A stretch of DNA of 64,000 bases, from NCBI GenBank assembly GCA_021647705.1, contig JAKIUF010000004.1, positions 1 to 64,000 on the forward strand, given 5' to 3'. Source of the stretch: Gammaproteobacteria bacterium. Lineage in GTDB: Bacteria; Pseudomonadota; Gammaproteobacteria; SZUA-152. The notes under the pieces were generated by a model. That model saw only the letters and a list, made by a program, of their open reading frames with translations, was not told the origin of the DNA and searched no databases. This document shows positions 1-64,000 of this stretch, in pieces (the stretch's first letter is position 1; each line of letters opens with the position of its first letter). A program made the position numbers and the translations under genes.

Positions 1-3000
1 AAAAGCTTCAGCGTTCGAGGCCTTGACATAAGCCTGCTGAGACCAGCTACCATCATTACGCCTAAACACATACACCGCTCCAGCCTGGCTTGCTGAATTA
101 TCCGCCTCACCAGTTCCATCAGTACTGATACCAATGGCACCACTGTTTTCATTGGTAGCTCCCACCGCCAAAGTATTACCATCACTACTCAAAGCCACTG
201 AGTCACCGAAAAAATCAAGATCCCCAGTATTAGAGGCCTTAACATAAGCCTGCTGGAGCCAGCTACCACCGTTGCGGCTAAACACATACACCGCCCCGGC
301 AGCTGATAGCGAACGATCATTCTCACCGGTTCCATCGGTGCTGATGCCAGTGGCATTGCTGCCTTCTTCTCTAGCTCCCACCGCGAGAGTATTACCATCA
401 CTACTCAAAGCCACTGAGAGGCCGAACCCACCTCCTCCGTAGAACTCAATCGACCCCTGAGCATTTGAAGCCTTCACATATCCAATGGCAGATAACACAC
501 CGCCCAGCGTGCTCACTTCGTTGGAGTCGCTGCACAGATTACTGTTACAGGCCTGCAATAAATACCGGGCACTACCCCAGTCCTGACGATACACAGCAAT
601 ATCCAGCGTGTGTGAGGTAGCGGTGATATCTGCACCTCGCTGGGTAAAGCCCGAGACACCATCAGGATTTTCCATCAATCGATAATAAGTGGCATTCTGC
701 ACCGCTGGCCAACTGAATTGCAGTTGCTTGATGCCGAAATCAAGCGAGAGCACTGCTGCACTCAGGTCAGCGGTATTCCCCTCCACAATTTTAAACTCAT
801 TGATGCTTGACCATGACCCTGAATATCCTGACGCCCCAACAATTTTTAATTTAACGTATCTGGCTTCCAGAGTAGCAAATGAAGATGAGATAGGTTGCGA
901 TGTAGACGTATTATTACTGTGATCCACAATGAGCGAACCAGCCACTTCATTTTCAACATCGGTCAGGCTTGTACTGGCATAAACATAATACTGATACGCT
1001 CTATTCTGATAAGTCCACAATTCAGTTCCTTCAATGGATTTGTTTTCGCCGTAGTCAATAATCACCCATTGCGGAAATCCACTTGCAGACCACCTGAAAT
1101 CATTGGAAGTATTTTCATCAATGACTTTAACAGCCTCATTACCCGCTTGCTCTGCACTTTGACTAATAACGACAACTTCGAGGGGGGTGTCGTCATCAAT
1201 GATCACAATGGTATCGGTAATGATGGCACCCAGTGTAGCGTTAGTCGGATTGTTTAAAGTAACAGTGATCGTTTCATTGCCTTCATCCAGAGCGTCATCA
1301 ATTGCCGTTAACGTTGTCTGAGCAAAGGTATTTCCAGCAGGGATAGTGATAACATCAAATTTGGAATAATCAACATCCGCAGTCGCTGTACCGGTGTAAA
1401 TCAAATCGACCATTACCGGAAATTCAGCGACTTCACTTAATGTCACGATCAAATCAGCCGTACCTGTGGCTTCGTCCATTGATGAGGAATTAATGCTCAA
1501 TGTGACGCTAGGAGAGCCAGACGTTTGAACCATTTCTATCTCATTGATACTCACCCAATTACCGCCATACCCGGATGCACCCACCACTTTCAGTTTGACA
1601 TAACGCCAAGGGTATCCACTCGTCGTATCGGAAATAGGCTGAGCTGATGAAGTGTTCGTACTTCGATCAATGATAAGCGCCGAATTGTCTTCATTTTGTA
1701 CTAAAGACAGATCGTCAGAAGCCCAGACAGTGTATTGATAAGCTCTGTTCTGATAAGTCCAAAGATTAATCGTGTTATACGGGACAGGAGTAACTCCCAT
1801 ATCAATAATCACCCACTGAGGAAACCCGTTTGCAGACCATCTGAAGTTATCGGAGGTGTTCCCATCAATCACGTTATCAGCCTCGTTGCCGGCTTGCTCC
1901 GCACTTTGGCTAATAACAATTCTGGAAGCGTCGTCGTCAGTGATCGTAATGGTATCGGTAATGATGGCACCCAGTGCAGCGTTGACCGGGTTGTTTAACG
2001 TGACAACGACAGTTTCATTACCTTCATCCAGAGTGTCAGCAATTGCCGTTAACGTCGCCTGAGCAAAGGTATTTCCAGCAGGAATGGTGATAACATCAGG
2101 TTTGGAATAATCAACACCTGCGATAGCTGTGCCGCTGTAAACCAGGTCAACCGTTACCGGAAGTGCTGCTGCTTCGTTTAACGTCACGGTCAAATCAGCG
2201 GTACCCGTGGCTTCACTCATTGATGAGGGATTAATATTCAGTGTGACACTGAGTTCCGAAGGAGAAGGCGGACAGGATGAAGGGGGAGGATTCCCAGGGT
2301 CAGGCATAATGCCGGAAGCCATTTTTACAACTTCGGTTCCCGCCAATAAAAAAGCGCCTACGCCAAAATCTCTTGTAGAATTTTCAGTAACAGGCTGGCT
2401 GGATTCTGGCCGATGCCCTGGCCCCTGAATATAACCCAGAAACCCACAGTCTTTAATTGCATCATTCACCATTCCATTCCATGCTTTTTCTACAATGGGC
2501 CTGTAAGTTGCGTCCTCCAGAATGCCGACATTAATGCCATAAGCAAGCGCATAAGTGAAAAAAGCGGTTCCACTGGTTTCCTTCCCACCAAAATGATTGG
2601 GATCATCCAGATTAACATTCCAAAAGCCATCGGGCCGCTGTCGATCCTTCAAAGAACCCGCCATGGAAATCAATGTCTGTTTGTATTCATCATAATGGCT
2701 ATCAGAGTTGGGTAATGCTTTCAACACTTTAACCATGGCAGCAATAACCCACCCATTACCTCTTGACCAATATATGTTTTTTCCAGCAGAGGTTAAATTG
2801 GGAGGGGTCTGGTTTTTATCTCTCCACCACAAAAAATCATTTTCGTTATTATTACCATTGTCAGAGAAGAGGCCATTGCCCCCTTCTGAATATTTTGTCC
2901 ATGCATATAAATCCCACATTTTGTCATGAGGTTCGGTGTCACCGTTAATATTGCCAAGTTCAACAAAGTTGGGCATTGCCATAAACATTGCATCTACCCA

Positions 3001-3444
3001 CCACCAGTTCTCAACATTGGAATGATTAACTATATTGTTTACGGAAGTCTGGATATGTGCGATTTTATACGGCTGAGGATCGTATTTATACAATTCGATA
3101 TAGGTTTGTCCTGCGGCCTGATCATCAGCGTGAGGCAACCAAATATACCCATTGAGTTTCCAGTCCCATTTTATGGCCCAGGACTCTGCATAGTTATAGT
3201 ATTTAGTATCTGGATATACATCGTACATAGCCATGTTTCCAATGTAATAGACCGCACGCGCCCATTTATTATCTCCCAGTCCAGGGTTTTCATTGATCCA
3301 ATAATCATTCACTAATGCCATTTTACTGACAATCTCTGACTTGTTCGGTAGGGCTTTGGCTTCTTGGGTAATAAATGATGTGAAAAGAAATACAGCAACA
3401 ATCAAGTGTATTGAGAAAATAATGTGACTACGCTTGGTTTCCAT
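1..3444 (-). CDS. Modular GH105 glycoside hydrolase (partial)
   Basis: The reading frame is open from the ATG at 3444 to the window edge (1148 codons, C-terminus missing), with a good ribosome site (AAGGAG) 7 bases upstream. After a signal peptide (about residues 1-30) comes a GH105/GH88-like (alpha/alpha)6 domain to about residue 385. It carries the family motifs WWWVDAMFM (Asp151, the expected catalytic acid), YWSRGNGW (about 225-232) and KETSGTAFF. A Pro/Ser linker follows, then two tandem units of Calx-beta plus discoidin-like domain (about 400-640 and 650-885), an FN3-like segment, and FG-GAP-type repeats from about 990. GH105 enzymes cleave the unsaturated uronyl residue left by polysaccharide lyases acting on rhamnogalacturonan or ulvan. 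The binding modules suggest an exported or surface enzyme; the exact substrate cannot be told from sequence. Confidence 0.85.
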   Translation of the reverse strand, partial: METKRSHIIFSIHLIVAVFLFTSFITQEAKALPNKSEIVSKMALVNDYWINENPGLGDNKWARAVYYIGNMAMYDVYPDTKYYNYAESWAIKWDWKLNGYIWLPHADDQAAGQTYIELYKYDPQPYKIAHIQTSVNNIVNHSNVENWWWVDAMFMAMPNFVELGNINGDTEPHDKMWDLYAWTKYSEGGNGLFSDNGNNNENDFLWWRDKNQTPPNLTSAGKNIYWSRGNGWVIAAMVKVLKALPNSDSHYDEYKQTLISMAGSLKDRQRPDGFWNVNLDDPNHFGGKETSGTAFFTYALAYGINVGILEDATYRPIVEKAWNGMVNDAIKDCGFLGYIQGPGHRPESSQPVTENSTRDFGVGAFLLAGTEVVKMASGIMPDPGNPPPSSCPPSPSELSVTLNINPSSMSEATGTADLTVTLNEAAALPVTVDLVYSGTAIAGVDYSKPDVITIPAGNTFAQATLTAIADTLDEGNETVVVTLNNPVNAALGAIITDTITITDDDASRIVISQSAEQAGNEADNVIDGNTSDNFRWSANGFPQWVIIDMGVTPVPYNTINLWTYQNRAYQYTVWASDDLSLVQNEDNSALIIDRSTNTSSAQPISDTTSGYPWRYVKLKVVGASGYGGNWVSINEIEMVQTSGSPSVTLSINSSSMDEATGTADLIVTLSEVAEFPVMVDLIYTGTATADVDYSKFDVITIPAGNTFAQTTLTAIDDALDEGNETITVTLNNPTNATLGAIITDTIVIIDDDTPLEVVVISQSAEQAGNEAVKVIDENTSNDFRWSASGFPQWVIIDYGENKSIEGTELWTYQNRAYQYYVYASTSLTDVENEVAGSLIVDHSNNTSTSQPISSSFATLEARYVKLKIVGASGYSGSWSSINEFKIVEGNTADLSAAVLSLDFGIKQLQFSWPAVQNATYYRLMENPDGVSGFTQRGADITATSHTLDIAVYRQDWGSARYLLQACNSNLCSDSNEVSTLGGVLSAIGYVKASNAQGSIEFYGGGGFGLSVALSSDGNTLAVGAREEGSNATGISTDGTGENDRSLSAAGAVYVFSRNGGSWLQQAYVKASNTGDLDFFGDSVALSSDGNTLAVGATNENSGAIGISTDGTGEADNSASQAGAVYVFRRNDGSWSQQAYVKASNAEAF

Positions 3445-3936
3445 AATATCTCCTTTTATTATGAATGAACGTATCGAATTATTTTTTTCTTAAAACGACC
3501 GTCCGGATTGGTAGTCTACAGAGTATAGTGAGAATAAATATTTTTTTACCAAAAATATTGGGTCATATGAACATAAAGTGAAAAATTATATTTTTATAAT
3601 AGAGTGATATTAAAATGCACCCATCAAGATAACATCTTCTTGCAAAAATATTCTTTCCAACGTTCCATCAGGAAGACTAGCAATACAGAATTAATATGGC
3701 TGTATTTTATGCAAAACATAAAAAATAGGCTTTAAAAACAGGAAAAAGCCTTAAAAATAGGCTTTTATTTACGCGAATAAATTACTTTTTCGGGAAGTGA
3801 AAAAAAACGTTTTTGTATACTATTAATGAAACCAACACGCTCAGAATGAGTCTCAACACACCATTCACTAATGGTATTAAAATTGAGTCAATGTGCCCAG
3901 ACAACAATCTATAAACAACAGGGAAATAACTAAGAT
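3445..3936. other. AT-rich intergenic region, no gene seen
   Basis: This gap separates the GH105 gene from the cupin gene; both read leftward. It is strongly A+T-rich. It holds two direct copies of a short AAAAATAGGCTTT-type motif (from 3721 and 3752) around a small hairpin that may end the cupin transcript. The promoter of the GH105 gene must lie in its left part, but I cannot assign convincing -35/-10 boxes. No coding frame is credible. Confidence 0.5.
3721..3751 (-). terminator. Possible terminator of the cupin gene
   Basis: AGGCTTT (3727-3733) pairs with AAAGCCT (3745-3751). Read on the minus strand the stem is followed by ATTTTTT. It lies 185 bases beyond the cupin stop codon. The stem is short, so confidence is modest. 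Confidence 0.35.
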
Positions 3937-4296
3937 CTATTCCAGCAATTCTGTATCTTCATGTGAATAGGCAGGCGCACAGCAACATAAAATCACCAGA
4001 TCCTGGTCACCAATATTTTCAATACAATGTGAAGAACCTGGATTAATACACAGCGTATCGCCTGCCGACACATCAAACATTTCGTTGTCCAGCGTCATAC
4101 GCCCCTGGCCCGAGGTAATATGGTATAACTCTTCACTGTGTATATGCCGATGCAGTTGGGTACGCGCACCTGTGGGAATTATCGCTTGCGCCAAGCTTTG
4201 TTTGGCATTTTTATGTATTGCCGGATGCATCAGTTCACGAATTAGCGAACCATCTTTAGTGATATAGGCAGCAATGGATTGATATTCTGTTTTCAT
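3937..4296 (-). CDS. Small cupin-domain protein
   Basis: A 119-residue single-domain cupin. Cupin motif 1 is seen as HRHIHSEELYHITSGQG (metal-ligand pattern HxHxxxE at about residues 49-55) and motif 2 as GDTLCINPGSSHCIEN with its His near residue 91. The first half therefore has the usual two His and a Glu and the second half the last His, consistent with one bound divalent metal. The protein is cytoplasmic, with no signal peptide. Small cupins of this type include isomerases, dioxygenases and sugar- or ligand-binding proteins; nothing here allows a specific reaction to be named. It is a single gene, set apart by about 100 bases from the next operon. The C-terminal Cys run CCC (about 105-107) is unusual. 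Confidence 0.8.
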   Translation of the reverse strand: MKTEYQSIAAYITKDGSLIRELMHPAIHKNAKQSLAQAIIPTGARTQLHRHIHSEELYHITSGQGRMTLDNEMFDVSAGDTLCINPGSSHCIENIGDQDLVILCCCAPAYSHEDTELLE

Positions 4297-4392
4297 TTAT
4301 TGCTCGGGTTTTGCATATGATTGCACGGAAGTTTCATATCGTTTTACGAATCACATTCACTTGTGCTCTGTCAGTATGCACATGCGCTAGGT

Positions 4393-4848
4393 TTAAGTGC
4401 CACCCAAATATTTCAGGTGGCTGCCACACTGCACGCGGCAATCACTGGCACCAAACCCTGCCAGTAAGATTTCACCATTAACCCGCTGATTGCAACAACA
4501 CTCGGTTTCACTAAAAAGCCCAACTGCGGTTACCCGTGCTTCGGGGGTCATTAACAAATAATCGATATGCCAACGCTGCTTTTTTTGTCGGGATAAATGA
4601 CGGCGAACCCGTGCTGACAAGTTACGCCAGGCGCTGCCTGTGTAAAGATAAGTCCCTGCCGGAAATAAAAACTCAGCCAGACGGCCAACATGTACCCTTT
4701 GCGCCCGCTGGAGTGTAATATGAAGTTGGTACGTCACCAGACGCTCATCAGCATTCGCCCTGCCTTCCCATTCATCCAGATTCCATGTACCCACTGCGCA
4801 CTTATCCGATGGTAAATAACGGCGGTGGGTCATCATCAGCCAGTTCAC
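4393..4848 (-). CDS. DUF123-type GIY-YIG family protein
   Basis: A 151-codon frame whose C-terminal two thirds match the DUF123/COG1833 branch of the GIY-YIG fold: GTYLYTGSAWRNL (the GIY-YIG-like core, with an Arg following), then ARVRRHLSRQKKQRWHIDYLL. The family is related to GIY-YIG nucleases, but its cellular role is not established. The GTG at 4848 lies inside the acylphosphatase gene (47-base overlap). An ATG at 4836 or 4833, or a GTG near 4793 just after the acylphosphatase stop and directly before GTWNLDEW, are alternative starts; the last would remove residues that do not look like the family. It is the last gene of the leftward operon that begins at 8317. Confidence 0.75.
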   Translation of the reverse strand: MNWLMMTHRRYLPSDKCAVGTWNLDEWEGRANADERLVTYQLHITLQRAQRVHVGRLAEFLFPAGTYLYTGSAWRNLSARVRRHLSRQKKQRWHIDYLLMTPEARVTAVGLFSETECCCNQRVNGEILLAGFGASDCRVQCGSHLKYLGGT

Positions 4849-5074
4849 AGCTCACATTACTGACTTGTGCCTGTGACGGCCCCTTTGATAACCAGGCACA
4901 TAATTCTTCTACCAATGGTTTTGGACCATAGGCCAGCACTTCAACACGACCATCCGGTAAATTTTGTGCGTAACCACTAATCCCCAGACGCTCTGCTTCG
5001 TGGCGTGTCGAGGCACGAAAAAAAACACCCTGCACCCGGCCTGACACATAACATCGCACACAGACCGAGTTCAA
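4802..5074 (-). CDS. acyP: Acylphosphatase
   Basis: A 90-residue acylphosphatase of normal length. The signature VSGRVQGVFFRAST contains the phosphate-binding loop and the catalytic Arg (Arg20), and YAQNLPDGRVEV carries the catalytic Asn (Asn38). It hydrolyses carboxyl-phosphate bonds such as acetyl phosphate or 1,3-bisphosphoglycerate in the cytoplasm. The start is a TTG at 5074 whose bases overlap the TGA of the efflux adaptor gene, which points to translational coupling; no later in-frame start keeps the first beta strand intact. Two Cys in strand one (CVRC) are not needed for activity. Its place in an operon with envelope proteins may be incidental. Confidence 0.9.
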   Translation of the reverse strand: MNSVCVRCYVSGRVQGVFFRASTRHEAERLGISGYAQNLPDGRVEVLAYGPKPLVEELCAWLSKGPSQAQVSNVSCELADDDPPPLFTIG

Positions 5075-5853
5075 AATTTTACTTTGGCAGGCTGACCAAC
5101 ACGCAGCGCCTGCTCGTTTGTGGCAAAAATCACTTCAACAACATAACGGTCACTGCTGCTCTTTTCCGGTTCCAGAGCCACAAAATTGACGGTGCCAGCA
5201 TAACTTTTCCCAGCCACGGTGACTTTTGCTTTATCGTTACGCTTGATATTATCGACAGTCGTTCCGCTCACTAAACTACGCGCCAACATACGGTCCGCCT
5301 CAGCCAGTATGATGAGCGGCACGGCCTGCATCCTGCTCACGACAGTTTGCCCTGGTTGCGCATTGCGCTGTAACACCCATGCTGCAAAGGGTGCTCGTAT
5401 CATGCTGTACCCAAAATCATATTCTGCTTTTGTCAGACTGGCGCGAGCCGAAAGCACATCAGCATCCGCCGCATCTTTTTGAATTTTTGCTAACTGTAAG
5501 TCGTGATCAGATAACAAGGTACGATCATATAATTCCTGGGTGCGCTCCAATTCCCGCCAAGCTTCATCCCGGTTATTTTTGGCCTGTTTGAGCCTAGCTC
5601 TGCTAGCGAATACATCTGCACGAAAAGTTTCATTGACCAGGCGTAGCAATATTTGGTCGGCATGCACACGGTCCCCCCTATCAACTGTCACTTCAGCAAT
5701 GACCCCGTTGACCGGTGTGCTCAGGGCAACAGTACGCACCCATTGCAGGGTCGCCTCTTCCTCTGCCGCCGACACAGTCAACGAAAAAACAAGTGCAAAA
5801 ATCAGTATGGGTAATACACGTAATACACTAACGCCCCGACCCGGTGAATTCAT
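5071..5853 (-). CDS. Periplasmic adaptor (HlyD/RND membrane-fusion type), short
   Basis: A 260-residue secreted protein with an N-terminal signal peptide (hydrophobic run VLPILIFALVFSLTVSA). The first lipoyl half (VNGVIAEVTVDRGDRVHADQILLRL) is followed by an alpha-helical hairpin with regular heptads (about 85-150), then the second lipoyl half (IRAPFAAWVLQRNAQPGQTV) and a beta-barrel domain ending at VGQPAKVKF. Such adaptors bridge an inner-membrane pump and a TolC channel. It is shorter than the usual 350-400 residues and lacks the membrane-proximal domain. It lies 43 bases after the TolC-like gene, with a good ribosome site (AAAGGAG). No pump gene accompanies it here, so it must either borrow one from elsewhere or act differently. 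Confidence 0.85.
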   Translation of the reverse strand: MNSPGRGVSVLRVLPILIFALVFSLTVSAAEEEATLQWVRTVALSTPVNGVIAEVTVDRGDRVHADQILLRLVNETFRADVFASRARLKQAKNNRDEAWRELERTQELYDRTLLSDHDLQLAKIQKDAADADVLSARASLTKAEYDFGYSMIRAPFAAWVLQRNAQPGQTVVSRMQAVPLIILAEADRMLARSLVSGTTVDNIKRNDKAKVTVAGKSYAGTVNFVALEPEKSSSDRYVVEVIFATNEQALRVGQPAKVKF

Positions 5854-5896
5854 ATGGTTTCTCCTTTAAGTCCAGACGACAATTATCAGATGATGG

Positions 5897-7243
5897 TCAT
5901 TTGTCAGCACTGGCATCCATTGCTCTTTCAGTATTGAGTTTCTCATCATTGCCATCCTCTTGCCCCAGCAAGGCATCAATACGTGCCCAGGCCAGCGCTG
6001 TGGCAAAATCTGCCTGCATGACACGATAACGCAATGCCGACATACTCACCATGGCGTCCCCCAAATCGCTCGCAACTTCGAGTTCATACTCAGCGCGCCG
6101 GAGGTCAAGATACAAATCTCGATATTCCTGATCGGATGCCAGACTTTGTTTTTCCACCTGCAAGGTATGCAGTTCGCTCCAGGTATCCAGCAGCTCTTGC
6201 CGCAATACACGCCGTTGTTGTTCCAAACTTGCCGTGACCTTGCGTAACTCAGCCCGACTCCGGGCCTGTAATGCAGCACTACGACCACCATCAAACAGTG
6301 GCACATCCAGAGAAACGCCTGCCCGCCAGTTATCGTTACCCCCAAATGTCCGGGTAAATTCAGAGACTTCCAGTCGCCCCAACAACACCGGATTATTATC
6401 TGCCCGCGCCAGACTTAATTGTGCCTTTGCGCTCGCTTGCTGTGCCATCAATGCCCGCAGTTGAGGATTACTTTGCTCCAGCTCAGTAAACCAATCATTC
6501 ACATCGTCCGGAAATTTTCGTGCTGTAAAACTCAATTGCGGGATGGATAATACCTCAGACAGCTGCCCCGGATAATTCAGTAAATCGGCAAGGCGTGCCC
6601 TCGTGGTACGTTGTGCCGCTTCACTTCGTGCCTGACGTAACCGGGATGCCTGAAACAAACTGCGTGTTTCCATAAGCTTGATATCTGACAACTGACCCAG
6701 CTCATTACGCTCACGCGCACGATCTGAGTTCACAAAAGTCATGGACATTTCTTCAGTGTCTCGCGCATAAGCCTGGTCAGCTAGCAACACATCAAAAAAG
6801 GCAGCCATAATTGAAATACGGTGGCGAGCGAAGGCGTCGAGATAAATCAAAGCACGCTGATTTCGTTCCGCCAGCGTTATGTTCTCTTTTGCTGTACTGC
6901 GTCCAAAGTCGTACAGGGACTTTTCCAGGGACAGTCTAATAAGGTGATCATCCCGAGACTCCTGGATAACAGGGCTTGGTGGCGAATCAACCCAGCGCAG
7001 GCGTCCAAAAAGTGTCACGTTAACACCCGTCTCTGCATCAACCCGTCGCTGCTCTGCTTTGGCTCGCGCCAATTCAGCAACCTCTATTTGCAGTTCAGGA
7101 TGATCCGCTGATGCCAGACCAAGCGAAAATTCAAGCGTCAGCGGCACTGGCAAGGAAACTTCATTTGCCCACAACGGGCATGATATTGAAAAAAATAACA
7201 GTAGAAATAATCTACGACAATACTGCACCGACAGCCCGTTCAT
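5897..7243 (-). CDS. TolC-family outer membrane channel
   Basis: A 448-residue outer membrane efflux protein. It has a signal peptide ending near ANEVSLPVP and two homologous halves, each with long coiled helices. One half contains DFGRSTAKENITLAERNQR, the other GVSLDVPLFDGGRSAALQARS, the typical beta-strand/helix boundary of TolC repeats. Family members form trimers that span the outer membrane and the periplasm and export drugs, metals or peptides. Its ATG overlaps the stop codon of the thioredoxin-like gene (ATGA), and the adaptor gene follows, so an operon is clear. Charged residues are abundant at the C-terminus (DEKLNTERAMDASADK), as in other TolC tails. Confidence 0.9.
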   Translation of the reverse strand: MNGLSVQYCRRLFLLLFFSISCPLWANEVSLPVPLTLEFSLGLASADHPELQIEVAELARAKAEQRRVDAETGVNVTLFGRLRWVDSPPSPVIQESRDDHLIRLSLEKSLYDFGRSTAKENITLAERNQRALIYLDAFARHRISIMAAFFDVLLADQAYARDTEEMSMTFVNSDRARERNELGQLSDIKLMETRSLFQASRLRQARSEAAQRTTRARLADLLNYPGQLSEVLSIPQLSFTARKFPDDVNDWFTELEQSNPQLRALMAQQASAKAQLSLARADNNPVLLGRLEVSEFTRTFGGNDNWRAGVSLDVPLFDGGRSAALQARSRAELRKVTASLEQQRRVLRQELLDTWSELHTLQVEKQSLASDQEYRDLYLDLRRAEYELEVASDLGDAMVSMSALRYRVMQADFATALAWARIDALLGQEDGNDEKLNTERAMDASADK

Positions 7244-7797
7244 TGTGCCTGCTGGGCAGCCTTTTTTTGCCGCTTGTATTTGGTGAAGCGCATTTCTTTA
7301 TAAAGTCCCTTTTCGACAAACTCCCCCAGCCACATAAATTCCTCAACGCTTGATGTAGCCCCCGTGTAACGCGTTACCTGCTTACCTTCCAAATCATAAA
7401 AAGCAAATACCGGGGTTACGCGCACCCGATTAACCTTAAAGGCAAAGTCTTTTTGCGGCATGACCTTACCCTGAAAATCGGTCATTTCCACATCACCTTC
7501 AATGTCCACGCTGAAACTGAGAAAATGCTCGCGAAAATACGCTTGCACTGTGGGCTGATTAAGCACGGTTTTTTTCATACGATGGCAAAATGGACATTCA
7601 TCCATTTCAAAAAACAGCAGGATACCTTTTTTACCCTGGGCCCGTGCCGTTTTCAGTTCTTCAGAAAAGTCGCCCCAGGTTTCATTGAAAAAATAGGTAT
7701 AGGGGTCTTTGCCCAGCGCTGCCTGTGCCTGCCCTGCGCACAAAAGCAACAATAATAAAGCGACGACGATATTTGTGCGGGTGAATAATCTCTCCAT
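7240..7797 (-). CDS. Periplasmic thioredoxin-fold protein (SoxW-like)
   Basis: A secreted thioredoxin-like protein of 185 residues from the preferred ATG at 7797, which has a GGAGAGAG ribosome site; a TTG at 7851 would add 18 residues and overlap the upstream gene. The signal peptide (IVVALLLLLLCAGQAQA) precedes a thioredoxin fold with redox motif CPFC in FEMDECPFCHRMKK, and the cis-Pro region RVTPVFAFYD. The C-terminus is very basic (KYKRQKKAAQQAQ). CPFC-His sites of this kind occur in SoxW/DsbC-like reductants. It lies between a TlpA-like gene and a TolC gene with a 4-base overlap to the latter, so the two redox proteins and the export parts are co-expressed. The substrate is unknown. Confidence 0.85.
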   Translation of the reverse strand: MERLFTRTNIVVALLLLLLCAGQAQAALGKDPYTYFFNETWGDFSEELKTARAQGKKGILLFFEMDECPFCHRMKKTVLNQPTVQAYFREHFLSFSVDIEGDVEMTDFQGKVMPQKDFAFKVNRVRVTPVFAFYDLEGKQVTRYTGATSSVEEFMWLGEFVEKGLYKEMRFTKYKRQKKAAQQAQ

Positions 7798-7816
7798 GCG
7801 ATTCACTCTCTCCAAT

Positions 7817-8317
7817 TTATTGTGCGGTTTGCTGTGCAATAAAATCTGCAATCAGCTCTGCGGTAACCGGGCCGACTTGACGAGCAACCACTTCTCCTTC
7901 GGGTGAAACCAGATAAGTGGTCGGCAAACCAGGAATGGGGCCCAGCGCCGAGTCGGGGCCCGGCTTGCTTCGCAATACTGGAAAATTCATAAAATATTCT
8001 TCCGAAAACTGCTTCAGGGCATTGAGACTGATGTCTTCAAAATTAACCCCCAACACCACAGCATCTTTGTCTTTACGATCTTCGTGAAAGTCCACCAACT
8101 CTGGAATTTCTGTGAGGCAGGGAGGACACCAAGTCGCCCAGTAATTCACCACCACCCATTTGCCGCGATAATCCGACAAATTGTGCTTCGCGCCCTGAAC
8201 GTCCAACAGAGAGAACTCCACCGGCTCGGCCTGTGCGCTCAGCGCAAAAAATGCCGCAAAGCAAACGCTGAATAAAGTCCTACACTTGGGGGGGGAAATA
8301 ATCACAGCGCTGAACAC
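7817..8317 (-). CDS. TlpA/ResA-like thiol-disulfide oxidoreductase
   Basis: A 166-residue exported thioredoxin-fold protein. The signal peptide ends near ALSAQA, followed by the typical TlpA/ResA opening FSLLDVQGAKHNLSDYRGKW, the redox site WCPPC in NYWATWCPPCLTEIPEL, a central insert (FSEEYFMNFPVL) and the cis-Pro loop GLPTTYLVSPEGEV. Members reduce disulfides in apocytochromes or other periplasmic proteins. It heads the operon. The GTG at 8317 sits directly against a GAGGAG ribosome site, so the GTG at 8305 (11 bases away) may be the real start; both keep the signal peptide. No cytochrome maturation genes lie nearby. Confidence 0.88.
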   Translation of the reverse strand: MFSAVIISPPKCRTLFSVCFAAFFALSAQAEPVEFSLLDVQGAKHNLSDYRGKWVVVNYWATWCPPCLTEIPELVDFHEDRKDKDAVVLGVNFEDISLNALKQFSEEYFMNFPVLRSKPGPDSALGPIPGLPTTYLVSPEGEVVARQVGPVTAELIADFIAQQTAQ

Positions 8318-8566
8318 TCCTCAAACATCCTTGGTCTTTATATTGGCTTCACATTGGTTTCATATCGGTTTTCACATCACTCTTCCGTGCCGCCCGATAA
8401 TACCGCGAACTAGAATGTGATTACCACGAAATGCACCGTTTCTGGCAATGATGACCACAGTAACAGCAGTAGACAGCAATTTATGCCAGACATTCAATAT
8501 TGACAACTGAACGAATATGGGAAAAACACGGTGTACTACACGGAAAAATACTGTTGATGACCTGAG

Positions 8567-9223
8567 TCAGGAATTGTTGACCTCAGATGCCGTATCGATA
8601 ATGCCATAATTCATGGCCAGCCGGGCCAAATCTACATCACTGCCCACACCCAGCTTTTCGTACAAACGATGACGATACGTGCTCACTGTTTTCGGGCTCA
8701 GGCACAACTTGTCAGAAATCACTTGCAGGCGCTGCCCCTGGGTCAGCATCAACATAACCTGCATCTCGCGTGGTGAGAGCGCATCAAAAGGGGTTACCTC
8801 CCCACCCGGGGTCATTTTCAGCGCCAGTTTCTGCGCAACATCAGCACCAATATAACGCTCACCCGCCGACACCGCCTTAATGGCCGCTACAATCTCATCT
8901 ACCGCACAACCCTTGGTGAGATAACCGCTAGCCCCTGCCTGCAACATACGACTGGGAAAAGGCTCCTCCGAATGCACAGACACCACAATAATTTTCAACT
9001 CAGGATCTGATTGCAACAGTTTGCGTGTCGCCTCCAGACCTCCAATACCCGGCATGCTGACATCCATTAACAGCACGTCGGGAGATTTTTTACGCACCAG
9101 AGTCAGTGCCTCTTCGCCACTGGCGGCTTCGCCCATCACACGAATACCCGGTGCATCATTCAAGATACGGGTAATTCCCGTGCGCACCAGCTCGTGATCA
9201 TCAACTACCATAACGTTAATCAT
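8567..9223 (-). CDS. uvrY: Response regulator, GacA/UvrY type
   Basis: A 218-residue two-component response regulator. The receiver domain has the acidic pair Asp8/Asp9, the phospho-acceptor Asp54 in LLMDVSMPG and the conserved Lys in GYLTKG. A LuxR-type helix-turn-helix follows, with LSPREMQVM and LSPKTVSTYRHRLYEKL. The opening MINVMVVDDHELVRTGI and overall layout are those of GacA/UvrY, which is activated by the hybrid kinase GacS/BarA and turns on CsrB/RsmY-type small RNAs that titrate CsrA/RsmA. In many relatives uvrC lies directly downstream; here a 250-base gap and the redox/efflux operon follow instead. No sensor kinase is in the window. It is most likely GacA, but another NarL-family regulator cannot be excluded. 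Confidence 0.85.
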   Translation of the reverse strand: MINVMVVDDHELVRTGITRILNDAPGIRVMGEAASGEEALTLVRKKSPDVLLMDVSMPGIGGLEATRKLLQSDPELKIIVVSVHSEEPFPSRMLQAGASGYLTKGCAVDEIVAAIKAVSAGERYIGADVAQKLALKMTPGGEVTPFDALSPREMQVMLMLTQGQRLQVISDKLCLSPKTVSTYRHRLYEKLGVGSDVDLARLAMNYGIIDTASEVNNS

Positions 9224-9433
9224 TACAAATACTACCCCCTGAAACTCATATTCTCGCCCAGCCCATCCGCGCTAAATATACGGTATGGCATACCTCGCGC
9301 CCCCTACAGCAGCGTAGGAAAACACCTACACCACATGAATGCCTACACTAGGTTATTACGCGCCCGTCGGCTACTGATTTCGGGCATTATTTTCCTCGGA
9401 AGTTTGAGAAAAAAAGAAATGAAAAAATGAGTA

Positions 9434-9455
9434 AATACCCTTGCTCAAGGGTATT
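9434..9455 (-). terminator. Probable terminator after murU
   Basis: AATACCCTTG (9434-9443) pairs with CAAGGGTATT (9446-9455), directly after the murU stop. On the minus strand it is followed within a few bases by T-rich sequence (CATTTTTTCATTTC). The T tract is slightly displaced, so strength is uncertain. Confidence 0.55.
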
Positions 9456-9460
9456 AACCC

Positions 9461-10186
<726 letters not shown>

Positions 10187-10218
10187 TCAAGGTCCAAGCA
10201 TTGATCACTCTGTGTGTA

Positions 10219-11256
10219 TTATACCAGCTCGTCCAACAGAGTGTGCAAATCTCGCAATTCCGGGTACCGTGCTGAAACATCTTTCACATAAGCCAAGGTG
10301 CGCGGAATGTCGGCCAAATAACCCGGTTTGTTATCACGCAAGTGCAAGCGAGCAAAAATCCCCGTAGCCTTAAGATGACGCTGTACCCCCATCCAGTCAA
10401 ACCAGCGTAAATACGCGGCATCAGCTGCCGGTGGAAGCAGACCGGCATCGGCAGCACGATACAGATAATTCAGCGCCCATTGCTCCACCTGTGAGCGTGG
10501 CCAGTCGATATAACAATCCCGCAACAAGGAAACCAGATCATAAGTCACCGGACCAAGCACCGCATCCTGAAAGTCCAGAATACCTGGTTTGCCATACCCG
10601 TTATGCCGTTCCGTTACCATCAAATTTCGTGAATGATAATCGCGATGAACAAATACCTGAGGTTGAGTCAGCGCAACTTCACACAATTGCTGGAATACAC
10701 GATCAAGCCTGCCCCGCTGCTCACCTGAAAAAGTCCATCCACGATATTGCTGACAGTACCAGTCAACAAACAATGTCATCTCGCTCAACAATAACGCTTC
10801 ATCATAAACCGGTAATTCAGCAACATAGTGTGATGCGTTGCGCTGCATTTTAAATAACGCATCCAATGCGTCTATATATAATGGTTCAACCGTATGCTCA
10901 CTCAAAACATCAAGATAGGCTTGTGTACCCAAATCACTCAGCAGTAAAAAACCTTGTGCAAGATCTTTCGCAAACACCTGTGGCACATTAAGACCCGCAT
11001 CGGTCAACAGTTTAGAGATAACAACAAAGGGGCGGGAGTCTTCCTTGTCCGGTGGCGCATCCATCACGATCAAGCTCTCGCCCGCTCCATCAAAACGATT
11101 GGCAACAGCAGAACCCGTTACCCGGAAATAACGCCGGAAACTGGCATCCGCCGAGGCGGGGGCAAGCTGAAAACTGGCAGGCGACGAAGTGTTGTCGGCT
11201 GCACAGTGCAACACTTCATGCAACCAGGTTGTTAACGCATCAAGCCTTGCAGGCAT
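10219..11256 (-). CDS. amgK: N-acetylmuramate/N-acetylglucosamine anomeric kinase
   Basis: A 345-residue member of the aminoglycoside-phosphotransferase fold. The catalytic loop is VFVHRDYHSRNL and the metal loop is GILDFQDAVLGP, both characteristic of AmgK-type sugar kinases. DASFRRYFRV near the N-terminus is the nucleotide-binding start. It phosphorylates free MurNAc or GlcNAc at the anomeric carbon for recycling by MurU, which lies directly downstream. The ATG at 11256 is preferred over the GTG at 11268 because GGAG lies 6 bases before it. In Pseudomonas this pair lies beside lptD-surA; here the neighbour is a repeat-filled gap of almost 400 bases. Confidence 0.88.
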   Translation of the reverse strand: MPARLDALTTWLHEVLHCAADNTSSPASFQLAPASADASFRRYFRVTGSAVANRFDGAGESLIVMDAPPDKEDSRPFVVISKLLTDAGLNVPQVFAKDLAQGFLLLSDLGTQAYLDVLSEHTVEPLYIDALDALFKMQRNASHYVAELPVYDEALLLSEMTLFVDWYCQQYRGWTFSGEQRGRLDRVFQQLCEVALTQPQVFVHRDYHSRNLMVTERHNGYGKPGILDFQDAVLGPVTYDLVSLLRDCYIDWPRSQVEQWALNYLYRAADAGLLPPAADAAYLRWFDWMGVQRHLKATGIFARLHLRDNKPGYLADIPRTLAYVKDVSARYPELRDLHTLLDELV

Positions 11257-11293
11257 CACTTTCTCCACTGTAAGCGGGATATACTCATTCTCA

Positions 11294-11515
11294 AATGTGA
11301 ATTAAACACCAAAACACCAACGCCATTAAGTTAAGCACGCCTGGTCAAAAACCGGGGCTGCCTGGAAGCCTGTCGCTTTACCAAGTCTGATGCTTGTAAA
11401 CACAGAGGTCACAGAAACGCAAAGACACAGAGAAAAACACTAAAACCTCTGCGCCTTTGTGATCTTTACGTTTATAACACGTTATTTGTTAGTGCCTCAT
11501 ATAACACAACCTTTT
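11294..11515. repeat. Composite intergenic element, copy A (inverted, partial)
   Basis: This gap between amgK and the TPR-barrel gene holds the first of five related repeats. Its core (about 11397-11482) is a long imperfect hairpin, ACACAGAGGTCACAGAAACG facing CTCTGCGCCTTTGTGATC. The left flank AATGTGAATTAA and the right flank TTTATAACAC match, in reverse orientation, the outer parts of the copies at 32.6, 34.0 and 56.4 kb. The outer ends are eroded. The remaining bases to 11652 hold no recognisable gene. Confidence 0.7.
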
Positions 11516-11652
11516 GGTGTATTACGAGACACTTGTCCGGGGGCTTAAACACTTGGGTTCTGGCTAAAAGTATGCCGGAATGACCGTATTTTCAGTAAAA
11601 AAAACACTAACGGAATAATTTAGCGCTTACATTCACGTTCAATCCACCGGGC

Positions 11653-13002
11653 TTAAAAAGACCGAGTAACTTCAACTTGCACAATAGAGCGCTCATAACT
11701 TCTTTGGTCAATATTGGAATCATTATTTGTATAGGTATATTGCCCATTCACTGTCCAGCGTCGGGAAAATTTACGGCTAATTCGCGCAGACAAACGTATT
11801 TGGCTATCTTCACGACGTGAAGTCACTCTACCATCCAGAACATTTGAATCATTGTAGCGACCATAGCGATAACGTGTATCCAGACGAGCATCCCAATTGT
11901 TATTCAACTCCCACCAGCCCGTAACCCGCACGGTATGTCGTGTCGGAGAATAACTGACCCATGAATTAATATCGTTAGTGTCTGGCACTTTTATAATGAA
12001 GTCTCTTCTGTCATTCAATTCCAGTTGGTAGTAATAGCGCATTCGGTTTTTGCCCTCGCGCAACTGAATGCCTGCACGCAACTGATGTCGCCAGCCATCA
12101 AGATAATCAAACACAGCATCGGTTGCCTGAATACGACTCAGTTTGTAACGCAAGTGCAATTGGTTCTTTTCCGACAACTCCTTTCGGCTACGCACATCGA
12201 TGCCGACGATACGCTGATACTCGCGAGCATCAAAATAAATTTCATTCCAGCTACCCCGAATGCGCATTTTCCAATCACCCAGACGGTCATAACGCATCAC
12301 CCGTGCATTGAGTTGAGCATAATCATTCCGACTCAGCTTGCTGTATTTTTGCAGGCTCGCACTTAATGACATACGCACACCGTTATTTATATTGCCTTTT
12401 AGCCAGCGCGCAGCCGATGCAGAAACATCCATTGCAGTATCATCTTGATTGGTAACACCCAGAAGGTCATCATTGACCAGGGTGACATTGCTGTCATATG
12501 CCAGCGAACCCGAAATAAAACCTGTCCAGCCTGGGGCAACGTGACGAATTTTACGCGGCGAACTGCCTAAACGATTCAAAGCTTCTTTCGCCACAGCCTG
12601 AATTTGTTTGCTATCAGTATTGCGGTGCGCGCGCTGAAACCATCGAACAGCCGCAGGCTCATCTTTTTGTTTATTGGCGACCAAGCCCAGATTAAAATAG
12701 GCCCGCTGCTCGAAAGCACGCACATCCGTCAATGCTAAAAAAATCCTGCGCGCATTTTCATATTCCCGGAGTCGATAGTAACTCACCGCCATATTATAGT
12801 TGAGTACCGCCGTATCCATGCCCGCCTGTCTGGCCTTTTTGAAATAGCGCAATGCGACAGAATAATCCTTCTTATTGGAAGCCTGTATCCCTGCATTAAA
12901 ATAATCCTGCCCAAAATCGGCATTTGCATTAGCCATCATTAATAAACCCAGAATCACACACCAACACAATCCCGAGCACTTGATTACAACCCTATTTGCC
13001 AT
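11653..13002 (-). CDS. TPR-containing outer membrane beta-barrel protein
   Basis: A 449-residue exported protein from the ATG at 13002, with signal peptide LCWCVILGLLMMANANA; other in-frame starts exist at 13032 and further up to 13128. Three or four TPR repeats follow (about residues 30-140, including NYNMAVSYYRLREYENARRI). The last 280 residues are alternating beta strands rich in aromatic and charged residues, ending in Phe as outer membrane barrels do (VEVTRSF). AYDSNVTL opens the barrel. The TPR-plus-barrel layout recalls Slam (DUF560) and BcsC/PgaA-type exporters, but no family-specific motif is certain, so the cargo is not named. Confidence 0.7.
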   Translation of the reverse strand: MANRVVIKCSGLCWCVILGLLMMANANADFGQDYFNAGIQASNKKDYSVALRYFKKARQAGMDTAVLNYNMAVSYYRLREYENARRIFLALTDVRAFEQRAYFNLGLVANKQKDEPAAVRWFQRAHRNTDSKQIQAVAKEALNRLGSSPRKIRHVAPGWTGFISGSLAYDSNVTLVNDDLLGVTNQDDTAMDVSASAARWLKGNINNGVRMSLSASLQKYSKLSRNDYAQLNARVMRYDRLGDWKMRIRGSWNEIYFDAREYQRIVGIDVRSRKELSEKNQLHLRYKLSRIQATDAVFDYLDGWRHQLRAGIQLREGKNRMRYYYQLELNDRRDFIIKVPDTNDINSWVSYSPTRHTVRVTGWWELNNNWDARLDTRYRYGRYNDSNVLDGRVTSRREDSQIRLSARISRKFSRRWTVNGQYTYTNNDSNIDQRSYERSIVQVEVTRSF

Positions 13003-13162
13003 TTTAGTCCCAACGGAATAATTTTTATTCATCAACATTCTGTAAAAACCAGCAACGCAATCCACTCCCTTTATACTTGGGAGACTGCCTCCAGCGGTGT
13101 AGACATCATACAACATCATTTGATCCAATAACCGGCCGGTTTTTTATGTCACCAACTACAAA

Positions 13163-13193
13163 AAATCCCCTCCTTGAGACAAGGAGGGGATTT
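13163..13193 (-). terminator. Strong rho-independent terminator
   Basis: AAATCCCCTCCTTG (13163-13176) pairs perfectly with CAAGGAGGGGATTT (13180-13193) around a 3-base loop. On the minus strand it is followed by TTTTTTG. It ends the ECF sigma/anti-sigma/acidic-protein transcript before the TPR-barrel gene. Confidence 0.85.
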
Positions 13194-13287
13194 CAGTCGC
13201 ACCGCTAATTTATCAAAAAAAACCCGGGGCCATCAAGCAAACACCGTCATCTGCATCTGCCGTGAGATCCTTCTCCTGACTTTTTTC

Positions 13288-13701
13288 TTAATTGTCTTCC
13301 TTTTCATGCTCTGCTTCGTGAGCTTCTCCGTGTTCGTGTTCGTGCTCATCTTCATGATCGCTATCATGAGCTTCGTCATACTCATCATTCACATCATCAT
13401 TATCTTCACGAGCCTCATCATGATCCTCAACATCATCCTCGCGCTCATCACGAGCATCTGCGTCAAACTCATGCTCACCAGTTCCACTTTCCTGATTTTC
13501 ACGATTAGCATCACCTTCATGCTCATGCGTTACATCGAAAAACATATCTGGCAATGAAAGCTCATTGTGCATTTCGCCCACATCATCTGACTCGACAACC
13601 CGAATAGTAAAATCAATATCATCCAGGTCTGCGCCAAAACTGATGCCTACGGACAGAAAAAATGCAAGACCAGCAATAATACTTGTTTGCACAATTTTCA
13701 T
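13288..13701 (-). CDS. Secreted acidic Asp/Glu/His-rich protein
   Basis: A 137-residue protein from the ATG at 13701, which has a purine-rich ribosome site (GAGGAGAGGAG). The signal peptide (IIAGLAFFLSVGISFGA) is followed by a short ordinary stretch and then about 75 residues made almost only of Asp, Glu, His and Ala/Asn, such as HEDEHEHEHGEAHEAEH. The composition suggests low-affinity binding of many divalent metal ions in the periplasm, or a disordered polyanion. It is the last gene of the ECF sigma factor group, so it may be the regulated output or a sensor of that system. No domain family is recognised; function is inferred only from composition and place. Confidence 0.7.
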   Translation of the reverse strand: MKIVQTSIIAGLAFFLSVGISFGADLDDIDFTIRVVESDDVGEMHNELSLPDMFFDVTHEHEGDANRENQESGTGEHEFDADARDEREDDVEDHDEAREDNDDVNDEYDEAHDSDHEDEHEHEHGEAHEAEHEKEDN

Positions 13702-13790
13702 AACAACCACTCCTCTCCTCTTTACAGCTACTACTTTAATTCGCACATTCGGGCAACCGTTCGCACATCGGATGCCCTTTGGCTCAATTG

Positions 13791-14840
13791 TCACCCAATC
13801 AACAAATGAAATTTGCTATCTACCGACGACGTAGCGGGCAAAGCTTCCGCACCGATTTCAAGACTCAGCGTCAGTGTTTTCACCCGACCCTCATATTCAA
13901 TATCAGCAATCAATTCACCCTGCGCCACCTGAGTGGCGACAATCGGCAAACTCAGCAGGTTGTCACCTTTTTTGAGATTCGTTTCCCAGCTCAACTGGCG
14001 TCGGCCAGGATAACCAACCAAGGCCACATTTTCCGGCAGACGAATGGTGATTTTGGCACCCTGTAGCGACTCACTGGAAGCAAAAGCCAGCTTGATCGTT
14101 CGCTCTGTATTCACGGCAATCGACATTACAGGCTGCTGTTGTTGTACAACAGGCTGTTCCACCACCATCTTATTTGTCTCTACGCTGGTAGCGATCTGTT
14201 CAGGCCCATTGCCTGTACCTGACATCTCACCCGGAGACATGCCCACAACAACCCACACAGCAAGTGCAGCCGCTGCGGCACTACCAAAGCCCAGCACAAA
14301 ACTCTGACGATGGTGATTTTGCTGTGGCGGTGCCTTTTGTTCGACAGCGCTCTTGTAAATATTAGCCAGCACACGATCAGCAAAGCCCTCCGGAGGCTCT
14401 GTCACCGGCATCGCCCGCAACCCCTCCAGCATGGCCAGTTCCGCTGTATGCACAGCAGAACAGGCTTCGCACGATGCCCGATGGGCATCAAATCCCGCCT
14501 GTTCTGCTGAGCCAAGCTCCTGATCGATACTGTCGTTTAAACAGTCTTTAAATTCAGCACAACCCAGCACAAAACTCTGACGATGGTGATTTTGCTGTGG
14601 CGGTGCCTCCTGTTCGACAACACTCTTGTAAACATTAGCCAACACACGATCAGCAAAGCCCTCCGGAGGCTCTACCATTGGCATCGCCCGCAGCCCCGCC
14701 AGCATAGCCAGTTCCGCTGTATACACGGTCTGACAGACTTCGCACGATGCTCGATGGGCATCAAATCCCGCCTGTTCTGCTGAGCCCAGCTCCTGATCGA
14801 TACTGTCGTTTAAACAACCTTTAAATTCAGCACAATTCAT
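13791..14840 (-). CDS. Transmembrane anti-sigma factor with duplicated zinc finger
   Basis: A 349-residue anti-sigma factor. The N-terminus is a zinc-containing anti-sigma (ZAS) domain with Cys3 and His29-x3-Cys33-x2-Cys36. The same domain is repeated at +91 residues (His120, Cys124, Cys127), so the protein has two nearly identical sigma-binding modules. A single membrane segment (about 186-203, SAAAAALAVWVVVG) leads to a periplasmic domain rich in beta structure. The gene lies 108 bases after the ECF sigma gene and before the acidic secreted protein. Anti-sigma factors of this class hold the sigma factor at the membrane until an envelope signal triggers release. Confidence 0.85.
   Translation of the reverse strand: MNCAEFKGCLNDSIDQELGSAEQAGFDAHRASCEVCQTVYTAELAMLAGLRAMPMVEPPEGFADRVLANVYKSVVEQEAPPQQNHHRQSFVLGCAEFKDCLNDSIDQELGSAEQAGFDAHRASCEACSAVHTAELAMLEGLRAMPVTEPPEGFADRVLANIYKSAVEQKAPPQQNHHRQSFVLGFGSAAAAALAVWVVVGMSPGEMSGTGNGPEQIATSVETNKMVVEQPVVQQQQPVMSIAVNTERTIKLAFASSESLQGAKITIRLPENVALVGYPGRRQLSWETNLKKGDNLLSLPIVATQVAQGELIADIEYEGRVKTLTLSLEIGAEALPATSSVDSKFHLLIG
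14288..14833. repeat. 273-bp tandem duplication inside the anti-sigma gene
   Basis: Two direct copies of 273 bp (14288-14560 and 14561-14833) differ at only a modest number of positions. The period is exactly 91 codons, so the frame is kept. The copy nearest the membrane segment reads into it naturally (RQSFVLGFGSAAAA); the N-terminal copy ends RQSFVLG and restarts at CAEFK. Confidence 0.9.
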
Positions 14841-14948
14841 GATGTTTCACAACCTCCTACCCTCTTGACCTCTTGAACGCTTTATGCACAAAAAGCGTTC
14901 CCTTTAACCCAGTTTCCGTAATTATTACCAGAACACTTTTTCCGGAAC

Positions 14949-15503
14949 CTATGGCTTCACTGCATCCGACTCAAGAATTTTCCGCATACGTGCCCGCGCA
15001 CGGTGAATACGTGACTTCAACGTACCCACAGGCACATCCAGCATTTTTTGTAGCTCCAGCAATCGATAGCCCTCGATATCGTGCAGGGTCAGCAACACTC
15101 TGTGGTCTTCAGACAATCGCAGAAAGGCTGCCTGCATCTGATCGATACGCTGGTCCTCGGCAAGCTCACGATCCGGCGTTTCCGTGCCACTACTGGCTGT
15201 TTCGTAAAAGGCGACCTCATCATCAATCAGCTCCAGTGGCGAGCGCTTTTGTCGCCGGGTACCATCCACAAACATGCGATACAGGGATGTCACCAGCCAT
15301 GGACGCAGCTTCTCAACCACTTCAAGCTCAGCACAACGGGGATAAAGTTTCAGGAACAAATCCTGCACCAGATCTTCCGCGTCTTCCGGATTACCACAGA
15401 AACGGTACGCGAGACGGTATAGATAGGTGATATGCGGACGAACCAGCGCGTCAAAACTCGCCGCAGAGCCCTTCTCCGATTTTTTGGAAGGAAATATCTT
15501 CAT
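14949..15503 (-). CDS. ECF-type RNA polymerase sigma factor
   Basis: A 184-residue extracytoplasmic-function sigma factor. Region 2 includes LVRPHITYLYRLAYRFCGNPEDAEDLVQDLFLKLY, and region 4 includes LLTLHDIEGYRLLELQKML followed by VPVGTLKSRIHRARARMRK. It directs RNA polymerase to a small regulon and is kept inactive by the anti-sigma factor encoded next. Start: ATG at 15503, preceded by a TATAAT hexamer on the same strand (15514-15519). The gene is divergent from the HD-GYP gene across a 246-base gap that must hold both promoters. ECF factors usually activate their own operon, but I cannot define the promoter motif from one case. Confidence 0.9.
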   Translation of the reverse strand: MKIFPSKKSEKGSAASFDALVRPHITYLYRLAYRFCGNPEDAEDLVQDLFLKLYPRCAELEVVEKLRPWLVTSLYRMFVDGTRRQKRSPLELIDDEVAFYETASSGTETPDRELAEDQRIDQMQAAFLRLSEDHRVLLTLHDIEGYRLLELQKMLDVPVGTLKSRIHRARARMRKILESDAVKP

Positions 15504-15749
15504 TTACTGCGGAAGATTATAGAATCCGGGAGTTCTTGGACAGATTTTCAAGAATTTATAGTAACTATTCATAAGGGGTTTAAGCGGGCACAAGCAAACG
15601 CGCGCGCAGACAGCACTCGCCAATAAACGCCCTTTCGACAAAAAAAGTTCCCACCTCACAATAAAAACACACTCAGAGCCCGCACATTACTTGGTTTCAC
15701 AAGTGCATGACGCTAAAGTGGAGCATCCACAAAAAACTGGGAAACGTTA

Positions 15750-16880
15750 ATGTTTCATCATCAGGATACGTTGCACCGTCTTAACGAGAACATCCCGCTG
15801 GGCGAAAAATTGATCAGCGTACATCATGCTATCAAAGAACAGTTTGACTTCATCGAGCGTATTGCCGTTGCCATTTACGACGACAAAACGGACATGCTGA
15901 AGACCTATGTACACAGCAGTGGTGACGGCGAAAATCCACTACGGCACTATCAGGTACCGCTGGCAAATACACCATCGCTCCAGGAGATCATGAAACTCCG
16001 AAAACCCCGGGTGGTAAATGATCTCAGTATCTTTGCTGATGGCAAGCAGAAACACTCCAAAAATATCCATCAAAAAGGGTATGCCGCCAGTTATACCCTG
16101 CCGATGTTTTTGAACAATATTTTTTTTGGTTTCGTTTTTTTCAACGCCAACCAGAAAGATGCCTTTACCGATAGCACGCTACATTATTTCGATGTGATTG
16201 GTCATTTAATTTCACTGCTGATCATCAATGAGCAAAGCTCCGTACGCACCCTGCTAGCCACAATTAAAACCGCACACGACATGACCCATTACCGGGATTC
16301 GGAGACAGGCGCACATATTGACCGTATGTCACGTTACTCCCGGCTGATTGCAGTCCACATTGCAGACAAACACGACCTGGACGACGAATACATTGAAAAT
16401 GTTTTTTTATTCTCACCCCTGCATGACATCGGAAAAATCGCGATTACCGATAATATCCTGCAAAAAAAGGGCAAACTCACCGAAGCTGAAACAAAAATTA
16501 TGCGCACCCATTCTCACAAGGGGTGTGAAATCATTGACAGCATGCTGAAAGATCACGGCCTGGACAGTTTTGAAAACATTAATATCCTGCGCAATATTGC
16601 TGAGTTTCATCATGAAGCCGTTAATGGCACGGGTTATCCCAATGGTTTGCAGGGCACCGAAATTCCACTGGAAGCCCGCATCGTCGCCGTTGCTGATGTG
16701 TTTGACGCCCTCACCAGCAAGCGACCTTACAAAGAAGCCTGGAGCAACCATAATGCTTATGCCATGCTGCAACGCCTTGCTGGCGGGCAGCTCGACAAAG
16801 AATGTGTCAACGCACTTATCGCCAACAAAGGGCAAATAGAAAAAATTCAACAAAAATTTGCCGAAGATCAGCTAGGTTAA
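15750..16880 (+). CDS. HD-GYP domain protein, likely c-di-GMP phosphodiesterase
   Basis: A 376-residue cytoplasmic protein. The first 175 residues form a GAF-like sensory domain. The HD-GYP domain follows with its main features: HDIGKIAITDNIL (metal-binding His-Asp at about 225), MRTHSHKGCEII, and the HHE...GYPNGL stretch near 290-300, then ARIVAVADVFDALTSKRPYK. The GYP triplet is intact. Such proteins hydrolyse cyclic di-GMP and so favour motility over biofilm. The SDR gene starts 11 bases after its stop, suggesting co-transcription. The signal read by the GAF domain is unknown. Confidence 0.88.
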   Translation: MFHHQDTLHRLNENIPLGEKLISVHHAIKEQFDFIERIAVAIYDDKTDMLKTYVHSSGDGENPLRHYQVPLANTPSLQEIMKLRKPRVVNDLSIFADGKQKHSKNIHQKGYAASYTLPMFLNNIFFGFVFFNANQKDAFTDSTLHYFDVIGHLISLLIINEQSSVRTLLATIKTAHDMTHYRDSETGAHIDRMSRYSRLIAVHIADKHDLDDEYIENVFLFSPLHDIGKIAITDNILQKKGKLTEAETKIMRTHSHKGCEIIDSMLKDHGLDSFENINILRNIAEFHHEAVNGTGYPNGLQGTEIPLEARIVAVADVFDALTSKRPYKEAWSNHNAYAMLQRLAGGQLDKECVNALIANKGQIEKIQQKFAEDQLG

Positions 16881-16891
16881 CGCGAACATTC

Positions 16892-17764
16892 ATGGCTTCA
16901 CTCACCTCCCCCACCGCTCATCATGAGCGCACTGTACTCATTACGGGCTGTTCCAGCGGCATCGGTCAGTGTGTTGCCCTGGGCCTGAAAACACGCGGTT
17001 ACACCGTTATCGCCAGTGCGCGCAAAGCGGAAGACGTTTCCCGATTACAGGCAAACGGCCTCACCGCCATCCAGCTTGATCTGGCTGACTCGGCATCCAT
17101 CAAACGTGCCGTCGAAGACACTCTGCACCTTGGCCACGGAAAGATTTTTGCGCTTTTTAACAACGGTGCTTACGGACAACCCGGGGCGGTGGAGGATTTA
17201 TCACGCGAAGTGCTGCGCCAACAATTTGAGACCAATCTTTTTGGCACTGTGGAATTAACCAACCGGATCATCCCCATCATGAGAAAACAGGGTTATGGAC
17301 GGATTATTCAAAACAGTTCCGTGCTTGGTCTCATTGCCCTGCCCTACCGAGGTGCCTACAACGCCAGCAAGTTTGCACTTGAAGGCATTACCGATACCTT
17401 GCGCCTGGAACTGGCTGACACAGGAATAGCGGTTTCGTTAATCGAACCCGGCCCCGTTGAAAGTCAATTTCGAAAAAATGCCTTCCTTGCCTACCAGCAA
17501 CACATTGACGCCCGCCACAGTGCGCATCACGATACTTATCAAAAAATGGAAAGCCGACTCAAAAAAGAAGGCCCGGCAGCACCTTTTACCCTGCCTCCAG
17601 AGGCTGTACTCAAAAAGGTGATTCATGCACTGGAGTCACGTCGGCCCAGGCCACGTTATTATGTGACGTTTCCCACCTACCTGTTTGGGGTTTTACGCCG
17701 CCTGTGCAGCACTCGCTGGTTGGATAAAATATTGCTCAAAATATCCCTTAATGAAAACAAATAA
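16892..17764 (+). CDS. Short-chain dehydrogenase/reductase (SDR)
   Basis: A 290-residue classical SDR from the ATG at 16892. The Rossmann nucleotide loop is TGCSSGIG (about 18-25), NNGAYG is the conserved Asn region, and the catalytic set is Ser in QNSSVLG with Tyr/Lys in YNASK. The C-terminal part is extended and basic (RRPRPRYYVTFPTYLFGVLRR), as in the family of membrane-near retinol/steroid-like SDRs found in many gammaproteobacteria. The substrate cannot be named. It is probably cotranscribed with the HD-GYP gene just upstream; no functional link between the two is evident. Confidence 0.88.
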   Translation: MASLTSPTAHHERTVLITGCSSGIGQCVALGLKTRGYTVIASARKAEDVSRLQANGLTAIQLDLADSASIKRAVEDTLHLGHGKIFALFNNGAYGQPGAVEDLSREVLRQQFETNLFGTVELTNRIIPIMRKQGYGRIIQNSSVLGLIALPYRGAYNASKFALEGITDTLRLELADTGIAVSLIEPGPVESQFRKNAFLAYQQHIDARHSAHHDTYQKMESRLKKEGPAAPFTLPPEAVLKKVIHALESRRPRPRYYVTFPTYLFGVLRRLCSTRWLDKILLKISLNENK

Positions 17765-17906
17765 GTCTTGAAAGGCTCTTGCAACATTATTTCACCGTAA
17801 CTTATTGATTTTTCGTTTAGAGTTTTGCAAGAGACTCTATCAATTGCGTTTTTTGTCCCACCGTGCATATTTTTCGGAATTGTCGGGCAATCCCCTGGCT
17901 AACGTC

Positions 17907-18165
17907 ATCTGAAATGTGAATTAAGTGCTAAAAACATCCAAATGAATAAAACCATTGGTTTACATTCAACAAGACAGGCCGTTCCCGGGTCTCGAGCGAC
18001 AAAACCCTAAAATCTAACGCAAAGGCGCGGAGACGCAGGGGCCGCAGAGAAAAACACTACACACTCTGTGCCCTCTACGTCTCTGCGACCTCTGTGTTTA
18101 TAACACACCACTTGTCAGCCCCACGACAACATAACCTCCTGAAGCACATACCGCGTACCCGACTG
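17907..18165. repeat. Composite intergenic element, copy B (inverted)
   Basis: This element fills most of the gap between the SDR gene and the DUF6502-like gene. The left end AATGTGAATTAAGTGC and the right end TTTATAACACACCACTTGTC are the reverse complement of the outer arms of copies C and E. The centre (about 18015-18103) is the imperfect hairpin CGCAAAGGCGCGGAGACGCA / TCTCTGCGACCTCTGTG. Before it, 17777-17835 has a weak 9-base inverted repeat (CTCTTGCAA/TTGCAAGAG) with a long loop. Confidence 0.7.
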
Positions 18166-18194
18166 TAAAACCGACTGCCTGGAAGCTTTTGGTA

Positions 18195-18230
18195 TTGACT
18201 TCTCCTAAAAACGGGATAATAATCCCGTTT
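18195..18230 (+). promoter_or_regulatory. Promoter-like boxes overlapping a palindrome at the start codon
   Basis: TTGACT (18195-18200) and AATAAT (18218-18223) are separated by 17 bases. The -10 box lies within a perfect palindrome, AAACGGGAT (18209-18217) with ATCCCGTTT (18222-18230), which abuts the ATG at 18231. There is no Shine-Dalgarno sequence. Transcription from these boxes would start at or next to the ATG, giving a leaderless or near-leaderless mRNA, and the palindrome could be an operator. This is inference from sequence only. Confidence 0.45.
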
Positions 18231-19085
18231 ATGGAAACATCAATCAAAACCATATTGGCCAAGGCAACCACCAAAATACTGAAACCACTAATAAGGGTGC
18301 TGATGCGCAACGAAATATCACATGGAGAGTTTGCAGAGTTTGCAAAGCGCGCCTACATGGAGGTGGCGTACGAGCACTTTTCCATCCCGGGCCGAAAAAC
18401 CACTTATTCCAGAGTCGCGATCCTGACCGGACTAAACCGAAAAGAAATTGTCCGTTTAACGCAACAAAGTGCCAGCGAAATTCACCCCAGAAAAGGCACG
18501 ACGAACCGAGCCTTGAGAGTGGTCACTGGCTGGTTAAATGATCCTGATTTTCTGGATAACAAAGAGCAACCTAAAACGCTACCCATAAAAGGCGACAGCG
18601 CTAGTTTTAATACACTGGCCATCCGTTACAGCGGAGATATCACCGCCCGAGCCATACTTGAAGAACTCAAACGTCTTGGCATCGTAAAAATCACCGCAGA
18701 AAGAGATTCAGTGCAACTGCTCAGTTGTGGCTATATACCGCAAAATGACAAACCGGAACAGATTGACATTATGTCAATCAGCGCAACCGACCTGTTGGAA
18801 ACCGTGGCACATAACCTCGAACATGAAAAAGAAGAACTGCGTTTTCAACGACAGTTAATCCACAGAGATGTACCTGAAAGTATCGTTAAAGAGTTTAAGA
18901 CCTATAGCCATAACAAATCGTCTGCTCTGCTATCAGAACTGAACCAATGGCTAATCCACAGGATGCCACAAGAATCAGATGATTCAGAATATTCCGTAAA
19001 ACGGGTAGGCATCGGCATATATTATTTTGAAGAACATAAAGAAACTGGAGGAAAGAAAGATGGGCAACTTAAAGATAAAGGGTAA
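18231..19085 (+). CDS. DUF6502-like protein
   Basis: A 284-residue soluble protein from the ATG at 18231 (the frame extends to a TTG at 18189, which is less likely). The N-terminal part resembles, as I remember the family, DUF6502: ILKPLIRVLMRNEISHGEFA, then GRKTTYSRVAILTGLNRKEI, which looks like a helix-turn-helix-containing region. A middle linker and a helical C-terminal half follow. The function is not established. Its 3' end overlaps the start of the repeat lipoprotein gene by 26 bases, so the two are translationally coupled, and a regulatory role towards that gene is plausible. The unusual palindrome at its start may mediate autoregulation. Confidence 0.7.
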   Translation: METSIKTILAKATTKILKPLIRVLMRNEISHGEFAEFAKRAYMEVAYEHFSIPGRKTTYSRVAILTGLNRKEIVRLTQQSASEIHPRKGTTNRALRVVTGWLNDPDFLDNKEQPKTLPIKGDSASFNTLAIRYSGDITARAILEELKRLGIVKITAERDSVQLLSCGYIPQNDKPEQIDIMSISATDLLETVAHNLEHEKEELRFQRQLIHRDVPESIVKEFKTYSHNKSSALLSELNQWLIHRMPQESDDSEYSVKRVGIGIYYFEEHKETGGKKDGQLKDKG

Positions 19086-20598
19086 ATCATATTTCGTGAA
19101 AGCCTGTCTGTTAGCACTTATTATCACAGTGCAAGCAGGGTGTGGTGGTGGCGACAGTAGTGGTCCTGACGATATTATTGGTACAGGTATTCAGGGTACG
19201 GCCGCTATTGGTGCCGCACTTGCCAATGCAACAATAACGGTCAAATCAAAAAATGGCACAACTAAGTCAGACGTTTCCGATGCTAACGGTAAATTCCAAA
19301 TCGATGATTTAACGAATAACGGTCCTTACCTGCTGCGAGTGGACAAGGGTAACGGAGACTTTTTGTACAGCGTTGCACATAGCAATAACACTCCCACCAT
19401 CACCCGAAATATCCACCCCTACAGCGACTTGATTATCAGGAATTGGTTCAAAGTCCGAGGACTGGATCTTGACGCAGTATTCACCACTGCGGGGACCATC
19501 GCAAATATGCCGACCCAATTGGAAGTGGATGAAATCAAGGATGAAATCCAGGCGATTGTCGCACAAGTGTTAGACAAAAATGGCGTCGCTAGCGATGTGG
19601 ATTTATTGTCTACCCCTTTTGACGCTGATGGTACCGGCTTTGATGGTTTCCTTGATAACAACCCGGTTATTATCAACAACAATCAAATCACGGTCATCAT
19701 CAATGACCCGGTTACCAATATTCAAAACCTGATTATCAACACTGTCGATCTTGGTTTCGACTTCACATCAACATCAGATTCTGCACCCTCAACGCCTGGA
19801 AATTTACGTGCATTACCTGCAAATGAGAGTGAAATTGTAGTTGTCTGGGAAGCGTCAACCGATGATAAAGGGGTGGCAGGGTATCGTGTCTATCGCAACG
19901 GTGACTTGGTAGGCACAACGCCGTATCCGGTATTCAGTGATACGGGTTTAGAAGCCAACACCAATTATAGCTATGAAGTGGAAGCCGTTGATGGCCGAAA
20001 CCAGCTATCGGCTAAAACACCACCAACAACCCCTTTCATGCTGGACATACTGGACATCATTGCACCACCGGTATCAGCCAACCTGGAAGCAAATGCAGAT
20101 GAGAACAGTGTGACGCTAAGTTGGGATCAGGGACAAATCGATGACGTAGTCGGGTTTCGTATTCTTCGTGGTGCAAGCGGAAGTGCCACAACACAGGTTG
20201 CCACCGTGACATCAACAACCTATATCGACCCGAACCTGGTCAGTGCAACCGAATACTGTTACCGCGTTGAAGCCTACGATGCAGCAGGCAACACCGCTGA
20301 TCCCAGCAACGAAACCTGTGCGACCACCGAAGGTACAGTTGATCTTTCCAGTGTGACGTTCTCATCGGCTACCTATCAGGTCAGCGAAAATATCGCCAGC
20401 ATCACCATTACAGTCAATCGTGCGGGTGATATTTCTGGGGCCATCGGCGTGGATTATAAAACTGAAAATGGCAACGCAGATGAGGGTGAAGATTACTCAG
20501 AAGCATCCGGGACACTCAACTGGATTGCAAACGACAGCGAACCCAAAACCTTTACCGTGCAAATCTTTTCGGATACGAACACTATTGGAAGGCGATGA
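19060..20598 (+). CDS. Repeat lipoprotein, 5' part of a frameshifted gene
   Basis: From the ATG at 19060 (GGAGG ribosome site) this frame encodes 512 residues. It has a lipoprotein signal with lipobox VQAGC (Cys near residue 28), a carboxypeptidase-regulatory-like domain (ATITVKSKNGTTKSDVSDAN), two fibronectin type III domains (about 250-430, e.g. ASTDDKGVAGYRVYRNG), and the first two thirds of a Calx-beta domain. The frame ends prematurely at 20598. The missing part of the Calx-beta domain and a long C-terminus continue in the next frame. Removing one base near 20576 gives the natural reading SDTN-T-LEGDETVNLEL, so this is one gene with a single-base insertion or a sequencing error. It is an outer-surface protein of unknown role. 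Confidence 0.8.
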   Translation: MGNLKIKGKSYFVKACLLALIITVQAGCGGGDSSGPDDIIGTGIQGTAAIGAALANATITVKSKNGTTKSDVSDANGKFQIDDLTNNGPYLLRVDKGNGDFLYSVAHSNNTPTITRNIHPYSDLIIRNWFKVRGLDLDAVFTTAGTIANMPTQLEVDEIKDEIQAIVAQVLDKNGVASDVDLLSTPFDADGTGFDGFLDNNPVIINNNQITVIINDPVTNIQNLIINTVDLGFDFTSTSDSAPSTPGNLRALPANESEIVVVWEASTDDKGVAGYRVYRNGDLVGTTPYPVFSDTGLEANTNYSYEVEAVDGRNQLSAKTPPTTPFMLDILDIIAPPVSANLEANADENSVTLSWDQGQIDDVVGFRILRGASGSATTQVATVTSTTYIDPNLVSATEYCYRVEAYDAAGNTADPSNETCATTEGTVDLSSVTFSSATYQVSENIASITITVNRAGDISGAIGVDYKTENGNADEGEDYSEASGTLNWIANDSEPKTFTVQIFSDTNTIGRR

Positions 20599-22306
20599 GA
20601 CTGTTAACCTGGAACTATTCAGTCCGTCTGCCAATACATCTCTCGGAACCAATACAACCGCCGTGTTGACGATAATTGATGTTGTTGTGAGTGCTTGCAA
20701 TGGTGAAATTACAGATTCCAGTGTGACTGAAGATACAACGTTAAATGAACCTTGTTACAAAGTACCAAACGGTATCAGCGTCAACAATCCGGCACGACTC
20801 ACTATTAATCCGGGAGTGAGATTAGAGTTTGCTGCGGGAACACAACTTGAGGTGAATACAGGTGCCTCTTTATATGCTGTGGGTACGGTAGCAGAGCCAA
20901 TTGTTATCACGGCCCGGGAGGCAACGCCGGGTTACTGGGAGGGTATTGAGTTCCGCTGGAGCAACAGCATCAATAATCAACTGGATTATGTCACGGTTGA
21001 ATATGGTGTCATCAATATCAATACATCCTCAACGTCCGGGAGCCCGACACGTCTCAGCGTTAAAAATAGCACTTCACGTCAGGCCAGTAATTTAGGGGTA
21101 TATCTCGTTGACAGTAGTGTTAGCCTGGATGCATTTGAAAGTAACACCCTGACATTGAATGATCGTCCCATTAGCCTGCCTGATGAGATGGTTGGGAAGT
21201 TGGGCAACGATAGCCAATATAACGGGAATACAGATGATCGTATTCATGTTTTTAGAGAGGATGTCAAAACCGCACAAACCTGGAAAAAACTGGATATTCC
21301 CTACTATATGCGCTCTTCTCTCACCTATGGTATTGATGCCGCACTAACTTTGGAGGCAGGCGTTTCTCTCACATTTAATGCAGGCGCTGAACTTTCGATC
21401 AGTAGTTCCGGCTCATTAAAGGCCGTTGGCTCTGAAGCCGAACCTATTTTGTTTACCGGACGGGAAGCATCACCAGGTTACTGGGAGGGTATTGTGTTTC
21501 GCTGGAGCAATAGCATCAATAATCAACTGGATTATGTCACCGTTGAATATGGTGTCATTAATATCGATACGTCCTCAACGTCCGGGAGTCCAACACGTCT
21601 CAGCATTAAGAATACCACTTCACGTCAGGCCAGTAATTTAGGCGTATATCTCGCTGACAGTAGTGTTAATCTGGGTGCATTTGAAAACAACATCCTGACA
21701 TTGAATGATCGTCCCATTAGCCTGCCTGATGAGATAGTTGAAAAGCTGGGCAACGATAGCCAATATAACGGGAATACAGATGATCGTATTCATGTTTTTA
21801 GAGAGGATGTCAAAACCGCACAAACCTGGAAAAAACTGGATATTCCCTACTATATGCGCTCCTCTCTTACCTATGGTATTGATGCTGCATTAACCCTGGA
21901 GGCAGGTGTTTCTCTCACATTTAATGCAGGTGCAGGGCTCTCGGTCAGTAGTTCTGGCTCATTAAAAGCTATTGGCACTGAAGCCGAACCCATTTTGTTT
22001 ACCGGACTGGAAGCATCACCGGGTTACTGGGAGGGTATTGTGTTTCGCTGGAGCAACAGCATCAATAATCAACTGGATTATGTCACTGTTGAATATGCCG
22101 GAGCCGGAAATGTATCAAACTCTGGAAACATCGATTCATCTTGCACATCGGGTTCCCCCACACGTTTTAGCGTGACCAATAGCACCATAGAAAATAGCGC
22201 TAGCTGGGGAGTGTATAAAGCTGGTACCGTGGAAGACGGTTGTAACATCACCTTATCCAATAACACCTATAACAACAATACATCAGGTAATGTAAATACA
22301 CCGTAA
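20420..22306 (+). CDS. Repeat lipoprotein, 3' part of the frameshifted gene
   Basis: This frame is meaningful from about 20576, where LEGDETVNLELFSPSANT completes the Calx-beta domain left open by the upstream frame. The bases 20420-20575 in this frame are noise. Three large repeats of 182 residues follow, with motifs PGYWEGIEFRWSNSINNQL and LTLEAGVSLTFNAG; these fit right-handed parallel beta-helix coils like those in surface adhesins and polysaccharide-binding proteins. There is no membrane segment, so the whole protein would be tethered by the N-terminal lipid. The reconstructed protein would be about 1080 residues. A good hairpin lies 12 bases after the stop. Confidence 0.75.
   Translation: MRVIFLGPSAWIIKLKMATQMRVKITQKHPGHSTGLQTTANPKPLPCKSFRIRTLLEGDETVNLELFSPSANTSLGTNTTAVLTIIDVVVSACNGEITDSSVTEDTTLNEPCYKVPNGISVNNPARLTINPGVRLEFAAGTQLEVNTGASLYAVGTVAEPIVITAREATPGYWEGIEFRWSNSINNQLDYVTVEYGVININTSSTSGSPTRLSVKNSTSRQASNLGVYLVDSSVSLDAFESNTLTLNDRPISLPDEMVGKLGNDSQYNGNTDDRIHVFREDVKTAQTWKKLDIPYYMRSSLTYGIDAALTLEAGVSLTFNAGAELSISSSGSLKAVGSEAEPILFTGREASPGYWEGIVFRWSNSINNQLDYVTVEYGVINIDTSSTSGSPTRLSIKNTTSRQASNLGVYLADSSVNLGAFENNILTLNDRPISLPDEIVEKLGNDSQYNGNTDDRIHVFREDVKTAQTWKKLDIPYYMRSSLTYGIDAALTLEAGVSLTFNAGAGLSVSSSGSLKAIGTEAEPILFTGLEASPGYWEGIVFRWSNSINNQLDYVTVEYAGAGNVSNSGNIDSSCTSGSPTRFSVTNSTIENSASWGVYKAGTVEDGCNITLSNNTYNNNTSGNVNTP
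20800..22100. repeat. 546-bp tandem repeats (three copies)
   Basis: The segment starting GTTACTGGGA recurs at 20931, 21477 and 22023, a period of exactly 546 bp (182 codons). The copies are nearly identical over long stretches, with mostly synonymous or conservative changes. This points to recent duplication or gene conversion. Confidence 0.9.
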
Positions 22307-22317
22307 ACCAGGACATC

Positions 22318-22339
22318 CGGGGCAGGTTATCCTGCCCCG
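22318..22339 (+). terminator. Hairpin after the repeat lipoprotein
   Basis: CGGGGCAGG (22318-22326) pairs perfectly with CCTGCCCCG (22331-22339) around TTAT. No T tract follows, so it may stabilise the 3' end or act as a weak terminator. Confidence 0.45.
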
Positions 22340-22392
22340 AATCCAGGCAAAGCTAACACTTTTAACCAGAAGCAAAAAATGCACAAAACCTG

Positions 22393-25293
22393 ATGAAATA
22401 TATCCTTGTATTTCATTTTCTCAAAACAGCATCATGGTCCCAATCCACCTCTGGTGGACTGGGACACCGTGCGTTATGTTTCATCATCATTCCCGGGATC
22501 ATGTTATTATTTTCCCCTCCCAGCATATCTGCGACCCTGCATGACCCGGTACTGAACTGGCAAACTTTACATACTGACCATTTCGCTATCCACTTCCATA
22601 ATGGCGAACAACAGATAGCCGAAGAACTGGCGACGATTGCCGAACGTACCCACCAGATTTTGTCCGAACAACTGCAATGGACCCCTTTGAGCAAAACCGA
22701 TGTGGTGCTCACTGATCGTATGGACTTCAGCAATGGCCGAGCGACTCCCGTACCCCAAAATCACATCACGCTCATCACCACTCCACCCGCCTCGGTGGAA
22801 GACTATCAGCACTGGATGGAGCTGTTATTCATCCATGAATACACTCATATCTTGCATATGGATAAAAAAGAAGGCACACCGAAATTGATGCAGGCACTAT
22901 TTGGCCGTCTGCCCATTTTGTTTCCCAATGTCTTGCAGCCTAGCTGGCTGAAGGAAGGTCTGGCGACCTACCTGGAAACGGATAAAGATAAAGGTATTGG
23001 CCGTGGTCAAAGCAGTCTTTTTCGAGCCATGATGCGCCTGGAATGGCAGAAGGGCATCAAATCGCTATCCCAGATCAACGCCGGTACCACCGACTGGCCG
23101 GCAGGAACGACTGCTTATTTATATGGAGTCTATTTCTATCAATTCCTTGCCGAGCACTACGGTAAAGAAAGCATCCAGCAACTGATTAACGGTTATAGCA
23201 ACAACACTATTCCTTTTATGCTGAACACCAACACCCGACAGGTGCTAGGTAAAGATCTGACCACTCTGTGGCAGGAATTCGACCAATACCTGGCCGGAGA
23301 ATTCAGCAGCCAACTGGAGTCGCTCGAAAAAAGCGGTGCCAACCCCGGCACGCGCCTGACCACCAATGCCTATCGCAGTGGACGACCTCAAGTATTACCC
23401 AATGGTGATGTGTTATACATTCAGGACCGGCGCTATAACTGGCCACTATTAATGCGTTTGTCCGCCACAGATGGGCAAACGCATGAAATTGCCAAAGTAA
23501 GAAGCTTTGTTTTCGACGCCCACCCTGCGGCGGGCATTTTGCTAATCCAACCCGAGCTGTCAAACAATACCAATCGTTTTAATGATATCTACCGGGTCAA
23601 TCAGGAAGATGGCAGTGAAATACGCCTAACCAAAGGTGGGCGTTACCGTTATGCCATCTGGGACCAGGAAGCCCAACATATCCTCGCCGTACACTATACG
23701 CTGGGCAAACATAGCCTGCATCGCCTTGATAAACAAGGACAGCATATTGAAACTCTATGGCAAGGAAACGATGCCAGTGTCATCGGCAAAATCGATCTTT
23801 CGCCGGACGGCACGACTCTGGTCGCTGCTGTGTGGCGTCCAGACAGCCGTTGGAATCTTGAACTGTTTGATATGCGACAAAGCACATGGCAAAAACTCAC
23901 CTATACCGCCGCAATCGAAACTCAACCCCGATTCAGCCCCGATGGCACCGGCATCCTGTTTAGTGCCGACTATGACGACATTTACAATATCCACCGCATT
24001 GATTTGCAGGACAGGCAACTCACCCGTTTGACCCACCTGACGGGTGGTGGTTTTTATCCGGCTCTCTCACTGGACAGCCAGACCCTGTATTACAATCACC
24101 TGGGTACAGGCGGCGTTGACCTGTATAGCCAACCAGTGCGGAATTATCCACTGGCGACGACAATCAAAATACCCCGCGATGCTCCAAAACAGTACGAGGC
24201 ATTAACGAAATTTGAAATCAGCGATTACCGCCCCGTCAAACATATGGTGCCGCGCTGGTGGTTTCCTTATTTATTAGTCAACACCCAAGAGGTGGAAGCA
24301 GGAATTTATACCTCTGCCAATGATCCTCTGTGGCGTCATAACCTGCAATTATTACTCGCCGCCAATCTCAAACACGCGCTACCGGTGGGATATATCGACT
24401 ACCGTTACGACCGCTGGCATCCCATTCTCCAACTCTACATCAGCCGAAATCAAGGATATTACCAGGATAGCACCGGTGATTTGCTGCGCATTCGCAGTGA
24501 AGATACGGCGTTACTGGCCATCGAACGCCCATTTCTCAGAGAGTTACGGCGTTGGTCCCTGCATGCCGGCCTGATCTTTGAGCAAAGGCAAGACGCCTTC
24601 CGCGCCCCTGGCGTGGTGAAGTGGAATGATACCCGGCAGGGTATGGTTGGTGTGGCACTGAGTTATGATGATACGGTTCGCTATCCGCTGTCTATTAGTC
24701 GCAATGACGGGCGGATGATCAATCTGGTAGCAGAGGATAGTGATATTATAAAAGGTGATTTCAGCGGTAACGTAGTACGTCTGGACTGGCGTGAATTTAT
24801 CCATATCGGAAAAGAGCAATCCCTGGTTTTACAGTTTTCTGCCGGACAAGGCAGTGCGAATACATCCCCCTTCAGGCTGGGTGGCGTTTTTGGTGACAAC
24901 ATCACCCTGCCCGGTAATTCTGGAGCACCTTCTCTCTTCAATAAACGCGAATTTCCACTGCGAGGATACCCACGGGGCCTGAGCAGCCTGACGGGTAAAA
25001 GCATGTTGCGACTAAATGCAGAATGGCGCTTCCCACTGCACCGTACAGGGCGCACCCTGATGTCGCCACCAGCGGGCATTCAACAGTTATCCGGCAAAAT
25101 ATTCTACAATACCGGTACAGTCTGGAAAGAAGCATCTGGCCAGGAAAACAGATACAGCGGTGCCGGGGTCGAGCTGGAAGCCGATGTGGTTCTCGGTTAT
25201 CTATTACCGATGACTCTGCGCATCGGATTCGCCAAGGGATTCGATTCCGGCGGTGAAAACCAAGCCTATTTCAGCCTCGCGCGCTCGTTTTAG
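22393..25293 (+). CDS. Metallopeptidase (MA-like) with beta-propeller and outer membrane barrel
   Basis: A 966-residue exported protein; a signal peptide ends near PPSISA, after a long N-region. Residues about 50-300 are a gluzincin-type peptidase domain with the zinc motif HEYTH (about 147-151) and the third-ligand region LKEGLATYLE near 187. Residues about 320-620 contain TolB/PD40-like propeller repeats (LSPDGTTLVAAVW, RFSPDGTGILFSAD). The last 330 residues alternate in beta strands and end in Phe (YFSLARSF), like a surface-antigen or BamA-type barrel. The three-part layout would place a protease and a propeller at the outer membrane. The ligands are seen; the peptide substrate is unknown. 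It follows the lipoprotein gene by 87 bases and may belong with it. Confidence 0.8.
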   Translation: MKYILVFHFLKTASWSQSTSGGLGHRALCFIIIPGIMLLFSPPSISATLHDPVLNWQTLHTDHFAIHFHNGEQQIAEELATIAERTHQILSEQLQWTPLSKTDVVLTDRMDFSNGRATPVPQNHITLITTPPASVEDYQHWMELLFIHEYTHILHMDKKEGTPKLMQALFGRLPILFPNVLQPSWLKEGLATYLETDKDKGIGRGQSSLFRAMMRLEWQKGIKSLSQINAGTTDWPAGTTAYLYGVYFYQFLAEHYGKESIQQLINGYSNNTIPFMLNTNTRQVLGKDLTTLWQEFDQYLAGEFSSQLESLEKSGANPGTRLTTNAYRSGRPQVLPNGDVLYIQDRRYNWPLLMRLSATDGQTHEIAKVRSFVFDAHPAAGILLIQPELSNNTNRFNDIYRVNQEDGSEIRLTKGGRYRYAIWDQEAQHILAVHYTLGKHSLHRLDKQGQHIETLWQGNDASVIGKIDLSPDGTTLVAAVWRPDSRWNLELFDMRQSTWQKLTYTAAIETQPRFSPDGTGILFSADYDDIYNIHRIDLQDRQLTRLTHLTGGGFYPALSLDSQTLYYNHLGTGGVDLYSQPVRNYPLATTIKIPRDAPKQYEALTKFEISDYRPVKHMVPRWWFPYLLVNTQEVEAGIYTSANDPLWRHNLQLLLAANLKHALPVGYIDYRYDRWHPILQLYISRNQGYYQDSTGDLLRIRSEDTALLAIERPFLRELRRWSLHAGLIFEQRQDAFRAPGVVKWNDTRQGMVGVALSYDDTVRYPLSISRNDGRMINLVAEDSDIIKGDFSGNVVRLDWREFIHIGKEQSLVLQFSAGQGSANTSPFRLGGVFGDNITLPGNSGAPSLFNKREFPLRGYPRGLSSLTGKSMLRLNAEWRFPLHRTGRTLMSPPAGIQQLSGKIFYNTGTVWKEASGQENRYSGAGVELEADVVLGYLLPMTLRIGFAKGFDSGGENQAYFSLARSF

Positions 25294-25617
25294 CCTTGAG
25301 CAACAGACTGGTTTTTTGCTTTTCTTGGCACCCCCGGCTGGCAAGTTTACCCAACGATGACACGAGAACTCACCGACAGCGTAATGCTGATATTAGGTAT
25401 TAAAACAAAACATGTTTCTGTGGCACTGATTTCTGTCATTATCAGCACAATTGTTCTGCTACACGATACAAAAGGCTGGTTATTCACGAATGAAGAGGGT
25501 GGCTGGAGGTTTGCTCTCTTTTTGAGAGTCACATTAATCGCTCAGATGCTTACTGGGAAACAGAGTCTTTTTCACGAAATCTTTCGTCAGTAAACAACGC
25601 CAATAACTTTCATCTAA

Positions 25618-25646
25618 TATTGAGCCAATATTATTCTGGCTCAATA
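25618..25646 (+). promoter_or_regulatory. Operator-like palindrome over a promoter, upstream of the GST gene
   Basis: TATTGAGCCA (25618-25627) and TGGCTCAATA (25637-25646) form a perfect 10-bp inverted repeat with a 9-base spacer, just before the GST ribosome site. Promoter-like boxes overlap it: TTGAGC (25620-25625), 17 bases, AATAAT (25643-25648). A repressor bound here would block the polymerase. No regulator gene lies beside it. The rest of the gap from 25294 holds a weak 78-codon frame that I did not accept. Confidence 0.45.
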
Positions 25647-25663
25647 ATTATAAGGAGATCACA

Positions 25664-26620
25664 ATGTTAATTAATGGCAAATGGAGCAAAGATTTTCATC
25701 CTGTCCAAGCCAGTGATAAAGAAGGCCGCTTTTTACGCCAGTCATCACAATTTAGAAACTGGATTACCCCCTCTGGATCAGCAGGAATAACAGGTAAAGC
25801 CGGTTTTGCCGCTGAATCCGACCGCTACCATTTATATGTAGCCTTAATTTGCCCATGGGCAAGTCGCACATTAATGGTACGCAAACTTAAAAAACTCGAA
25901 AATATTATTTCAGTGAGTGTAACCGAACCTTTTTTGGGACCACAATGCTGGGCCTTTGGTGATTATCCAGGCGCTGACCAGGAACCCTTTTATGATTATC
26001 ATTATGTCCATCAACTCTATTCTCATTCTGACTCGAATTATACAGGGCAAGTAACGATTCCCGTACTGTGGGACAAAAAACAGCAAACCATCGTGAATAA
26101 TGAATCTGCGGATATTATACGAATGCTAAATAATGGCTTTGGTGAGCTGGCAGATAATACAATTGATCTATATCCAGATTCATTGCAAACAGAAATAGAC
26201 CGTATTAATAATTATTTATATGACCGCTTTAACAATGGTGTTTATCAGGCAGGTTTTGCTACCAATCAATCGGCTTACGAAGAAGCGGTAGAAAAGGTAT
26301 TTAACAGCCTGGCATTTTTAGAGCAACAGCTACAAGACCGTAAATTTCTGGTGGGGAAACAAATAACAGAAGCCGATATAAGAGCATTTGTTACCTTAAT
26401 CCGGTTTGATATTGCCTACTACGGATTGTTTAAAACAAATCTTGCACAAGTACGCGATTACCCGCAAATATTGGCTTATATAAAACGGATATATGCCATT
26501 CCAGGAATTTCTGACACAGTAAATTTTGACCATATTAAACAAGGCTACTATTCACTAAAAGCCCTGAACCCACAGAGTATCGTTCCCAAAGGACCGAATT
26601 TATCCTATCTACAAAAATGA
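25664..26620 (+). CDS. Glutathionyl-hydroquinone reductase (xi-class GST)
   Basis: A 318-residue cytoplasmic enzyme of the YqjG/EcmB family. The catalytic Cys is Cys63 in LICPWASRTL, the diagnostic CPWA site of xi-class glutathione transferases. The thioredoxin-like domain includes TIPVLWDKKQQTIVNNESADI (glutathione binding). The all-alpha domain has the usual ITEADIRAFVTLIRFD. These enzymes reduce glutathionyl-hydroquinones formed during quinone detoxification. The start at 25664 has a clear AAGGAG site. The gene is AT-richer than the peptidase gene before it and stands alone, with an operator-like palindrome upstream. Confidence 0.93.
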   Translation: MLINGKWSKDFHPVQASDKEGRFLRQSSQFRNWITPSGSAGITGKAGFAAESDRYHLYVALICPWASRTLMVRKLKKLENIISVSVTEPFLGPQCWAFGDYPGADQEPFYDYHYVHQLYSHSDSNYTGQVTIPVLWDKKQQTIVNNESADIIRMLNNGFGELADNTIDLYPDSLQTEIDRINNYLYDRFNNGVYQAGFATNQSAYEEAVEKVFNSLAFLEQQLQDRKFLVGKQITEADIRAFVTLIRFDIAYYGLFKTNLAQVRDYPQILAYIKRIYAIPGISDTVNFDHIKQGYYSLKALNPQSIVPKGPNLSYLQK

Positions 26621-26730
26621 GGAATCAATCATAACTAGGAAAGGCGAACGACTGATCAATGCGGAGAAAAAACTCATTGTCGATTTCATCAGTGATGAAC
26701 GCAAAAACCAGCCCGAAGGCATAAAAAAAG

Positions 26731-26774
26731 AGGATCAAATAGAATGTCAATTAATCACTGGGTGTCCTGTTTTA
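26731..26774. repeat. 44-bp sequence shared with the transposase remnant
   Basis: This stretch aligns without gaps to 29533-29576, the DNA upstream of the broken transposase gene. It is strongest over the last 24 bases, ending GGGTGTCCTGTTTTA. It probably marks the end of a related, now lost, RAYT or REP unit. Around it, 26638-26795 stays open for about 52 codons without a start or known similarity. Confidence 0.5.
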
Positions 26775-26817
26775 GCTATGTTTACGTACTTGTAGCCATC
26801 GTCAAAAAACGGCTCAA

Positions 26818-26862
26818 GCTCAAAATCTGTAGAACTTCTACACAGTTCTACAGATTTTGAGC
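26818..26862 (+). terminator. Perfect 18-bp hairpin in the gap after the GST gene
   Basis: GCTCAAAATCTGTAGAAC (26818-26835) pairs perfectly with its complement at 26845-26862 around a 9-base loop. CTTTTTG follows 7 bases later. It may end the GST transcript or be a solo palindromic repeat. Confidence 0.4.
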
Positions 26863-26977
26863 CTCACCCTTTTTGAGAAAATACCATTAGATCAGTTATT
26901 TATGAAATTTGATTACAAAAACGAGGGATACGCCACGGATAACCCATTGAATTTATTCTATTTAACGTTGGGATACT

Positions 26978-27062
26978 AGTGATTTCCAATATGAACTTGG
27001 GCGGTGGTAGCGGCTATTTTGCGGTGTCTTCTGCCATGGCTTACAATACGATACAAAATATT
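26978..27062 (+). pseudogene. Degenerate fragment of the downstream repeat gene
   Basis: The bases TTTCCAATATG...GGCTTACAATACGA resemble 27419-27500 of the GlyGly-CTERM gene (ISNMGPDGDANYIAVSPAIAYNATDN), reading here ISNM-NLGGGSGYFAVSSAMAYN. There is no start or frame beyond it. It looks like the leftover of a tandem paralogue or an aborted duplication. Confidence 0.6.
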
Positions 27063-27282
27063 TGATGGAATCATCAATTCTGACACAGATGTAGGTTCTT
27101 GGCGTTTCGTTTTGTCCCTGTGGTGCTGCCCGCAAACAGGTAATAAAAGCTGATACCAAGAGCGTAACAGCTTTTATTATTGCCTAATATCCTGCTTACA
27201 GGATTTAGGTATTAGTTTTTTTATAAGATTTTTTGGCATTCTATCAACAAATACCAGACTCCTAGAATGGGAGGGAGGCGTT

Positions 27283-29244
27283 ATGTTTACTGGCATACTT
27301 CGTTTATCACGATTCGTCCTTACAAAAGTGACGAAAACAATAATGCTCGCAATTGTATTATGCAGCAGCTTTTCGTTCACAGTGTTTGCTGTGCCTGTCG
27401 GCGAAGATGACTTTCGTATTTCCAATATGGGCCCGGATGGTGATGCCAACTATATTGCGGTGTCTCCTGCCATAGCTTACAACGCGACTGACAATGAATA
27501 TCTGGTCGTTTGGCACGGCAGCACCCCGAGTTTAGCCATTAATGAGGGTGAAATATTTGGCAAAATCATTAATGCCGACACAGGTGCAGTTGTGGTCGCT
27601 GATTTTCGTATTTCTACCATGGGGCCTGATGGTAACGCCGCCTTTAACGTAAGGCTTCCTGCTGTCACCTGGAATGCAACGGAAAATGAATATGTGGTGG
27701 TATGGGAGGGCGATGATGATAGCGGTACGTTAGTGCAAGATGAACTTGAAATCTTTGCTCAAGGTATTGATAGCGATGGCAGTTTATTGCTGGCCGATGA
27801 TCTGCGTATTTCTGATATGGGGCCTGACGGTGACACTACGTTCAACGCTTTTGAGCCGGCTATTGTCTGGAATTCACAGGCGAATGAATATTTTGTCGCT
27901 TGGTCAGGTTATGATGCTTTAAGCGGCACTGGCAGCATCAGGCGTAATATTTTCAGCCAACGGCTGGATGCTGACATTACACCAATTGGTGATGATCAAC
28001 TCATCTCAGATGTAACCAGCTTAATTGACACCGCAATTAATTCTAGAGCGGTTGCTATTGCCTATAACGCGATTGATAACCGTTATCTGGTCGCTTGGTA
28101 CAGCGAAGGTAATTTTACCGACGCTCTTAAAAATGAAATTTTTGTACAAAGCCTAAGCGCTGACGGCGGTCGGCTACTAACAAATGATTTGCGTATCTCG
28201 GATATGGGGCCCACAGATGACTCATCATATGGTGCCCTCAATCCGGCAGTCGCTTGGAACGCTTCAGATAACGAATATCTGGTGCTCTGGACAGGAGATG
28301 ATGATACTGCCCCTCTGGTTAACAACGAATTTGAAGTCTTTGGTCAGCGTCTTGATGCCAATGCCGTTGAAATCGGAAGTAATGATATGCGCCTGTCTAA
28401 TATGGGGCCGGATACAAATACAACATATGTTGCGCGTAACCCCGATCTCGCCTGGAGCAGTACAGATAACCAATACTTTATCACCTGGCATGGAGATGAT
28501 GATAGTGGTTCACTGGCCGTAGCGGAGTTTGAAATTTATGGTCGCCGTCTAAATGCTGATGGTTCTTTTATCGAAGCGAATGCAGAGCGTTTGTCCAGCA
28601 TGGGCAGTGATGGGGATCCTGCAATAGACGCAACTTCTTCAGCAGTGGCGTATAACGCTGCTCAAAATAAATTTCTGGCAGTATGGCGGGGTGATGATGA
28701 TACACCCCCGCTGGCCGCGGATGGTGAATTTGAAATATATGGGCAAAATTTTGCCAGCTCGGCCACGCAAGCTGCTGTGCTTCGTTTTTCAGCTACGCAA
28801 TATCGTGTTAGTGAAAGCACTGGTAGCTTTATAGTCAACGTAGAACGCTTAGGTGATACTACGAATGCAGTTACCGTGGATTTCACCAATAATGATGGCA
28901 GTGCGAGCGCACCAGCTGATTACACCATGGTAAGTGGTAGTCTGACGTTTAATATGGGCGAGTCTAATCAGAGTTTTATGGTTTTAATTAACGCAGATGA
29001 CGTGAGTGAATCTGATGAAAGTGTTTTACTGTCATTAAGCTCACCTATTGCTGCCAGCGGAACAGTAAGTCTTGATGGTTTGCAAAGCAATGCAACGTTA
29101 ACCATTGAAGATAGCACTGTTTCTGGTGCAGGCGATGCCCCCGCTTCTGGTGGCGGTGGCGCACTTAACCTGTTGTCATTACTATTACTGGGTTTGCTGC
29201 TATCAGGTACATGGGGCTTACGTTTGCGCACAAATTTGCAGTAA
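27283..29244 (+). CDS. Repeat protein with Calx-beta domain and GlyGly-CTERM anchor
   Basis: A 653-residue exported protein (strong GGGAGG ribosome site). After a signal peptide (IMLAIVLCSSFSFTVFA) come about seven repeats of 65-70 residues with the pattern RISDMGPDG...PAIAWNATDNEYLVVW, likely blades of a beta-propeller. A Calx-beta domain follows (about 505-605, RVSESTGSFIVNVERLG). The C-terminus SGGGGALNLLSLLLLGLLLSG... plus basic residues is a GlyGly-CTERM sorting signal, the kind cut by rhombosortase and linked to type II secretion. The protein is therefore predicted to end at the cell surface. The function is unknown. No rhombosortase gene is in the window. Confidence 0.8.
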   Translation: MFTGILRLSRFVLTKVTKTIMLAIVLCSSFSFTVFAVPVGEDDFRISNMGPDGDANYIAVSPAIAYNATDNEYLVVWHGSTPSLAINEGEIFGKIINADTGAVVVADFRISTMGPDGNAAFNVRLPAVTWNATENEYVVVWEGDDDSGTLVQDELEIFAQGIDSDGSLLLADDLRISDMGPDGDTTFNAFEPAIVWNSQANEYFVAWSGYDALSGTGSIRRNIFSQRLDADITPIGDDQLISDVTSLIDTAINSRAVAIAYNAIDNRYLVAWYSEGNFTDALKNEIFVQSLSADGGRLLTNDLRISDMGPTDDSSYGALNPAVAWNASDNEYLVLWTGDDDTAPLVNNEFEVFGQRLDANAVEIGSNDMRLSNMGPDTNTTYVARNPDLAWSSTDNQYFITWHGDDDSGSLAVAEFEIYGRRLNADGSFIEANAERLSSMGSDGDPAIDATSSAVAYNAAQNKFLAVWRGDDDTPPLAADGEFEIYGQNFASSATQAAVLRFSATQYRVSESTGSFIVNVERLGDTTNAVTVDFTNNDGSASAPADYTMVSGSLTFNMGESNQSFMVLINADDVSESDESVLLSLSSPIAASGTVSLDGLQSNATLTIEDSTVSGAGDAPASGGGGALNLLSLLLLGLLLSGTWGLRLRTNLQ

Positions 29245-29482
29245 AGGCCTGAATATCGGGCAAACTGACAATACGATAGAAAAACCACTAGCTAATTCAG
29301 CGAATTTATCCACAATCCACTGTTTGCGGTGTTCGTAACTTTGGCCGGAAAGTTCATCGTTGCCACAGAGAAAGGCGCAGCGGAGAGCCTGCCCCACGAA
29401 GTGTTTTGGGTACACAGCGCGAGACACAATGATAATAGGGAGTTGAGCCCAGGCAGACCTGATTTTTGCGGGGTTTTGGCAT
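29225..29482 (-). pseudogene. Truncated, frameshifted Y1/RAYT transposase remnant
   Basis: From an ATG at 29482 with an excellent GGAGG site, the start MPKPRKNQVCLGSTPYYHC and VSRCV match the N-terminus of IS200-like (Y1, REP-associated) transposases. About 30 extra bases then break the frame. The family sequence resumes in another frame as AFLCGNDELSGQSYEHRKQW and IVDKFAELASGF. The rest, including the HUH and Tyr motifs, is missing; the frame ends within the 3' end of the GlyGly-CTERM gene. It cannot make an active enzyme. A palindrome CCATTGATCAATGG lies upstream (29550-29563). Confidence 0.75.
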
Positions 29483-29532
29483 CCGTGCCTCCTTCTTTAT
29501 CCAATAGATGGTGTATGTCTTGCAATTTAACG

Positions 29533-29576
29533 AGGATCGAACGGGATATCCATTGATCAATGGGTGTCCTGTTTTA
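29533..29576. repeat. REP-like sequence upstream of the transposase remnant
   Basis: This is the partner of 26731-26774. It contains the palindrome CCATTGATCAATGG and ends GGGTGTCCTGTTTTA. Its position, directly upstream of a RAYT-like gene, fits a sequence the transposase once recognised; this is inference. Confidence 0.45.
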
Positions 29577-29624
29577 CAGTTCGCCTTTACCTCAGACTTT
29601 ATTGTAAAAAAACAAATAATGTTT

Positions 29625-29848
29625 CCTGATTACCCATAACTCTCAGCCAGTGTGTAGCTCAATATCACTTCACAGTCACAATATGTACGTAGATTCCCCT
29701 TGATGAGATTGCAAAACACCGTGAAAATAAGACTCATTTGGGGCATTTTTCGTATAATGAAATTGAAAATTCGCAATTTTGTCTATAACTGATTGAAATT
29801 ATTGGTGTTAAATTTCCCCTTTATGGCTGAGAGTTATGGGTAATCAGG
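29625..29848. mobile_element. 224-bp MITE with 25-bp perfect terminal inverted repeats
   Basis: The ends CCTGATTACCCATAACTCTC(AGCCA) at 29625-29649 and their exact complement at 29824-29848 are 25 bp long and perfect. The element is flanked on both sides by the same 8 bases, TAATGTTT (29617-29624 and 29849-29856), a clean target-site duplication. The interior is AT-rich and non-coding. It is a non-autonomous element needing a transposase from elsewhere. An 8-bp duplication narrows the possible IS families, but I cannot name one. Confidence 0.85.
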
Positions 29849-29900
29849 TAATGTTTTCAGTCATTAGCTATTGATTTATATTTTATATCTGAAACTCGAA

Positions 29901-30317
29901 TCAGCCACCTTGCACCGTAACAATTATCTTTCGCTGATGCCCCATTGTGCGATGCTCCCACAGAAATACCCCCTGCCAGATACCCAATGCACACTGACCT
30001 GCGGTCACCGGCAAGGTCAGATCACTGTGTGTCAAAATAGTACGCACATGAGCGGCCATATCATCCGGACCTTCATCCCGGTGCAAAAACATGGCATCCC
30101 CGTCGGGTACCAGTTTTGCCATAAAGGTTTCCATATCCTGCCGCACATCGGGATCGGCATTTTCACATAACATCAGTGATGCACTGGTGTGTGCAACAAA
30201 CACATGACACAACCCGACCTTGATACCTGTTGTCGCCACAATTTGTTGCACATCTCTGGTGATGTTATAACTGCCCCGTTCTCGTGTTGTCACTGATAAT
30301 GTTTCCTGTGCGAACAT
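29901..30317 (-). CDS. YjbQ family protein (UPF0047)
   Basis: A 138-residue member of the YjbQ/UPF0047 family. The signature HTSASLMLCENADPDVRQDM and the later GQCALGIWQGVFLWEHR are both present with their conserved His and Glu residues. The ATG at 30317 is chosen because AGGAGG lies 6 bases upstream. Family members form small beta-rich trimers; a weak thiamine phosphate synthase activity has been reported for E. coli YjbQ, but the physiological role is unsettled. The gene stands alone, between the MITE and the terminator of the large lipoprotein gene. Confidence 0.9.
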   Translation of the reverse strand: MFAQETLSVTTRERGSYNITRDVQQIVATTGIKVGLCHVFVAHTSASLMLCENADPDVRQDMETFMAKLVPDGDAMFLHRDEGPDDMAAHVRTILTHSDLTLPVTAGQCALGIWQGVFLWEHRTMGHQRKIIVTVQGG

Positions 30318-30360
30318 CACGCCCTCCTAAAAGATAACCCGGTTTTTGGTAAAGACACAT

Positions 30361-30395
30361 AAAAAAACAGGCTCCCTTGTTATCAGGGGAGCCTG
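30361..30395 (-). terminator. Rho-independent terminator after the DUF4382 gene
   Basis: CAGGCTCCC (30368-30376) pairs with GGGAGCCTG (30387-30395). On the minus strand seven T follow (30361-30367). It ends the lipoprotein transcript before yjbQ. Confidence 0.9.
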
Positions 30396-30438
30396 CCTCA
30401 AAGCATAACAGCAACGCCAGCGTGGCGTGTGTATTTGG

Positions 30439-32355
30439 CTATTCGAGCAACACGGTTACCAATCCCGCAGTGATCGTGACACGCTCATCATTATACGGGC
30501 CATTCGCTGCAACATGTTTCACCAACGCACCATCCCGCAGGCGGGTTTCAAGATCAGCCGTAAAATTTTCAAACCGAGTATAGACCTGAACGCGATCTGA
30601 TTGCACAAGCCTATACATTCCTGCACCATTTTTACGCGGTACGATGCGTGGCGCTACATCCGCTGCGGTAAGATCAATGGCTACTCTGGCACGGGAGACA
30701 TGGTGAAACCTGCCCACACCTTCCAGGTTAAGCGTCAAACTGTCAGCAGAGCTGCTTGCAATAGCGGTCAGTGAGGCCGGAGTCCAGCCAATGGTCATCA
30801 CTGCTTTCAGCGCTGTTACGTCTACAATCGTGTGTGCTGAAAAATCACTGGGCGCTGCGGCAGTCACTTGCCCGAAAGGTCGCACAAACCCGCGCACCTT
30901 CACCGGAGTACCGCTGACCAGTGTGCTCACATCCAGTGTCGCCACATCAATTTCATAAAAGGTGGGATCAGAATCATTCGCGGGTTCATCACCTGTGCCA
31001 CTGAAATCAAACAAACCTGTGTAACGACCATCGATGGCCTGCAAGTCAAGCACAAACGGTAGTGGCTGTTCGGGAATACTCACCACATCCAGCACGGTAC
31101 CGCGCAATGTGGTCAAACGCATTTTCACCCTACCCCGGTTATTAACTCCAGCATCCATTTCCAGCCGGGTAGCCATGTCGTTTGTCAGCACACCAAACAC
31201 ACGTACTCGTTGTCCTACAGAAACATCGTCAATGTCGTAATCCGTACTCATTGAGAGTTGACGTTTCACCTGGGTCAAATCCCCCATGTTCACGGTGACT
31301 TCATCGTTAAAAATCACGCTGCCACCGGCACGTATCAGGGTGACACCTTTCACGGTAAGTGAATCACCGTTGCGTGCAATCACATTACCTGTCACTACAT
31401 CCAGCTCACCACCCGGCACGCTGGAACCAGCATAGACTTCCCGTGCTTCAAAACGGCGCGGATTGAGTTTTAAATCTCCGATAACAATGGTTGCGGTAAA
31501 TATCGGTTGCTCGTCCAGCGCCACCAGGCCTGCTCGACCCTGATAATCATTTTCATTAATTTCAAACAGGGTGGCATTATTGGTGATTACTTTCAGTTGA
31601 CCAAAATGACGACGATGACGATCTGTCGTCAGGCGATGGTGAAACGGGCGCAAAATAACTTCAAAACTACTGCCTTCCACATCGACACTGGCCAGTGGTC
31701 CACGCAGACGATGTATTTTGGGCTGCTCCAACTCCACATCAGCCAACAAAAAAGGCTCAACCACTTGCGTTGGTACACCGGCACCATCAAAACGCACTTT
31801 ATTGGAAGCCTTGAGATCAAAGTCCAGCGTGAGATGATTGGGAATACCCGGAGCGATCAGCAATCTGGTGCGGCCTTCAAGATTCACGGCCACGTCCAAT
31901 TGTCTCAGTGCCATGCCATCCGTATCCACGATGTTATCAACTTTCACCGCATCACCCGCTGCGTTTTCCACCCAGATATCGGCATCACTGTAATCCAGCA
32001 CCATACTGGCTTTGACGTAAACACCATTGGGTACCGTGGCTGCCGTCAGAAATTCCGTCATTTCAGTGTATTGCGCAAAATCCACGCGAGTCGATAACGG
32101 TAATGTTTCAACCACTGCACCATTGGCTTTGGTAAGTGTCAGCGACAATACATCCACGGTATAACTGGCAAAATCACCTTCCGCATCGGTGAGACCAATA
32201 ATAATTTCACCGTCACCTTCTATCTCTGTTGTGCTATCACTGGATGCGCCACAGCCCACCAGCGATATGCTGACAAACAATAAAAACAGACTGGGTAAAA
32301 AACGGCTCCACATTATTGCTGCCGTATTCTGGCATCGCCGATAAAATATTTTCAT
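30439..32355 (-). CDS. Large lipoprotein with DUF4382 and DUF5666-like domains
   Basis: A 638-residue lipoprotein (AGGAGG ribosome site, ATG at 32355). The signal peptide ends in the lipobox SLVGC, followed by a Ser/Thr linker. Residues about 50-210 match DUF4382, a beta-sandwich opening GEIIIGLTDAEGDFASYTVDVLSL. The rest consists of several repeated small beta-barrel (DUF5666-like/OB-like) domains with the pattern GTVLDVV...GRYTGLFD and SVGQRVRVFGVL. Such proteins are common in environmental proteobacteria and are held on the inner or outer membrane; no function is known. Monocistronic, with its own terminator. Confidence 0.8.
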   Translation of the reverse strand: MKIFYRRCQNTAAIMWSRFLPSLFLLFVSISLVGCGASSDSTTEIEGDGEIIIGLTDAEGDFASYTVDVLSLTLTKANGAVVETLPLSTRVDFAQYTEMTEFLTAATVPNGVYVKASMVLDYSDADIWVENAAGDAVKVDNIVDTDGMALRQLDVAVNLEGRTRLLIAPGIPNHLTLDFDLKASNKVRFDGAGVPTQVVEPFLLADVELEQPKIHRLRGPLASVDVEGSSFEVILRPFHHRLTTDRHRRHFGQLKVITNNATLFEINENDYQGRAGLVALDEQPIFTATIVIGDLKLNPRRFEAREVYAGSSVPGGELDVVTGNVIARNGDSLTVKGVTLIRAGGSVIFNDEVTVNMGDLTQVKRQLSMSTDYDIDDVSVGQRVRVFGVLTNDMATRLEMDAGVNNRGRVKMRLTTLRGTVLDVVSIPEQPLPFVLDLQAIDGRYTGLFDFSGTGDEPANDSDPTFYEIDVATLDVSTLVSGTPVKVRGFVRPFGQVTAAAPSDFSAHTIVDVTALKAVMTIGWTPASLTAIASSSADSLTLNLEGVGRFHHVSRARVAIDLTAADVAPRIVPRKNGAGMYRLVQSDRVQVYTRFENFTADLETRLRDGALVKHVAANGPYNDERVTITAGLVTVLLE

Positions 32356-32545
32356 GATGACCTCCTGATCAATATGTACGTTTGCGTTTAGATAAAATCA
32401 GATGTTCATCCCGTACAACGCAGGGCCACTCAATTGGTTGACACAGAAAATATTTTTATTCGTTGATGTTACCTAGAATTTACCTACTTGAATAATAAAT
32501 CAATGACTGACTGATGGTTTTTACATGACATTACAATGCGTATTC

Positions 32546-32965
32546 TGACTGAAGCCTTGAGCAAGATCAGAAGCACTTGGACAATCACTTCAGCGTCTTG
32601 GGAGGTTATATACCCGTAGCGTTTGGGATTTAGGTTTAAGTGTGCATCATATTTTCTCCATGGCAAGGCGAAATGACGCGGAATAGTCGTTCTATTGCAA
32701 GGAGTTTCAACGCAGCCATGGGGTAAATAGGGCGTGCAATTAGACCTAAATCCCAAACGCTACGGGTATATTGTCGTAGTACCGGTACTAAACAAGTAGC
32801 GTGTTATAAACGCAGAGGTCGCAGAGGCGCAAAGGACGCAGAGGAAAACACTAAAAAATTTTCGACCTCTGCGTCTTTGCGACCTCTGTATCAAATATCC
32901 GGTGGTTCTTAAAACAGATGTTTTTAACGCTTAACGCACATTTAAGGCCTGCGTAACATCAGTTA
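32546..32965. repeat. Composite intergenic element, copy C, interrupted by a MITE
   Basis: This copy fills most of the gap between the DUF4382 gene and the outer membrane protein gene. The left arm ACTGAAGCC...GGGAGGTTA is followed by a 158-bp insertion (32611-32768), then TTGTCGTAGTAC and GTGTTATAAACGCAGAGG. The central hairpin (about 32812-32888) pairs CGCAGAGGTCGCAGAGGCGC with the CTCTGCGTCTTTGCGACC side. The right arm is AAATATCCGGTGGTTCTTAA...GGCCTGCGTAACATCAGTTA. Confidence 0.8.
32611..32768. mobile_element. 158-bp MITE with 25-bp terminal inverted repeats, TA target
   Basis: The ends TACCCGTAGCGTTTGGGATT(TAGGT) at 32611-32635 and the exact complement at 32744-32768 are perfect. Flanking TA dinucleotides (32609-32610 and 32769-32770) fit a TA target-site duplication. 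Removing the element restores GGTTA-TA-TTGTCG, which matches the uninterrupted copies at 34069 and 56409 apart from one base. TA duplication suggests mobilisation by an IS630/Tc1-like transposase; none is in the window. Confidence 0.85.
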
Positions 32966-32990
32966 TTCAACAGCAAGAAACGGCCGTTTT

Positions 32991-33842
32991 TTACCAGCTA
33001 TAAACCAGCCCTGCCCCAACAAACCTCATTGGGTCCCTACCCTTTTCCAAGGTTTGATTGCCTGCCCACAAACGCAAACGCCACTGCTCGCTGAGGTCAG
33101 TGGAAAACCGCAACATATAGACAAAACTGGTCTCACCCGTGACCTTGGAAAGACTTTTAAGCCATGAAAACCCCCACAAGGAATTATCGTTAAAATAGGA
33201 AGCAGCAACACTGTGACGACGATCTTCCAAGCCGGTAGAAAAATTTAATGCCGTTGCCGAAAACCCACGCTGCCAGCGCGGGCTCGATGCCAGTAATTCC
33301 ACTTTTTTATCGTATTGCTGGCGGGCAAAACCCAGCGAAAACGACCATGGCCCATCGGTGTAATAACTCACATCAAACGCCGTGCCTGTGCTCTTCACCT
33401 TCTTGCAATCTGGCCAGGCACAGTCTCTGTCAAAGGTCAGCGTGCGCCATTGCGGTCGCAGGGAAAATTGCCAATGTTGCAGATTGATATCGATGACTAC
33501 CCGAAGAGTATCCGTTTCCAGAGACCCTTTTTTACCCCATGTTTCCAGGTCCACACCAACGCTGAGGGGTTCCAGCGGGTCTGAACGAAACCCCAGCAAA
33601 ACACTGCGGGTGGTAATGGGATTATTCTGGCTGTCGGAACGATTGCGCGCCACCGAGGCCAACAGGCGTAAGTCATCGACGAAAGCATAATCCAGATCGA
33701 GATAATAATCGCGGCTACCTTGGAAATCACTGCCCCCCTCAAAAGAAAGTGTCGATGGCAGACCATCGGCTTGCACCGCTATGGATATCCCTACCAGGGC
33801 CGCGCCCAAAAGACGCGAAAAAATGAAATGCCATTGCTGCAA
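32991..33842 (-). CDS. Outer membrane beta-barrel protein
   Basis: A 283-residue exported protein with a signal peptide (LLGAALVGISIAVQA) and a chain of amphipathic beta strands rich in Trp, Tyr and Arg, ending in the aromatic residue typical of barrels (GAGLVYSW). About 12 strands can be counted. FEGGSDFQGSRDYYLDLDYAF opens the barrel, and a Cys pair (DCAWPDC) probably forms a disulfide in an outer loop. The start is a TTG at 33842 behind AAGGA; no ATG fits. No family is recognised and the channel function is unknown. Confidence 0.7.
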   Translation of the reverse strand: MQQWHFIFSRLLGAALVGISIAVQADGLPSTLSFEGGSDFQGSRDYYLDLDYAFVDDLRLLASVARNRSDSQNNPITTRSVLLGFRSDPLEPLSVGVDLETWGKKGSLETDTLRVVIDINLQHWQFSLRPQWRTLTFDRDCAWPDCKKVKSTGTAFDVSYYTDGPWSFSLGFARQQYDKKVELLASSPRWQRGFSATALNFSTGLEDRRHSVAASYFNDNSLWGFSWLKSLSKVTGETSFVYMLRFSTDLSEQWRLRLWAGNQTLEKGRDPMRFVGAGLVYSW

Positions 33843-34016
33843 AATATAACCTGTCCTTAAATACCCGCCAGTCAGCAGGTAAAAAAATACTGATTATACG
33901 CACATTAACGACTATTCGCGGGTCTATGAACGGCGCTCTTATAAAATGGACAAAGACGGACGGAAGCAGGGGTGTCATGATATGACTGATGTTACACATT
34001 CAAATAATCAATCAAT

Positions 34017-34223
34017 AACTGAAGCCTGCGCAATATCAGAAACTCTCAGACAATCGTTCCAATATATTGAGAAGTTATGTTGTCGTGGTACACGATAAAT
34101 GGTGTGCTATATAAACGCAGAAAACACAAAGCTTTTAGTGTTTTTTTCTGCGTCCTTTGCGCCTCTGCGACCTCTGCGTTAAATACCCGGTGATTCTAAT
34201 GAGGCCTGCGTAACATCCGTTAT
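34017..34223. repeat. Composite intergenic element, copy D
   Basis: Short copy of about 207 bp filling the gap before the DUF3106 gene. It starts AACTGAAGCCTGCGCAATAT and ends GCCTGCGTAACATCCGTTAT, so the two ends carry related GCCTGCG direct repeats. The central hairpin is shorter than in C, with AAACGCAGAAAACACAAAGC facing CTCTGCGACCTCTGCGTT, and part of the right arm is deleted. Confidence 0.75.
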
Positions 34224-34237
34224 ATAACTTCCATTCC

Positions 34238-34813
34238 TTAGTGACGCCGCTGACGGTGTATTTCCCGACGCATTTCCTGTCGTTGCTGTCGGTTGATTTG
34301 TCGACGTTCCATCACCGCACGCCGTTGCGCTGGTGACATCTTTTGCCAGCGTTCCCGCAGAGCTGCACGCCGTGCAGGAGGTAAATTGCGGAAACCACGA
34401 AACCGTGCGCGCAATCGCTTACGCTCGGCTGGTGGCAGCGACATAAAATGTTCAAAACGATTCCGCACCCGTTGGCGTTTTTCCGGTGGCAATTTCTGCC
34501 AACGGGCAAAACGTTTTTGGGCCCGGGTCCGTTGCTCTGGTGTTAGCTGTGCCCAGCGTTTAATACCTTTGCGCAAGCGTTGCTGACGACCCGCTGGCAA
34601 GCCTTCCCAGTTTTTTGCAAATGGTGCCAGCAGAGTTTGTTCTTCAACACTCAGTGAGCGCCAGGCAACCCCTTTGCCGTTACCTTTAGCAACAGTGGTC
34701 TGCTCTGGATTTAGCAATGATTCAGTATCGCTGGCCTGTGACAGCAGCGGGCTACACACTAACAATAAACATAGGATCAACCAGCCACTGTATTTCAATT
34801 TTTTACTGTGCAT
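34238..34813 (-). CDS. DUF3106 family protein, Arg-rich
   Basis: A 191-residue exported protein from the ATG at 34813, with signal peptide GWLILCLLLVCSPLLSQA. The mature part is a chain of helices with the repeated DUF3106 pattern W..L.PEQR: RWAQLTPEQRTRAQKRFARW, then WQKLPPEKRQRVRNRF, LPPAERKRLRARFRGF and LPPARRAALRERW. It ends in a very basic tail rich in Arg, Gln and His. The start overlaps the small upstream gene by 11 bases. It is the last gene of an ECF sigma cluster. The strongly positive, helical character may suit binding to envelope polyanions or to a metal-stress-type partner; the function is unknown. Confidence 0.8.
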   Translation of the reverse strand: MHSKKLKYSGWLILCLLLVCSPLLSQASDTESLLNPEQTTVAKGNGKGVAWRSLSVEEQTLLAPFAKNWEGLPAGRQQRLRKGIKRWAQLTPEQRTRAQKRFARWQKLPPEKRQRVRNRFEHFMSLPPAERKRLRARFRGFRNLPPARRAALRERWQKMSPAQRRAVMERRQINRQQRQEMRREIHRQRRH

Positions 34814-35012
34814 CTTGTGCTTCCTCAACTTTCGCGGTTTGAGCTTCCGCGTCCAACGCATCCAGGTTCTGCATAAAGTCCAGCGGGTCTTGCCATTCGT
34901 TTTCACTGATTTCCCAGTCGCCGAGAAATTCCAGTAACTCAAGACTGGGAGCTTCCTCGGCAACCACAAAGCATGGTACACACAGCGCACACAGAATGAG
35001 CGCGCGGTTCAC
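34803..35012 (-). CDS. Small acidic secreted protein in the ECF cluster
   Basis: A 69-residue protein from the GTG at 35012, 4 bases after the stop of the previous gene; ATG codons at 35045, 35042 and 35036 give longer versions that overlap that gene. A signal peptide (ALILCALCVPCFVVA) precedes an acidic, helical mature part with LELLEFLGDWEISENEWQDP. That motif resembles the end of the upstream anti-sigma-like protein (LEFYEELDFYLWLDD). No family is recognised. Its place between an anti-sigma-like gene and DUF3106 is typical of such clusters, where a small acidic partner pairs with the basic DUF3106 protein. Confidence 0.65.
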   Translation of the reverse strand: MNRALILCALCVPCFVVAEEAPSLELLEFLGDWEISENEWQDPLDFMQNLDALDAEAQTAKVEEAQDAQ

Positions 35013-35016
35013 ACAC

Positions 35017-35391
35017 TCACCCTGCTTCTTGTTCATTTTCATCATCTAACCATAAGTAGAAATCAAGCTCTTCATAAAACTCCAGGGATTCAGCATCACC
35101 CAGTAGCGCAAGGTCTTCCAGCGGTGGCAATTGTGTACCTAGATCATGCTCCGGTGGTGTCAACCACAAGGATACAGTCAATACCGCTACGGTAGCCGCT
35201 GTAGCCAACCCACCCACGGGCAACAACCAAGCCGGACGCTTTTCACTGACAGCCGGTTTCCCCGCCAAAAGGGCTTCGCGACGCACTCGGCGTAAATCCC
35301 ATAGCGTGGCATCGTCCAACCCGTCCACCGCCTGATTCAGTGTGGACTTTGACATTTTTAGTAAACGGTCTGTGTCTTCGGGTTTATTCAC
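35017..35391 (-). CDS. Membrane-anchored anti-sigma-like protein (DUF3619-like)
   Basis: A 124-residue protein: a soluble N-terminus (about 1-52, with LNQAVDGLDDATLWDLRRVR), one membrane segment (LLPVGGLATAATVAVLTVSLWL) and an acidic C-terminus outside. It lacks the zinc motif of the other anti-sigma factor. The GTG start overlaps the ECF sigma stop codon (GTGA), so the pair is translated together, as is usual for a sigma factor and its inhibitor. The order sigma factor, DUF3619-like, small protein, DUF3106 occurs in other proteobacteria, which supports the assignment. Confidence 0.75.
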   Translation of the reverse strand: MNKPEDTDRLLKMSKSTLNQAVDGLDDATLWDLRRVRREALLAGKPAVSEKRPAWLLPVGGLATAATVAVLTVSLWLTPPEHDLGTQLPPLEDLALLGDAESLEFYEELDFYLWLDDENEQEAG

Positions 35392-36053
35392 GCTTCATAC
35401 TCCTGCCAATGATCCTGTAATTGTGTACGCAACGCTTTCAGCGCGCGCGAAAAATGGGTTTTCACACTGCCTTCACCACAGCCTATGGCCTGTGCCGTGT
35501 CACGTACGCTGAGACCTTCCCACTGGCGCAACAAAAACACCTGTTGTTGGCGCAGAGGCAAACGGTGCAGTGCGGCATCCAGCTGCCTGATGGCCTGCTG
35601 TTGCTGCAACTGCGCACTAGGCTCTGGTTCCGCTGTTGCAAAATGGGTTTCGATGGGATCCTCTTCCGCCGCCGTTTCACAACCCTGATCCCGTTGATTT
35701 TTTTGACCTAAAAAAAACCGGAACCGGTTGCGTACCGCAGCACGCCGATACCAATCGCGAATCACACTTTGCACAATGCGGTGAAATAATGGCCCCCACT
35801 GCTCGGCATCGCGGTCGGCATAGCGTTTAGCCAGACGCAACATGGAATCCTGCACGATATCCAGCGCATCCTCGTGGTTACTGGTGGCAATTATCGCCAT
35901 ACGATATGCCCGCCGTTCCACGCTTGCGAGGAATTGATCCAATGCTGCCGAGTTGTCCAGCGCCTCTCTCCTGCATGGTCTATGTCCTGTGGTTTTGATT
36001 CTGGTCAGCCATGAGTCACTTTGTCCAGTGTTCCACGGTGAAAAATTCCACAA
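35388..36053 (-). CDS. ECF-type sigma factor, second system
   Basis: A 221-codon frame encoding an ECF sigma factor. Region 2 is RAYRMAIIATSNHEDALDIVQDSMLRLAKRY and region 4 is LRQQQVFLLRQWEGLSVRDTAQAIGCGEGSVKTHFSRALKALR. A linker rich in Glu and Gln joins them. The TTG start at 36053 is uncertain: the first 30 residues do not look like the family, and a CTG near 35963 preceded by AGGAGAGAGG is another possibility. It is 30 residues longer than the ECF factor at 15 kb and clearly a different subgroup. Confidence 0.82.
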   Translation of the reverse strand: MWNFSPWNTGQSDSWLTRIKTTGHRPCRREALDNSAALDQFLASVERRAYRMAIIATSNHEDALDIVQDSMLRLAKRYADRDAEQWGPLFHRIVQSVIRDWYRRAAVRNRFRFFLGQKNQRDQGCETAAEEDPIETHFATAEPEPSAQLQQQQAIRQLDAALHRLPLRQQQVFLLRQWEGLSVRDTAQAIGCGEGSVKTHFSRALKALRTQLQDHWQEYEA

Positions 36054-36249
36054 CTGTCATTCTCTGTATCTATAAACGCAACATCGATCAATCGGTTGAC
36101 ATGAAATAGCAAAGATTTACCGAGTACATCGTCAAGACCATTTTGACGGGCTCAGCATTACAGTGGTGTTTTTTCGCCCACAGGCAAAAGTGGTAACGCC
36201 AGGGCGGAGCGTTACTCCAGGAAATAACAGGCTGAAAAATTCTGCGGAC

Positions 36250-36381
36250 AAAAAAAACCGCACTGACAAGAAGAAAACAGTGCGGTTGGGTTCAAACAAA
36301 ATAGGGGGTTTGTTTGGAAGTGCGCCTAATTTAGCAAGACTTTCTTTTCACTGGAAGTGATATTTATTTATATTGATATCT
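36250..36381 (-). ncRNA. Candidate small RNA 2 with C-rich loop
   Basis: About 130 nt from a predicted start near 36381 to a strong terminator. On the minus strand there is a hairpin, CAAACAAA/TTTGTTTG (36293-36316), with loop ATAGGGGG read as CCCCCTAT. The terminator stem is AACCGCACTG/CAGTGCGGTT (36256-36287), followed by eight T. It has the same order and motifs as the unit at 36456-36575. It lies in a gene-free gap. Transcription is predicted, not shown. Confidence 0.5.
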
Positions 36382-36387
36382 CATATT

Positions 36388-36417
36388 AATATAATCTGTT
36401 TTTCCATAATCCTGCAA
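36388..36417 (-). promoter_or_regulatory. Predicted promoter of candidate small RNA 2
   Basis: On the minus strand TTGCAG (36417-36412) and TATATT (36393-36388) are separated by 18 bases, close to a sigma-70 promoter. It lies downstream of the first terminator, so RNA 2 would have its own start. Confidence 0.4.
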
Positions 36418-36455
36418 AAGCAATGCAAGGCCATGCAAATCTAAAAAATCCAGGC

Positions 36456-36575
36456 AAAAAAAACCGCTACCAAGGGAGGGGGAGGTAGCGGCCGGAACTC
36501 TCAAAACGCTCAAACAACCTGGAGGGGGTAACTTGTTTGAACCACTTAAGAAGTAAACAGACTTTACTTCATACA
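36456..36575 (-). ncRNA. Candidate small RNA 1 with two C-rich loops
   Basis: On the minus strand a 5' hairpin GAAGTAAA/TTTACTTC (36550-36570) is followed by TCAAACAA/TTGTTTGA (36510-36540), whose 15-base loop contains CCCCCTCC. The terminator CCGCTACC/GGTAGCGG (36464-36491) has a second loop containing CCCCCTCCC and is followed by eight T. It also ends the gpmI transcript. The 5' end is not defined; it may come from its own promoter or from processing of the gpmI mRNA. Confidence 0.5.
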
Positions 36576-36648
36576 ACTTATCGCTGGAACTTATTTATTT
36601 CTATTTGATAATCTATAAATAAGATAAGCAATTAACATAAATCAGAAT

Positions 36649-38187
36649 TCAGCGGGAAACCGGTTTCAACAACAATGAGCGCCCCGTCATTGCATCTGGC
36701 ACAGGTAATCCCAGCAGGTACAACACGGTGGGGGCAATGGAGCTCAGACCTGCACCGATAGTGAGCTGCCATGGGGTTTCATCCAGAATCAGGCACGGCA
36801 CAGGGTAAACGGTGTGCTGGGTTTGCGCCTCGCCACTGATCGGGTCCACCATTTCTTCACAGTTACCATGGTCAGCAGTAAGCAACACCGACCAGTTGGC
36901 TGCACACGCAGCATCCAGCACACGACCAACTTCACGGTCCAGCGTTTCCACTGCGGTGATCGCAGCAGCGGCAATACCACTGTGTCCTACCATATCGCCA
37001 TTAGCAAAGTTCACCACAATAAAAGCATAGTCTTCACTGTCCATGGCAGTGATAACGGTATCAGCAACCTTGTCAGCACTCATCTCCGGTTGCAGGTCGT
37101 AGGTAGCCACTTTGGGTGAATCAATGATGCCTCGTTCTTCACCTGCAAAGGCATCACCCCTGCCACCATTCAGAAAATAAGTCACATGCGCGTATTTTTC
37201 AGTTTCAGCGCAATGAAACTGGCGTAGGCCCGCACAACTCACCACTTCCGCCAAAGTGGTGCGTGGCCGCTCCTGACGAAAAGTGAAAGGCAGATGAAAC
37301 CATTCATCATATTCAGTCATGCAGGTGACATTAAGCGGGCTGAAATCGCCCCGATCAAATTGGGTAAACTCAGGCCGATACAGCGCAGAGCTCAGTTGTC
37401 GTGCCCGGTCCTTGCGAAAGTTAAAAAATACCACCGCATCGCCCCATTGGGCGGGTTCACCACCATTGATGACGGTGGGTAAAATAAACTCATCATTAGT
37501 ATCCGCTGCGTAAGCCGCATCGATAGCAGCTTTGGCAGTGTCGGCACTCTCCCCTTTCGCACACACAATGGCCTGCCAGGCCTTCTCAATGCGCTCCCAG
37601 CGATTATCACGATCCATCGCGTAATAACGACCGCACACCGTGGCGATATTGCCTCCGGCCGCCTGCAAAGCCGGTTCAATTTTTCGTAAATAGCGCAATG
37701 CGGACCTGGGTGGAGTGTCGCGACCATCAGTAAACATATGCAATACCGGACGCACACCATTGCGACGACACAATTCCACCAGCGCCAGCAAGTGTGAAAT
37801 ATTGCTGTGTACACCGCCATCCGACACCAAACCCATCAAATGTAACGGGCGCTCGCTGTTGCGTGCAGATTCAACAGCCGCAATAAGCGCGGCATTATTA
37901 AAAAAGCTGGCGTCACTGATGGATTCATCAATACGCACCAAGTCCTGTTGCACAATGTCGCCACAACCGATGGTGAGGTGCCCCACCTCTGAATTACCCA
38001 TTTGCCCATCGGGTAATCCCACAGCGTTGCCAGAGGCTTGCAACAAGGTATGTGGATAACGGGAAAAGTAGTGGTCAAGGCGTGGTGTATTCGCCTGGGC
38101 CACGGCATTGTTCAAGTTACTGGGGTTAGTCCCAAAGCCATCAAGGATGACCAGCAGCACCGGTCGGCGGGGAGATTTTTCGCTCAT
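36649..38187 (-). CDS. gpmI: 2,3-bisphosphoglycerate-independent phosphoglycerate mutase
   Basis: A 512-residue enzyme of normal length (about 510). It shows the alkaline-phosphatase-fold start PVLLVILDGFG, the phospho-Ser site GQMGNSEVGH (Ser66), FTDGRDTPP, NFRKDRARQLS, and the manganese-binding NFANGDMVGHSG and LTADHGNCEEM. It interconverts 3- and 2-phosphoglycerate in glycolysis and gluconeogenesis. Two tandem terminator hairpins and the candidate small RNAs lie beyond its stop codon. The gene is alone on its transcript. Confidence 0.97.
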   Translation of the reverse strand: MSEKSPRRPVLLVILDGFGTNPSNLNNAVAQANTPRLDHYFSRYPHTLLQASGNAVGLPDGQMGNSEVGHLTIGCGDIVQQDLVRIDESISDASFFNNAALIAAVESARNSERPLHLMGLVSDGGVHSNISHLLALVELCRRNGVRPVLHMFTDGRDTPPRSALRYLRKIEPALQAAGGNIATVCGRYYAMDRDNRWERIEKAWQAIVCAKGESADTAKAAIDAAYAADTNDEFILPTVINGGEPAQWGDAVVFFNFRKDRARQLSSALYRPEFTQFDRGDFSPLNVTCMTEYDEWFHLPFTFRQERPRTTLAEVVSCAGLRQFHCAETEKYAHVTYFLNGGRGDAFAGEERGIIDSPKVATYDLQPEMSADKVADTVITAMDSEDYAFIVVNFANGDMVGHSGIAAAAITAVETLDREVGRVLDAACAANWSVLLTADHGNCEEMVDPISGEAQTQHTVYPVPCLILDETPWQLTIGAGLSSIAPTVLYLLGLPVPDAMTGRSLLLKPVSR

Positions 38188-38308
38188 ATTCGGACGCCCA
38201 AATGTAATTAGAAGCTCCCTGGTTCAGGAGTTTCTACACTATCGGTGGAACGACACCAAAGTTGAGCATAGCAGCAGATTATGTAATCCGCTAAAAATCA
38301 AAAAGAAA

Positions 38309-39895
38309 TTAGCTGATGAGAATATCCCAGTCTGTGGTTTCCAAAATCATGCCACGGACGGTTTCACGCAACCAGCCATCAAAAAAATCAATAGGATTGT
38401 AATCATCCGTTAACACGATAGCAGGCGTGTCCGCAGGAAAAACAAACTGCTTCCCCAGATTGGTTGACACCATGCGCTGCACACTGGCATGCGTTTGAAA
38501 ATTGGCACGACCGGCCTGTAAACTGCGAACAGGGCCCTGATAGGCCATCAGTATAATATTACCAATACCGGTTTCAGAGCTTTGCCGATCAAAGGCAGGA
38601 AACACACCTACCTGATCAAAGGCTGCGCGTACCGTTTTGATCACCGAAGCCGTCATGTAAGTTTCTTTTTTCAGGCTGCCAATTAGATTCACCGCCAGCA
38701 CCCCCCCCGGTCGCAGGCGATCACGCATCAGGGAAAGTGCCTCGACACTCAGCAAATGAGCAGGAGTTACATCACCATTAAAAACATCTAACACAATATA
38801 GTCATAGCGACGATCTGTGCTATTCAAATAATAGCGTGCATCCTCGATAAACAAATCACCCGTGATCTGGAAATCAAAATAGTCCTGTGCAATATCAACA
38901 ACAGCCGGGTTGATATCAACCACATCACAGCTGATACCCTGCTTTTCATACCAGCGAGGAATGGCACCCAGCCCCAGACCAATCACCAGACAACGCTTGC
39001 CTTCCGGCACCAGCATGTATGACAAAAACTGGATAAAGTAATTATATTCATAAATGGACTGATTATCTGCCAGGTCAATCCCCCCCTGAATCATGCCGTC
39101 GATAATCATTTCCCGGTAATGTACCTTGCCATAACTGTAATCCACGACCTTGATATCGCCGTAATAATTATCCACACGATGTACCAGATCCACTTGAGTA
39201 CCATCACTCATAGTGCGAGACACCGGGGTTTCTGGCTGATAAAGCAAAAAAGGGAAAATCAGCACCAGCAGGGCCACCCAACGCCGCTGGAATACGACAA
39301 AATAAACCACCGACAAGCTGATCAATAACCCGCCAGCAAGTGCAAAAATCTGGTCCACACTCAGGTAGGCAATCAACACAAACCCGGTAACCACTGTACC
39401 TGCTGTACTGCCAAGAGTTGACAAGGCATACAAACCGCCTACCACGCGGCCAATATTTTTCAACCCGGATGCCGTGAGTTTAACCAGATACGGTGAGACA
39501 CAACCTAACAGCAACAAGACCGGCCCAAATAAAATCAGCGTGCTGGCAAAAGCACCACCGCGTAAACCCAAAGGCAGGCAGGCCTTGAGTACCGGGCCTT
39601 TTAACAGGGGAATCAGCAAAACCAGCAAACCGGCAGTAAAAATAATGCCGTACAACACTTCCGGCCGCTGAAAACGATCAGACAACATGCCGCCGATGGC
39701 ATAGCCACCGGACAGCGCCAGCAGAGTCACCGTAATCAACGAGGTCCAGACAAACAGGCTGACGCCAAAAAACGGCCCCACCACACGCGAGCCCAATACC
39801 TGAACCAACATGACCAGGGCACCACTGATTACAGCGGTGAAAAGCAAATAAATCAGCAATGATCGGGGATGTTCAGTGTGTTGTGTATCAGTCAT
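38309..39895 (-). CDS. Membrane protein with spermidine-synthase-like domain
   Basis: A 528-residue 'fused MFS/spermidine synthase' type protein. The first 210 residues form about seven to eight membrane helices, starting LLIYLLFTAVISGALVMLVQ. A Rossmann domain like spermidine synthase follows: LVIGLGLGAIPRWYEKQGI (S-adenosyl binding), CDVVDINPAVVDIA, DARYYL and YDYIVLDVFNGDVTPAHLLS. The usual polyamine-synthase Asp positions are present, but the fused membrane form has not been shown to make spermidine, and its substrate is unknown. The start ATG is at 39895. Genes on either side are unrelated. Confidence 0.85.
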   Translation of the reverse strand: MTDTQHTEHPRSLLIYLLFTAVISGALVMLVQVLGSRVVGPFFGVSLFVWTSLITVTLLALSGGYAIGGMLSDRFQRPEVLYGIIFTAGLLVLLIPLLKGPVLKACLPLGLRGGAFASTLILFGPVLLLLGCVSPYLVKLTASGLKNIGRVVGGLYALSTLGSTAGTVVTGFVLIAYLSVDQIFALAGGLLISLSVVYFVVFQRRWVALLVLIFPFLLYQPETPVSRTMSDGTQVDLVHRVDNYYGDIKVVDYSYGKVHYREMIIDGMIQGGIDLADNQSIYEYNYFIQFLSYMLVPEGKRCLVIGLGLGAIPRWYEKQGISCDVVDINPAVVDIAQDYFDFQITGDLFIEDARYYLNSTDRRYDYIVLDVFNGDVTPAHLLSVEALSLMRDRLRPGGVLAVNLIGSLKKETYMTASVIKTVRAAFDQVGVFPAFDRQSSETGIGNIILMAYQGPVRSLQAGRANFQTHASVQRMVSTNLGKQFVFPADTPAIVLTDDYNPIDFFDGWLRETVRGMILETTDWDILIS

Positions 39896-40141
39896 TTTCG
39901 GATTATTTTCGGGTTATTTTTGATAGTGGTGCTGATGGTAACAGAGCACGCAGGCTGCTGCTAACACCTTTGCTCAGGCCTCTCTCTGACAATATTGCGC
40001 ATGGACACGATAAAATGTGCCTGACTCCCAGGAGTCAACAGCAGATCACCTAACGACATTTTTTGGGTAATACACTCCGGTTTTGACAGGTTCAGCCCAA
40101 CAATGCTCACCATGAATGCTGCCCTATCAACGGGACAGCCC

Positions 40142-40762
40142 CTAGTACAAATAAGGTATAAACCGCCAGGAACATAACGAATAACGACGATATTCCGGGA
40201 AAGATTTGATTAAATATTCCTCTTCAAGGTGAACAGATTTTATGACAAAAAACAAACCAATAATGGCATTCACAAGAACAATGAGTGAACCGCTTGAGAT
40301 GACCAGCCCGAAGCTGACAAACAGGTTAAAAAGATAGACCGGATGCCGAATCATTCTATAGGCACCGGTTGTTACCAGCTTTTTGGGGAGATAAGCATCA
40401 AATAAGGGAGAGTAGTTATCACCCAGGTCTTTAAATGCCTTGACAAGAAAAACATAACCTAAAAAAACAAAAACCATGCCCAGCAATTGAAGCAGAACAC
40501 TATTATGAATGATTAATAAAACATCAAACTGAAACCAATAACTCAACAATGCTAACAACATACTACTAATAAATAAAAATTTACTTAATGTCTGAAATGA
40601 GCGAAGAGAAGGTGCTTGCTTTTTCCCTACAGCATAACATTGCCCACTTCTTTTTTTTGTATAAGAAAACATCATAAGCAAAAAAACAGAGGCAACAACA
40701 ACCGTGCTTAGCACCGCACTTAAAAGTTTCAGCTCATCAGAAGATAAGTTAAAAGAGAACAT
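40142..40762 (-). CDS. Isoprenylcysteine/phospholipid-methyltransferase-like membrane enzyme
   Basis: A 206-residue integral membrane protein of the ICMT/PEMT superfamily. It has about five membrane helices and the C-terminal methyltransferase motif: LGDNYSP, LVTTGAYRMIRHPVYLFNL (the RHPxY S-adenosyl-methionine motif) and EEEYLIKSFPEYRRY with its conserved Glu and Arg. Enzymes of this type methylate lipids, isoprenoid cysteine or small volatile compounds at the membrane. Its start overlaps the NTF2-like gene by 34 bases. Placed behind a ynbABC set, a lipid head-group methylation is a fair guess. The gene is AT-rich like the rest of the cluster. Confidence 0.78.
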   Translation of the reverse strand: MFSFNLSSDELKLLSAVLSTVVVASVFLLMMFSYTKKRSGQCYAVGKKQAPSLRSFQTLSKFLFISSMLLALLSYWFQFDVLLIIHNSVLLQLLGMVFVFLGYVFLVKAFKDLGDNYSPLFDAYLPKKLVTTGAYRMIRHPVYLFNLFVSFGLVISSGSLIVLVNAIIGLFFVIKSVHLEEEYLIKSFPEYRRYSLCSWRFIPYLY

Positions 40763-41244
40763 AGCAACAATCCTGAAGCAAAGCTTAATACACTATATTT
40801 TATAATCATTTTTTTAACACCATGCTTCAACATGGGGTTTGAAAATGGATTCAGACTATTGTGTGCCCGCAACACTTTCCACTCACCTTCATTACGCTTG
40901 AAAACAACACTCCAGTGAGATGTAAAATTATAATTAACCCCTTTGTCATCAATCATTTCATTTTGGGAATTCCCTCGACATACCGCGATTTCATCGAAAA
41001 ACAATGTCGGTTCAGGATTCAATTGGGTTGAAAACTTTCCTGAACCAATCATATCTTTTCGCGTCAAACTCCACTTCTGCTCAAATGCATCAAAATTATC
41101 AAATTCACTATCCGTAAAAGAAACAAAAGAAAAATCTGGGTCAACATAAGGCCGCAGATCTCCAATCGAGTTATTTTCAACCGCCTTTTCAAACACAGCC
41201 TGAATAGCTCTTAATTTTTTGCGGTCTTCTTCATGGGTATCCAT
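40729..41244 (-). CDS. NTF2/SnoaL-like protein with C-terminal membrane anchor
   Basis: A 171-residue protein. Residues 1-140 fit a SnoaL/NTF2-like fold: an N-terminal helix IQAVFEKAVENNSIGDLRPYVDPDFSF, a middle beta sheet, and SHWSVVFKRNEGEWKVLRAHNS as the closing strands. A membrane helix (about 147-169, YSVLSFASGLLLCSLLTYLL) ends the protein, so the domain is tail-anchored, most likely facing the cytoplasm. NTF2-like domains bind small hydrophobic ligands or act as simple enzymes. The gene overlaps the methyltransferase gene and follows ynbC by 126 bases. No close family is recognised; a role in handling the lipid product is inferred from context only. Confidence 0.65.
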   Translation of the reverse strand: MDTHEEDRKKLRAIQAVFEKAVENNSIGDLRPYVDPDFSFVSFTDSEFDNFDAFEQKWSLTRKDMIGSGKFSTQLNPEPTLFFDEIAVCRGNSQNEMIDDKGVNYNFTSHWSVVFKRNEGEWKVLRAHNSLNPFSNPMLKHGVKKMIIKYSVLSFASGLLLCSLLTYLLMS

Positions 41245-41370
41245 ATTAATATCACCTCACATCAAGTAAAAATTAATTTTCTAAAAATGCTTTTGACAGA
41301 ACATATTTTCATTGTGAAAACGTAAATTCGTATACTTTTATGCCTTGAAAAGGTGCCTGTAAAAACCCCA

Positions 41371-42867
41371 TCACATAAAGGTATCATTTTTTTTCTGGGC
41401 AAATGATACCGTAAAAATACCGACATCTTCTATCTCGGTATTTAGCTTATTAAAACCAGAAGATTCAATCAATTGATCCAGTTCACTTTGAATCCTGCGA
41501 CGCATTACCCATCGTTGACCTTTCCGGTTATTAAGTAAGCGACCAATAATTTCCAATTGTGGATGCCATGGCTGTCCTGTATAGACAAGATATCCATTAT
41601 TTTCAAGCAATTCATATAAAATACTGAGGACTTGATGCACATGAAGATTATTTTCATATAGCTCAAATAAACCAGAAATAACAATTATATTTGGCCGCTG
41701 AGAAAAACTCCATTCCAAGCGTGTATCAAAAACATCATTATTTATAAATTTTGTAGTGGTTGAGTTATATTCTCCCGCAATCTTCTTTGCAGCATCCAGA
41801 GACGCATTGTCAACATCATTAATATAAAGTTGTACGGCACGCTTCTCCTCATTTTGAACTTCAAACAAGTAGCGGCCTGCGCCAGCAGCAACATCCAATA
41901 TCACTGGTTGAACATTTTCATTATAGAGAAAACCCATAATACGGGATAATGTCTTTTTAAGGTTCTTTTTCCGATTTTTAATCCCTCTCCAGCCAACCGA
42001 ATTCAAGTAAACTTTATCGATTAATTTACCAACAAAACCACTGCCTGACGGCTTGTTATTATAAACATAATCAAGAGAGACCCCAGAGTCAAAACCATAT
42101 TTCAAACCTGTAGATACTCCTTTACTTTTCCCTCCTATATGCACCAACACCCATCGATAAACTTGGTAATACATTTGATTTATCACAGACCCTTTATCAA
42201 GAAGTTTTTTATACTCTTCAACGGTATGGGAGCGAGGCTGCGGGATGACCATTGGCAGACTCATAGAATCTGAATTAAATCGTTTTTTTATAAATTCTCT
42301 GCTGGGAAAAATAATTTTATCTTGGTCATTTTCATGAAAGATAGCATGACGAAAACCAGGCAATACAATATGGCTCTTCACAGAGCTAGAAATATTTTTA
42401 TGAAATGTATAATGGTATTTATTATCAACAATGTAATCATTTTCAGCTGTAAAAATAATCACCGGCACTTCAAAGTCTTTTAGTCGTTTAAAAAAATTCT
42501 GTGCGGAGTCAAAAAGTCCTACCAAAATATTGACTCCAATTTTCTTTGTAATTAAAGCATCTTCATCATACAAAGCAGCTTCTTTTTTATTTCTTGTCAG
42601 CAAACTGGAACGTACATAACTGGTAACAAATTGCTGGGATGAAAATCTCCCCAAAAGCCGCAAAAAAGGTAACGCCAATGGAATATACAGCTTTATTGAA
42701 AATGCAGGAGCCCCTAAAATACATCCTCTTAAATTAGGGCCATAATTCATAATCCACGAAATAGCCATAACCGATCCTACACTGTTGGAAACAACAACAA
42801 TATCACTCACATCTAAAGAAAATTTTGACAAATATGATTGGAAAAACTGTTTAAATCTTTCACCCAT
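41371..42867 (-). CDS. ynbC: YnbC-like hydrolase/methyltransferase, 3' part of a frameshifted gene
   Basis: A 498-codon frame holding most of a bifunctional protein. The N-terminal 200 residues are the rest of an alpha/beta hydrolase (nucleophile-elbow-like VVVSNSVGSVMA; VPVIIFTAENDYIVD; FRHAIFHEND with the last His). After a linker comes a class I methyltransferase domain (VILDVAAGAGRYLFE, INDVDNASLDAA). The order, and the total of about 579 residues when joined to the 42813-43109 frame, match E. coli YnbC (about 585). The split is a missing T in a run on the minus strand near 42845: adding one T gives KDLNSFFQSYLSKFSLDVSD. It may be inactivated, phase-variable or a sequencing error. Confidence 0.82.
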   Translation of the reverse strand: MGERFKQFFQSYLSKFSLDVSDIVVVSNSVGSVMAISWIMNYGPNLRGCILGAPAFSIKLYIPLALPFLRLLGRFSSQQFVTSYVRSSLLTRNKKEAALYDEDALITKKIGVNILVGLFDSAQNFFKRLKDFEVPVIIFTAENDYIVDNKYHYTFHKNISSSVKSHIVLPGFRHAIFHENDQDKIIFPSREFIKKRFNSDSMSLPMVIPQPRSHTVEEYKKLLDKGSVINQMYYQVYRWVLVHIGGKSKGVSTGLKYGFDSGVSLDYVYNNKPSGSGFVGKLIDKVYLNSVGWRGIKNRKKNLKKTLSRIMGFLYNENVQPVILDVAAGAGRYLFEVQNEEKRAVQLYINDVDNASLDAAKKIAGEYNSTTTKFINNDVFDTRLEWSFSQRPNIIVISGLFELYENNLHVHQVLSILYELLENNGYLVYTGQPWHPQLEIIGRLLNNRKGQRWVMRRRIQSELDQLIESSGFNKLNTEIEDVGIFTVSFAQKKNDTFM

Positions 42868-43109
42868 ACATCAAAACTGGAAGCCCATGCACGCATACCT
42901 GAAGAACGGCCGTGACCACGCAAATCAAAAGCAAAACACCAATAATCATCTTTAGATAACTTGTCTGCAAAAGATATAATCCGCCCTGAATGTTCATGCC
43001 CTCTATGCAGAAACAACAAGGTATTCCCGGTATCTTTTTCAGGCTTTTTATAACGATAGAATAGCGTTAAACCATCAAATGAATTAAATTGAGATTCTAT
43101 CCAGGCCAT
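42813..43109 (-). CDS. ynbC: YnbC-like protein, 5' part of the frameshifted gene
   Basis: A 98-codon frame giving the start of the alpha/beta hydrolase: FDGLTLFYRYKKPEKDTGNTLLFLHRGHEHSGR (oxyanion-hole loop HRGHEHSGR) and CFAFDLRGHGRSSG. It ends early at a stop after the T run near 42845. The rest of the domain continues in the next frame (41371-42867), which overlaps it by 55 bases. It starts 3 bases after the stop of the cdsA-like gene. The normal product would be one protein. Confidence 0.82.
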   Translation of the reverse strand: MAWIESQFNSFDGLTLFYRYKKPEKDTGNTLLFLHRGHEHSGRIISFADKLSKDDYWCFAFDLRGHGRSSGMRAWASSFDVWVKDLNSFSNHICQNFL

Positions 43110-43112
43110 TAT

Positions 43113-44006
43113 TTAATATCCCGCACTGCCGTTAAAAAACAAATATAACCCAAACATCGGAGCCATAAACATTAAGCTGTCAATACGATCAAGCAAACCA
43201 CCATGCCCAGGGATCGACGCCCCAGCATCTTTTACATTTGCTTCACGCTTATAAAAAGAGACATTAATATCACCTAAAATACCTGTAACAGCAATAGCTC
43301 CGCCCAGCAATAAGGATGCCACCCAGGACACATTGATAATACCGGGGAACATTAAAGAAAAAATGAATCCCGTGAATATCACCCCGCCCAAAGCACCTTC
43401 ATATGTTTTTCCAGGGCTAAGCCGAGGAACCAGTTTTTTATTCCCCCAAAGTTTCCCCGAAACATATTGAGAAATATCACTAGCTGCGGCAATAAAAAAT
43501 AAAAAAAGAATAAGCAGCTTTTCATCATAACCATTTTTTTCGCCTAAATGACTCACGATATAAACAGACCCAATAGAAGAAACACAAAAAAGAACAATAA
43601 AGACAATTCGAACCTTTAGATGATTTCGGAAATAAAGAGCGCCTGCCGACAAAAAAAATGGCAATAAAAATGCAATCAATAAAAAATCATGGTCACCATG
43701 ATGGATAAGTGCATCATATCCAAAAATTCCTATAAAAAAGAATAAAACACTGAGGAAACTAACTTTAATTTTCAACAATCTTGAAAATTCAAAAACTGCC
43801 CATAAACTAAGAAAATACAATAAAAACTTGAACAACCAGCCCCCCACATACAAGACCGATATTAAAACCAAAAAAATAACCCACCATGACCGGACTCTCT
43901 TCCGGTTAACCAGTCGTTCTTCTGTAATATTTCCTTTAATTTGATATTCTGTTATCGCATTGGCGATAATAAGAAGCGTACATATAACAGAAGATAAAAA
44001 AAGCAT
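43113..44006 (-). CDS. ynbB: YnbB-like CDP-diacylglycerol synthase (CdsA family)
   Basis: A 297-residue membrane protein with about eight helices. The family signature is near the C-terminus: YKREANVKDAGASIPGHGG and LLDRIDSLMFM, including the metal-binding Asp residues. LSPGKTYEGALGG is also conserved. It should make a CDP-activated lipid from phosphatidate and CTP. Its length matches E. coli YnbB, and the chromosomal cdsA would be a separate gene. Its ATG shares one base with the upstream stop codon (TAATG), so it is coupled to the ynbA-like gene. Confidence 0.9.
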   Translation of the reverse strand: MLFLSSVICTLLIIANAITEYQIKGNITEERLVNRKRVRSWWVIFLVLISVLYVGGWLFKFLLYFLSLWAVFEFSRLLKIKVSFLSVLFFFIGIFGYDALIHHGDHDFLLIAFLLPFFLSAGALYFRNHLKVRIVFIVLFCVSSIGSVYIVSHLGEKNGYDEKLLILFLFFIAAASDISQYVSGKLWGNKKLVPRLSPGKTYEGALGGVIFTGFIFSLMFPGIINVSWVASLLLGGAIAVTGILGDINVSFYKREANVKDAGASIPGHGGLLDRIDSLMFMAPMFGLYLFFNGSAGY

Positions 44007-44608
44007 TAATGAATAACCATTTTTAATCGATTAGCGATGGTAATAAGCGATAACAAAATCCCTATAATTACATAGACCTGAAAAAAAAGAACAGCATCAG
44101 GAAGGAAAACAAAAAATATGGCGAGCCCACCGAGAAAAACGGCACGATCACTTTTTCCAAATGGCCCAAAGAAGGGGCGAACACCTGTGGCTTGATACAC
44201 ACTAAGCCCGACAAACTCCGATAAAAAATTCAAAAAAATAAGTGTAAGCCAAAGTACACTATAGATAGGTAGTATAGTTATAAATACACCGAATAACACA
44301 AGATCAGAAATAACATCACAAACCTCATTCAACACCACTCCAAATGCAGTTTGATTTTTTGTATGTAATGCCACCATTCCATCCAGAGCATTAAGCGCCA
44401 TTCTGACCAGTAAAAAAATGGGCAACAATATCAGGAAAATTTTCGATGTTGGTGACCACACAAGAAAAGCTGAATAAATAATACATAAACAACAGGTAGT
44501 CAAGGTTATCTGGTTAGGGGTGTAATGCTGAGAAACCAGCCAGTCCCGCATCGGCATGAGCAACTTTTGAAAATGTGACTTTAGAGAATAGGTACTTATT
44601 TTTAACAT
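44006..44608 (-). CDS. ynbA: YnbA-like CDP-alcohol phosphatidyltransferase
   Basis: A 200-residue membrane protein, head gene of the cluster. The CDP-alcohol phosphotransferase motif is visible as ALDGMVALHTKNQTAFGVVL followed by NEVCDVISD. As I recall, E. coli YnbA reads DGMLARE at the first part; here the Arg of the canonical DGxxAR is replaced by Leu. FFGPFGKSDRAVFLGG is the second family motif. Such enzymes join a CDP-activated lipid to an alcohol. Helices fit six membrane spans. The head group used by YnbA is not known. Confidence 0.88.
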   Translation of the reverse strand: MLKISTYSLKSHFQKLLMPMRDWLVSQHYTPNQITLTTCCLCIIYSAFLVWSPTSKIFLILLPIFLLVRMALNALDGMVALHTKNQTAFGVVLNEVCDVISDLVLFGVFITILPIYSVLWLTLIFLNFLSEFVGLSVYQATGVRPFFGPFGKSDRAVFLGGLAIFFVFLPDAVLFFQVYVIIGILLSLITIANRLKMVIH

Positions 44609-44925
44609 GCGTTCAACTCTACTGACATTTTTCTCAAAAATGCAATTTTTAACCCCGGCACAATAATTACCCCCCCAATATCAAAATATACCTCTGATAA
44701 AAATACTTCATGCTCTCTGATATTGGTGCTGGCAACCCGTTAAAGAATTTTTTGATAATTATTAGAGCAGCCCGGGGTCAATAATTTTTGGGCTTTGAGC
44801 ATCACATCCAATTTTAATGCGAAACATGGGTATCGGTACTAAAAATAGCCCCACTTCGCTTGGGCATGATCAAACACACTTCAGGATCATGCACGTTCCT
44901 TAAATATTTGGTCAAACTTCACTCA
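44609..44925. other. Upstream region of the ynbABC-like cluster
   Basis: There is no gene here. It holds two inverted repeats: CCAATATCA/TGATATTGG (44675-44683 and 44718-44726) and GCATGATC/GATCATGC (about 44865-44893). The first is suitably placed for a regulator of the ynbA promoter. The second lies beyond the end of the DUF62 gene and has no T tract. Confidence 0.4.
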
Positions 44926-45663
44926 TTATTGATGAATACCAATACGGCTGCCAATTGAAAGACCCAGTCCATGAGCTGCATTGCCCTGATTAATGGCAAT
45001 TTCCATTAGCCCATTGGCATTTTCATAACAAAAGGCTTGCCCTATAGCCACATCACAAAAAGTATTTGCTCGCATGATAATATGTTCATCAATCTTCAGA
45101 CAGGCTGTTGAAGCAATGTTACTGGCACGTACACCGGTTATCACGTTGCCGTAGTGATCAATAAAAATCACCTCAGATAAATCATTAGCAACAGTGACTG
45201 ACCCTGGCCAGTCAATTTGTACACCCGGTGGTATTTTACCGCGAGCTAGGCGGGCAGCCACTGGTGCAAACAGATCGCGACCGTGAAAACTGTTGCTCAA
45301 ATTTTCCGGTCGCCAGTTAATCTCCCAACAGGTAACTTCTTCCTGCCCCAGTATTGCTCGTGCGGTCAGTACATCAAACAGGCCATTTTCTGGCCCTACA
45401 TACCAGCGTCCCGTAATGCTGATGGCAACAGCTTTGCGTTGCACATCACCCACACCTGGGTCCACAACACCAAGTAACACACTGTCAGCAGAAAATGCGG
45501 GAATATATGCCGCCAGCAAATGTGCCGAGGCCCACACATTGAAACGTGGTGCATTATGCAGCAGGTCAATAACCGGGGTTTCCGGTGCCTGCTGTGCAAG
45601 CACCGCCTTCATTTGTCCCACGTAGGGGCCATCGCCACCAAAATCAGTAAACAATACAATCAT
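44926..45663 (-). CDS. DUF62 family S-adenosylmethionine hydrolase
   Basis: A 245-residue protein from the ATG at 45663 (a TTG at 45681 would add six residues). The DUF62 signature is clear: IVLFTDFGGDGPYVGQMKAV, GVVDPGVGD, VGPENGLFDVL, FHGRDLFAPVAA and the C-terminal EVIFIDHYGNVIT. Archaeal and bacterial members of this fluorinase-related family hydrolyse S-adenosylmethionine to adenosine and methionine, using water activated by an Arg/Asp/His set. The Ser and Asp residues positioned for the SAM ribose are kept. The cellular role is uncertain. It is convergent to nothing and stands between the RAYT and the ynb cluster. Confidence 0.9.
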   Translation of the reverse strand: MIVLFTDFGGDGPYVGQMKAVLAQQAPETPVIDLLHNAPRFNVWASAHLLAAYIPAFSADSVLLGVVDPGVGDVQRKAVAISITGRWYVGPENGLFDVLTARAILGQEEVTCWEINWRPENLSNSFHGRDLFAPVAARLARGKIPPGVQIDWPGSVTVANDLSEVIFIDHYGNVITGVRASNIASTACLKIDEHIIMRANTFCDVAIGQAFCYENANGLMEIAINQGNAAHGLGLSIGSRIGIHQ

Positions 45664-45738
45664 GGGATATCTGTTTATCAATCGCGTGACAACCTATGAA
45701 AACCCATCTCTTTTATACAAGCACGACCGGAAGTCATA

Positions 45739-46323
45739 TTATGCATAATAAGTATCATCTTGCCATTTTGCTGGATTGGTTTTTATGTATTCCGATATTT
45801 TCAAGTAAGATTCCTCATCGCGAACAATGTGTTCGTAAAAATTACGTTGCCATAACTTTTTATCAAACCGTGGCCAATGATTTTGTTTCACGCCGTGAAT
45901 GTATTCATTCGTGGTTATCGATTTAAATGCACCAACAATATCACCAACCGTAGGGGCAATCCCTTGTGGTTGCCCTGGTTGGGGTTGCCGCTCTGGTTGA
46001 GGCTGACCCATATTTTGGGTGTCCTCGTTTTGGGTACCCACAAGGGGCACCCCTACGAGTAATTCAATTATTCCGTGGAAATGATTTGGCATTACAGTGT
46101 ATTCGTTTAAACCAATGCCGGTAAATCGTTGTGCTAAATCCAACCATCGCGCTACAACCATCCGCCCTGCATCATTCAAAATCATTTCGTCATCTTTAAT
46201 ATTCCCCAATAAACACAGTCGGTTTTGCGTACAAATGGTGACAAAATATAATCCTGCCTGCGAATAATCATAATCCCTTAACCGTATAGAACGACGATGA
46301 CGTATATCAGGGCTATATTGCAT
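45739..46323 (-). CDS. REP-associated tyrosine transposase (RAYT)
   Basis: A 194-residue single-strand DNA transposase of the Y1/IS200-like RAYT group. The start RRSIRLRDYDYSQAGLYFVTICTQNR is typical. The HUH metal site is MPNHFHGIIEL (His-x-His near 81-83). TVGDIVGAFKSITTNEYI and the C-terminal LWQRNFYEHIVRDEESYLKI hold the Tyr region, and NPAKW ends it. Residues about 90-125 are an unusual Gln/Pro insert encoded by a REPIN. The ATG shares a base with the queC stop (TAATG), so it may be translated from the queC mRNA. RAYTs cut and move REP sequences. The enzyme looks intact. Confidence 0.85.
   Translation of the reverse strand: MQYSPDIRHRRSIRLRDYDYSQAGLYFVTICTQNRLCLLGNIKDDEMILNDAGRMVVARWLDLAQRFTGIGLNEYTVMPNHFHGIIELLVGVPLVGTQNEDTQNMGQPQPERQPQPGQPQGIAPTVGDIVGAFKSITTNEYIHGVKQNHWPRFDKKLWQRNFYEHIVRDEESYLKISEYIKTNPAKWQDDTYYA
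45950..46056. repeat. REPIN-like inverted repeat inside the RAYT gene
   Basis: GTAGGGGCAATCCCTTGTGG (from 45950) and, inverted, GTAGGGGTGCCCCTTGTGGG (complement, ending at 46056) are two REP-like units with the GTAG signature. They are about 107 bp end to end and keep the transposase frame open. Confidence 0.8.
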
Positions 46324-47030
46324 TAGCGCATAGAGGCGTAATAACGGGTAGGATCGGCAATACCCGCATCTGCAAAACCAGCTGCACGCAGGCGACAGGA
46401 GTCACAATGACCGCAGGCATAGCCTTCGACATCTGCTGAATAACATGAAATAGTGGCTGCATAATCCACTCCCAGATGCAAACCGTTGCGGATAATTTCA
46501 GCTTTGCTGAGATGAATCAGGGGGGTGTGAATTTTCGCAGCATGGCCTTCGACACCTGTCCTGGTCGCCAGGGCCGACATCACCTGGAAGGCCGCAATGT
46601 ATTCCGGCCGACAATCCGGGTAACCCGAATAATCCACGGCATTGACCCCAATATAAATATGTCCAGCCTCCAGCACTTCGGCCCAGGCCAGTGCATAGGA
46701 TAAAAACAGGGTATTGCGTGCTGGCACGTAAGTAACGGGGATACCATCATCCGGTGTATCCGACACATCCGGCACGGCAATCTTGTCATCGGTTAATGCA
46801 GAACCACCGATACCACGTAAATCCAGCGAGATAATTCGATGTTCTTCTGCACCCAGTTTTTTTGCCAATGCCGCTGCCGCAATCAATTCGGACTTGTGTC
46901 GCTGGCCATAATCAAAACTCAGCGCATAACACAATAAACCTTCATTTTTAGCCATGGCCAGAATGGTGGCTGAATCCAGACCGCCGGATACCAGTACCAC
47001 GGCTTTTTCAGGTGTTGCATCAACAGTCAC
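46323..47030 (-). CDS. queC: 7-cyano-7-deazaguanine synthase
   Basis: A 235-residue PP-loop ATPase. The loop is [28 protein letters not shown] is the following motif, and the zinc site is [21 protein letters not shown] (CxnCxxCxxC). It turns 7-carboxy-7-deazaguanine plus ammonia into preQ0, the precursor of queuosine in tRNA. The GTG at 47030 is the start, 2 bases after the queE stop, showing a queE-queC operon. The RAYT gene directly overlaps its stop codon. Confidence 0.96.
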
Positions 47031-47032
47031 TA

Positions 47033-47725
47033 TTATCGCCCTGGTTCGTTATCCCAAAGAATTTTGTGTAATTGCAATTGAAAACGGATTTGCAGCTTGT
47101 CTTCAAGAATCCAGGCCGCCAGTGTTTTTGCATCCAGTTGCCCGTGGCAGGGGGAAAACAAAATCTCGCAACGCGACAATAGTTGATATTGCGCCAGTAT
47201 TCGTTTTGCCCAGTCGTAATCATTCCGGTCACACACTACAAATTTAATTTGATCCTGAGAGGACAGATACTCAATGTTTTGCCAATAATTTTTATCCTCT
47301 TCACCCGAGCCTGGGGTTTTAAGATCCATCACTTTCACAACGCGCGCATCCACCGCGGAGACATCCAGCGCACCGCTGGTTTCCAGAGAGACCTCATAAT
47401 CTACATCACATAAGCGTGTTAACAAATCTAGGCACAGTTTCTGTGCCAGTGGCTCACCGCCGGTTACCGTAATATGCCGTGTTTCATAAGTCGCCGCCTG
47501 AGCCAGGATGGCGGCCAGCGTTATCCATTGTCCGCCCTGAAATGCATAGATTGTGTCGCAGTAGCCGCAACGCAACGGGCAGCCAGTGAGCCGGATAAAC
47601 ACCGTAGGATAACCTACGCTGCGCGATTCACCCTGCAAGGATAAAAAAATCTCACTGATACGCAGCTGGCCGGAATGTCCATCCGTTGAGGTTTTTTCTA
47701 GGACAGTGGGGGTATCAGTACACAT
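47033..47725 (-). CDS. queE: 7-carboxy-7-deazaguanine synthase
   Basis: A 230-residue radical SAM enzyme. The cluster motif is CPLRCGYC (CxxxCxxC) in [21 protein letters not shown], preceded by [30 protein letters not shown] and the later [20 protein letters not shown] are conserved. It rearranges carboxytetrahydropterin to the 7-deazaguanine ring. The ATG at 47725 is preferred; a GTG at 47770 would add 15 residues before the usual start. It follows cpoB by 100 bases and precedes queC. Confidence 0.95.
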
Positions 47726-47826
47726 GATAATAGGAGACTTCTGGTTTTTTGACTGAAATTCGGTGACCACCGAAAAAATGATATTTGAAACCGTTTACGA
47801 ATAAACAGTGCATTACAAAACAATAA

Positions 47827-48684
47827 CTAGAGCTGTTTCAGATCCTGTAACCGTTTCTGCGCTAAACGGGCTGCTGTGGTATTCGGGTAATTCTTTATAA
47901 CCTTGTTCAGTGACATTCGCGCATTATCATTTTGACCCAGCTCTTGAAAAGTGTAACCCATTTTCAACAACGCATCAGCGCGTTTGGGGCTGTTTGGGTG
48001 GTTTTTTACCACTTTATCAAACTCACCTAATGCCACCGCAAAATTTCGCTGCACATAATTGGCTTCGCCTAACCAGTATTGGGCGTTGTCCACAAATGGT
48101 CCTTGGGGATAGGTTTGCACAAACGTTTTGAATGCAGACACAGCCAGATCATAACGACCTTCTTTGAGCAGGTTAAAAGCACGCTCATAAGCTGCGCGTT
48201 CTTCCTGAGAAGCAACATCCGTATGCGACACTGCTGCACCATTCGCTGTCGGCTCAGACATTGCCCCACTGGGCACTCCGCTGGCCGGTGCTATTGGTGC
48301 CGCCGACAAACTCGCGCGCGCAGCTTCCAGATCACGCAACCGCCGGTCAACATCCAGATACAGGTCACGTTGCCGCTTTTGCAGTTGCTCCATGCTGTAG
48401 GTCTGTTCTTCCATTTGACCCAACATCTGCTGAACTTCATTTTGCAGACTGTCGATACGGGTCATCAAATCAATCAGCGTTTGATTTTCCAACAAGCGTT
48501 CCAGCCGTTGCAAACGTTGCTCCAGACTGCCCGCCGTCGGCGCTGAAGCAACCGGCTCTCCTGACGCTTCAATAACCGGTGCCGGTTTGCGTGCCATAGC
48601 ATCAGAAACGAAAGATGGCGCGGCCAAAACGACCAGCGCCACACTTACATATTTGATCAACGAGGTTCTGAAATATTGCGTCAC
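47827..48684 (-). CDS. cpoB: Cell division coordinator CpoB (YbgF)
   Basis: A 285-residue periplasmic protein: a signal peptide (SVALVVLAAPSFVSDAMA), an N-terminal coiled coil that trimerises (about 50-110, LEQRLQRLERLLENQTLIDL), a flexible linker, and C-terminal TPR repeats (YERAFNLLKEGRYDLAVSAF, AQYWLGEANYVQRNFAVALG). It binds TolA and links peptidoglycan synthesis by PBP1b with outer membrane constriction during division. It is last in the tol-pal block. The start is a GTG at 48684. Confidence 0.93.
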   Translation of the reverse strand: MTQYFRTSLIKYVSVALVVLAAPSFVSDAMARKPAPVIEASGEPVASAPTAGSLEQRLQRLERLLENQTLIDLMTRIDSLQNEVQQMLGQMEEQTYSMEQLQKRQRDLYLDVDRRLRDLEAARASLSAAPIAPASGVPSGAMSEPTANGAAVSHTDVASQEERAAYERAFNLLKEGRYDLAVSAFKTFVQTYPQGPFVDNAQYWLGEANYVQRNFAVALGEFDKVVKNHPNSPKRADALLKMGYTFQELGQNDNARMSLNKVIKNYPNTTAARLAQKRLQDLKQL

Positions 48685-48742
48685 AAGATACCCGCTTTTT
48701 CAAACATATCGCTCAAAAGTATCATCCTTTAAAAACGATCAT

Positions 48743-49318
48743 TTAGCGGCTGTAAATAAACTCAACACGGCGGTTCAGAGCCAGGGAGTCTTCATCATGT
48801 CCCAGTGCAGCGGGACGCTCTTCACCGTAGCTAATCACACGAATCTGGCTAGCCGACGCACCTTGCAAGGCCAACAGACGTTGTACTGCATTGGCACGAC
48901 GTTCACCCAGGGCGATGTTGTATTCACGGGTACCACGCTCATCGGCATGGCCTTCCAGAGTCACCATCACGCTGTTGTTATTGGCCAGATATTCGGCATG
49001 AGCCTGAATGATTGCCCGGAAGTCACTTTTGATTTCAGTCTGATCAAAATCAAAGTAGACCACACGTTTCGCCAGCAGGCTGCTAGGATCATCCAGAGGG
49101 TCACCGCTGAAACCAGTCTCTTGTTCACCCATACCTTCGCCACTGGCCATATCGCCAGAACCCACGCCACTGGTGGTTGCCGATGAATCTAAGTCACCCG
49201 TTGATGAAGATGAACTCACACCACTGTCAGTTTCATCTTCCACTTCACCAGAAGTGCCACACCCCAGCAACATCAGTGCGGGTAACATTGCAAGCACAGT
49301 CTTGGTCCATAATTTCAT
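48743..49318 (-). CDS. pal: Peptidoglycan-associated lipoprotein Pal
   Basis: A 191-residue outer membrane lipoprotein from the ATG at 49318 (GGGAG site). Lipobox LLGC is followed by a long Ser/Gly/Asp linker and the OmpA-like domain VYFDFDQTEIKSDFRAIIQAHAEYL, LEGHADERGTREYNIALGERRANAVQ and VISYGEERPAA. It binds meso-diaminopimelate in the cell wall and the TolB propeller, keeping the outer membrane attached and constricting at division. The linker is longer and more acidic than in E. coli. Confidence 0.95.
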   Translation of the reverse strand: MKLWTKTVLAMLPALMLLGCGTSGEVEDETDSGVSSSSSTGDLDSSATTSGVGSGDMASGEGMGEQETGFSGDPLDDPSSLLAKRVVYFDFDQTEIKSDFRAIIQAHAEYLANNNSVMVTLEGHADERGTREYNIALGERRANAVQRLLALQGASASQIRVISYGEERPAALGHDEDSLALNRRVEFIYSR

Positions 49319-49392
49319 AGCTGACTCCCTCAAATTATTCAAACGTATTTAGTAAATTGATAACGCATTTTATTGCATGTTTTCTTGCGACT

Positions 49393-50739
49393 TTATTGTG
49401 GAAAGGGTGACCACGCGGGCTCCCGCACATCACCTTCCGGGACGGTCAGCCGCTGATGGATATTGCCATCCACAGAAACCGCCTTCAAAATTCCACGTCT
49501 GCCTGCGCTGGTGGCATAAATAATCATGCCGCCATTGGGTGCAAAACTGGGCGATTCATCCAATGAACCGTCCGTTAGCACACGCAGATTACCACTCTTC
49601 AAATCCATCACCGCGACTCGATATTTACCACCCGCGCGGTGAATCATAGCCACTTTTTTACCATCCTGGGACACCGACGCCTTGGCATTGTACTTGCCTT
49701 CAAAGGTCAGTCGTCTCGCTTTGCCGCCTTTAGACGGCACTTGATAAAGCTGCGGCCGACCACCACGATCTGAGGTAAAAATAATCGTCTTGCCGTCCGG
49801 CGTCCATGTGGGCTCGGTATCAATTGCCCAGTGGCGCGTCAAGCGCCGCTGTTTTTTGCCAGTCAAGTCTATGACATATATCTCGGGGTTACCATCCTTG
49901 GAAAGGGTCACCGCCAGAGATTTTCCATCTGGCGACCATGAAGGGGCACCATTAATGCCTTTATGGGCCGAGACCTTGTCCCGATGCCCACTGGCTATGT
50001 TTTGTACAAACACGGCTTGGTGGCCATTATCCTCCAACGAGGCATAAGCAATACGGGTTCCATCGGGTGACCATGCTGGCGACAGAATTGGTTCACGCGA
50101 ACGCATCATTGACTGCGGACCATAACCATCGGCGTCAGCAATCCACAGCGAGTATCGTCGCGCCTTACCCACACCCGCTGCTGTGACATAAGCCACACTT
50201 GTGGTGAATGCCCCACGCTCGCCGGTGAGTTTTTCATAAATAATGTCACTGACCTGATGTGCAGCACGCCGCAAATTATCACCACTCACAGAAAAACTGA
50301 ATCCCTCCAGTTGTTTTTCCTTGAACACATCAAATAACCGAAAGCGGATTTTGTAACGATCTGCGCCCAGATATTGCAGGGTGCCCACCACCAAATTTTC
50401 ACTCTGAAAAATACGCCAGTTGGAAAAATTGATTGTCGAATCGACACTGGGACGGGCCAGCATATCCTTGGGAGGCAAAGGATCAAAACGTCCGGTGCGT
50501 GCCAGATCAGCACGGACAATGGCCGCTATATCAACAGGTGGTTTTTTGGGGGGTAGCAGCTCAGCGGGGGTCTGCGGGTTTTGCGGCGGCACCTGCCAGG
50601 CAAACGGCACCACGGCCAACGGCACCGCCCCTTCGACACCTTGGGTGATTTCAATATTCAACACCGCCTGTGCCGTTCCAGCCAGCAACAGCAAATAGAA
50701 ACCGGATACCGTATTCGTGAACAATTTTATTTTATACAT
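49393..50739 (-). CDS. tolB: Tol-Pal system protein TolB
   Basis: A 448-residue periplasmic protein. The signal peptide (YLLLLAGTAQA) is followed by an alpha/beta domain (to about 165) and a six-bladed propeller with repeats LSPAWSPDGTRIAYASLED, PSWSPDGKSLAVTLSKDGNPEIY, TWTPDGKTIIFTSDRGG and PSFAPNGGMIIYAT. It interacts with Pal and TolA. The insert EVTPQTPAELLPPKKPP-like Pro-rich stretch (about 55-70) is somewhat longer than usual. Normal length otherwise. It sits between pal and tolA in the standard order. Confidence 0.96.
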   Translation of the reverse strand: MYKIKLFTNTVSGFYLLLLAGTAQAVLNIEITQGVEGAVPLAVVPFAWQVPPQNPQTPAELLPPKKPPVDIAAIVRADLARTGRFDPLPPKDMLARPSVDSTINFSNWRIFQSENLVVGTLQYLGADRYKIRFRLFDVFKEKQLEGFSFSVSGDNLRRAAHQVSDIIYEKLTGERGAFTTSVAYVTAAGVGKARRYSLWIADADGYGPQSMMRSREPILSPAWSPDGTRIAYASLEDNGHQAVFVQNIASGHRDKVSAHKGINGAPSWSPDGKSLAVTLSKDGNPEIYVIDLTGKKQRRLTRHWAIDTEPTWTPDGKTIIFTSDRGGRPQLYQVPSKGGKARRLTFEGKYNAKASVSQDGKKVAMIHRAGGKYRVAVMDLKSGNLRVLTDGSLDESPSFAPNGGMIIYATSAGRRGILKAVSVDGNIHQRLTVPEGDVREPAWSPFPQ

Positions 50740-50768
50740 CGGATATTCAAATTTTCTCAGGTTTATTT

Positions 50769-50829
50769 TTTGGCTTATTTCTTTGGCTTATTTCTTTGGC
50801 TTATTTCTTTGGCTTATTTCTTTGGCTTA
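50769..50829. repeat. 13-bp tandem repeat spanning the tolA stop
   Basis: The unit TTTGGCTTATTTC is repeated four times plus a partial copy, with a strict 13-base period (GGCTTA at 50772, 50785, 50798, 50811 and 50824). The tolA stop codon (50814-50816) lies inside the array. Copy number change would alter only the spacing to tolB. Confidence 0.9.
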
Positions 50830-51704
50830 AAGTTAAACAAAATCTGCCGCTCAAACAACGCAGGGTCCGAGGGTCGCGGTAACGGTGATGCCTTGTACAC
50901 TGCCGCTTCCACTGAACGTCGGAAAACATCGTCACCGACACACTGGGTGACCGTGACATTCACCACTTCTCCACCAGGAATCTGGCTCACCGCCACTTTG
51001 CACGATGACCCCGGCTTGGCGCTAGCGGGACGAATCCAGTTTCGCTCCACCTTGTTTTGAATATCGGCGATGTAACGACCCCGTAATGAGTCCAGACGCT
51101 TCCGGTTATCCGCATCCATGCGTTGTTGTTCGGCCTCAAATTCGGCACGCCGTGCAGCGGCTTCAGCATCACGCCGGCGTTTTTCGTCGAGCATTTTACG
51201 TTTGGCGGCCGCATCCGCCAAGCGTTTCTCTTCAGCAATACGTTTTTTTTCCAATGCGGCCTGCTCAGTTTTCAGGCGCTCCACTTCTTTTTTCTTTTTA
51301 GCGCGTTCTGCCGCGATGCGTTTTTCTTCGGCCTTGCGTTTTTCCTGCTGTTTTTTCTGGCGTTTCTTTTCAGCTTCGCGTTCTTTGCGCAACTTAGCCA
51401 AGCGCTTTTCCTCACGCTTGCGCTTTGCCTCAGCTTCACGCGCCTGTTTATCCAGCTTGTTTTGTTTGGCTTTTTCCTGGTTTTCCTTTTTCGCCTCAGC
51501 CTTTTTCAGCTTTTCCACTTCGGCAAGAACTTTAGATTCATCCACCGCCACAGCTTTGACAATATTCACTTCCGGTTGCGCTGGCGTGGGCAAGTCAGTC
51601 CATTCCAGGCTGACAAATAATACCGCCGCCAAAACCACATGCACCAAGATGGCATACATCATGGCCAATGGGTTTTGAAGGATCTCTTTTAGCAGGGCTC
51701 TCAC
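50814..51704 (-). CDS. tolA: Tol-Pal system protein TolA
   Basis: A 296-residue inner-membrane protein. One N-terminal helix (AMMYAILVHVVLAAVLFVSLEW) is followed by a long Lys/Glu/Ala-rich coiled domain (about 65-215) and a C-terminal TonB-like domain with WIRPASAKPGSSCKVAVSQI and VTVTQCVGDDVFRRSV holding the usual Cys pair. It spans the periplasm and reaches Pal/TolB, powered by TolQR and the proton gradient. The start is a GTG at 51704. The gene ends within a 13-bp repeat array. Confidence 0.93.
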   Translation of the reverse strand: MRALLKEILQNPLAMMYAILVHVVLAAVLFVSLEWTDLPTPAQPEVNIVKAVAVDESKVLAEVEKLKKAEAKKENQEKAKQNKLDKQAREAEAKRKREEKRLAKLRKEREAEKKRQKKQQEKRKAEEKRIAAERAKKKKEVERLKTEQAALEKKRIAEEKRLADAAAKRKMLDEKRRRDAEAAARRAEFEAEQQRMDADNRKRLDSLRGRYIADIQNKVERNWIRPASAKPGSSCKVAVSQIPGGEVVNVTVTQCVGDDVFRRSVEAAVYKASPLPRPSDPALFERQILFNFKPKK

Positions 51705-51746
51705 AATTCAGCGTCTTATTTTTATTAATCAGTGCTATTTTTGGTG

Positions 51747-52184
51747 CTATTGAATGTCTTCGGGTGCCTGGGTGATCAACCCCACACTAGGCGCTCCGGC
51801 CTTTTGCAGCAGCGCCATGGCGACCACGACTTTACCGTATTCCACCTGTGAGTCACCACGCACCATAATCGGGGTTTTGGGCCGATGACGCAGCACGGCG
51901 GCTACTTTGGTGACCAACAACTGATGGTCAATGGGGTCATCAGGCTTGTCACCCACGCTGAGATAATAATCACCATCAGCCGTCACCGTGACCACCAGCG
52001 GTTCATCGGTTTCGCCACTCACCGGACCAGCATCAGCCTGTGGCAACTCTACCGCTATACCTTGTGTCAACAGTGGCGCGGTGATCATAAAAATCACCAG
52101 CAACACCAGCATCACGTCAATGTACGGCACCACATTGATTTCCGACATAGGTTTACGGCGGATTCTTTTTGGCTGGACCGCCAT
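51747..52184 (-). CDS. tolR: Tol-Pal system protein TolR
   Basis: A 145-residue ExbD/TolR protein. Its membrane helix contains the proton-channel Asp in NVVPYIDVMLVLLVIFMITAP, and the periplasmic domain ends with VGLITQAPEDIQ. It works with TolQ to energise TolA. The start codon (ATG at 52184) directly follows the tolQ stop. Standard length and context. Confidence 0.95.
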   Translation of the reverse strand: MAVQPKRIRRKPMSEINVVPYIDVMLVLLVIFMITAPLLTQGIAVELPQADAGPVSGETDEPLVVTVTADGDYYLSVGDKPDDPIDHQLLVTKVAAVLRHRPKTPIMVRGDSQVEYGKVVVAMALLQKAGAPSVGLITQAPEDIQ

Positions 52185-52859
52185 TTATTTATGCGCCTGT
52201 CGCTGCAGGATGCTGGCGAATTCTTCCGAAAAGGCATCGTAACGACTGATCAGTCGTTCCAGTTCGGTGCTGAAACGGTTGTAGGCAATCACCGCCGGAA
52301 TCGCCGCAAACAAACCCATGGCCGTAGCGACCAATGCTTCGGCAATGCCCGGTGCCACCATGGCAATAGTGGCCTGCTTGACGTTGCCCAGAGCACGGAA
52401 AGAATTCATGATGCCCCATACTGTACCGAATAAACCAATATACGGGCTGGTGGAACCGACTGTTGCCAAAAATGGCAGATGCAACTCCAGCTTGTCAGTT
52501 TCTCGCGACAATGCCACACGCATGGCACGCTGTGCGCCTTCCAGTACGGCCATGGGGTCTACACTTTCCTGCTTGCGCAGCCGTGCAAATTCCTTGAATC
52601 CCGCCTCAAAAATAATCGCCATGCCCGCATTGCCGTGACGGCCGGAGGTCACTTGATTATAAAGATTGGCAAGATCACCACCGGACCAGAATTTTTCTTC
52701 AAACTCCTCGGCCTCAGCACGCGCTTTGGACAACATCCGGCGTTTCTGAAAAATGACATTCCAGGAAAACAGCGACGTAATAAGTAGAAGCAGCATCACC
52801 AATTGTACCAGCACGCTGGCTTCGATGATTAACGAAAGAATCGATAGATCAGTCGTCAC
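52185..52859 (-). CDS. tolQ: Tol-Pal system protein TolQ
   Basis: A 224-residue MotA/TolQ/ExbB proton-channel protein from the GTG at 52859, which has AGGAG 7 bases upstream. A longer frame to 52916 would overlap ybgC. Three membrane helices are seen: LVQLVMLLLLITSLFSW; LATVGSTSPYIGLFGTVWGIMNSF, with the conserved Thr/Ser; and ALVATAMGLFAAIPAVIAYN. It forms the stator-like ring with TolR. The start overlaps the end of ybgC by 11 bases. Confidence 0.95.
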   Translation of the reverse strand: MTTDLSILSLIIEASVLVQLVMLLLLITSLFSWNVIFQKRRMLSKARAEAEEFEEKFWSGGDLANLYNQVTSGRHGNAGMAIIFEAGFKEFARLRKQESVDPMAVLEGAQRAMRVALSRETDKLELHLPFLATVGSTSPYIGLFGTVWGIMNSFRALGNVKQATIAMVAPGIAEALVATAMGLFAAIPAVIAYNRFSTELERLISRYDAFSEEFASILQRQAHK

Positions 52860-53283
52860 CCAAAATCTCCTGTCGGATGGAGGCAGGAATGGCGCGTGGC
52901 TTAAAACTGTTGGCATTCAGGCAGGCAACCCTGATTTGACCCTGACATAACAACAAGTCACTTTTCACTGCGACATTCCCCTCGGTGGTTATTAAATTTA
53001 CCGTCTGATCAAACGTCAGACTGGCCTTACCAACCTCCGCCACAGTCACACTGACGGAAAGTTGCTGGTTAAAACGGGCAGGCTTGAGATAATCCAGTTG
53101 CACCGAACGCACTGCAAAAATCACTCCTTCCTGCTCTATCAGAACATCCTGTTCCACACCGCGTGCCCGCAACCATTCCGTGCGTGCTCGCTCCATGAAT
53201 TTCAGATAGTTAGCGTAGTAGACCACTCCGCCATTGTCGGTGTCCTCGTAGTAGACCCGCACTGGCCAGGAAAATTCAGCCAT
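52849..53283 (-). CDS. ybgC: Tol-Pal associated acyl-CoA thioesterase YbgC
   Basis: A 144-residue hot-dog-fold thioesterase, first gene of the tol-pal block. The catalytic motif is VYYEDTDNGGVVYYANYLKFMERARTEWLR, with the active Asp and Tyr of 4-hydroxybenzoyl-CoA-type thioesterases. It hydrolyses short- or medium-chain acyl-CoA and is linked to phospholipid metabolism at the membrane. The ATG is at 53283. The gene lies about 110 bases after ruvB. Confidence 0.95.
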   Translation of the reverse strand: MAEFSWPVRVYYEDTDNGGVVYYANYLKFMERARTEWLRARGVEQDVLIEQEGVIFAVRSVQLDYLKPARFNQQLSVSVTVAEVGKASLTFDQTVNLITTEGNVAVKSDLLLCQGQIRVACLNANSFKPRAIPASIRQEILGDD

Positions 53284-53396
53284 TCAACTTATCCATGACC
53301 GGCAACATACAGAATACACAGGTATTTTGTGCCCGCTCGACCGGTTAAACGCCGGCAAGCGGAATTTGTATCCGTTATTATTCACAGAGCGGTGCA

Positions 53397-54473
53397 TTAT
53401 GCAGGTTCAGAGCCCGTGAAGAAATCCCCCGCTGGCACTGGTAGGCCAAAATGCAAATAGGCACTGCGCGTTGCGACCCGACCGCGCGGAGAGCGCATCA
53501 AAAAACCCTGTTGAATCAGATAAGGCTCCAGCACATCTTCGATAGTGCCTCGCTCTTCGCCAATAGCCGCAGCGAGGTTATCCACCCCCACCGGACCACC
53601 GTCAAATTTTTCGATCACCGCCAACATCAACTTGCGATCCAGCATGTCAAAGCCATTTTCGTCCACGTCCAGCAAATCCAGTGCGCGGGATGCCACCTCC
53701 GTTGAAATCCGGCCATCGGCCTTCACCTCGGCATAATCACGCACCCGCCGCAACAAACGGTTAGCAATACGCGGCGTGCCACGGGCACGTTTGGCAAGTT
53801 CGCCAGCCCCCCCGGTCTCCAGCGGCACACCGAGAATGCCCGCCGCACGCTGCACAATATGCGCAAGATCGGGAATCGAATAAAATTCCAACCGCTGCAC
53901 AATGCCGAAACGGTCACGCAGCGGCGAAGTCAACAGCCCAGCACGAGTTGTTGCTCCCACCAGTGTAAACGGCGGTAAATCCAGTTTTACCGAGCGTGCT
54001 GCCGGGCCTTCGCCGATCATGATATCCAGCTGGTAATCTTCCATCGCCGGATACAACACCTCCTCCACCACAGGTGAAAGACGGTGGATTTCGTCCACGA
54101 ATAACACATCGTGTGGCTCCAGGTTGGTGAGCAAAGCGGCAAGGTCGCCCGGGCGCTCCAACACCGGCCCGGAAGTGTGACGCATATTGACCCCCATCTC
54201 GGTGGCAATAATGTGAGCAAGTGTCGTTTTGCCCAGTCCCGGTGGACCAAAAATCAGCGTGTGATCCAGTGCCTCGTTACGCGCACGGGCGGCGGAAATG
54301 AAAATCTCCATTTGCTCTTTGACGGCTGGCTGGCCCACATAATCTGCCAGTTTACCGGGACGAATGGCACGGTCCTGTGCTTCTTCGCGGTCGTCACGAA
54401 CAGTGGCTACGGGAGCAATAAGGCGGTCGGTCTCGATCATGGGGAGGGAGTGTACTACAGCAATGGTGCTCAT
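53397..54473 (-). CDS. ruvB: Holliday junction branch migration helicase RuvB
   Basis: A 358-residue AAA+ ATPase. Walker A is [15 protein letters not shown], Walker B is [11 protein letters not shown], and sensor and arginine-finger regions are in [19 protein letters not shown]. The winged-helix C-terminus includes [17 protein letters not shown]. It drives branch migration of Holliday junctions with RuvA, and RuvC cuts them. The first ATG (54473) has a weak GGGG-type site; the ATG at 54440 ([10 protein letters not shown]) equals the E. coli start and may be the true one. Unusually, ruvA is not next to it. Confidence 0.97.
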
Positions 54474-54533
54474 ACCCCGTCCGGCCTTACAATAGGCCCA
54501 TCATCGGTACTGCTTGCCAAAGGAGTTCAGACC

Positions 54534-56255
54534 ATGTCCCATATTTTATCAGCACCGATTCTATTGCTATCAAGCGCTGTCTTGCTGGTTGTCAGTTTGA
54601 CCGCTTGTGACTCCGGCACCCCGCCCGTAACTCCTGCCAATAATCTCCCGACAACCCCCATTCCGCATAAGACGACACTGGTGGCAAGTTGCAATAGTTG
54701 CCACGGTATCGATGGTGTGGGCAACAAACCCGACGTACCTTTTATTGCTGGCCAACACGCCACATATCTGGAATCTGCCATGCGTGCCTACTTGATTGGT
54801 GACCGTCAGCACAAAACCATGCGTGCGGCGGTGTTTGACCTGGAGGTCAGTGAGCGCCAACAACTGGCTGAGCATTTTGCCCAACTGAATGCCACCTGGG
54901 CGAACCAGACAGACAGGCCACTACGCATCAGCAAAGCCGACAAAATACGCGATATTCGCGCGGGTCAGGCTTTATCCCGGCCCTGTGTCGGCTGCCACGG
55001 TAAAGATGGCAACAGTCATAAAGACCGCGTACCAAGTCTGGCAGGACTGCAAGCCGAATATTTTATTCCTGCACTGGAAAGTTATTTGCAGGGTAAACGT
55101 CGGGGGGCGGCCATTATGAAAAATTTCAAACTGAGCCTCAGTCAGCGCGATATCAAACAGCTGGCCGCTTTTTTTGCCGTGCAAAAACGGCAACGTTCAC
55201 CTCTGGGCAAACATCTCAAGGCCAGCGATGCCAGCGACGCTCTCGCCCGCCGCTGTCTGGGTTGTCATGGCAGTGATGGCAACAGCACTCACCCGGCTAT
55301 ACCGAGTCTGGCCGGTCAAAATGCCGCCTACCTGATCACAGCCATGCAAAGGTATCGTGACAAAAAACGCCAGAACAAGATGATGCTGGATGCCGCCCAG
55401 GGGCTCAGTGATGACGCTATTCGCCGTAATGCCATTTATTTTGCCACCCGTGCTCCGGCAAACCGGAATACCGTGAAAAACAGTCCGATAAAATTCAGCC
55501 CTATGGCCGATGGCAAACAACTTGCCGTCTCCTGCAACGGCTGTCATGGCGACAAGGGTAACAGCACCACACCGGGTACTCCGCGTCTCACCGGATTGTC
55601 TGAAGACTATCTGCAAATCGCCATCGCACACTATCGGGACAACAAACGACAGCATGCCGTAATGCAGCTGCTCACCCGTTATCTCAGTGATACCGACATC
55701 GAAAAACTGGCGCTGTACTATGCCAGTCAGACTCCGGCCAACCTGACGCCTGCCACCAAGCCTGAAAAAACGGACAGCATTACAGAACTGGCCAGCACCT
55801 GTGCAGGTTGTCATGGCGAAGACGGTAACCGTCAAAAAGGTGATACACCCAGTCTGGCCGGACAGGACACCGATTATATGGTGACCGCCCTGCATGCCTA
55901 TAAAAATGACACACGCCAACATGATGATATGAAAAATGCCATTCTGGCTCTGGACAAAAAGGCCATGCGCCAACTGGCCGATTATTACTCTCGCCTGCCT
56001 GCCCAAAAACCGACGGTGCATGTTATGGAGGCACCGGAAATACTGGCGCAAAAATGTGACCGTTGCCATGGGAAAGGGGGTGGTAAACCGGATGCTGATA
56101 AACCGCGCATTGCTGGCCAGCGTCAAGCTTATCTGATCAAGGCGTTACTCGCTTATCGGAACAAGGAACGTCAGAATTCGATGATGTACAACATGGTGGC
56201 AGAACTCAGCCGCGTCGAAATTGAAGCCATTGCAGCCTATTATGCGAGTCGGTGA
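54534..56255 (+). CDS. Six-haem c-type cytochrome lipoprotein
   Basis: A 573-residue lipoprotein (ATG at 54534, AAAGGAG site; lipobox LTAC). It contains six cytochrome c repeats of about 90 residues, each with a CxxCH haem site: CNSCH (about 52), CVGCH (151), CLGCH (241), CNGCH (334), CAGCH (423) and CDRCH (508). Each repeat also has SLAG-like turns and a downstream Met (for example in NKMMLDAA) as probable second ligand, like cytochromes c4/c553. It would carry electrons on the periplasmic face. It is transcribed divergently from ruvB, only 60 bases away, and lies between ruvB and ruvA. Its redox partner is not in the window. Confidence 0.88.
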   Translation: MSHILSAPILLLSSAVLLVVSLTACDSGTPPVTPANNLPTTPIPHKTTLVASCNSCHGIDGVGNKPDVPFIAGQHATYLESAMRAYLIGDRQHKTMRAAVFDLEVSERQQLAEHFAQLNATWANQTDRPLRISKADKIRDIRAGQALSRPCVGCHGKDGNSHKDRVPSLAGLQAEYFIPALESYLQGKRRGAAIMKNFKLSLSQRDIKQLAAFFAVQKRQRSPLGKHLKASDASDALARRCLGCHGSDGNSTHPAIPSLAGQNAAYLITAMQRYRDKKRQNKMMLDAAQGLSDDAIRRNAIYFATRAPANRNTVKNSPIKFSPMADGKQLAVSCNGCHGDKGNSTTPGTPRLTGLSEDYLQIAIAHYRDNKRQHAVMQLLTRYLSDTDIEKLALYYASQTPANLTPATKPEKTDSITELASTCAGCHGEDGNRQKGDTPSLAGQDTDYMVTALHAYKNDTRQHDDMKNAILALDKKAMRQLADYYSRLPAQKPTVHVMEAPEILAQKCDRCHGKGGGKPDADKPRIAGQRQAYLIKALLAYRNKERQNSMMYNMVAELSRVEIEAIAAYYASR

Positions 56256-56289
56256 AGATTTAATGCAGAGGTCACAAAAACACAAAGCC

Positions 56290-56363
56290 GTAGGGTGGGC
56301 ATGCTTTTTTGCCCACGCGGATACGGAATTAACGCGTGGGCACAAACGACGTGCCCACCCTAC
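56290..56363. repeat. REPIN-like inverted GTAG repeats
   Basis: GTAGGGTGGGCATGC...GCCCACGCG (56290-56320) and its inverted partner ending ACGTGCCCACCCTAC (56333-56363) form a symmetric structure with GTAG at each outer end, the hallmark of REP sequences. It abuts the composite repeat copy E. Confidence 0.75.
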
Positions 56364-56372
56364 GCCTCTGAG

Positions 56373-56592
56373 ACTGAAAATATCAGAAACGCTCCAGTCT
56401 ATTGGGAGGTTATGCTGTCGTGGTACTAACAAGTGGTGTGTGATAAATACAGAGGCCGCAAAGATGCAAAGGGCACAAAGCTTTTAGTGTTTTTCTCTGC
56501 GTCCTTTGCGCCTCTGCGTTAAATACCCGGTGATTTTTAAAACAGATATTTTCAGCGCTTAATTCACATTTTTGGCCTGCGCAACATCAGTT
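56373..56592. repeat. Composite intergenic element, copy E
   Basis: Copy with intact right end. The left arm is ACTGAAAATATCAGAAACGC...GGGAGGTTATGCTGTCGTGG; the centre is the hairpin TACAGAGGCCGCAAAGATGC / TCCTTTGCGCCTCTGCGT; the right arm is TTAATTCACATTTTTGGCCT ending GCGCAACATCAGTTA. Together with the REPIN just before it, it fills the gap between the cytochrome and the lipoprotein gene. Confidence 0.8.
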
Positions 56593-56603
56593 AAGCATAA
56601 AGA

Positions 56604-57188
56604 CTATCTTTCCGTTGCCAAGCGTCGTTTGGCAATAGCGACAATTCCTGTGTCTTCTACAGCCCGTCTAATCTCGTCAAAATCCAGCACAAAAGGACGA
56701 TCTGTATTTTCGGTACCCAAACCACCAAACAAGCTTTTGGCTTTGCTCAACGCGCTGCGACAGGCACGATGGCCAAGCGTTTTTTTATTTTTCGGACACG
56801 CAAAAGAACCATCGACTCTGCTAAAAATCAATGGCTCAGTACCAAAATAAGCCACCACATTAACGCCATCCGTCCACAATACTTCGCTGTCCGCAGGTAC
56901 CTCTCGTGTATTGCCCACTGATTTTGCAAAAGCTTTAGCATCAAAAGAGTCATACATTACCCGCCAGCGCCTGTTGGCCTTTTCAAGCAAATAGGCATAA
57001 CCAGAACCCGCAGCCCCTACGGTTTCTGCAATAGTGTAAGCTGGATTTGTTGTACTGGCGGTCACCGCAATGTGAATGCCATTGGAATAATCCTGCAATC
57101 CAACGGATTGCGTAGTCTTACAGGCAGGCAATAACAAAATGGCCAACAAGACAAAATATACCGGTTTTTTAAATGCTGACTTCAACAC
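56604..57188 (-). CDS. Small lipoprotein of unknown function
   Basis: A 194-residue lipoprotein from the GTG at 57188, which lies 6 bases after a long purine run; the frame goes up to a TTG at 57215. The lipobox is LLPAC. The mature part is alpha/beta, with NGIHIAVTASTTNPAYTI and a C-terminal segment FACPKNKKTLGHRACRSALSKAKSLFGGL. The two Cys in the latter could form a disulfide or bind metal. No family is recognised. The 30-base gap to ruvA suggests cotranscription from ruvC/ruvA. It is one of the genes that separates ruvA from ruvB. Confidence 0.7.
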   Translation of the reverse strand: MLKSAFKKPVYFVLLAILLLPACKTTQSVGLQDYSNGIHIAVTASTTNPAYTIAETVGAAGSGYAYLLEKANRRWRVMYDSFDAKAFAKSVGNTREVPADSEVLWTDGVNVVAYFGTEPLIFSRVDGSFACPKNKKTLGHRACRSALSKAKSLFGGLGTENTDRPFVLDFDEIRRAVEDTGIVAIAKRRLATER

Positions 57189-57218
57189 AACCGTCCCCCC
57201 TCTCCCCTTAAACAAAAA

Positions 57219-57818
57219 TTATTGTGCCGCAGCCTTCAGTGCCAGACGAATCAATTCTTCACTGGCTAGGCCATCGCTTTCCAACTGACTCACCATGCGG
57301 CTTGCTTCCTGTGGCTTGTAACCTAATGACACCAGTGCGCTGATGGCATCTTTCAGTGCATCGCTGGCAGGAGCACGGTTTGTCGAAATGTCCGCGCTCA
57401 GTGTCGTACCCTGCCAATCTTTAAGACGATCTTTTAATTCCACCACCAGACGCTCGGCAGTCTTTTTACCAACGCCGGGTAACCGGGTAAGCAGGGCCGA
57501 ATCACCATTTTGTACACAGCCCGCAAACTCATCTGCCGACATACCGGAGAGAATGGCCAGCGCCAGTTTGGGGCCGACACCGGAAACCTTGATCAAGGTG
57601 CGAAACAACAAACGATCCTGTTCTCGCAAAAAACCGTACAACACATGGGCATCTTCGCGCACGGCAAGATGTGTGTGCAGGGTGATTTCGTTACCGGTTT
57701 CGGGTAACTCATAAAACGTGGTCATGGGGGCGGAAATTTCGTAACCCACACCACCAACATCTAACAATAACTGGGGAGGCTGTTTTTCCAGCAGAACACC
57801 GTGCAATCGACCAATCAT
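57219..57818 (-). CDS. ruvA: Holliday junction DNA-binding protein RuvA
   Basis: A 199-residue protein with the OB-fold start [20 protein letters not shown], two helix-hairpin-helix motifs ([21 protein letters not shown] and [20 protein letters not shown]) and the C-terminal RuvB-binding domain ([20 protein letters not shown]). Tetramers hold the junction for RuvB. It lies 64 bases after ruvC. A 12-bp repeat array fills that gap and includes its ribosome site. Confidence 0.96.
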
Positions 57819-57825
57819 ATTTTTT

Positions 57826-57873
57826 CCATTTTTTTACACATTTTTTTGCGTATTTCTTTGCACATTCTTTTGC
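57826..57873. repeat. Degenerate 12-bp tandem repeat between ruvC and ruvA
   Basis: Four imperfect 12-base units read on the minus strand as GCAAAAGAATGT, GCAAAGAAATAC, GCAAAAAAATGT and GTAAAAAAATGG. The last one includes the GGA that acts as the ruvA ribosome site. Confidence 0.6.
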
Positions 57874-57882
57874 GCAACAAGG

Positions 57883-58398
57883 TTATTTTTTGTCCAAATG
57901 CATTTGCAGCGATATCGCTAATTGTTTTGCCACAAGCTGGGTATTGCCATGACACAACGCGGCTGCTAATGCATCAGCAGCATCGGCCTGCGGATTACCC
58001 GGCAGGTTAAGCAACACCCGCACCATATGCTGTACCTGCTCTTTGGCGGCATTGCCCTTGCCCACCACCGACTGTTTTATCTCGGCAGGGGTATATTCAT
58101 GCACTGGCACATCACGGGTGATCACCGCACAAATGGCCGCGCCACGCGCCTGTCCCAGCTTAAGTGCAGAGTCTGCATTGCGATGCATGAACACTTTTTC
58201 GATGGACATTTCATCAGGCTGGTGAATTTGCACCAGCTCGGAAACCCCTTCAAAAATGACGCCAAGGCGTTCTGCCCAGGTCTCTCCTGTTACACGAATA
58301 CAGCCACTGCTCACGTAGTGCGCGCTGCGGCCATCGCTTTCAATGATGCCGAAGCCGGTAAACCGTGAGCCGGGGTCAATGCCGAGAATACGCATCAT
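57883..58398 (-). CDS. ruvC: Holliday junction resolvase RuvC
   Basis: A 171-residue endonuclease. The RNase H-like start MRILGIDPGSRFTGFGIIE holds the first catalytic Asp. MSIEKVFMHRNADSALKLG contains the catalytic Glu. The last acidic residues are in QADAADALAAALCH. It cuts the junction symmetrically. The start is one of two adjacent ATG codons (58398 or 58395). It is between yebC and ruvA, the standard order. Confidence 0.96.
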   Translation of the reverse strand: MMRILGIDPGSRFTGFGIIESDGRSAHYVSSGCIRVTGETWAERLGVIFEGVSELVQIHQPDEMSIEKVFMHRNADSALKLGQARGAAICAVITRDVPVHEYTPAEIKQSVVGKGNAAKEQVQHMVRVLLNLPGNPQADAADALAAALCHGNTQLVAKQLAISLQMHLDKK

Positions 58399-58434
58399 TA
58401 CAGAGAAAAGAGACAGAAATCGGCTTTCATATCT

Positions 58435-59184
58435 CTACCCCGTCAGCTTCTGCATCACTTCGTCAGAAAAATCAGCGTTGGTAAACACGCTTTGCACATC
58501 GTCGAGGTCTTCCAGCATATCGATGAGGCGCATCACCTTTTCCGCATCCTCCAATTCCAGGTCCACCGAGGTCGCGGCCTGCTGGGTGACTTCGGCATTG
58601 TCCGGCTCATACCCGGCGGCGATCATCGCCTCTTTCACCGGCACCAGTTCTTCCCAGGGAGTCAGCACATCGATACTGCCATCATCATTGGTCACAATAT
58701 CATCAGCACCCGCTTCCAGCGCGGCTTCCATAATCGCGTCTTCATCTGCTCCGGCGGCATAACTGATTATACCCATTTTGCTGAACAAATACGCGACAGA
58801 GCCATCGGTGCCCAAATTGCCACCACTTTTGGTAAAGGCATGACGTACCTCGGAAACAGTACGATTACGGTTATCGGTGAGACAATCCACCATCACCGCC
58901 ACACCACTGGGACCATATCCTTCATAGCGAATTTCATCGTAATTTTCGCCCTCACCGGCACCGGCACCCCGCTTAATGGCATTTTCCACGGTGTCTTTTT
59001 TCATATTGGCGCTCAGCGCCTTGGACACCGCATCACGCAAACGTGGATTGCTGTCTGAATCCGGGCCACCTGTACGAGCGGCAACTACGATTTCACGAAT
59101 CAGTTTGGTGAAAATTTTACCACGTTTGGCATCCTGAGCGGCCTTGCGGTGTTTGATATTGGCCCATTTACTGTGTCCTGCCAT
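58435..59184 (-). CDS. yebC: YebC/PmpR family protein (TACO1 type)
   Basis: A 249-residue three-domain protein opening with [25 protein letters not shown], the family's most conserved stretch. [23 protein letters not shown] and [20 protein letters not shown] follow. Members bind DNA or act in translation of proline-rich stretches, and have been named transcriptional regulators. Full length, first gene of yebC-ruvC-ruvA. Nothing unusual. Confidence 0.96.
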
Positions 59185-59268
59185 GATTACCCCGGTTTGC
59201 GTTGGTGAATGGCGGCCAGTTTATCATCATGGTTTTCCCGGCGCACACCTTAGAGATTGCCCTGCACT

Positions 59269-60945
59269 TCACCCATACAACCGGGGTACCGCAGCCAATA
59301 ATTTCTGCGTATACGCTTCTTGTGGAGAATGGCAAATATCGTCTGTCAAACCCTGTTCAACGATTTTCCCTTCGTTCATCACTACCATTCGATCACTGAC
59401 ATATTCCACAACACCAATGTCATGCGTAATAAAGAGCAATGAAAGCTGTCGTTCAGCGCGCAGATCCAACAGCATTTGCAGAATTTCCGATTGCACAGAC
59501 ACATCAAGGGCACTGGTCACTTCATCACAAACAATAAATTTTGGATTGAGGACCAGAGCACGGGCAATACCAATACGCTGACGCTGTCCGCCGGAAAATT
59601 CATGAGGGTAACGCCACAAATGAGCATCAGACAACTGCACACGAAGTAACATCTGTCGCGCTAGATCAAGACGCTCTTCCTGGCTTGAGCCAATGCCATG
59701 TACGGCCATCGGTTCAGTTAGGGTTGTCGCAATATTCAAGCGGGGATTCAATGATGACATGGGGTCTTGAAAAATCATTTGCATTTTCGTACGAAACGGT
59801 TTCATTTCACGGCGCTTTAACGGCACGATATTCGTCCCTGTAAAATAAATCTCCCCGTCTGTAGGTTCAACTAAACGCAACAATGCCCGTCCCAACGTTG
59901 TTTTACCGCAACCGGACTCGCCCACCAGGGCAACAATTTCACCATCGTTGATGGTTAAATCAATATCGTCCACCGCTTTTACATAACTTGCCGTCCGTGC
60001 CCACACGCCTTTTTTAATGGGAAAATGAACCTTTAAGCCTTTTGCAACAAGTACGGGGTTGTTCTCTACAATAGCGCGTGTGTATTTTCCTTTCTCTCCG
60101 CCGCCCTCTCCACCCTCAGCACGCACACGAATCATATTCTCAGGTAAAGCTGCCAGCAGCTCTTTGGTATAATCATGTTTGGGCTGTTGTAAAACCTGCT
60201 GCAAACTACCCGCTTCGACAATCAGCCCATTACGCATTACGGCCACTTTGTGCGCCATTTTCGCAACGACACCAAAGTCATGAGTAATAAACAAAATCCC
60301 CATACCTCTGCGTTCCTGAAGTTCTTTCATCAAGCGTAAAATTTCTGCTTGCACAGTAACGTCCAATGCCGTTGTTGGTTCGTCAGCAATCAACAGATCA
60401 GGCTCACATGCCATCGCCATGGCAATCATTACCCGTTGACGCTGTCCACCGGACAAACGATGAGGGTATTCATCAACACGCTGCTCCGGGTCTGGAATTT
60501 GTACTTGTGCCAAAGCGTCAATAGCACGCTGTCTCGCGCTATCGTCATCCAGTTCCGGCCAGTGCAGTTGTAGTGCCTCAATGATCTGATCTCCTATTGT
60601 GTAAACAGGATTCAGTGATGTCATAGGCTCCTGGAAAATCATGGCAATGCGGGCACCACGAATATCACGTTGAGGATGATCGGCCAAATCCAGCATATTG
60701 ACCTGTTCCTGCGTGCCATCGTTATGCCGGTAATCAAACCAGACCTGACCATCGGGATGCTGACAAATTTCTTTGGGAATAAGCTGAATGATTGAAAGCG
60801 CGGTAATCGATTTACCACTGCCGGATTCTCCCACCAGACAAAACGTCTCGCCTTTTTCGATATTAAACGAAATACCATCAACGGCCCGAACCACTTCCGT
60901 GCCAGAGTTTAAATACGTTTTCAGATTTTTGACGGTTAATAACAT
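59269..60945 (-). CDS. yejF: Peptide ABC transporter ATPase, double (YejF-like)
   Basis: A 558-residue protein with two ABC ATPase domains. The first has Walker [13 protein letters not shown], signature [16 protein letters not shown] and Walker [13 protein letters not shown]. The second has [33 protein letters not shown] and [12 protein letters not shown]; here the Walker B Glu after Asp is kept. The linker is rich in Gly/Glu. This arrangement is that of YejF and DppD-DppF fusions, which energise import of oligopeptides such as microcin C. It follows the two permease genes after a 250-base gap containing a REPIN. Confidence 0.92.
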
Positions 60946-60980
60946 GGCTCATGAGTCCCAGGGTTTCAAATACTTCAGCC

Positions 60981-61126
60981 GTAGGGTGGGCACGTTTTTG
61001 GTGCCCACGCGTAACCTGCTTTTTAATTCGACCGTAGCGTTTATTTAATACCTGAATTCTGCAAGTGATCGTATTTGCAGGATCCAGGTAATATCCGCGT
61101 GGGCACAAAAAACGTGCCCACCCTAC
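60981..61126. repeat. REPIN-like inverted GTAG repeats, long spacer
   Basis: GTAGGGTGGGCACGTTTTTG...CCCACGCG (60981-61011) and its inverted partner ending ACGTGCCCACCCTAC at 61126 are about 85 bases apart. The spacer contains its own imperfect hairpin (ACCTG...CTGCAA facing TTGCAG...CAGGT). It lies between yejE and yejF and may affect the relative amount of the two. Confidence 0.75.
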
Positions 61127-61196
61127 GTTTTGATTTCTAATTGTCACATAACGTGTAGTTTTAATGCTCTCATGAGAACATTATTCAGCGCCTGAT

Positions 61197-62384
61197 TCAG
61201 GTCTTGCGTTTCAGGTGAGGATCAATCGCATCACGCATCGACTCGCCGATCAGATTATAGGCAAATACCGTTAAAAATATTGCGCCTCCCGGAAAAGCGG
61301 CCATCCACCAGTTAAAGGTAGAAGACTGTACAGACTGGTTTAACATCTGTCCCCACGAGGGATTATCCACCAGCCCTAATCCTAGAAAGCTTAACGTCGC
61401 TTCTGCAAGAATGGCGGAAGCCACACCAAAACTGGCTGCCACCAAAATCGGTGCCATGCCATTGGGTAACATATGACGAAACAAAATAGAGCGTAGCGGT
61501 AAGCCACAAACAATGGCTGCTTGCACAAACTCCTGCTGCCGTAACCGTAGAAATTCAGCACGCACATACCGGGCATAACCCGGCCAACCTGTTATGCCAA
61601 TAATGATCATCATCACGTATAAACTACGTTCAAAAAAAGCAACAAAAATCAGCAATAAAAACAAGGTGGGTACCGCTTCAAATATCTCGACCAGACGCAT
61701 GCCGATCATATCCACGATGCCGGAAAAATACCCCATTAATCCGCCCAGGATAACCCCAATAAACAGAGCAATCCCTGTCGCAATAAAACCAATGGCCAAG
61801 GCAATACGTGAGGCATGTATCATCCGGCTTAACACATCCGCACCATTCTCTTCAGTACCCATAAGGTGAACACGATGCTCATCACTTAAAGGGGCTTCCA
61901 GTCCGGTATCGCCTTGTTCCCGTATATAATCTTTGGGTGAATACGGAATGGGTGCGCGAATAATCCAGTCATAATTTTCAGCCACTTCGTTAACACGATA
62001 CTGCTCGTAAACCGTCAACTGAAGCGGGTTAACAAAAATAACACTCAATAATGCAATGCCACCACCAACGACCGCCAGAACCGTAATATTTTTTGTGAAA
62101 GGCAAATGAAGAAAATAGAGCACAACAACACAAACAAAAACGCCCAGTACCGTCACGTCCCCTGCTGTCAAAAAACGCAACGCAGGGCTGCTGATCTCAC
62201 CATTAATACTCAGTAATAACGGGTGCGAATTCGCCAAAAACGGGGCAAAAACAGCCGCAAAAGCAATAATCGCAATCCAGGCCAATCCCAGTTTTGCACC
62301 AACACGGGAAAACACATCGCGCATAACTTTTTTGGCATAACCGGCTTCAGCAGGCCGGATGTTTGGCGCATCAACACTACTCAT
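61197..62384 (-). CDS. yejE: Peptide ABC transporter permease (YejE/DppC-like)
   Basis: A 395-residue inner-membrane permease. The BPD_transp_1 (binding-protein-dependent) domain is in the second half: IALAIGFIATGIALFIGVILGGL and the EAA loop EFVQAAIVCGLPLRSILFRHMLPNG. Several N-terminal helices and a periplasmic insert make it longer than the usual 300 residues, as in YejE. Its start overlaps the end of the yejB-like gene by 8 bases. It forms the membrane channel with YejB. Confidence 0.92.
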   Translation of the reverse strand: MSSVDAPNIRPAEAGYAKKVMRDVFSRVGAKLGLAWIAIIAFAAVFAPFLANSHPLLLSINGEISSPALRFLTAGDVTVLGVFVCVVVLYFLHLPFTKNITVLAVVGGGIALLSVIFVNPLQLTVYEQYRVNEVAENYDWIIRAPIPYSPKDYIREQGDTGLEAPLSDEHRVHLMGTEENGADVLSRMIHASRIALAIGFIATGIALFIGVILGGLMGYFSGIVDMIGMRLVEIFEAVPTLFLLLIFVAFFERSLYVMMIIIGITGWPGYARYVRAEFLRLRQQEFVQAAIVCGLPLRSILFRHMLPNGMAPILVAASFGVASAILAEATLSFLGLGLVDNPSWGQMLNQSVQSSTFNWWMAAFPGGAIFLTVFAYNLIGESMRDAIDPHLKRKT

Positions 62385-63762
62385 AACTCACTCTCGGATC
62401 TGCAATGGCATAACAAATATCTGCAATCAGATAGCTAAACAACGTTAACAAGCCGCTAATCAGTGTAATCGACAAAACCAGTTCTCTATCTCGACCTTTC
62501 ACCGCTTCGACAGCTAATTTACCCATACCGTCGATGCTGAAAATGCTCTCAACGATCACCGAGCCGCCTAGCAGGCTTGGCAACAGACTGGCGGAGACGG
62601 TAATCAAAGGCAGCAAACTGTTACGAAAAACATGTCGCCATAACACGTCGTTGTCACTGACACCTTTGGCTCTGGCGGTTCGCGCATAATCGGAGAGTAA
62701 ATTCTCCAGCATGGCGGTGCGGGTTAATTTTGATAAAAAGGCAAACCCCCCATAGGTTAAACAAATAACAGGCAAGACAAGATGCCATGCACGGTCCAGT
62801 AAAAAACCCGGAATAAACGGTCCTTCCTGAAAAGCGGCTGCAACAATAAAACCAATGCCTAACCCGACCAGGCCCATAAAAAAGACCCGCAGCACTGAAT
62901 ATTGCGCATAAGCCACAGCACCAAACAAGGCTGCTGCAAGCGAAATCAGCATCAGATACGTTATCAACCCCTGTTCTTTTTCCGGCAAGGCGTCTGCCAT
63001 AAAAAAGCCTGCAAGCAAACCAACAACCGCAAAACAGGCTGCCCGTGCATAGGGTTTACTCCAGCGACTCATCCAGATAAAAAATGCCGTGGCAAATAAA
63101 ACGGAAAAAATCAGGATAAGCACATCCGACAACGATCCCCAGTGCGGCAAAAACACCATATCCAGCGCCACCCGGTCATTGAGCCCTGACGTAGGAAACC
63201 AACGCCAATACTGATCACTTGCAAAAAAACCAATCAACAAGACACCCGTCAGCATGGTTGGAATCGACCATAAACCCAGCATCATGGCACTGGAGCCTAC
63301 ATCAAAAGCCTGTCCTCTTTGGGTCGCAGCACGGACACCAATAGCCACCGCAATAATGTAAATAATGGGTATGGAAATAATATTCAGCAGCGCGGTAATA
63401 GGCACTCTTTCGGCAATCAAATCCGTAACAGGCCGCCCATAGCGAAAGCTCATACCCAGATAGGAACCTTTAAACAAGGAAAAACCATCCAGCTCTCCTG
63501 CGTCATTAAACGTGAACCCCGCAGGAGAGACGTTATTTAACCATCGTAAATATTGAATATGCGCGGGGGAATCCAGGCCATAGAGTTTATTATAATAATC
63601 CTCCAGTGCCTTTTTGGCCTGCGGGTCCAGATTCTGGCCTTCAACCAGACTTTGTGTACTAATGCCCCCCGGGGCCGAGGCCATGACAATAAAAACGACC
63701 AATGTGATGCCCAGCAAAGTGGGAATCATCAACAAAAGCCGACGTACAATATAGGTAGACAT
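62377..63762 (-). CDS. yejB: Peptide ABC transporter permease (YejB/DppB-like)
   Basis: A 461-residue permease; the start MSTYIVRRLLLMIPTLLGITLVVF is the standard DppB/YejB opening. The periplasmic loop (about 45-110) and the transport domain are clear; the EAA loop is YARTARAKGVSDNDVLWRHVFRNSLLP. It is about 100 residues longer than YejB of E. coli because of extra helices in the middle (about 215-310, such as AACFAVVGLLAGFFMADALP), which is unusual for the family. It lies 19 bases after the binding-protein gene. Confidence 0.92.
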   Translation of the reverse strand: MSTYIVRRLLLMIPTLLGITLVVFIVMASAPGGISTQSLVEGQNLDPQAKKALEDYYNKLYGLDSPAHIQYLRWLNNVSPAGFTFNDAGELDGFSLFKGSYLGMSFRYGRPVTDLIAERVPITALLNIISIPIIYIIAVAIGVRAATQRGQAFDVGSSAMMLGLWSIPTMLTGVLLIGFFASDQYWRWFPTSGLNDRVALDMVFLPHWGSLSDVLILIFSVLFATAFFIWMSRWSKPYARAACFAVVGLLAGFFMADALPEKEQGLITYLMLISLAAALFGAVAYAQYSVLRVFFMGLVGLGIGFIVAAAFQEGPFIPGFLLDRAWHLVLPVICLTYGGFAFLSKLTRTAMLENLLSDYARTARAKGVSDNDVLWRHVFRNSLLPLITVSASLLPSLLGGSVIVESIFSIDGMGKLAVEAVKGRDRELVLSITLISGLLTLFSYLIADICYAIADPRVSYE

Positions 63763-63781
63763 TTACGTCATTCACCTGGAT

Positions 63782-64000
63782 TTAATGGGAATATTTTTGT
63801 TGTGTTTTCGGTACATACCACTCAACCGGTACCGAAGCACTGTTTAAACCCATTTTGGTAATGGTGACGTTTTTCATACGTTTATCAATAAAGGCCATCG
63901 TTTTACGCCGCATCAAAAAAGTATAAGGCTGGTCCTGAAACATAATATTTTCAGCCTGCTGCCATATCGGCATACGTTTTTCTTCATCGACGGTGACACG
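63782..64000 (-). CDS. Peptide ABC transporter substrate-binding protein (C-terminal part)
   Basis: Only the last 72 residues are in the window, so the start is beyond the right edge. The end RMPIWQQAENIMFQDQPYTF followed by LMRRKTMAFIDKRMKNVTIT is typical of family 5 (SBP_bac_5) peptide-binding proteins, and the tail VEWYVPKTQQKYSH is YejA-like. With yejB, yejE and yejF downstream it forms a full oligopeptide importer operon. Confidence 0.8.
   Translation of the reverse strand, partial: RVTVDEEKRMPIWQQAENIMFQDQPYTFLMRRKTMAFIDKRMKNVTITKMGLNSASVPVEWYVPKTQQKYSH

Follow-up and report, generated by a model that had tools for sequence, protein, structure and literature searches.

A tandem pair of C-rich-loop units behind gpmI: very likely small RNA genes, apparently restricted to one bacterial family

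Behind gpmI (36649-38187; a BPG-independent phosphoglycerate mutase by Pfam), in a 64,000-nucleotide window from a Gammaproteobacteria bacterium, a class to which the best named gpmI relatives also point, lie two minus-strand units, each made of a hairpin with a C-rich loop and a rho-independent terminator. Are these units small RNA (sRNA) genes, and if so, what might their loops do? A sequence-only reading of this DNA had described the two hairpins, the two terminators and a second C-rich loop within the terminator of unit 1, and all of these are present. The unit 1 hairpin is GTTCAAACAAGTTACCCCCTCCAGGTTGTTTGAGC, with stem arms GTTCAAACAAG and TTGTTTGAGC, and the unit 2 hairpin is CAAACAAACCCCCTATTTTGTTTG. 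Both terminators carry T8 tails, with ends at 36456 (unit 1) and 36250 (unit 2), and the two units share about 62% identity over aligned bases. The features of the locus are as follows:

36456-36554, minus strand: unit 1, predicted 99-nt sRNA (5' end placed by its 6-nt distance from the -10 box, 3' end by the T run)
36508-36542, minus strand: unit 1 hairpin, C-rich loop CCCCCTCC at 36521-36528, stem kept in relatives
36456-36493, minus strand: unit 1 rho-independent terminator, loop CTCCCCCTCCCT at 36472-36483
36561-36566, minus strand: unit 1 -10 box TAAAGT
36581-36589, minus strand: unit 1 -35 block TTCCAGCGA, 17 bp from the -10 box
36590-36627, minus strand: unit 1 upstream element, palindrome-like TTATCTT-N5-TAGATTA (36609-36627) plus A-rich block TCAAATAGAAATAAATAAG; putative regulator site and UP element
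36250-36321, minus strand: unit 2, predicted 72-nt sRNA starting ACUUCCAAACAAACCCCCUAUUUUGUUUGAACCC, 5' end predicted
36293-36316, minus strand: unit 2 hairpin, almost invariant loop CCCCCTA(T) at 36301-36308
36250-36287, minus strand: unit 2 rho-independent terminator, compensatory stem changes in relatives
36328-36336, minus strand: unit 2 extended -10 box TTGC-TAAATT (hexamer at 36328-36333)
36348-36356, minus strand: unit 2 -35 block TTCCAGTGA, 17 bp from the -10 box
36357-36394, minus strand: unit 2 upstream element, A/T-rich (TTATATTAATATGAGATAT then CAATATAAATAAATATCAC), putatively functional

The starts given here differ from those first proposed. The sequence-only reading had named a promoter, TTGCAG-18-TATATT, and 5' ends at 36381 and 36575. 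That promoter is in the window, but neither the nearest relative (L002) nor the others have kept it, and the conserved promoters, TTCCAG-17-TAAATT for unit 2 (36356-36328) and TTCCAG-17-TAAAGT for unit 1 (36589-36561), predict 5' ends at 36321 and 36554 instead. An extra 5' stem that the longer version of unit 1 would contain (GAAGTAAA..TTTACTTC) coincides in part with the conserved -10 box, and relatives do not preserve its pairing; the stem is therefore probably outside the RNA. Compared with dinucleotide shuffles, the RNAs predicted from the conserved promoters fold far more stably, with z = -7.3 (36321-36250) and z = -4.6 (36554-36456). A generic scan for promoters and terminators missed both terminators, whose loops are longer than the limit of the scan, and also both conserved promoters, whose -35 blocks are non-consensus.

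The same promoter design recurs across 28 distinct units: a TTCC-like -35 block, 17 bp, a -10 box of the form TA-N3-T, six bases, and then usually ACTTC or ACTC. The -35 block is TTCC in most, TTTC, TTAC or TTCT in a few, and TTTT in genus g3; the scan used for these units favoured 17-bp spacing, and the blocks are also visible in the alignments. Upstream of unit 1, the palindrome-like block TTATCTT-N5-NAGATWA begins 38 bp before TTCC. Anchored on TTCC, this pattern was found at unit 1 only, in five genomes of the genus, and the reversed pattern with the same anchor gave zero matches in the same search; a similar block stands at the same distance at unit 2 of two genomes, G004 and G007. Given the shared promoter design and upstream block, the siblings are probably co-regulated. 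A search for other promoters of the same design yielded one extra match common to G000, G004 and G007, which sits inside a coding gene and was rejected.

Most genomes of the same genus contain the region, as a DNA search showed. Two helices emerged from an alignment of 17 canonical units, and a covariance model built from this alignment identified canonical units (E ≤ 1e-12) in 11 of the 12 genomes of genus g1 and in six of the seven of genus g3. Since the training units are counted among these matches, we place the weight of the evidence on covariation, promoter and position rather than on E-values. In the 17-unit alignment, both partners have changed in six pairs of the terminator helix. The covariation score reaches 0.357, where shuffles give 0.164 ± 0.018 and slid controls never exceed 0.131. 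The loop ACCCCCUA is nearly invariant; in the unit 1 hairpin of relatives, the loop is always C/U-rich and variable in sequence. In genera g2, g4 and g6 the hairpin takes a variant form, ACAAACATAACCCATGCCCCCAAATATGTTTGT; it has a terminator of its own, and the promoter design is unchanged. Mean pairwise identity over 12 copies of unit 2 rises from 0.28 far upstream to 0.66 in the A/T-rich block and 0.77 in the -35 block, runs through 0.53 in the spacer, 0.84 in the -10 box and 0.46 in the discriminator, and reaches 0.88 in the 5' end and hairpin and 0.96 in the loop, before falling to 0.52 in the terminator, where pairing is nonetheless kept, and 0.37 downstream. This is the profile expected for a short independent transcription unit. 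Judged from this sequence evidence, the locus very likely holds two sRNA genes, and we infer that both are transcribed. The earlier proposal of two sibling sRNA genes gains strong support from conservation, covariation and a shared promoter module, and the sequence part of its own refuting condition, a lack of conserved loops and stems in relatives, did not hold.

How might such RNAs act? We think it probable that they are two paralogous trans-acting sRNA genes, each with its own promoter and terminator, whose C-rich loops repress through G-rich ribosome-binding sites. Both would answer to a single regulator through the upstream and -35 blocks that they share. Unit 2 would then present an almost invariant CCCCCU, and unit 1 would present CCCCCUCC together with CUCCCCCUCCCU in its terminator loop; translation would be blocked where the loops base-pair with G-rich stretches in or close to ribosome-binding sites. 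Of the two, unit 1 may act as the more general anti-Shine-Dalgarno RNA, and unit 2 may be selective for runs of four or five G. Pairing of C-rich loops with G-rich sequence near translation starts has been tested for sX13 (PMC3771888), for LhrC (PMC4132741) and for NmsR (PMC5362039). Hfq is encoded in all 24 family genomes; it may be dispensable, as has been reported for sX13.

We performed target prediction on 1.6 Mb, or 36% of the genome, with 1291 guessed genes. Within this scope, the unit 1 loop formed 33 strong pairings at start regions against 16 inside genes (-16 kcal/mol), and the unit 2 loop showed no start-region preference (16 against 14 at -14 kcal/mol), several shuffled loops outdoing it. 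No conserved target emerged from the same 36% of the genome. Two of the top candidates by duplex energy were followed, genes which we take, from reading rather than from a profile, to be adk and an ActD-like gene; their sites are loosely G-rich in relatives and not strictly conserved. An 11-base loop complement was also tried as a target motif, and 12 of its 15 matches were the sRNA genes themselves. The earlier suggestion that the loops pair with Shine-Dalgarno sequences is plausible by analogy with NmsR, sX13 and LhrC, but the prediction gave it no conserved target.

These results leave some room for other roles. It is conceivable, though doubtful, that the frozen CCCCCU loop of unit 2, carried by a weak A/U-rich stem, serves one specific partner outside ribosome-binding sites, be it a protein, a G-rich RNA or a single regulator mRNA. 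Unit 1 would then have diverged into a general anti-Shine-Dalgarno RNA, and both, as a new sRNA family, would stand under one dedicated promoter design and its regulator. The exposed C-rich loops might also be decoys: instead of pairing with many mRNAs, they would bind and titrate a G-rich regulatory RNA or an RNA-binding protein. A loop that is almost invariant in unit 2, yet lacks a preference for translation starts, would fit such decoys, as would the lack of an extended loop complement elsewhere; we nevertheless consider them unlikely, as mRNA repression by C-rich loops is a tested mechanism in three unrelated systems, the unit 1 loop does prefer start regions, and no candidate protein was found.

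At the sequence level, the pair shows two features of sibling C-rich-loop sRNAs such as NmsR, namely tandem homologous units with promoter and terminator and conserved single-stranded C-rich loops. NmsRA and NmsRB of Neisseria meningitidis are likewise tandem sibling sRNAs with their own promoters, and their UC-rich single-stranded regions and loops are completely conserved anti-Shine-Dalgarno sites (PMC5362039), which the C-rich loops here may resemble; the NmsRs, however, have three stem-loops and about 70% mutual identity, whereas the units at the gpmI locus have two stem-loops and about 62%, and they differ in sequence and in class of bacteria. In Xanthomonas, sX13 (RF02232; PMC3771888) is a structured RNA that sets C-rich loops of at least four C against G-rich motifs near translation starts, but it has three stem-loops, sits at the polA locus and has a model that neither unit matches. 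The multicopy LhrC1-5 of Listeria (RF00616; PMC4132741) carry CU-rich motifs in the hairpin loop and the terminator loop, comparable to unit 1; they differ in using a CUCCC motif plus a U run, not CCCCC, and in belonging to Firmicutes. ErsA, or Pseudomon-1 (RF01719), and anti-hemB (RF02837) are C-rich-loop sRNAs of gamma- and betaproteobacteria that match neither unit and instead resemble an RNA at the polA locus elsewhere in the source genome. By analogy, the gpmI-locus pair probably works like such RNAs, yet it lies outside their families.

Within the window, every Rfam family stays below its cut-off. Against LhrC, unit 2 scores 21.7 bits (E = 1.4; cut-off 110), neither unit matches sX13, ErsA or anti-hemB up to E = 2, and the units of relatives strengthen neither this match nor that to ar14 (RF02344). 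The ar14 RNA of Alphaproteobacteria deserves a closer look, as the two units could be distant members, by descent, of ar14 or of the polA-locus C-rich RNAs (ErsA, sX13, anti-hemB). Unit 1 aligns end to end with the full ar14 model, C/U-rich loops in register, at 28.6 bits (E = 0.0033 in 1 kb), but this is far under the cut-off of 58.8; among relatives only L006 matches, at 25.9 bits. The first ar14 stem would fall on the -10 of the unit 1 promoter, and A/U-rich stems are a further difference. As for the polA-locus RNAs, sX13, ErsA and Spot 42 share a position next to polA, whereas the units here lie behind gpmI and the polA locus of the source genome holds a separate RNA. C-rich loops converge easily, and no intermediates have so far appeared between family f1 and other groups, so common descent strikes us as improbable. 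Outside family f1, the covariance model (R1) found no convincing member in 271 sampled genomes of the class; those weak matches that we inspected were mostly polA-type three-hairpin RNAs or GC-rich terminators. The 17 loci tested at gpmI relatives in other genomes (best 62% identity) held no unit, and a literature search of titles and abstracts returned no sRNA behind gpmI. We take the pair to be real and family-restricted, apparently undescribed before, and very likely sRNA genes of a known functional kind.

The neighbourhood of the units varies within the family. In the window, an operon at 34238-36053 (minus strand), encoding an ECF-type sigma factor, a 124-aa ORF without a Pfam match and a DUF3106 protein, adjoins the sRNAs, and this operon and gpmI are conserved neighbours in much of genus g1. 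A spermidine-synthase-like gene takes this place in g3 and in G006, and others elsewhere. Could the hairpins then be cis elements, either attenuator or leader hairpins of the downstream sigma operon or structures of the gpmI 3' end? In much of the genus the units do sit between gpmI and the sigma gene on the same strand. Each unit, however, has its own conserved promoter and terminator, the neighbours are different in g3, G001 and G006 and in g2, g4 and g6, and the sigma gene lies about 200 nt beyond the last terminator, which makes a cis role very improbable.

The tandem arrangement of the two sRNA genes is found in much of the genus; across the family, single copies are usual. The source genome has one copy of each unit. 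G010 and G011 have two canonical units each, G011 with a third copy elsewhere, and G009 has a single copy. Because the third copy in G011 and the single copy in G009 combine a unit-1-like promoter with a unit-2-like hairpin, the sequences suggest that the unit 1 loop drifted after duplication and that the unit 2 loop stayed frozen. In G004, an insert of about 190 bases with inverted ends AACCTAAATTAATCAGTTAAACC / GGTTTAACTGATTAATTTAGGGTT (L003, between 1137 and 1514), probably a small mobile element, parts the two units. That the units themselves are a mobile repeat or a small coding gene rather than RNA genes is hardly credible: a 70-codon ORF does cross unit 1, but each unit is single-copy in the genome, the stem carries compensatory changes, the unit 1 loops differ by indels of 1-2 bases between relatives, and unit 2 lacks a start codon with a ribosome site.

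A family-wide sRNA absent from Rfam joins the scattered C-rich-loop RNAs NmsR, sX13, ErsA, LhrC and ar14. Both the sRNA pair and a C-rich RNA at the polA locus are present in the source genome, which prompts the question how G-rich targets are divided among several RNAs of this kind; the presence of one frozen and one drifting loop in the pair makes this question testable. The polA-locus RNA (L200:12403-12507; G000:C25:17403-17507, plus strand) has three hairpins and resembles anti-hemB, ErsA and sX13 below Rfam cut-offs; its flanking genes are presumably polA and engB. Matches to RF02837 at E ≤ 0.003 occur in all 24 family genomes, some possibly by chance. In a genome from another family of the class, four C-rich RNAs with three hairpins each, similar to sX13 and anti-hemB, lie in tandem on the minus strand of L143 (868-1604):

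868-971, minus strand: three-hairpin RNA
1084-1180, minus strand: three-hairpin RNA
1287-1387, minus strand: three-hairpin RNA
1501-1604, minus strand: three-hairpin RNA

Finally, g3 genomes carry another terminator RNA rich in C and U (GGCAACTCCTCCCCTCCC...), which lies about 4.7 kb away from the canonical unit, on the minus strand of L275 near 6434-6700 and of L282 near 7899-8180.
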